From a virus: a DNA stretch of 22,284 nucleotides. The stretch covers positions 1 to 22,284 of IMG/VR virus record IMGVR_UViG_3300037492_000495; one strand, 5' to 3'. Shown here one piece after another: positions 1 through 22,284 of the stretch; positions within the stretch are counted from its first letter, which is position 1; every line of letters starts with the position of its first letter. Below the pieces are notes generated by a model. The model worked only from the letters and a program-made list of their open reading frames with translations, was not told the origin of the DNA and searched no databases. The translations under genes were made by a program, and so were the position numbers.

Positions 1-1
1 C

Positions 2-217
2 CTCGATGCTGGTGCTTCACTCAGTGAGATCAAAGACGCGGTGCGGGATGCCGTGATGGCCAACAGCGCTCTGCGAGCGCTGGTCTTCCTGATCGAATAC
101 CGCGGTTCCGCGCCCGCGTTCACGGGCGAATTGCAGCTGCCGGCAGGCACGGTCGCGATCGCGTTCGGCGCGCTCTACCGGGTCAAGTCCGGCTATCCGG
201 AAACGGTGATTCCCTAG
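2..217 (+). CDS. Partial tail terminator-like protein (3' end only)
   Basis: The window opens inside an open frame that runs from base 2 to a TAG at 215-217, giving the last 71 residues of a protein (ending GYPETVIP). The 5' end lies outside the window. It sits directly before the tail tube gene, the position held by the tail terminator (lambda gpU) in lambda-type tail operons. The segment shows an alpha-helical stretch followed by short beta-like segments, with no diagnostic motif. The assignment rests on gene order only; a head-tail completion protein is equally possible. Confidence 0.6.
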   Translation, partial: LDAGASLSEIKDAVRDAVMANSALRALVFLIEYRGSAPAFTGELQLPAGTVAIAFGALYRVKSGYPETVIP

Positions 218-234
218 CGAAAGGCGGTACTTCG

Positions 235-639
235 ATGGCAGTGTTACACGGGCGATCGATGAAGATCAAGATCGGCACAACTGCCGTCGGATCTGTCACC
301 GACTGGAACCGGAACGTTACCTGCGGAGACGTTGACGTCACGGCATGCGAGGACACGACCAAGCAGTTCCTGACGGATCTTCCCGAGGGCGGGGGATCCC
401 TCAAGTGTTGGTGGGTTGTCGCGGACGGCGGTCAGGTCGAGATCGAGGCTGCGCTGATGTCCGGGGCCGCGGTAGACCTGCACATCTATCCGGACGGCGT
501 TACGACCCCCACCACCGGACACGAGTTCTTCGGGTCTGTGAGAATCAGCGGTGCGACGATTGGCGGCGGCGTGAACAGCGCCTTCGCGGTCGAATTCACA
601 TACAAGGGCGCGCTGGTTTACCGGGCCATTCCGACGTAA
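235..639 (+). CDS. Major tail tube protein
   Basis: 134 aa. A small, beta-rich, Gly/Thr/Val-rich protein (GTTAVGSVTDW near residue 14, FFGSVRISGATIGGGVNSAF near 99) without catalytic motifs, typical of phage tail tube subunits that polymerise into hexameric rings around the DNA channel. Its place between a terminator-like gene and the tail assembly chaperones matches lambda gpV and relatives. The start ATG at 235 follows a purine-rich AAAGGCGG stretch by about 7 bases; an in-frame ATG at 259 is an alternative. It is a little shorter than lambda gpV and lacks an obvious extra Ig-like domain. Family level is fairly sure from context; no search was run. Confidence 0.8.
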   Translation: MAVLHGRSMKIKIGTTAVGSVTDWNRNVTCGDVDVTACEDTTKQFLTDLPEGGGSLKCWWVVADGGQVEIEAALMSGAAVDLHIYPDGVTTPTTGHEFFGSVRISGATIGGGVNSAFAVEFTYKGALVYRAIPT

Positions 640-668
640 GCGTAGCTGCGTCCGCAGAGGAGAGACCG

Positions 669-1046
669 ATGTCCGATGTCTTGTCCATGTTCCGGGCCTA
701 TAGCGATCAGCTCGTGGCCCAGGGTCCGAAGATCATCGATGTTCCGGAGATCGTCGATCCGAAGACCGGCGGCCCCCTGCGCGTGTACGTGTGGCCGATC
801 ACCGGCCTTCAGAAGCGCGCGATCGTCGCGTTCTACAACGAGGGTGACCGGGTTGGGATGTCAGTCCAGACGCTCATCCAGAGAGCCTGCGACGAGCATG
901 GCAATCGCTTGTTCGTCGCGGAGGACATCGAGGCGCTGCAGAACCAGATCCTCACAATGTGCCTTGGCGATCTGATCGAGCGCATCGCGATCAAGATCGG
1001 ATCGCTCTGGGCCAACGTGACCGTGGAGGACGCCCGGGGAAACTGA
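669..1046 (+). CDS. Tail assembly chaperone, upstream part (gpG-like)
   Basis: 125 aa, starting at ATG 669 behind GAGGAG, and ending TGA 1044-1046. The first part (residues ~20-70) holds beta strands (PLRVYVWPITGLQKRAIVAF), followed by helices, as expected for tail assembly chaperones that coat the tape measure protein before tube polymerisation. It lies directly between the tube and tape measure genes. The last sense codons are CGG GGA AAC before TGA. This places G-GGA-AAC in the exact phase of a -1 slippery heptamer, so a fraction of ribosomes should read on into the overlapping downstream frame (see 1046-1192 and the frameshift feature). The free 125-aa form would be the main product. Confidence 0.82.
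   Translation: MSDVLSMFRAYSDQLVAQGPKIIDVPEIVDPKTGGPLRVYVWPITGLQKRAIVAFYNEGDRVGMSVQTLIQRACDEHGNRLFVAEDIEALQNQILTMCLGDLIERIAIKIGSLWANVTVEDARGN
1037..1043 (+). promoter_or_regulatory. Programmed -1 ribosomal frameshift heptamer
   Basis: GGGAAAC, read as G GGA AAC in the upstream chaperone frame, is followed at once by that frame's TGA (1044-1046). It fits X-XXY-YYZ, and after slippage the tRNAs re-pair with GGG and AAA. Lambda G/T uses GGGAAAG. A -1 shift leads through CTG ATG ATG into the T-like frame. A possible weak stimulatory hairpin (CAGCC 1075-1079 with GGCTG 1089-1093) lies about 30 bases downstream. Confidence 0.8.
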
Positions 1047-1192
1047 TGATGGACCAGGACCTGTATTCGCTGTTCAGCCTGGCCGATCGGCTGGGCAGAA
1101 CGCTGCAGGAGGTTCTGGCCATGAGCACGACGGAGATCAGCTACTGGATTGCCTACCTGCAGCTCTCGCAAAATAGAGGGGCCGCGCAGTGA
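1046..1192 (+). CDS. Tail assembly chaperone, downstream part (gpT-like frameshift domain)
   Basis: 48 aa if read from ATG 1046 (or 47 from ATG 1049). The open frame extends upstream through the slippery site, so the physiological product is more likely a 174-aa G-T fusion made by -1 frameshifting. Residues EVLAMSTTEISYWIAYLQL match the pattern of the phage T-type domain (DUF4035-like), in which a hydrophobic helix is followed by S/T-x-x-E-hydrophobic-x-x-W. In lambda this domain lets the chaperone bind the tape measure. The stop TGA 1190-1192 overlaps the GTG start of the tape measure gene. There is no good separate ribosome binding site for 1046, which favours frameshift expression or reinitiation. 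Confidence 0.78.
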   Translation: MMDQDLYSLFSLADRLGRTLQEVLAMSTTEISYWIAYLQLSQNRGAAQ

Positions 1193-2967
1193 GTGCCGAG
1201 ACCAAGTACAGAATCAAAGCGGCCGATGACACCGGCGGGGCCATCCGTTCAGCGAAGGCCGGATTCCAGTCCCTCGACAAGGCCGTCGGGTCTTTGAGTA
1301 TCGGTCTGTCATCGCTTGGCATGTCATTCGGTTTGGCCGGGGTGATCTCGTTCGCAAATCAGGCGATTGCGGCCGGGTCTGAGATTCACGACGTGAGCAA
1401 AAAGCTCAAGATCGGGACGGACGCGCTTCAGGAATACAAGTACGCGGCGAAACAGTCCGGGCTGACGATCGACGACGTGTCGGCCGCTCTCCGGTTTCTC
1501 GGGGCCAACACCGACGCCGCGGTCAGCGGGAACGAGTCGATAGCTAAGAGTTTCCGTGAACTTGGCCTGGAGGCAGTGAAGCTGTCAAAGATGCCACTCG
1601 ACCAGGCATTTGACGCAGTCATTGAGGCGCTCGACGCGTTGCCCGAAGGGAACAAACAGCTGCGCCTGTCAAAGGAGCTGTTTGGTAAGGGGGGATCCGA
1701 GGCGCTGAAGTTCGCTGGGGGGATCAAGCAGCTCCGGGAAGAAGCCCGCGCCGCCGGTGTCGTTGTCGGTGAGTCCACGATCAATTCCCTGGACGAGATC
1801 GGGGACAAATTCGACAAGATCAAATCCCAGTGGGGCTCCTTCTGGATGACCGAGGTTGTGGTCATTAATGAGTGGGCGGGTGCGATAAAAGACGGGCTGG
1901 ACGTTGTAGGAGCGTACAAGGATCTCGTGGATAGCCTTAGCGAGCTGACCTATGGACAGCCCCTGTACGCCCCTCCAAAGGTCTTTACAGAAACCCCGTC
2001 CCCTTCGATCAAAGAAGACCCGCAATTCCCCCTGATGAGCGAGCTACTGGCGGCCCAGACGGAAATGACATCGCTCAAGGATTTGGCGAAGGATCTCGGC
2101 GTCACCCTCACCCAGAAGGTTTTCGAGGGCGGGTTGGTCATTATCAAAGACCGCACCCAAGAGGAGCTCATCAAGGACGTCAACGCCAAGCTGAATGAGA
2201 CCGTCAAAGTGAGCAAGGAGCTCACAGACGCCCAGAAGATGCTCAACGAAATGCAGGGCGCCGCAGCGGGCATCATGCGTGATATTGAGACTCCGATGGA
2301 GAAGTACACCCGCGAGATGGGCAAGGCCGGGATGCTCGCTGACGTCGGCGGCATGAGCATGGAAATATACGGTCGCCGCGTGGAGCAACTGAAGAAGGAG
2401 CTGAAGGAAGCCACGACAACAGCTTACGACTGGAACAAGGAACTCGACCTGATCGGGAGCCGTAAGTATCGCACGCCAGGCAAGCCGAAGCAGTACCTGA
2501 GCGAGTACCGGGAGTTCTTCGCCGTGATCCAGGTATCCGCTGCGGAAGCTGCGCAGTCGATGAACTCGGCTTTCACGGACGCGCTCTTCGACATGCACAA
2601 CGGCTTGCAGACTCTGGCTGATTTCGCCACGAGCGTGCTGAAGGCCATCTCAGACGCCCTGATCGGGAAGTACATTACCAGCGTCATACTCGGCGGACTT
2701 AACCTCGGGATGTCTGGGGAGGGTGGTGGGGGCGGGACCCCACCAGTGCCCGTAGGTTCCCCCTGGGCCCCCATCGGCATGGTTCCTCCGGCCAAGGCAC
2801 TGAGCCCCGCTCCGGGGGCCGGGGCCGTCGTTGTCAACTACGCCCCCCTCATCCAAGCCATCGACACGCGCAGCGGACTCGAATTCCTCGCCGGTCACTC
2901 GAAGATGATCGGGGCACTCGTACAGCGCGAAGCGCATAAGCACGGGCAGAGAGGACCCTTGGGATGA
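1189..2967 (+). CDS. Tail tape measure protein
   Basis: 592 aa from GTG 1189, overlapping the previous stop in a GTGA junction and preceded by GAGGGG. It is the largest gene between chaperones and tip proteins, as expected for the ruler that sets tail length and helps DNA entry. The N-terminus is typical of the family, with an amphipathic helix then a Gly/Ser/Ala-rich hydrophobic segment at about 34-65. A helical middle contains a stretch (~100-190) resembling lambda-type tape measures, then long charged helices (~330-410). The C-terminus has a Gly run (GGGGG near residue 512), a Pro-rich linker and a basic tail. At roughly 0.15 nm per residue in an extended helix, the tail would be about 90 nm, which is short. 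No lysozyme or peptidase domain is visible. Confidence 0.88.
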   Translation: MSAETKYRIKAADDTGGAIRSAKAGFQSLDKAVGSLSIGLSSLGMSFGLAGVISFANQAIAAGSEIHDVSKKLKIGTDALQEYKYAAKQSGLTIDDVSAALRFLGANTDAAVSGNESIAKSFRELGLEAVKLSKMPLDQAFDAVIEALDALPEGNKQLRLSKELFGKGGSEALKFAGGIKQLREEARAAGVVVGESTINSLDEIGDKFDKIKSQWGSFWMTEVVVINEWAGAIKDGLDVVGAYKDLVDSLSELTYGQPLYAPPKVFTETPSPSIKEDPQFPLMSELLAAQTEMTSLKDLAKDLGVTLTQKVFEGGLVIIKDRTQEELIKDVNAKLNETVKVSKELTDAQKMLNEMQGAAAGIMRDIETPMEKYTREMGKAGMLADVGGMSMEIYGRRVEQLKKELKEATTTAYDWNKELDLIGSRKYRTPGKPKQYLSEYREFFAVIQVSAAEAAQSMNSAFTDALFDMHNGLQTLADFATSVLKAISDALIGKYITSVILGGLNLGMSGEGGGGGTPPVPVGSPWAPIGMVPPAKALSPAPGAGAVVVNYAPLIQAIDTRSGLEFLAGHSKMIGALVQREAHKHGQRGPLG

Positions 2968-4115
2968 GCGGGCTATTTCCCATCGCGCCGCGCCCGGCCT
3001 CCTGCAATATCTCCTCGCTCGACCCGTGCCTTGTCAGCGTGGCGCAGTCTCAGCGCCGCCAGGCGAATCTTCTCGACTCCCAGCGCTGGGCACTCGACGT
3101 CGAGTGGCCTCCGATGCTCCGCGCGACCGCGGCGCCGATCTACGCTTTCGCCGCCGCCCAGCGTGGTCGCTCGGGGATCTTCACGTTCATCCCGCCGATC
3201 GTCCGCAATGCCCTGGGGACTGGCCTGGGTTCGCCTGTGGCGCGCAACCGCAGCAACCTGATCATTTCCAGCGACGACTTCTCTGCCGCGGCGTGGGGGA
3301 AGAGCGCCGTCGACCAGGGGACGTCGGCCTACGCCGCTTCCCCGGACGGCACGGACATGCAGGAGTGGCATGCCACGACGTCCGCACCGTCGTTCGAAAG
3401 CCTGATGCAATCCGTAAGTACGTTCGCCGCGAGGCAGGTCCTGAGCGTCTACCTGAAGGCCGGCACAGCGACGCTCACCATGATCAATCTTTATGATCCG
3501 GTGGCGGACATCAGCCACAGTCTGGAGATTCAGTGGACTGTGGGGGGGATTGCATCTTACCACGGCACCAACCTAGTCGATGGGTATGCCGTCCAGTCCG
3601 TTGGGGGCGGGGTGTACCGAATTTGGATCTACGTGGACGGAGCCGCGCGCGGGATCGTTGGCAACCCCCGCAACATCATCATCTACCCCCGGGCTTTCGC
3701 CGCCGAGGCCACGGGGTGCTACATCTGGAGAGCCGAGCTTTCGGAAGGCTACACCCACCCAGGCTACCGCCTCAGCACCACCTCAGCGGCTGTGGTGAGC
3801 GAGACTCAGGCCGGAGCGACGCTCTATACCGACGGCTGGACCGCCAGCCAGGCGGCCGCGCTCGCCGCCGGAGACTTCCTGACGGTCGCCGGGGGCGTGA
3901 AGGTCTACATGGCAGCGGCCGCTGCCGCGTCCGACGCCAACGGCGTGGCAGCCATCTCGCTGATCCCGAGCCTGATGACCGCGCCCGCCGCTGGCGCCGT
4001 GGTCACGATCGACGACGTGCCGTTCACGGTATCGCTCGACTCCGACGTCCAGGAGTTCTCTCTCTCGAAGCCGCATTTATTCGGCTACCGGGCCCGCATG
4101 GTGGAGGTGGTCTGA
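2964..4115 (+). CDS. Distal minor tail protein (gpM position) with inserted sugar-binding-like domain
   Basis: 383 aa, ATG at 2964 overlapping the tape measure stop. Residues ~28-85 (QSQRRQANLLDSQRWALD, EWPPM, AAQRGRSGIFTF) match a phage tail family whose members show QRW, PPM and QRG motifs. Residues ~280-383 (GDFLTV, KVYM, SLDSDVQEFSLSKPHLFGYR) read as the second half of the same fold. Between them, about residues 92-277 form a separate beta-rich unit beginning NLIISSDDFSAAAWGK. That opening is typical of the jelly-roll-like 'N-L-x-x-S-x-D-F...W' domains found in phage spikes and fibres. The gene lies in the gpM slot between tape measure and tip genes. The inserted domain suggests a surface-exposed sugar-binding role near the tail tip; this is inference. 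Confidence 0.72.
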   Translation: MSGLFPIAPRPASCNISSLDPCLVSVAQSQRRQANLLDSQRWALDVEWPPMLRATAAPIYAFAAAQRGRSGIFTFIPPIVRNALGTGLGSPVARNRSNLIISSDDFSAAAWGKSAVDQGTSAYAASPDGTDMQEWHATTSAPSFESLMQSVSTFAARQVLSVYLKAGTATLTMINLYDPVADISHSLEIQWTVGGIASYHGTNLVDGYAVQSVGGGVYRIWIYVDGAARGIVGNPRNIIIYPRAFAAEATGCYIWRAELSEGYTHPGYRLSTTSAAVVSETQAGATLYTDGWTASQAAALAAGDFLTVAGGVKVYMAAAAAASDANGVAAISLIPSLMTAPAAGAVVTIDDVPFTVSLDSDVQEFSLSKPHLFGYRARMVEVV

Positions 4116-4678
4116 TGGACCGCGACTTCACCCCGGCGGTGGTGGCCGAGGTCGTCAAGCCGCTCTACCGGGCCCGGCACCTGGTCACGGTATACCTGGA
4201 CGACTACACGATCAGGGTCACCGACGCCGATCGTACGATCGTCTGGAACGGCGAGACCTGGCTGGCGACGGGGGCGCTGCTGGCCTTGGGCGATGTCTCC
4301 GAATCTGGCGAACGGGTACGGCAGAGTTTGTCTGTCACGCTCTCCGGAGTGGACCAGATCTTTGTGTCCGTCTTCCTCTCCGAGCAGTACCTGAGACGCC
4401 GAATCCATGTGCACCGCGTGTTTTTAAACGATCGCAACGAAGTGATTTTAGAACCGAGTAAGCTCATGTTCGGGACCATCGATGAACCGATTCTGAGTGA
4501 GGATCCAGACAATGGGACTTCGCAACTGACGCTACAGGTTGTCTCGCGAAGTATGGGGATCGGTTGCAAGGTCGGCCGGCACACCAACAACAGCGAGCAG
4601 CAGATCCACTTCCCCGGGGACTGTGGCTTTAAGTTCGTCTCGGCTATTTCCAGGGACGTGCCGTGGGGGCGCCAGTAA
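4115..4678 (+). CDS. Minor tail protein (gpL position)
   Basis: 187 aa from ATG 4115, whose first base is the last base of the previous stop (TGATG). The sequence is beta-rich, with the C-terminal motif SEQQIHFPGDCGFKFVS, a pattern I recall from DUF2163-like or related tail hub proteins that sit between tape measure and central tail protein. It contains few cysteines, and I do not see the Cys cluster of lambda gpL, which binds an iron-sulfur cluster. It is likely a distal tail ring or hub subunit joining the tube end to the J-like protein. The end overlaps the next start (TAATG), so the four tip genes are translationally coupled. Confidence 0.68.
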   Translation: MDRDFTPAVVAEVVKPLYRARHLVTVYLDDYTIRVTDADRTIVWNGETWLATGALLALGDVSESGERVRQSLSVTLSGVDQIFVSVFLSEQYLRRRIHVHRVFLNDRNEVILEPSKLMFGTIDEPILSEDPDNGTSQLTLQVVSRSMGIGCKVGRHTNNSEQQIHFPGDCGFKFVSAISRDVPWGRQ

Positions 4679-5106
4679 TGGATGTTGCGAAAGCAGTGGC
4701 GGGCTGGGCTGACGGGATGCGCGGGCGCCCATGGGCGTGGGGGGAGTGCGACTGCAATACGGTCGTGCTTTCGTGGCTTGACGTCCTCACCCTTGGCGAC
4801 TACCTCGCCCTGGCTCTCCGCCGCTACTCCGACGAGGCATCCGCTCGCGCCTATGCCGAGAGCTGTGGCCATAGCCTGGAGTCGCTGGCCCGTGCCGCAG
4901 GTGGGGTGGCCGTGGTCGCTGGGTTCCAGCAGCCCGGGGATATCATCCTCGTGGCTCTCGACGGGGAGCCCTGGCAGCGCGGTCACGTTTGCGTTGGCAC
5001 CCGCGCGCTGTCCGCTCTCCCTGACATTGGCGTCGTGCAGGTACCTCTGGGGCTGATCCCGGCTCTCCGGACGATATTGAGGGTGCCATGCCGGCCGCGA
5101 TCGTAG
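4678..5106 (+). CDS. NlpC/P60-related tail tip protein (gpK position, DUF6950-like)
   Basis: 142 aa from ATG 4678 in a TAATG junction; a GTG at 4663 would add five residues but has no better ribosome site. The motif WAWGECDCNTVVLSW (residues 19-33) resembles the active-site region of small NlpC/P60-fold proteins, with the candidate nucleophile Cys26 after Asp25. Later come a GDIIL strand and RGHVCVG, whose His could be the second catalytic residue. In lambda-type tails the K gene product is a peptidoglycan peptidase located at the tip. The present protein is short and may be a degraded or purely structural member. Catalysis is not certain. The end overlaps the J-like gene by 19 bases. Confidence 0.66.
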   Translation: MDVAKAVAGWADGMRGRPWAWGECDCNTVVLSWLDVLTLGDYLALALRRYSDEASARAYAESCGHSLESLARAAGGVAVVAGFQQPGDIILVALDGEPWQRGHVCVGTRALSALPDIGVVQVPLGLIPALRTILRVPCRPRS

Positions 5107-7637
5107 CCATAGTCGCCGCCGGGGCTGGCGCCGCCGCTGCCGTGAGCATCGGGGGCGTTTTGGGCGCCATGGCCGGGGCCGCCATAGCCATGGGGATCTC
5201 CTACGGTGGGTACACGCTGGGCATCGGAGTGGTCAGCCCGGTCAGCCAGGCCAACGCCCGCGGCATCATGATCAACTATTCGGCCACCGACGCACCGATC
5301 GTCGTGCGGTACGGCACCCGGCGAGCGGGAGGTCCCCTGATCTACCTGGGGAGTGCCGGTCGCATCGTCGACCCCAGCTCATGGATTAACGCTCCGGCCT
5401 GGAACGACTACCTGTGGATTGTCATGATTCTTGGCGAGGGGGAGTGCGACACCGAGTCCCTGACCGATGACGACATTTGGTTTGATGGCACGTCGCTTTC
5501 GGACCACATCGCGGACTACCGGGCACACGTGGTCTGGGGCGCAATGTCCGGCTCTGATGACCAAGAGGCTGCCCCCGAACTGGTGGCCGGGATCTTGGAC
5601 TGGGGCGCCGATTGCCGGCTGCGTGGCGTAGCTTACGCCTGGTTCAGAATCCAATTCTCCCAGGCCTATTTCGGCGGTGGCATGCCGCAGATCACCGTCT
5701 ACTGCGGGAAGAAACTCTACGACCCTCGCACCGCCACGACGGCGTGGTCCAACAACGCTGCCCTTTGCGTGCGTGATTACTTGCTGAACCCTATCTATGG
5801 GTGGGGGGCCCATAAGGGAATCACCGTGGAGGACATTGACGAAGCCTCTTTCATCGCCGGTGCAAATTACTGCGATCAACTCATCACCGTTGATGGCGTG
5901 GAGATGCAGCGGTACAGGTGCAACGGCGTCCTCGACCCGTCTCAAGACCCAGACGACAATATGCAGTCCCTGCTGTCTTCATTACGCGGACAGATTGTCG
6001 AATCAGGAGGGAAGTACAAGCTGTTCGTTGACGCCCCGCGAGCGCCGGCGGACTTCGAATTCACCAAGGACAACATCATCGGTGACTGGATCATCCAGAT
6101 GGGCTCCCGCGCGACTCGGCTCAACCGGGTCAAGGCGAAATATTACCGCTGGGACGCGGACTGGCAGCCTGATTACGCGATCGCCGACAGCCCGTCCTAC
6201 CGCACGGTCGACGGCGAGCTGTTCCTCGAGCAGGAGATCAACCTGCCCTTTACCTCCGACTCCCATCGCGCCGGAATGCTGGCGGCCCAGCACTTGGCTG
6301 GAAGCCGGAGGGACCTGCTGGTGCAGTTCAACGCGCCGATCGAGGGGGCGCGCTGCGAGGTTGGAGACGTCGTCCCGATTACCCACGATAGACCGGGGTG
6401 GAGCGAAAAACTTCTGGACATCAAGAAGATTGACCTTCTCCCGGACGGTACCTGTCGAATCGTCGCCCGTGACTATGACCCGAGCGCCTACGACTACGAC
6501 AATGTGATCGCGGCCGACGATCCACCGGACACGGAACTTCTCGATCCTCTGACCGTGCAGCCTCCCGGGTCGCTGGCCCTAGAGGAGGAGCTCTACTCGA
6601 CCCGCAACGGAGCCGGCGTGAAGGCGAAGGCCACAATCACCTGGTCAGAGAGCCCTGATGCCTGGGTCACCCAGTACCAGGTTGAGATGAAGCGGTCGTC
6701 CTGGAGCGAATTCAAACTCACGGGGGTGACCCCTGGCACCACACTGGAGGTCCTCGACATCGAGCCGGGGGTCTACTGGGTCCGGGCCCGCTCCATGTCC
6801 AGCCTGGGCGTCATGAGCGCCTATTCGTCGCTCCTCCTGGCCGATGTCTCCGGCCTTCTGGCACTGCCGGCCTCCGTCACCGGCCTGACTGTCACGGCGA
6901 TCTCCGGGGTGGCCATGCTCAGCTGGGACCATAACCCAGATTTGGACGTGCGGATCGGTGGGCGGATCCGATTCCGCCACTACCAGGGCGCCACGCCGGC
7001 CTGGAACAAGGGCGGAGATCTCGGCGGGGGGGCGGTGCCCGGGGGGGCGACCACGGCCACCCTACCGCTGATGCAGGGCTACTACATGGCGAAAGCGGTC
7101 GACTCGAGCGGCCAGGAGAGCACCACCGAGGCCATCGTCTACAACTCAGCGCCCTCGCCCTTCGTGGTGACCGAGAACGCCGCCTCTCCGATCCAGGAGG
7201 ACGACACCTTCACTGGCACGAAGACCGACTGCGAGGTCATCAGCTCCGCCCTGCGGCTGACGGTCGTCGCCGGTGAGGTGACCGCGGCCGGCACATACAT
7301 GTTTGCCAACTCGCTGGACCTGGGCGCAGTGGAGATCGTGCAGCTGCGCCCAGAGATCGACGCGTCCGTCGCCAACGTCCAGGACCTGTTCGATTCGCGC
7401 ACCACGCTCATGGATGACTGGCCCAGCTGGGACGGATCGGCAGAGGCCCGCGCCGACGTCGCGGTCTACGTGCGGCACAAGGACACCGCCGGCGGAGCCT
7501 GGTCTGACTGGGAGCGGCTGTCCGGCGTGGGGGATTTTTCGGGCCGCTATTTCGAGTTCAAAGCCGGGCTCACGAGTTCGGACGTTGCGCACAACATCGT
7601 GATCAGCCAGCTGCGCGTGCGCGTCTGGAATTACTAG
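5088..7637 (+). CDS. Central tail tip / host specificity protein (J-like)
   Basis: 849 aa from ATG 5088, with TTGAGGG upstream. The N-terminus is an Ala/Gly/Ile-rich hydrophobic helix (1-50), as in lambda gpJ and relatives. The following ~430 residues form the hub/tip region (for example DAPIVVRYGTRRAGG, YLWIVMILGEGECD, FADPSQD-type loop, EINLPFTSDSHRAGMLAAQ). Two fibronectin type III-like units follow at about 491-590 and 593-685. The C-terminal ~160 residues (AGTYMFANSLDLGAVE, WSDWERL, DFSGRYFEFK) match the usual J-family end, which contacts the receptor. It is shorter than lambda gpJ (1132 aa). Two G7 runs lie in the second FN3 region (7026-7032, 7041-7047). Confidence 0.87.
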   Translation: MPAAIVAIVAAGAGAAAAVSIGGVLGAMAGAAIAMGISYGGYTLGIGVVSPVSQANARGIMINYSATDAPIVVRYGTRRAGGPLIYLGSAGRIVDPSSWINAPAWNDYLWIVMILGEGECDTESLTDDDIWFDGTSLSDHIADYRAHVVWGAMSGSDDQEAAPELVAGILDWGADCRLRGVAYAWFRIQFSQAYFGGGMPQITVYCGKKLYDPRTATTAWSNNAALCVRDYLLNPIYGWGAHKGITVEDIDEASFIAGANYCDQLITVDGVEMQRYRCNGVLDPSQDPDDNMQSLLSSLRGQIVESGGKYKLFVDAPRAPADFEFTKDNIIGDWIIQMGSRATRLNRVKAKYYRWDADWQPDYAIADSPSYRTVDGELFLEQEINLPFTSDSHRAGMLAAQHLAGSRRDLLVQFNAPIEGARCEVGDVVPITHDRPGWSEKLLDIKKIDLLPDGTCRIVARDYDPSAYDYDNVIAADDPPDTELLDPLTVQPPGSLALEEELYSTRNGAGVKAKATITWSESPDAWVTQYQVEMKRSSWSEFKLTGVTPGTTLEVLDIEPGVYWVRARSMSSLGVMSAYSSLLLADVSGLLALPASVTGLTVTAISGVAMLSWDHNPDLDVRIGGRIRFRHYQGATPAWNKGGDLGGGAVPGGATTATLPLMQGYYMAKAVDSSGQESTTEAIVYNSAPSPFVVTENAASPIQEDDTFTGTKTDCEVISSALRLTVVAGEVTAAGTYMFANSLDLGAVEIVQLRPEIDASVANVQDLFDSRTTLMDDWPSWDGSAEARADVAVYVRHKDTAGGAWSDWERLSGVGDFSGRYFEFKAGLTSSDVAHNIVISQLRVRVWNY

Positions 7638-7646
7638 GAGGGCTGA

Positions 7647-8663
7647 ATGAGCACCCACCAGCACGACATGAACATCGCCAACGCCGTGGGGCCGACAGCG
7701 CGTGCGGACATCAACGCCGCGCTGGTGGCGCTGCGGTCGTTGAACAGCGGAGTAGACGAACCGGCGTCAACTGCGGAATGGATGCTGTGGCTCGACGAAG
7801 ACAACATGCTCCTCAAGCTCCGCAACTCCAGCAACACCGCGTGGATCGAACTTCCGATTTCGATTAGTTCGAGCAACCGCACGAGTGGTGCCCTTATTGT
7901 AGCTGGGAGCATGACGTCCATCGGTGATCTAATCATGGGGCTCACTGCCTCGGGGTGGGCCCTTGTCTCCAGGCCGTTTCCTTCCGGAGACTATTTGCAG
8001 ATCACCCAGGCCGCCTCCGGTACTCCGGACATGACCAAGGGCATCCAGCTGCGCCGGACGACTGGGCGCGTCGGGATCGGAGTCGACAACCCGGCGCAGA
8101 TGCTCTCAGTCAACGGCAAGATCCAGTCCCTCAGCGGCGGACTTGTCTTCCCGGATGCGACCGAACAGAACACCGCGGGATCGATCGTGCGACTGCACCA
8201 AGTGCAGAAGACGGATACCTACTCAACGAGCAGCGGAACCTGGGACGACGTTACCGGTCTTAGCCTATCGATTACTCCCGCGTCGGCGAGCAGCATCTTC
8301 ATGGTCACGCTGGACCTGAAGGCCAGCAGCATGACCACCTTGTATTCTCCCGGTTACTTCCGCCTGATGAGGGACTCAACCCCGATCTCCGTCGGCGTCG
8401 CAGGAGACAATCGCACTGAGTGCACGGGTGTGATCCCATGTCTGGACGCCGGGACCTTCAGTGATCGCCAAATCTACAGCCTGACCGCGGTCGTGAAGGA
8501 TTCTCCGGCTACGGCATCGGCCATCGTCTACAAGGTACAGGTAAAGACCAGCGGCGGAGGGCATATTTACGTGAACCGCACTCAGCTCAATGATGATGCG
8601 GCCTACTGCGCCGTGGCCTGCAGCTCGATCGTGGTGCAGGAAGTCGTTCCGGGGGTGATCTGA
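7647..8663 (+). CDS. Tail fibre / receptor-binding protein
   Basis: 338 aa with a strong AGGAGGG site before ATG 7647. The N-terminal ~70 residues (ADINAALVALRSLNSG, WMLWLDEDNMLLKLRNSS) have the pattern of virion-attachment domains at the start of many phage fibres. Residues 141-160 (RVGIGVDNPAQMLSVNGKIQ) and 164-178 (GGLVFPDATEQNTAG) are the well-known fibre repeat signature, usually forming a trimeric beta stem. The C-terminal ~150 residues are beta-rich and probably bind the receptor. There is no peptidase-type chaperone domain and no visible depolymerase. It ends in a TGATG junction with the next small gene, suggesting that the two products act together. Confidence 0.82.
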   Translation: MSTHQHDMNIANAVGPTARADINAALVALRSLNSGVDEPASTAEWMLWLDEDNMLLKLRNSSNTAWIELPISISSSNRTSGALIVAGSMTSIGDLIMGLTASGWALVSRPFPSGDYLQITQAASGTPDMTKGIQLRRTTGRVGIGVDNPAQMLSVNGKIQSLSGGLVFPDATEQNTAGSIVRLHQVQKTDTYSTSSGTWDDVTGLSLSITPASASSIFMVTLDLKASSMTTLYSPGYFRLMRDSTPISVGVAGDNRTECTGVIPCLDAGTFSDRQIYSLTAVVKDSPATASAIVYKVQVKTSGGGHIYVNRTQLNDDAAYCAVACSSIVVQEVVPGVI

Positions 8664-9013
8664 TGTCGCGCTGCTTCATCGAAGAGGCGATTTCCAGTCT
8701 GTTCCCTGGAGAGAGCCCCCAGTACAGCCTCGACGGGGAGACCGTCGGCGGTGTCACATGGCTCGACCCGGTACTGACCGAACCGACTGCTGGGGAGATC
8801 ACTGCCGCGTTGGCGGCCGCAGAGGCCGCGTGGAATGCCACGAGCTATCTTCGCGCACGCTCGGCTGCAGCGGCCGCCCAGGGGATCACGGTTACTCGAA
8901 TGGCCGATGCACTCTACGCGGCCGCGGCTGAAGACGACTCGACTGATCTTGAAGCGATCTCTGCGAAGCTGGGATCGATCAAGGAAGACAACCCGATCCC
9001 GGAAGAGGTGTGA
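8663..9013 (+). CDS. Small fibre-associated protein (XkdW / DUF-type)
   Basis: 116 aa, coupled to the fibre gene by TGATG. Residues 1-50 contain the pattern P-x-x-x-Y-x-L-x-G-x-x-V-x-x-V-x-W followed by EPTAGEITAAL, which resembles small phage proteins encoded just after fibres and annotated as XkdW-like or tail fibre assembly proteins. The middle is Ala-rich and helical (LAAAEAAWNATSYLRARSAAAAAQ), and the end (MADALYAAAAEDDSTDLEAI) is acidic and helical. The protein could cap or assist folding of the fibre. The function is inferred from order and composition. Confidence 0.65.
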   Translation: MSRCFIEEAISSLFPGESPQYSLDGETVGGVTWLDPVLTEPTAGEITAALAAAEAAWNATSYLRARSAAAAAQGITVTRMADALYAAAAEDDSTDLEAISAKLGSIKEDNPIPEEV

Positions 9014-9015
9014 TC

Positions 9016-9420
9016 ATGATCCGGAAGATTGCAAGTGTACTGCTGCTGCTGGTGGTACTGGTGCTGTTGGCGACGATCGCTTCTGGGGCCGGGCCCTGGG
9101 GCTACAAATTCATCACCAAGGGTTTGCTCGATGTCACGTTGGACTTCGAGAAAGACCCGCAGCAGATCAATATCAAGGCATGGAGTGCACCCCTGCTCGC
9201 GCGCGCACGAACGGAAAACTATCTTCCGGCTGTTCCTGACGCGCGAAGCGATGTCGCGTCAGCGTGGGCTGACGGTGACACCACGATCACGATCGCGCCC
9301 GGTGACTGGGGCTTCATCGATTGCCAGGGGCGGCACATCCGCCACTTGACCTTGATTACGCCCAACTATTACAGCACATACGACTCAAACGCGACCGCTG
9401 CAACGGTTGAAGTGTGGTGA
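9016..9420 (+). CDS. Exported or membrane-anchored protein in the fibre region
   Basis: 134 aa. I chose ATG 9016 because GGAAGAGG at 9001-9008 gives a normal 7-base spacing; a GTG at 9010 would be too close. Residues 1-24 (MIRKIASVLLLLVVLVLLAT...) are a clear signal peptide or N-terminal anchor with a basic start and a 15-residue hydrophobic core. The rest (PWGYKFITKGLLDVTLDFE, DTTITIAPGDWGFIDCQG) is beta-rich, like a small surface protein. I do not recognise the family. A Sec signal is unusual for a virion subunit, since phage tails assemble in the cytoplasm. It may act in the envelope with the next gene, which also carries a signal peptide. Confidence 0.72.
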   Translation: MIRKIASVLLLLVVLVLLATIASGAGPWGYKFITKGLLDVTLDFEKDPQQINIKAWSAPLLARARTENYLPAVPDARSDVASAWADGDTTITIAPGDWGFIDCQGRHIRHLTLITPNYYSTYDSNATAATVEVW

Positions 9421-9425
9421 CCGAC

Positions 9426-12359
9426 ATGAAGCGCACTGTATTCTTCACGGCGTTATTGGTGCTGATCCTCGGCATGTTATCGGCAGCGGCGCCAGTGCAG
9501 CGGACCCGGGGCGGGGGAATGGTCGCGTCGCCCCACTACAGGCCAAGGATATTCACGAAAATCTTCACGGTCGGCCAGACGAGCAGCACTTTCGCGCCGT
9601 GGAGCACGCGCGCGCCGTGGAGTGCAACGGCACAGATGGTGGACTGTTCCGCGACGTGGGCGTGGGACGAGGTGTCGAGCAACTACCTCGCGCTGGCGGG
9701 CACGGACTCCGCTGTGGCGGGCGCCGGGGTGCAGGCTCGGTACGACGACTACGCTCGGGTGGGCTACGGTGACTGTTCTCAGAGTTTCGGCAACAGGCAC
9801 TCGCGTCGATTCGCGCAGAACAATGGCATCTCCAACAAGGTGACTCTGCTGTACCTGCCGTTCGAGGCGAGCATCCCGTCGAACGCGACGATTCTTTCGG
9901 CGGAGTTGGTGATCTCTCGTGAAGGCACGCAGTCGATGGGCGGGAGTGCTGGTCTGGACACGCTGTGGGGCGTGTTGATGACGAATGCGACAGACTCGGC
10001 GTGGCGTGCGGGGCCGAACACGGGCGACAACTCCGCGAAGTTCGCGGGGAAGCGTGCGGCGTCGTGGGCCAATCAGGTCCAGCCGGTGCGAAGCGATGAC
10101 TCGACCTATGTCAATCGGCGCGCCGGTTATCCGGATTCGTCCGCAGCCGTGGTCGCGTGGTCGCCATCCCTGTCCGCCCGCGTGCGCCCGGTTGACTGGG
10201 GCTATCGTGGGTTGGGCTACGTCGTGCCGACTGGGTTCAACAACGCGGCAGATACGTCGAAGTGCTACGTCATCGACGTTAAGCGTCCGGTGCAGAAGGC
10301 GGTAAGCGGGTCGGTCAACAACGGCTTCGCTCTGTTGTACTCGTCGTCCTACACGACCCGCACGGGATCGCTTCGGGTGTCTCCGAATCCGGCCAACGCG
10401 AACCACCGCCCGTTCCTGAAGGTGACGTACACGACTTCGCCGTACAACGGCGGGCCGTGGGCGGGCAGGGAAGTCGGGTTCGCCTTCGCGACCGACGACG
10501 GGATTCTGGACGCGAACGACGCCTACGCCGCGGTCTTCGCGGCGAGGGATCTGTCATATTCCGTGTTTGTGAATCAGGGACATACAGAGGCGGTCGCCCC
10601 CGCTATCCCCAAATCCAACTACGCTCATTTGCTGCAATATTGGGAAGACGGGATGGAGATCGGCTCGCACGGGAGGCGGCACGGGAAAGGGAGCGACATC
10701 ACGGGGTTGCTCGCGTGGAGCGATAATTCGCTCCTGGTTTCTGGTGCCGGCGTCACGGTGTCGGGAGTGTTGCAGGATTCGTTGACGTTCGAAATGTCTC
10801 CGGCGTGGATCGACTCCGGCTTGGCTGCGGTGTCTGGTGTTGACGAATACACGCTTGGTACCATGACGGCCAGCCCCACCTGTGGGAAGACGATGGCGGC
10901 TCCGCAAGGCGGGTTCACACTCGGCATTCTCGGCAAGGCTTACGATCTCGGATATTACGGATTCCGCTCGGCGGGCGGATACGGCGCGGGATCGTCATCG
11001 GTACGGCCAATTCCGGGCGATACGCTTGGCGTGATGATGGGAGACGGAAATGCCGGTAACTCGTGGCTTCGTAACGCCGGCCTGACCACGCCGCGAAGGC
11101 AGAACAACTACGCATTCCGAATAGGGCCGCAATTTGCGGGCGGCGAAATCGGCATCGACGTGTTGACGATGAACGGCGCGACTCCGCTCAACAACGCGGC
11201 TACCGACAGCGTGAATTTCAAGCGGGCGGTGCGCGGCTTGATCGACCAGGCCGCCGCAAACGGGAACGAATACATGGTATGGCTTTCGCACGCCCTCGCC
11301 AGCAACCCCGTCGGGTATACCGGCCTGATAGACGTCAACCAATTGGGCTGGGCTCTCGACGCGATGGAGGAATCCGGAAACGTCGCGGTGATGAATTTCG
11401 GAACGCTGGCAAAGACGTTCCAAGCGGGGATGTTGCCCGTAGATCATCCAGCGTGGGGAACGCTGTCGTGGCAGAATGCGATCAAAGCCGACGGTCCCTA
11501 CCCGATGTGGGGAATCGCGCGCGATTCTTACGTTGCGCCGGCTCCGGCCACTCCTGCTCTTGCCGATACTCACTACACCATTGTTGCCACTTCTCCGCTA
11601 GCTCCGCGGCGTATATCTCTGGACACCCGCGCCCATTGCTGGACCGCGACACCTACGGATTCAGTGACAGATGGGGTGGCATGGACGCAGTTGGATTATG
11701 GCTCCACCTCGGCCAAGAGAGATTCGGCCGGATACTATGGGTCGCGTGCGAACGATTTAATACTTGTCGGAGATGCGTATGAAACGAACATATCTCAAGG
11801 GAGTGCTTCAAACAACCCGATCCCCATAATCCACCTGCCGTATACCGTACCTGTTGGCAGGGCGATTGCCGAGGCCAGGTTGTTTATCTATGTCTATCCG
11901 TCAAACCCGATCGTTCTAGACGCGGCCTATTCCGATACCTTTTTTGTATTCGCGGATACCACATCCGGGAACCACGAACTGTGGTACGCTGCCGGGAACG
12001 TCAATCGTCCCATATGGCAGACGTTTCCCACGGCGTCTCCGTGGATTCATCGCGGTCGTTCGTCATACAACAGCGTCGTTTGGAACGAAAGCACGGCATG
12101 GTCCCCTACGCTGGCCTCGTTAGACGTATCCGGCGAGGTCGGGCCATCCGTGATTCTCACCTCCGAAGACAATCCCGGATCGTACTGCAATTTCGTTGGG
12201 TTCGATGTAACAGCTTTGATCAGGGACCATACGGTCTACGCCTTTCGCCTCTGCATGAAGACGGGAGACAGCACGGAGGCCGTCTGGATGGGCAATCCCG
12301 ATGCTGAGATCAAGGCGAAGCGACCGTTCTTACTGGTGAAGACGATCCCGACCCCTTAG
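9426..12359 (+). CDS. Secreted CE4/NodB polysaccharide deacetylase-like protein with DNRLRE-like modules
   Basis: 977 aa from ATG 9426. An upstream in-frame GTG at 9414 or 9417 is possible, but the ATG gives a classic signal peptide (MKRTVFFTALLVLILGMLSA). Residues ~30-335 and ~720-977 are beta-rich and resemble DNRLRE/CBM96-like modules (LLYLPFEASIPSNATILSAE near the start, FDVTALIRDHTVYAFRL at the end). The middle, about 345-640, fits the NodB homology domain: motif 1 FATDDG (Asp357, Asp358), motif 2 GSHGRRH (His415, His419), a motif-3-like AAPQGG stretch, and motif 5 VWLSH (His622). This is consistent with metal-dependent removal of acetyl groups from a glycan. The Arg usual in motif 3 is not evident. 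The gene lies between fibre and lysis genes. The role could be capsule or cell-wall modification, or a virion depolymerase. Confidence 0.72.
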   Translation: MKRTVFFTALLVLILGMLSAAAPVQRTRGGGMVASPHYRPRIFTKIFTVGQTSSTFAPWSTRAPWSATAQMVDCSATWAWDEVSSNYLALAGTDSAVAGAGVQARYDDYARVGYGDCSQSFGNRHSRRFAQNNGISNKVTLLYLPFEASIPSNATILSAELVISREGTQSMGGSAGLDTLWGVLMTNATDSAWRAGPNTGDNSAKFAGKRAASWANQVQPVRSDDSTYVNRRAGYPDSSAAVVAWSPSLSARVRPVDWGYRGLGYVVPTGFNNAADTSKCYVIDVKRPVQKAVSGSVNNGFALLYSSSYTTRTGSLRVSPNPANANHRPFLKVTYTTSPYNGGPWAGREVGFAFATDDGILDANDAYAAVFAARDLSYSVFVNQGHTEAVAPAIPKSNYAHLLQYWEDGMEIGSHGRRHGKGSDITGLLAWSDNSLLVSGAGVTVSGVLQDSLTFEMSPAWIDSGLAAVSGVDEYTLGTMTASPTCGKTMAAPQGGFTLGILGKAYDLGYYGFRSAGGYGAGSSSVRPIPGDTLGVMMGDGNAGNSWLRNAGLTTPRRQNNYAFRIGPQFAGGEIGIDVLTMNGATPLNNAATDSVNFKRAVRGLIDQAAANGNEYMVWLSHALASNPVGYTGLIDVNQLGWALDAMEESGNVAVMNFGTLAKTFQAGMLPVDHPAWGTLSWQNAIKADGPYPMWGIARDSYVAPAPATPALADTHYTIVATSPLAPRRISLDTRAHCWTATPTDSVTDGVAWTQLDYGSTSAKRDSAGYYGSRANDLILVGDAYETNISQGSASNNPIPIIHLPYTVPVGRAIAEARLFIYVYPSNPIVLDAAYSDTFFVFADTTSGNHELWYAAGNVNRPIWQTFPTASPWIHRGRSSYNSVVWNESTAWSPTLASLDVSGEVGPSVILTSEDNPGSYCNFVGFDVTALIRDHTVYAFRLCMKTGDSTEAVWMGNPDAEIKAKRPFLLVKTIPTP

Positions 12360-12388
12360 TCCAACGCGCGTAGCAGATGGAGGAACGC

Positions 12389-12625
12389 ATGACGACTGAA
12401 AAGCGGGGCTGGAAAATCTCCAGAGAGATCAGGCTCGGCGAGCTCCTCACCATGCTGGTATTCGTCATCACGATGCTCGGCATCGTGCGAAAATCAGAGC
12501 TACGGGTCGTTGACCTTGAGGCGGCGACAAGGGCCAACTCAGAGTCTATATCGAGGCTGGCGGCCATTGTCGACCGGGACCATGACCTGATTGTGAAGCA
12601 CGACGCGATGCAGGCGGTACGCTGA
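12389..12625 (+). CDS. Small membrane protein with coiled coil (lysis cassette)
   Basis: 78 aa. ATG 12389 is preferred over ATG 12377 because GGAGGA (12379-12384) sits four bases upstream. One hydrophobic segment spans roughly residues 18-34 (LGELLTMLVFVITMLGI), and the C-terminal half is charged and helical (LEAATRANSESISRLAAIVD), likely a coiled coil. Similar short proteins with W-x-I-S-R-E-I-x-L-G starts are frequent just before phage endolysins. It could be a holin-like or accessory membrane protein. It overlaps the lysozyme start (TGATG), so it is co-translated with it. Confidence 0.7.
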   Translation: MTTEKRGWKISREIRLGELLTMLVFVITMLGIVRKSELRVVDLEAATRANSESISRLAAIVDRDHDLIVKHDAMQAVR

Positions 12626-13230
12626 TGCTCTGGGGCGGCCGCATTGTCGGGCCAGAAGATCCGATCTACGCCGACGCGGCGCAGGTCCACGGGCTAGACC
12701 TGGCGCTGGTGCTGGCGATTGCGGAGGTCGAGTCGAGCTACTGCCAGGCGGCACGCAACCCTGAGCCGCAGTACCGCTACCTCGTGGACGTGACGACGTG
12801 GCGACCATTCCGCGCGCTGACCGCGGCCGAAGGCGCGAGCGAATCGCCGCCGGCCGACTTCCCGGCTCCCCCTGGCGTCCCGCGCGATGAGGAGTGGCAG
12901 GGGCAGCAGGCGTCGTGGGGGCTCATGCAGGTGATGGGCGGCGTCGCGCGTGAGTTGATGCGCACGATCGCCGGCGGCCGGGCGCCGCTGTTTCTCGGCG
13001 AGCTGATCGCCGATCCGTCGCTCGCCGTGGATCTGAGCTGTCGCCACCTCAAGGCGAAGCTCGCGCGGTATGACGGCGACACGGCCAGCGGGATTGCAGC
13101 CTACAACGCGGGGTCGGCGGTCGTGCTGGCCGACGCCCAGGGCCGGAAGGTATTCGGCAATCAGGTGTACGTGGACAAAGTGACTGCCGCGCTCGCGCGA
13201 CACGCGACGCGGATTGGAGGTGCGGCATGA
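12625..13230 (+). CDS. Lytic transglycosylase (SLT-type endolysin)
   Basis: 201 aa from ATG 12625. The soluble lytic transglycosylase / goose-type lysozyme fold is recognisable from AIAEVESSY (catalytic Glu36 followed by Ser37), SWGLMQV (97-103), AAYNAGS (158-164) and YVDKV (182-186). The enzyme should cleave the beta-1,4 bond between MurNAc and GlcNAc with formation of a 1,6-anhydro product. An insert of about 50 residues separates the ES and GLMQ motifs, as in many phage SLT proteins. There is no signal peptide, so release would need a holin. It lies in the lysis cassette with two membrane proteins, and its stop overlaps the next start (ATGA). Confidence 0.88.
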   Translation: MLWGGRIVGPEDPIYADAAQVHGLDLALVLAIAEVESSYCQAARNPEPQYRYLVDVTTWRPFRALTAAEGASESPPADFPAPPGVPRDEEWQGQQASWGLMQVMGGVARELMRTIAGGRAPLFLGELIADPSLAVDLSCRHLKAKLARYDGDTASGIAAYNAGSAVVLADAQGRKVFGNQVYVDKVTAALARHATRIGGAA

Positions 13231-13430
13231 ACTGGCTCAACAACGGATCGAAAACGCTCGTGACGTGCGTGGGGATCGCCGCGGTCGCCGTGATGGCATG
13301 CTTCGAGGTGCTGTCGGCGGACCAGGCGCTCGGCACGATCGTCCTCATGGCCGGCGCTTATGCCGGCGCGAATCTGTACCAGAACGGGAAAGCGCCGGCG
13401 CCGCCGGCAGAACAGGAGAAGACGCCGTGA
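13227..13430 (+). CDS. Small two-helix membrane protein, holin candidate
   Basis: 67 aa, ATG 13227 overlapping the endolysin stop. Two hydrophobic segments are visible, at about 11-27 (LVTCVGIAAVAVMACF) and 34-50 (ALGTIVLMAGAYAGANL), followed by a Pro/Ala/Glu-rich hydrophilic tail (KAPAPPAEQEKTP). Size, topology and position directly after the endolysin fit a class II-type holin that permeabilises the inner membrane. I cannot tell it from an antiholin by sequence alone. Confidence 0.72.
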   Translation: MNWLNNGSKTLVTCVGIAAVAVMACFEVLSADQALGTIVLMAGAYAGANLYQNGKAPAPPAEQEKTP

Positions 13431-13894
13431 ACATCGTTGACCGCCTCGGAGTGCTGCTGTGGGGGATCATCTCGCACGTCTACGAGATCCTGCCGAAGAT
13501 CCTCGCCGCGCTCAAGCTGCTCGGATTCGACAAGTGGGAAGCGGAGATCCGCGCGGCGATCCACCGTGGCGGGCTCGCGATCGACGATTTCGTGGAGCAG
13601 CACGCCGTCAAGATCATCAGCATCGCGTGTCTGTTTGAGCGGATCGCGGGGCTGTTCGCCTCGAAAGCGGCGCTGTTGAGAGAGCTGCATGAGGAGGGCA
13701 CCCGGCCGCGTGCGCCGGGCGAAGAGGATCTGTTCGACGAGGAGCGGGTGGCCTACTACCTCTGCGCCTTCGCCGCGCACGACGCTCAGATGGTCCAGTT
13801 GCAGGGGGCCGGCGAGGAAGTGACGCTCGCCCTGGCCGATGCCGCGGCAGTCGGCGTGCGGCCGGACGTTTCGCAGTCGCCGACGCTCGCGTAG
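13427..13894 (+). CDS. Unknown helical protein at end of late operon
   Basis: 155 aa from GTG 13427 (GTGA overlap with the previous stop; AGGAG about 8 bases upstream). The first ~70 residues are hydrophobic and amphipathic helices (LGVLLWGIISHVYEILPKIL, VKIISIACLFERIAGLF) without a clean signal peptide. The second half is acidic and helical (PGEEDLFDEERVAYYLCAFA). I do not recognise a family. Position after the holin candidate suggests a membrane-associated lysis accessory protein such as a spanin-like factor, but no lipobox or spanin pattern is present. It is the last + strand gene before the convergent accessory genes and is followed by strong hairpins. Confidence 0.68.
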   Translation: MNIVDRLGVLLWGIISHVYEILPKILAALKLLGFDKWEAEIRAAIHRGGLAIDDFVEQHAVKIISIACLFERIAGLFASKAALLRELHEEGTRPRAPGEEDLFDEERVAYYLCAFAAHDAQMVQLQGAGEEVTLALADAAAVGVRPDVSQSPTLA

Positions 13895-13939
13895 CAAGCC
13901 GCGTCCGGGGCGCAATCTCCCGCCCTGGCGGCGCGGCAA

Positions 13940-13969
13940 GGGGGGCGGTTCGCGGCGGAGCCGCCCCCC
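13940..13969 (+). terminator. GC-rich hairpin ending the late operon
   Basis: GGGGGGCGG (13940-13948) pairs perfectly with CCGCCCCCC (13961-13969) around a 12-base loop, 45 bases after the last late gene. No U-run follows on the + strand (CGAAAAG), so it is not a textbook intrinsic terminator, but the stem is very stable. Confidence 0.6.
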
Positions 13970-13978
13970 GAAAAGATC

Positions 13979-14005
13979 GAGGGCCCCTCAGCGGTGGGGG
14001 CCCTC
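13979..14005 (-). terminator. Terminator of the leftward accessory genes
   Basis: GAGGGCCCC (13979-13987) and GGGGCCCTC (13997-14005) form a 9-bp perfect stem with a 9-base loop. Read leftward, the stem is followed by GATCTTTTC, a short U-tract, which fits an intrinsic terminator for the minus-strand gene ending at 14028. With the neighbouring hairpin it insulates convergent transcription. Confidence 0.7.
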
Positions 14006-14027
14006 GTTGCGTTGGGGGGAGCCGCGA

Positions 14028-14621
14028 CTACTGGTCGCGCTCGGAGAGGATCGATCGCCGCATTTTGCGGTACTCGCGGCGGATCAGATCGGGCAGCGCG
14101 TCGCGGCTGGCGGAAATCAACGTGGGCCCGCGATGGGCCAGCAGATCGCATACCTGAGTGGTGTCTCCGGACGGCAGCAGCTCGACCACGTACCCTCCGT
14201 CCGACGGGCACGTGAATCGCCGCGTCCTGCGCAGATCCGTCCAGTCCCGATACTCGATGATGACCCGGCCGACGTCGTCCACCGTCAGGCGCATTTTCGG
14301 CGGTCGCCCGCCGCCGCGATCCGTGCGCCGCGAGTTGGCCCGCTGCGCCGGGCTGCCCACGGATCCGCCCATTCGGCCAAATGCGGCGGCCGCGCGCGCC
14401 GTCACGTGATCGACGACGATCAGCCGCCAGCAGTCGTCAGCGTAGGCGGTGCGCAGCGCGGCCGTCGCCTCCGCCTCCGTCGCGCCGGACACCTCGATAC
14501 TCTCGCCGTCGGCACGGTGCCACTGGTAGCGGCAGTCGCCGCGATCCTCTCCGTCGTCTACGATGTGCAGATGCACGCGGCCGCCGCTCTCCTGATCGAT
14601 GATGCTGGCCTTAGTCTTCAT
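14028..14621 (-). CDS. Unknown accessory protein
   Basis: 197 aa. The start is ATG at 14621, behind AAGGAGAG on the minus strand; the open frame continues upstream but that part is low-complexity and Arg-rich. The N-terminal ~75 residues look like a small alpha/beta domain (ASIIDQESGGRVHLHIVDDG, ATEAEATAALRTAYADDCWR). A basic, Gly-rich linker (~85-108) follows, then a second alpha/beta unit (RVIIEYRDWTDLRRTRRF, GYVVELLPSGDTTQVCDLLA) and a basic helical tail. I do not recognise the family. It sits downstream of the small Cys protein, 40 bases away and under the same promoter, between the lysis cassette and the att region. A lysogeny-expressed (moron) gene is a reasonable reading. Confidence 0.68.
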   Translation of the reverse strand: MKTKASIIDQESGGRVHLHIVDDGEDRGDCRYQWHRADGESIEVSGATEAEATAALRTAYADDCWRLIVVDHVTARAAAAFGRMGGSVGSPAQRANSRRTDRGGGRPPKMRLTVDDVGRVIIEYRDWTDLRRTRRFTCPSDGGYVVELLPSGDTTQVCDLLAHRGPTLISASRDALPDLIRREYRKMRRSILSERDQ

Positions 14622-14661
14622 GATCGTCTCTCCTTCTGCCGGCGTGGCCGGCGGTCGATAT

Positions 14662-14904
14662 CTAGGCCTCGTCAGCGTGGCGGCTGCATGCGTACATGCT
14701 GCCGATCGAGCGCCAGGCCGCGCCGGCGCAGCCGCAGACCTCGCAGCGTCGCGTGGCCAGCATGGCCGGCATCGCCGGAGCAGCTGCGGAGGCCGCGCGC
14801 CGGGCTGCTTTCGCCGCGCGCGCCGGGGCCTTGCTCGCCTGTATTTCTTCCCACGCCCTGCGCCCGTCTTCCGCGATCTGCTCTGCCGTCCTCTGGTCCG
14901 CCAT
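14662..14904 (-). CDS. Small Cys-rich, possibly zinc-binding protein
   Basis: 80 aa from ATG 14904 with GGAGGCGGAGAG upstream on the minus strand. The first half is a charged, Ala-rich helix (RTAEQIAEDGRRAWEEIQAS). The C-terminal part contains C54-x2-C57, C59 and C73-x2-H76, a plausible single zinc knuckle. Small proteins of this kind are common phage accessory products and may bind nucleic acid or a protein partner. A good sigma70-like promoter lies 46-74 bases upstream, and the expected 5' leader is about 39 bases, which supports the chosen start. Confidence 0.66.
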   Translation of the reverse strand: MADQRTAEQIAEDGRRAWEEIQASKAPARAAKAARRAASAAAPAMPAMLATRRCEVCGCAGAAWRSIGSMYACSRHADEA

Positions 14905-14949
14905 CTCTCCGCCTCCTGTCTCGCGCCCCCCGTCACCTACCACACCTAT

Positions 14950-14978
14950 AGTATCGCCACGGATGGTATTTTGGTCAA
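14950..14978 (-). promoter_or_regulatory. Sigma70-like promoter for the accessory genes
   Basis: On the minus strand TTGACC (14978-14973) is followed after 17 bases by GATACT (14955-14950), matching the -35 box in 5 of 6 and the -10 box in 4 of 6 positions. It stands in an AT-rich island within high-GC DNA. The transcript would start near 14943 and reach the ATG at 14904. This suggests expression independent of phage late control. Confidence 0.65.
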
Positions 14979-15008
14979 TGGAATAATGCGATTTATACGA
15001 TATATATT

Positions 15009-15056
15009 GCTGCCGGCCACCAAAATCTGGCACGGCCGATGCTACCGGCCGGCAGC
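15009..15056. repeat. 48-bp inverted repeat (10-bp perfect arms)
   Basis: GCTGCCGGCC (15009-15018) and GGCCGGCAGC (15047-15056) are perfect inverted copies around 28 bases; 6 of the 14 inner pairs also match. It could be a hairpin or a second recombinase-type site. The total span equals that of the site at 15174-15221. Confidence 0.5.
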
Positions 15057-15173
15057 GGCGAGGCAGCGGCGCGGGAAAGCGCCCGCCCACGTCGCCCGCC
15101 ACGAGCGCCGCAGGGGCCGGCGCTGCGTCGATGGCCAAACGGGGTCACGATCGCGCTGTGGGCATCGTCGTGT

Positions 15174-15221
15174 GTCCAGTAAAAGGAAACTCCGGCGATC
15201 CTATATTTCCAATTGCTGGAC
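15174..15221. other. Candidate phage attachment site (attP) of the serine integrase
   Basis: Two-part inverted arms GTCCAG-5 nt-GGAAA (15174-15189) and TTTCC-5 nt-CTGGAC (15206-15221) match in 13 of 16 positions around a 16-base centre. Large serine integrases use attP sites of about 48-50 bp with such imperfect inverted arms (for example the 48-bp Bxb1 attP), usually beside int. The centre (15197/15198, GA) is 3-4 bases beyond the integrase stop codon, so recombination would leave the integrase intact. No U-run follows either way, which argues against a terminator. Confidence 0.55.
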
Positions 15222-16661
15222 GCCCTGTCCGAAGCCCTCGACGGTCACGGCGCCGTCGGGGTAGAGCGTCAGACGGGTCAGGTAGGGCCGCAGTTCCCGG
15301 ACGTCGTGGACGTCGGCCAAGGCGGCGCGGGCGGCGGCCAGCGCCTGGGCGAGAGGGACAGGCGCTACGGTGGCGCCCAGGGCGCGCACTGTGGCTCGGA
15401 CGACGTCCCGGCGCTCCTGCACCTGCTGGATCCTCTGTACGACCAGCTCGGTGGAGCTGCCGGCGAGGCGCAGGTCGATCAGGGCCGTCTCCTGTCGGTC
15501 GAGCTCGGCGAGCTGGGCTTCGAGGGGGGCACGGTCGCGGGCGGCGGACAGAGCCTCGGCGTACTCGATCTCCACGGCGGCCTGGGCGGCGGCCTCGAGC
15601 TCGCCGGCATCGAGCAGGGTCCGCCACCAGGCGAGTACCGCCGCTTCGAGGGAAGAGACGAGCACCCGCGAGCGGTTGCTGCATGTGCCGTGGCGCCAGC
15701 CCTGGCAGACGTAGCGGGGTGCGCAGGTGCGGCGCTTCGCCTCGCTGCCGCGGTTGAAGGTTCCCTCGATCCAGCACCTCCGGCCGCAGCTGGCGCAGGT
15801 GACCAGTCCGGAGAGCGGGTAGGCTCGCGCCGGCGCCGACGGCCCGCGACGGCCAGGGGCGTAGCGGGCCCGGACCCGCGCCCACAGGTCGGGGGGAATG
15901 AACTGCTCGATGCGCCCGGGGACCTCCTGACCCGCTCGCCAGCGCTGGATCAGGCCACCATATGCCGCCCCGTAGAGGATCCGGCGGACTCCCGGACCAC
16001 TCCAGGCGTCTCCGCGGCGTGGGGGGTGGCCAGCGCGGTTGAGGCGGCGGGCGATCTCGATCGGGGTCACGCCGGCATCGGCCCACTGGTATACACGCAG
16101 CACGTGGGGGGCGTGATCTGGGTGCGCGATGAGCTCGCGGCCGCCGGCGCCCTGACGACTCTGGTAACCGTAGGGCGGCGGCCACATCCAGTAGCCCTGG
16201 GCCGTTCGCGCCTCGAGGCTGCGCTTCACCGCGCGCGACAGCTTCGTCACGTACTCGGCGGCGCCGGCGGCCTTCAGCGACAGCATCACCTGACCAGTGA
16301 GGGTGGCGAGGTCCAGCTCGCCGTCCTTCGTGTCGGCGATCCCGATCCCGCGGCGATGCAACTGCAGGGCTTCGATCAGGCCGTCAGCCCAATCTCTCGA
16401 CCATCGGTCGAGATCCCAGACGACGACCACCCCGCCGTGGGGGAGGCCGCCTGCCTCGATCCATTTCAGGAGGCGGTCCCAGCCCTCGCGGGCGTCGCGG
16501 CCCTTGCGGCCGGAGACGCCGTCGTCGCGCTCCTCATGGATGATGCGCAGGCCAGCGCCGGCGGCGAACCTGCGGCAGGCCTCGACCTGCTGCGGGATGC
16601 TCGCGGCCTGGGCCTCTTTCTTCGTGGAGACCCGGGCGTAGATGGCGCAGGGGCGAATCAA
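15201..16661 (-). CDS. Large serine recombinase (phage integrase)
   Basis: 486 aa. The start is TTG 16661, with GAGG five bases upstream and a TTGA overlap with the preceding gene's stop; the next Met is far inside the catalytic core. Domains: resolvase catalytic domain 1-150 with YARVST (Arg10, nucleophile Ser12), the conserved DLDRWSRD (84-90) and the E helix; recombinase DNA-binding domain about 155-265; zinc ribbon with C289-x2-C292, C313/C319 and C327; long coiled coil about 365-425; and a C-terminal beta tail. It should form a tetramer, make 2-base staggered cuts with Ser-DNA bonds, and exchange attP with attB. Length is normal. No excisionase-like recombination directionality factor is recognised nearby. 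Confidence 0.93.
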   Translation of the reverse strand: MIRPCAIYARVSTKKEAQAASIPQQVEACRRFAAGAGLRIIHEERDDGVSGRKGRDAREGWDRLLKWIEAGGLPHGGVVVVWDLDRWSRDWADGLIEALQLHRRGIGIADTKDGELDLATLTGQVMLSLKAAGAAEYVTKLSRAVKRSLEARTAQGYWMWPPPYGYQSRQGAGGRELIAHPDHAPHVLRVYQWADAGVTPIEIARRLNRAGHPPRRGDAWSGPGVRRILYGAAYGGLIQRWRAGQEVPGRIEQFIPPDLWARVRARYAPGRRGPSAPARAYPLSGLVTCASCGRRCWIEGTFNRGSEAKRRTCAPRYVCQGWRHGTCSNRSRVLVSSLEAAVLAWWRTLLDAGELEAAAQAAVEIEYAEALSAARDRAPLEAQLAELDRQETALIDLRLAGSSTELVVQRIQQVQERRDVVRATVRALGATVAPVPLAQALAAARAALADVHDVRELRPYLTRLTLYPDGAVTVEGFGQGVQQLEI

Positions 16662-17299
16662 TGCGGCCTCGGCAAGTCTGGCAGGGGCTCGATGGGCTCA
16701 TAGCCTCCAGGTGGGCGGCCATGTTTTCCAGTCGCCCCGATCGCCGCTCCAAATCCGATGACCATCCCGGACGGCTTGGAGCTGTAGCCGATCTGAATCG
16801 CGGAACTCGGGGAGACTCTTGCGAGCAGGCCTCCGGTCAGCTGCAAGTTGAACGAGTCTCCGGCGCCGATCCAGTACTGACCATTGGTGCCGAGAATGTG
16901 CATTGGGTCGTAGCGTTGCTGGTACTTGTTGATGGCCGAGTAGCCGACGCCTGAGTAAACGACGACCGAGGAGCCGAGGCCAAATGAAGGACCGATCGCA
17001 CCCGAGATGGCTCTTTCTACGTTGTCGCGCACGGGGTCTCCCCACGAGTCGGATAGCTGGGAACTGATGTTGTCGTAATAGTCCTTCGACCGCCAGGAGA
17101 AGAGCAGCTGCGCGAAAAGCCCTATGCTGCCAGAGTTCACGTGTGCAGCGGATAATCCGACCCACTGCGAGGCTTGGGGGTTCATGCAGAAGCAGATGTA
17201 ATCGACGCGTCCCCTCTTCGCCTCGGCCGCCGCGGCTCGATCTGCCCCGGTGAGGGGGATTGCGCACAGGGCGAGACAAACCACGATCGCGGATCTCAT
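16658..17299 (-). CDS. Exported beta-barrel-like protein in the lysogeny operon
   Basis: 213 aa from ATG 17299, six bases after AGGAGG; an in-frame GTG at 17305 lies inside that site. A signal peptide is clear (MRSAIVVCLALCAIPLTGA, probable cut after AAAA at 25). The mature protein alternates hydrophobic and polar residues in strands rich in Gly, Ser and Tyr (GLFAQLLFSW, SFGLGSSVVVYSGVGYSA, FNLQLTGGLLARV, SSAIQIGYSS, GMVIGFGAAIG), as in small outer-membrane barrels. A Pro-rich tail (PPGGYEPIEPLPDLPRP) follows, so the usual terminal aromatic of an outer-membrane protein is absent. Expression with the integrase suggests a lysogenic-conversion role such as blocking superinfection. This is inference; the family is not recognised. 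Confidence 0.7.
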   Translation of the reverse strand: MRSAIVVCLALCAIPLTGADRAAAAEAKRGRVDYICFCMNPQASQWVGLSAAHVNSGSIGLFAQLLFSWRSKDYYDNISSQLSDSWGDPVRDNVERAISGAIGPSFGLGSSVVVYSGVGYSAINKYQQRYDPMHILGTNGQYWIGAGDSFNLQLTGGLLARVSPSSAIQIGYSSKPSGMVIGFGAAIGATGKHGRPPGGYEPIEPLPDLPRPH

Positions 17300-17325
17300 G
17301 TTCACCCTCCTGAGTGGTCACTCGT

Positions 17326-17589
17326 TTATGGTCGTCCCGCGACTCCAGCGTTCCCCCAGCGGCGCCACGTCATGTCCGCCGGGGTGCACCAGTAGATGCC
17401 CCCATCCTCGGATAACGCATAGAACATCTTCTCGGCCTTGTAGCCTTGGCGGTCCACCTGGTCGAGCCAGAAGGAAACGAACCGGACGGTGGGAGTCTCA
17501 GCAGCCGCCGGCCTGATCATTCGGGCCGAGGCCGCCAGCATGAGCACTCCCAGACACACCAGCAAGAAGTTCCGCACCTTGGTCGTCAT
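17326..17589 (-). CDS. Small exported protein
   Basis: 87 aa from ATG 17589, with a GGGGGG stretch upstream. Residues 1-30 form a signal peptide (MTTKVRNFLLVCLGVLMLAA, likely cut after PAAA). The mature part is about 57 residues (TVRFVSFWLDQVDRQGY, YALSEDGGIYWCTPADMTW) with one Cys and many aromatic residues. I do not recognise the family. It lies 26 bases upstream of the exported beta-barrel-like gene and overlaps the small ORF at 17498-17818 in another frame. Together the two exported products may act in the envelope of the lysogen. Confidence 0.66.
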   Translation of the reverse strand: MTTKVRNFLLVCLGVLMLAASARMIRPAAAETPTVRFVSFWLDQVDRQGYKAEKMFYALSEDGGIYWCTPADMTWRRWGNAGVAGRP

Positions 17590-17818
17590 GGCTACCCCCC
17601 GAAATTGTAGACTCGGCGGCTGCGCCCTCCACCCCTTCTGGCTGAGCATTATTCTCTCGCTCTCCGCGTCCACTCTCCATCTTCGCCAGCGACTCATCCA
17701 TCGCCCGCAGTTGCTCGACCAATGACAGTAGCAGATCCAGCGTAGCGCGATCCACGGCAGACCCCCCTGAAGCATCGGTTGTTAAGCGGGGGCGGATCCA
17801 TCCGGGGAGAGCGGTCAT
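17498..17818 (-). CDS. Possible small helical protein overlapping the exported-protein gene
   Basis: 106 aa from ATG 17818, 15 bases after the regulator stop. There is no clear ribosome site. Residues 20-50 (DRATLDLLLSLVEQLRAMDE) form an amphipathic helix that resembles the C-terminal helix of the upstream regulator (DEVLQLVRSIEERLLRLRGN), which supports real coding in the first two thirds. The last third is Gly/Ala-rich and overlaps the 17589 gene for about 92 bases. It may be a coiled-coil partner of the regulator. Its existence is uncertain. Confidence 0.5.
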   Translation of the reverse strand: MTALPGWIRPRLTTDASGGSAVDRATLDLLLSLVEQLRAMDESLAKMESGRGERENNAQPEGVEGAAAESTISGGSHDDQGAELLAGVSGSAHAGGLGPNDQAGGC

Positions 17819-17833
17819 GGGCGAGACGACCGC

Positions 17834-18211
17834 TCAGGTGCAGTTCCCTCTGAGCCGTAGCAAGCGCTCTTCTATCGACCTCACGAGTTGGAGTACTTCG
17901 TCCAGTGCGGCGCGGGCCTCTTCATCGCCAGCCTGGACCCCAGCGGGGGGGGTGCCCTCCATCCTCTGACGCCACTCCCTAAGGCAGCCGGAAAACTGGG
18001 GGACGTGGGTATCGAGAGCGAGGATGAAGCCCTCGGACATGCGCTCCGGACGACGGAGGTTCTGGCTGACGGTCGAAAAAGACAGGCCACCCAGCAGGTG
18101 GCCGAAGGCTTCTTGGTTCATCCGCTTGGATTCGTAGAACTCCCGGGCCCGGGCTGCCAGGGCCTCCTGGTACTGGATTGCCGCCTCGGTCCTGCCGCCA
18201 GCCCTTTTCAT
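17834..18211 (-). CDS. Xre-type HTH regulator (CI-like, repressor candidate)
   Basis: 125 aa from ATG 18211; an in-frame GTG at 18247 would add 12 residues, and neither start has a good ribosome site. Residues ~21-60 fit a Cro/C1-type helix-turn-helix (ARAREFYESKRMNQEAFGHL then SFSTVSQNLRRPE). Residues ~95-121 form a charged amphipathic helix, probably for oligomerisation. It is divergent from a Cro-like gene and heads the operon that contains the integrase, so it is the best repressor candidate. There is no S24 peptidase (LexA/CI-type) domain, so RecA-triggered self-cleavage is not expected. A C8 run (17945-17952) lies in the Pro-coding linker. Confidence 0.74.
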   Translation of the reverse strand: MKRAGGRTEAAIQYQEALAARAREFYESKRMNQEAFGHLLGGLSFSTVSQNLRRPERMSEGFILALDTHVPQFSGCLREWRQRMEGTPPAGVQAGDEEARAALDEVLQLVRSIEERLLRLRGNCT

Positions 18212-18341
18212 ATTGTATAGACTAGCACGCCCCTGCGGGCATGACACAAAAAAATGCCTGCGGGGTGAAGATTTCTCTTTACATTGCGTGCACGGTGCCG
18301 ATAATTCGCTGAATCGTGCAGGCAAGGAAGAGAGAGCAGGC
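18212..18341. promoter_or_regulatory. Divergent switch region with repeated operator-like sites
   Basis: Between the two regulators the motif GC(A/G)GGCA occurs four times: 18235-18241 (GCGGGCA), 18255-18261 (reverse orientation), 18318-18324 and 18336-18342. The first two form an inverted pair (CCCCTGCGGGCAT with ATGCCTGCGGGG) around an A-rich gap. The last two are 18 bases apart, between the rightward promoter and the start of the Cro-like gene. They are good candidates for operators of the regulators. Confidence 0.55.
18278..18305 (+). promoter_or_regulatory. Rightward early promoter (PR-like)
   Basis: TTTACA (18278-18283) and GATAAT (18300-18305) are separated by 16 bases, each matching the sigma70 consensus in 5 of 6 positions. 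Transcription would start near 18312 and give a 30-base leader before the Cro-like gene. It is flanked by GC(A/G)GGCA sites. Confidence 0.7.
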
Positions 18342-18533
18342 ATGGAACACCCACTGAAAAAGGCGCGCACGCAAAGGGGCTTGAGCCAGGGGAGGCTGAG
18401 CGAACTGTCCGGCATAGGCACGGCGGCCATCAGCCACATCGAGAACCGCCGACGCCGCGGGCGGCCCGAGACCCTGCAGAAACTCGCTCTGCCCCTGGGG
18501 CTCAGGGACTGGCGAAAGCTCCAGGAGGACTGA
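18342..18533 (+). CDS. Cro-like HTH protein
   Basis: 63 aa from ATG 18342, with a GGAAGAGAGAG stretch upstream. Almost the whole protein is one Xre/HTH_3 domain: KKARTQRGLSQGRLSELSGI for helices 1-2, then GTAAISHIENRRRRG for the recognition helix and turn. The open frame runs further upstream, but the predicted transcript start at about 18312 excludes those codons. It is the first gene of the rightward operon and divergent from the CI-like gene, as lambda Cro is. It probably represses the leftward operon. Confidence 0.82.
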   Translation: MEHPLKKARTQRGLSQGRLSELSGIGTAAISHIENRRRRGRPETLQKLALPLGLRDWRKLQED

Positions 18534-18734
18534 ATGCGCCCCGCTGACGTCCTGATCCCGATGATCACCGCCCGCCTGCGCGAGCTGCGCCGGCAGGGGC
18601 TTGTCGAGACGGAAGGGGGGCAGAGCACAGCGGTCGGCAAGCGGCGCCGGACCTCCCGCCGAGTCGACCGTCAAGAGATCCGCAGGTCTCGGGCTCTGCC
18701 CTCCGTTCTCAAGGGGGCTTCCAATGCCGAATAA
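18534..18734 (+). CDS. Small basic winged-helix-like protein
   Basis: 66 aa from ATG 18534, starting right after the Cro-like stop. The stretch ITARLRELRRQGLVETEGGQ followed by GKRRRTSRRV looks like the recognition helix and wing of a small winged-helix DNA-binding domain. This pattern is frequent in phage early regions, where proteins show 'RLxEL..xGLV....R.T..GR'. The C-terminus is basic and probably disordered. The last 11 bases overlap the next gene. Likely a DNA-binding regulator; no family is named with certainty. Confidence 0.6.
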   Translation: MRPADVLIPMITARLRELRRQGLVETEGGQSTAVGKRRRTSRRVDRQEIRRSRALPSVLKGASNAE

Positions 18735-19128
18735 GCCGAGCGCCCTGGAGCACGCCTGCTGCACCGTTTCCTCGCCAAAGGCAGAGTGGGTCGGCCCGAT
18801 TTCCCACCAGCCCTTGCTGGCCGCCGAACCGCCCCCTGATCCCGCCAAGCGGGGGGGCGTCATCATCGACTTCTCGCGCTTCTTCTCCGTCGACTCGCTA
18901 TGGGACGGTCAGGACCAGAGCCCGCCCGCCCACGTTGCAGGAGGGTCCCCTGACCGTCCCTCGGACGCCCCGGTGGAAGACGACGGCCAGAAGGAAGACA
19001 TCGTCCTGAAGGCAGGGACCACTTTCTGCCTGCTGGTCGTGGGGGCCGTCTCCGGTTTCGCGCTGAGATCGTTCCTCGGCTCCATCGTGCACTGGCTGGC
19101 CCCGCTATTCAGGGGGGCCGGGCAGTGA
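18724..19128 (+). CDS. Unknown C-terminally anchored membrane protein
   Basis: 134 aa from ATG 18724 with AGGGGG about seven bases upstream. Residues 1-95 are hydrophilic, rich in Pro and acidic residues, and include HACC (Cys12, Cys13). Residues ~98-117 (GTTFCLLVVGAVSGFALRSF) form a membrane segment, followed by an amphipathic, partly hydrophobic tail (LGSIVHWLAPLFRGAG). I do not recognise it. A tail-anchored protein early in a phage operon could act in membrane-linked exclusion or replication. A G7 run (18851-18857) encodes Arg-Gly-Gly. Confidence 0.62.
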   Translation: MPNKPSALEHACCTVSSPKAEWVGPISHQPLLAAEPPPDPAKRGGVIIDFSRFFSVDSLWDGQDQSPPAHVAGGSPDRPSDAPVEDDGQKEDIVLKAGTTFCLLVVGAVSGFALRSFLGSIVHWLAPLFRGAGQ

Positions 19129-19367
19129 CCATCGCATCGACCCGCGCGTCGCACACCCCCCTCCTGGCTGGCATCGCCCGCCACGCCGGCAGGTCGCGGC
19201 GCGCGTTCTTCCGACCGGGGGGGTGGGTGAGGCGCAAGACGTCCGGCGGATCTGAGGCGCAGTCCGCCCCCGCCCCCCTGACATGCCTGCGGGCACGATC
19301 TGCGCAGACGCCAAATCGGCGTAAACCCTTTCTCGCAAACAATCTCTGGCGAGGGGGGGCGGCGTGA
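19125..19367 (+). CDS. Possible small Arg-rich protein
   Basis: 80 aa from GTG 19125 (GTGA overlap with the previous stop, GGGGGG 8 bases upstream). Its stop overlaps the next start in the same GTGA manner. This chain of overlaps on both sides is the main support. Composition is Arg/Ala/Ser/Pro-rich without hydrophobic core (GIARHAGRSRRAFFRPGGWV), so it could be a spurious frame. It holds two G7 runs, at 19217-19223 and 19343-19349; the second serves as the ribosome site region of the next gene. Confidence 0.45.
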   Translation: MTIASTRASHTPLLAGIARHAGRSRRAFFRPGGWVRRKTSGGSEAQSAPAPLTCLRARSAQTPNRRKPFLANNLWRGGAA

Positions 19368-19864
19368 ACGAGTTCGACCAGGGCATTATGCGGGACGTCG
19401 CGCGTCAGGTCTTCCACGAGGAAGTGGCGAAGGCCCGCGCCGCCCGCCAGGCCGGGGGGGCGGCGCCGGTCGCTCCTCCGGCCGCCTCCGATCCTCCCCC
19501 CTACCAGCCGGCCCCGCCGCCATCGGACGGCCTGCCCGCCTCGGCCGTCACGGTCTGCCTGAGCTGCGGCCAGTCGAAGGCGCGCTCCGAGTTCTCCGAT
19601 CCGATCACCTGGGCCCGCGGCCTCTGCCGTGCCTGCCAGGATCGGGGATCCGCGCCCTACATCAACGACGCCGCTCCCGGCGCCGGTGAGCCGCAGACGC
19701 CAGAGTGGGAGTCGGCCCGCATCCTCATTCCGCAGCTGACCCGAGCCGTCTTCGCGCTGCGGCAGCGCCTGGAGCGCGCCATCGCCGCCTTCGACCACGC
19801 GGAGATCCTGTTCATCCGCGAACTGGTCAGATCCCTAGAGCAGGACAAGGAGGAGGCCAAGTGA
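19364..19864 (+). CDS. Zinc-finger protein of the early operon
   Basis: 166 aa from GTG 19364. The N-terminal helix (FDQGIMRDVARQVFHEEVAK) is followed by a Pro/Ala-rich linker (31-60). A four-Cys zinc site comes next: C65-x2-C68 ... C88-x2-C91, in CLSCGQSKARSEF and GLCRACQDRG. This CxxCG-x-x-K-x-x-x-x-F pattern occurs in phage zinc ribbons linked to HNH nucleases, but no HNH catalytic residues follow. The C-terminal ~55 residues are a long charged helix (IPQLTRAVFALRQRLERAIA). A nucleic-acid or protein-binding accessory role is likely. The stop overlaps the next GTG start. Confidence 0.7.
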   Translation: MNEFDQGIMRDVARQVFHEEVAKARAARQAGGAAPVAPPAASDPPPYQPAPPPSDGLPASAVTVCLSCGQSKARSEFSDPITWARGLCRACQDRGSAPYINDAAPGAGEPQTPEWESARILIPQLTRAVFALRQRLERAIAAFDHAEILFIRELVRSLEQDKEEAK

Positions 19865-20214
19865 GCGAGGTGCATTCGATCAGCCTGGAGACGCTCGCCG
19901 GGGGGGCGCTCGCGGAGATGTTCGAGCACGAGCTGGCGCGGGTGCTGGCGAACATCGCCAACCCGAACACGCCGTCAACGGCCGCGCGCGAGATCGTCGT
20001 CAAGGTCCGGATCAAGCCGAACGAGAACCGCGACATCGGCCAGATCACGGCCACCTGCTTCGCGAACCTGCCGCGGAATCTCCCGGCCGTCACCCAGGCC
20101 TACCTCGGGATGAACGAGGGGGTCTTGATGGCGGTTGAGGCTGATCCGCGCCAGCCCGGCCTCTTCGGAGAGCCGTCGGGCAAGGTGCACCACCTCGAGA
20201 CCAGGAGGAGTTAA
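19861..20214 (+). CDS. Conserved phage protein, 'replication terminator protein' type
   Basis: 117 aa from GTG 19861, behind GGAGGAGG. The pattern SLETLAGGALAEMFEHELAR, VLANIANPNTPSTAAREI, then VKVRIKPNENRDIGQI closely resembles a family I know from phages of Bacillota. There, N-x-x-x-x-ANGALSE..N.EL..V.ENI.DPNT and a KPNE.R motif are constant, and the annotation 'replication terminator protein' is common although weakly founded. The C-terminus LFGEPSGKVHHLE is short. It is followed within four bases by the gene at 20218; in the same phages the two families are also neighbours. Real function unknown; probably early replication or recombination. Confidence 0.72.
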   Translation: MSEVHSISLETLAGGALAEMFEHELARVLANIANPNTPSTAAREIVVKVRIKPNENRDIGQITATCFANLPRNLPAVTQAYLGMNEGVLMAVEADPRQPGLFGEPSGKVHHLETRRS

Positions 20215-20217
20215 CCC

Positions 20218-20973
20218 ATGCTGGATGCCAGCGCAGTCAAGGAGTTGGCCGCTCAGTCGGCGCGGCCCCACATCGCGAAGGTAGGCGGGATCGAGTACGC
20301 CTTCGTCCCCAGTGGGGACGGGAAGTGGCAGCTGGCGACCGGCGTTTCGATTCGCCCCCTGGGCCCGGATCCGCTCAATTTCCGCACTCTCACTGGATTG
20401 GCCGACTACCTCAAAGCGGACAACGACGATCTGCGCGGTCCGGAGAAGCTGGCCCTGCATGTCTGTGACCACCAGGTGGTCAGGCTGGTCGGATCGCTCG
20501 GAGTGGATGCCTTTTCCAGCAGACATACCTACGCCGTGGCGACCGTGGGACTCTCGTCGTTCGGGTTCGGCCACTTTTTGGAGCAGGAGATCTTCCAGAT
20601 CGCCCTGCAGACGCAGTTCGTCGACACGCCCGAGCGCGAGGAGCTGCTGAAGTTCATCGCCAGCGTGAAGAGCGGGCCGGCACGCGAGGTAGTCGACGAC
20701 CGGGTCGCCCAGATGGTGACCACTCGTCGTGGCGTTCAGATGTCGGCAGCCACGCCCGTTCCCAGCCCGATCAACCTGCGGCCGTTCCGCACCTTTCGCG
20801 ACGTCGACCAGCCGGTCAGTCCGTTCGTCTTCCGCGCCCGGGGGGGCGGCGATGACGAGACGCCCGAGTTCGCCCTGTTCGCGGCCGACGGCGACGTCTG
20901 GACCCTGAACGCGATCGCGTCCATCGCAGCCAAGCTGAAGGAACTTGCCCCGGAGGTCCAGGTCCTGGCCTGA
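20218..20973 (+). CDS. Conserved early phage protein, partner of the 19861 gene
   Basis: 251 aa from ATG 20218, behind AGGAGGAG with seven-base spacing. Features: GGIEYAFVPSG near the start, FRTLTGLADYLKADNDDL (about 60-78), FVDTPEREELLKFIASVKSG (about 138-157), REVVDDRVAQMVTTRRGV, then PINLRPFRTFRDVDQPVSPF and FRARGGGDDETPEFALFAAD (to about 224). These blocks match from memory a family of unnamed proteins in gut and soil Bacillota phages, encoded next to the 19861-type gene. It is a mixed alpha/beta protein without catalytic motifs I can name. The final helices (WTLNAIASIAAKLKELAPEV) end the family's typical form. A G7 run lies at 20840-20846. Confidence 0.74.
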   Translation: MLDASAVKELAAQSARPHIAKVGGIEYAFVPSGDGKWQLATGVSIRPLGPDPLNFRTLTGLADYLKADNDDLRGPEKLALHVCDHQVVRLVGSLGVDAFSSRHTYAVATVGLSSFGFGHFLEQEIFQIALQTQFVDTPEREELLKFIASVKSGPAREVVDDRVAQMVTTRRGVQMSAATPVPSPINLRPFRTFRDVDQPVSPFVFRARGGGDDETPEFALFAADGDVWTLNAIASIAAKLKELAPEVQVLA

Positions 20974-20997
20974 CCGGGGGGGATTGTCTCGGCCCGG

Positions 20998-21034
20998 GGT
21001 CGGCGGAAGGCGGTGTTGCGGTGCACCGCCGACC
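20998..21034 (+). promoter_or_regulatory. Hairpin in the leader between 20218 and 21086 genes
   Basis: GGTCGGCGG (20998-21006) and CCGCCGACC (21026-21034) form a perfect 9-bp stem with a 19-base loop. An alternative inner stem, GGCGGTG (21009-21015) with CACCGCC (21024-21030), competes with it. No U-run follows. The two exclusive folds in a 112-base gap could act as an attenuator or mRNA-stability element. Confidence 0.4.
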
Positions 21035-21085
21035 ACTCCCGGCCTCGGGCCCTCACCGCACCACCGCAAGGGGAGGTTGTTCGTC

Positions 21086-21391
21086 ATGGGAGAGACCGCG
21101 CCAACCTACAAAACCGGGGACATCGGCCAGCGCCTTTTGCCAGCTCCAGTCATGGCCCGCCGGAGAGAGACCGACGCCAAGGCCCGCCTGCGCGAGGCCA
21201 CCTCGGCTCTGGACGCATCGCGAGGGATTCACTTCCGCATTCAGCGCGCGATTCGTGCCGCTGAGATCACCACGGGAGAGAGCGACATCCAGTCGATCGA
21301 GGGCCACGTCGAGGCGGCGATTATCTGCCTGCAAGACGTGGCTAAAGCGGCGAGAGAGGCCCGTGGGGGCAGCCAGGCGGTGTTGGCATGA
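21086..21391 (+). CDS. Unknown small helical protein
   Basis: 101 aa from ATG 21086, behind GGGAGG ten bases upstream. The protein is mostly helical and basic at first (PVMARRRETDAKARLREATS), then has an amphipathic region (DIQSIEGHVEAAIICLQDVA). No family is recognised. The ATG of the ParB-like gene overlaps its stop (ATGA), so the two are coupled; it may be a partner or regulator of that protein. Confidence 0.62.
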   Translation: MGETAPTYKTGDIGQRLLPAPVMARRRETDAKARLREATSALDASRGIHFRIQRAIRAAEITTGESDIQSIEGHVEAAIICLQDVAKAAREARGGSQAVLA

Positions 21392-22284
21392 CAAAGAGCA
21401 CTCTCGTACGCGTCGACCTGTGCGTCGACAGCCCGACCAACCCGCGCCGAGAGACCAACGACGCTGCCCTGGACGAGCTCACCGAGAGCATCCGCCAGCA
21501 CGGCATCCTGCAGCCGATCATCGTGCGGGCGGCACGAGACAGCGATTGCTATGAGGTCGTCTGTGGCAGCCGCCGCGTGCGCGCCGCTCGGGCAGCTGGC
21601 CTCGAGGAGATCCCGGCCACCTTCCGCACCGATCTGACCGACGAGCAGGCCCGGGTCATCCAGATCGAGGAGAACGTCCAGCGCGAGGACCTCAGCCCGA
21701 TCGACGAGGCCGAGGGATACCAGCAGCTGATCAACCTGGGCCGATCCGTTGAGGAGATCTCCGCCAACACGCACAAGAGCAAGGCGACCATCTACGGCCG
21801 CCTGCATCTGCTCAACCTGCCCGAGGCGGCCGTGGGGGCGATGCGCTCCGGAGAGCTGGCTCCGTCGATCGCCACCCTGATCGGCCGGATCCCCGTGATG
21901 GAGCTGCGCACGCTGGCCACCGAAGAGATCCTCGATGGGAAGTACGGCGACGGCATGATGACCTACGCCGAGGCGAAGGACCTGATCCGCGACAGGTACA
22001 TGAACTCGCTGGTGAAGGCCCCCTTCGACCCGGCAAACAGTGACCTGCTGCCCGACGTGGGGGCGTGCGTCCACTGTCCGAACCGCACCGGGACCAACGA
22101 GAGCCTGTTCGGAGACCTGCTTTCCGACGAGCACACCGGACCTGACGTATGCGTCAACCCGCCTTGCTACGCCAGGAAGAAGGCGGCTCACGCCGAGACC
22201 GAGTTGATCAACGCGCGGATGGAGGGCCTGAAGGTCCTGCCGGAAAAGCAGAGCGCCAAGGTCTTCGTGCACGGAGGCGGCACC
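21388..22284 (+). CDS. ParB/RepB/Spo0J-type DNA-binding protein (3' end beyond window)
   Basis: 299 residues are visible from ATG 21388; the frame is open to the window edge. The ParB N-domain is clear: SPTNPR (15-20), GILQPIIVR (39-47), the nucleotide-binding-type VVCGSRRVRAARAAG (57-71) and ENVQREDLSPIDEAEGY (95-111). An HTH follows (SVEEISANTHKSKATIYGRL, 120-139). The C-terminal region has C227-x2-C230 and C255-C260 in CVNPPCYARKKA, a cysteine-rich extension that recurs in phage ParB-like proteins. CTP binding by the GxRR box and DNA clamp formation are family knowledge. No ParA is seen in the window. With an integrase present, it may regulate or organise phage DNA rather than serve plasmid partition. 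Confidence 0.86.
   Translation, partial: MTKSTLVRVDLCVDSPTNPRRETNDAALDELTESIRQHGILQPIIVRAARDSDCYEVVCGSRRVRAARAAGLEEIPATFRTDLTDEQARVIQIEENVQREDLSPIDEAEGYQQLINLGRSVEEISANTHKSKATIYGRLHLLNLPEAAVGAMRSGELAPSIATLIGRIPVMELRTLATEEILDGKYGDGMMTYAEAKDLIRDRYMNSLVKAPFDPANSDLLPDVGACVHCPNRTGTNESLFGDLLSDEHTGPDVCVNPPCYARKKAAHAETELINARMEGLKVLPEKQSAKVFVHGGGT

Follow-up and report, generated by a model that had tools for sequence, protein, structure and literature searches.

We found that a complete IMG/VR virus record of 22,284 bp, referred to here as the window, encodes between its tail genes and its SLT lysis gene a 977-aa, putatively exported protein (9426-12359, + strand; ATG at 9426, with an alternative GTG start at 9414) that contains a divergent CE4/NodB-like domain. 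We propose that this gene codes for a glycan deacetylase of the CE4 superfamily, expressed late and exported through Sec, which would act on the host envelope or exopolysaccharide, a reading to which we give a probability of about 0.45. It is supported by relatives that pass the PF01522 cut-off, by a four-row profile, by co-linearity with two cellular proteins (L114 and L115), by the late position of the gene and by synteny with a second phage contig, that of G074. The missing Arg of motif 3, the unrecognised motif 4 and the low confidence of the structure models count against an active deacetylase.

Results

Position in the late operon

The 977-aa ORF begins 5 nt past the preceding stop, in one co-directional late block, and its G+C is similar to that of its neighbours. 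Tape measure and distal tail protein genes are followed, all on the + strand, by the central tail fibre J protein (5088-7637; PHROG 31, E 1e-83), a tail fibre-like protein (7647-8663), a small gene of PHROG 9114 (8663-9013) and, directly upstream of the CE4-like gene, a 134-aa protein with a hydrophobic N-terminus, putatively exported (9016-9420). Downstream, a short ORF lies before the gene of an SLT transglycosylase (endolysin; 12625-13230, + strand; PF01464, E 3e-10), after which a possible small membrane protein is encoded on the + strand. This arrangement bears out the phage late region proposed in an earlier note on this DNA.

A serine recombinase gene lies on the - strand. Beside it, two genes on the same strand (16658-17305 and 17326-17775) encode signal-peptide-like segments, the product of the first resembling a small outer-membrane beta-barrel; both are possible lysogenic conversion genes. 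Additionally, the gene at 20218-20973 (+ strand) encodes a PHROG 1029 protein (E 2e-48), a family whose function is unassigned.

The CE4/NodB-like domain

By homology and motifs, the domain covers residues about 345-662 (10458-11411, + strand). The earlier note had read TDDG, SHGRRH, AAPQGG and WLSH, in this order, as the signature of a NodB domain, and all four are at the positions it gave, Asp358, His415 and His419 being the correct metal-ligand positions by motif. Motif 1 is T356-D357-D358-G359 (10491-10502), with D357 as the putative base and D358 as a putative metal ligand; motif 2 is E411-I-G-S-H415-G-R-R-H419 (10656-10682), whose H415 and H419 are the other putative ligands; and motif 5 is W619-L-S-H622 (11280-11291), in which L620-S-H622 forms the LxH. 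The equivalent of motif 3, MAAPQGG (10893-10913), contains the A491-A-P-Q-G-G496 block (10896-10913) and has Ala in the place of the usual Arg, while no motif 4 (DxxD/W) was recognised by eye in the window domain, this region being poorly aligned. The TxDD, HxxxH and LxH motifs of the CE4 family are therefore present and a motif 3 with Arg (RxxP-type) is absent; the predicted base, the three metal ligands and the His of motif 5 are all intact. In a nine-row alignment of the window protein and its relatives DDG is invariant. In alignments with relatives, WLSH is matched by YWH or YTH, and AAPQGG by ALPTNS of L114 and L115 and by AYPxH of loci L103-L106, which also lack the Arg. The CE4 enzymes PgaB and IcaB likewise deviate at motif 3.

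The whole protein gave no CE4 match against Pfam, PHROG or PDB, and no SGNH match against Pfam or NCBIfam. When the trimmed domain was searched, PF01522 was its single Pfam match, in register, at E 0.066 and 13.6 bits against a cut-off of 23.1. A four-row profile (the window domain with those of L083, L061 and L002) matched 12 PDB chains, 11 of them of the CE4/deacetylase superfamily (best E 2e-4), although two ordinary CE4 rows partly drive these matches. Two related proteins of Krumholzibacteriota, L083 and L102, are above the PF01522 cut-off with the same catalytic stretch (E 1.4e-8 and 1.1e-9, respectively); because the window domain scores below it while these score above, we regard the domain, on sequence grounds, as a divergent CE4/NodB homologue and not as a confirmed CE4 enzyme. 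This homology is firm for residues about 343-419, as judged from the alignments. For residues about 420-660 it rests on the co-linear alignment with L114 and L115 and on where AAPQGG, FRS and WLSH lie; this second half aligns only with L114/L115, L103-L106 and L118, none of them above the Pfam cut-off. In this sense, the family assignment of the earlier note stands through its PF01522-positive relatives and is tempered by the sub-threshold Pfam score, the absent Arg and the unrecognised motif 4.

Structure prediction with AF2 was uninformative from the single sequence (mean pLDDT 32) and only slightly better with a six-row alignment in which motif 3 was misaligned (pLDDT 43, pTM 0.49). Examined for the (beta/alpha)7 barrel of the family, the latter model alternates between strands and helices towards either end of the domain. 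A Foldseek search with this low-confidence model returned no match below E 0.001; its top two matches are the CE4 enzymes 2iw0 and 2c71, with probabilities of 1.00 and 0.99 over about 70 columns and E above 0.01.

Signal peptide and flanking modules

Residues 1-22 (MKRTVFFTALLVLILGMLSAAA; 9426-9491, + strand) have the typical pattern of a Sec signal by inspection and hydropathy, in agreement with the signal peptide predicted in the earlier note, and signal-like N-termini are also found in the L114, L115 and L118 proteins. An N-terminal DNRLRE-like (CBM96-like) module is proposed for residues 137-334 (9834-10427, + strand), where the protein matches NCBIfam NF033679 and aligns with L114 and L115. 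With the whole protein this match reaches E 3e-7 and 30.7 bits, under the curated cut-off of 34 bits, and is thus suggestive. The C-terminal region (11628-12350, + strand) is beta-rich, ends in RPFLLVKT and has the same look as the N-terminal flank, being DNRLRE-like by eye only; a custom HMM did not find a significant C-terminal copy (i-E 0.018). From the pair of DNRLRE-like flanks originally described, the N-terminal one is retained below threshold and the C-terminal one is seen by eye only, and the profile search which had been recommended stayed under the cut-off for both NF033679 and PF01522. No N-terminal virion-anchoring domain was recognised in the 977-aa protein. Alginate is bound by the founding CBM96, whose identity to DNRLRE domains is about 30% (PMC9971899).

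Relatives in Krumholzibacteriota

Searches with CE4-motif patterns gave mostly chance matches, but L083, L061, L002 and L124 are real CE4s; L083, a protein of a Candidatus Krumholzibacteriota MAG, came from a scan of 84,980 genomes. Within this little-known phylum, the window domain has matches in 8 of the 80 genomes searched, and the identity over window residues about 343-419 is 34-40%. Single loci gave tblastn E values from 4e-13 to 3e-7 (at the same residues, 4e-13 for L099/L083 and 5e-12 for L102) and L100 gave 1e-16 over 322 residues, a similarity which, by these E values, exceeds chance. In L083 (2118-3533), L102 and L105 what seems to be the end of a deacetylase domain (AYPxH ... YTH) precedes the beginning of another (TDDG ... 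EIGSH), cut short, as though there were two domains or a permuted one.

The L114 and L115 proteins, 85% identical to each other, have a signal-like N-terminus and an extra N-terminal domain, besides a DNRLRE-like part followed by a CE4 domain. Through the latter two they align with the window protein co-linearly at 26-27% identity (E 3.7e-26 over 530 aa and E 1.2e-23 over 390 aa). The NCBIfam DNRLRE profile has no match in either of them, the term DNRLRE-like resting here on the alignment with the window protein. L115 sits in an exopolysaccharide locus with a UDP-GlcNAc 2-epimerase (wecB-type), glycosyltransferases, a polysaccharide flippase, an MBOAT O-acyltransferase and a sub-threshold match to a GDSL esterase, and a glycosyltransferase is also nearby on the L114 contig. 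Together with the alginate binding of CBM96, the neighbours of L115 are a hint toward exopolysaccharide as the substrate. Peptide patterns, whether taken from the whole protein or from the window/L114/L115 alignment, retrieved no relative from IMG/VR, and tblastn against named phages (50,697 records) and plasmids also gave none.

Phage relatives and the slot after J

The J protein is nearest to proteins of Krumholzibacteriota genomes (G007, 41% over 843 residues; G074, 40% over 701 residues), with at most 30% identity to named phages, and its tail neighbours are also common to these relatives. The J copy of G007 is on a 124-kb contig and that of G074 on a phage contig of 37 kb that carries a terminase; the host of the latter is assigned by binning. 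The window has no host-flanking sequence, and we infer from this kinship that its phage belongs with Krumholzibacteriota. Phages or prophages bearing this J were seen in 4 of 78 genomes of the phylum (G007, G074, G050 and G049; loci L116, L118, L119 and L120).

The G074 contig (L118) has the same order as the window: J, the fibre, the homologue of the gene at 8663, a small signal-peptide protein and a signal-peptide protein with CE4-like and DNRLRE-like parts, the DNRLRE match being weak (E 0.017). A small signal-peptide protein thus precedes the CE4-like gene in both phages (window, 9016-9420; L118, 4974-5366, - strand), and no similarity beyond the signal was found between the two. In the CE4-like domain of G074, TGNHH replaces HGRRH and the metal His equivalent to H415 is lost, so catalysis may not be conserved. 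This domain is nearest to the host enzymes L103, L104 and L106 and not to that of the window (tree, 90/93), with blastp E values of 3e-7 to L103 and L106. A tree constrained to group the domains of the two phages has a lower likelihood (p-AU 0.055), which suggests that both phages may have acquired them separately.

Elsewhere, 80 IMG/VR contigs carrying J relatives had no match to a custom CE4 profile, and the G007 prophage (L116), which has a holin in the region, carries no CE4-like gene. The window and G074 have a signal-peptide-like + strand ORF of at least 200 aa within 6.5 kb after J, while none was found with a crude signal predictor in the 30 testable J relatives (IMG/VR contigs that extend 4.5 kb or more beyond J). 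In the J relatives L137, L138 and L140 the slot is occupied by large proteins, possibly fibres. An apparent diversity-generating retroelement is present in the near relatives L127 (about 12430-15385), L128 and L129; in L127 the homologue of the fibre at 7647-8663 has a lectin-like end, followed by repeats of this end and by an ORF for a reverse transcriptase (YMDD). A 541-aa ORF of L127 with a terminal HxxxH-like motif was considered as a CE4 and rejected, its YMDD identifying it as the reverse transcriptase.

Discussion

If the 977-aa protein is an exported deacetylase, it would be made late, alongside the tail and lysis proteins, and would leave through Sec to the periplasm or the surface before lysis, where the N-terminal DNRLRE/CBM96-like module, and perhaps also the C-terminal region, would anchor it on acidic or acetylated surface polysaccharide. 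Acetyl groups would be removed by the CE4 domain with D357 as the base and a metal held by D358, H415 and H419. The exopolysaccharide altered in this way may no longer trap the progeny on receptor glycan, or other phages may become unable to bind. Exclusion of other phages is plausible because phage Aristophanes failed to infect cells that had first been treated with a purified phage deacetylase (PMC8471582). Given the export signal, entry as a component of the virion is the least fitting of the roles that the earlier note had considered (entry, release or exclusion).

Even so, that the protein is a tail fibre or decoration of the virion, deacetylating surface glycan at adsorption, is the leading alternative, though an unlikely one. 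The gene comes shortly after those of J and the fibres, in the slot which L137, L138 and L140 use for large possible fibres, and there are precedents in the SGNH tailspikes of Possum (PMC9569702) and Aristophanes (PMC8471582) and in the turret head of HFTV1, with its sugar-binding-like and deacetylase-like domains (PMC12494034). However, the N-terminus is signal-peptide-like in the window protein as well as in its G074 counterpart and host relatives, a virion-anchoring domain was not recognised, and the domain order agrees with that of secreted host proteins.

There is also a small chance that the CE4 domain lacks catalytic activity and that the protein serves as a secreted glycan-binding shield or exclusion protein. 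The deviations at motifs 3 and 4 and the lost metal His of G074 would fit, CE4 pseudoenzymes exist (e.g., PDB 7bkf) and two CE4 lipoproteins were reported without activity (PMC4505593), but the window protein retains the base Asp, each of the three ligands of the metal and the His of LxH.

A slighter chance is left for a peptidoglycan deacetylase that would help the SLT transglycosylase to lyse the cell. Peptidoglycan is the substrate of many CE4 enzymes, such as PgdA and PdaC, the SLT gene is adjacent and a periplasmic location would fit; against this, the DNRLRE-like module and the relatives in exopolysaccharide loci indicate a surface polysaccharide, and the related holin-bearing prophage L116 does without such a gene. 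It is highly improbable that mis-assembly fused a cellular gene to phage sequence. The best relatives are cellular and the named phage records gave none, but the 5-nt spacing in a co-directional operon, the G+C and the counterpart at this position in G074 speak for a genuine phage gene.

Returning to the exported deacetylase, a wider proposal, tentative and rather doubtful, is that phages of Krumholzibacteriota recruited host-type secreted proteins with CE4 and DNRLRE-like parts, possibly separately, into a fixed slot between tail fibre and lysis genes, remodelling host exopolysaccharide from inside for release or exclusion. If true, such recruitment would be the deacetylation counterpart of the surface-antigen conversion performed by phages. 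The kinship with host proteins beside exopolysaccharide genes provides a concrete substrate candidate, and the analysis links a phage family with Krumholzibacteriota; a literature search combining this phylum with phage found, judging by titles and abstracts, no paper on its phages.

Compared with known systems, the window protein shares with CE4/NodB (PF01522) the order of TxDD, HxxxH and LxH and a first half related to PF01522-positive proteins, and it differs in Ala for Arg at motif 3, the unrecognised motif 4, TDDG instead of T/S-F-DDG, a sub-threshold Pfam score and extra residues between motifs 2-3 and 4-5. With DNRLRE/CBM96 (NF033679; PMC9971899) the likeness is the below-cut-off match of residues 137-334. 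L114 and L115 have the same co-linear succession of signal-like N-terminus, DNRLRE-like part and CE4, but they are cellular, with exopolysaccharide genes beside them, an extra N-terminal domain and no C-terminal beta region after CE4. Phage deacetylases described so far are SGNH tailspikes (PMC9569702, PMC8471582) or, with a CE4-like fold, a virion turret (PMC12494034). The turret head of HFTV1 is also virus-encoded and also combines sugar-binding-like and CE4-like deacetylase domains; it belongs, however, to the capsid turret of an archaeal virus and its structure was solved, whereas the window protein bears a predicted signal peptide and is encoded beside tail and lysis genes. The tailspikes G7C gp63.1, Possum gp66 and Aristophanes gp41 deacetylate host surface polysaccharide, the activity proposed here, but have an unrelated SGNH fold and are attached to the virion, unlike a protein with CE4 motifs and a signal-peptide-like N-terminus. 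Known phage glycan deacetylases are virion spikes for adsorption, and an exported CE4-like protein with a carbohydrate module in a late operon would represent a different strategy, in which the coat of the producing cell is changed before lysis.
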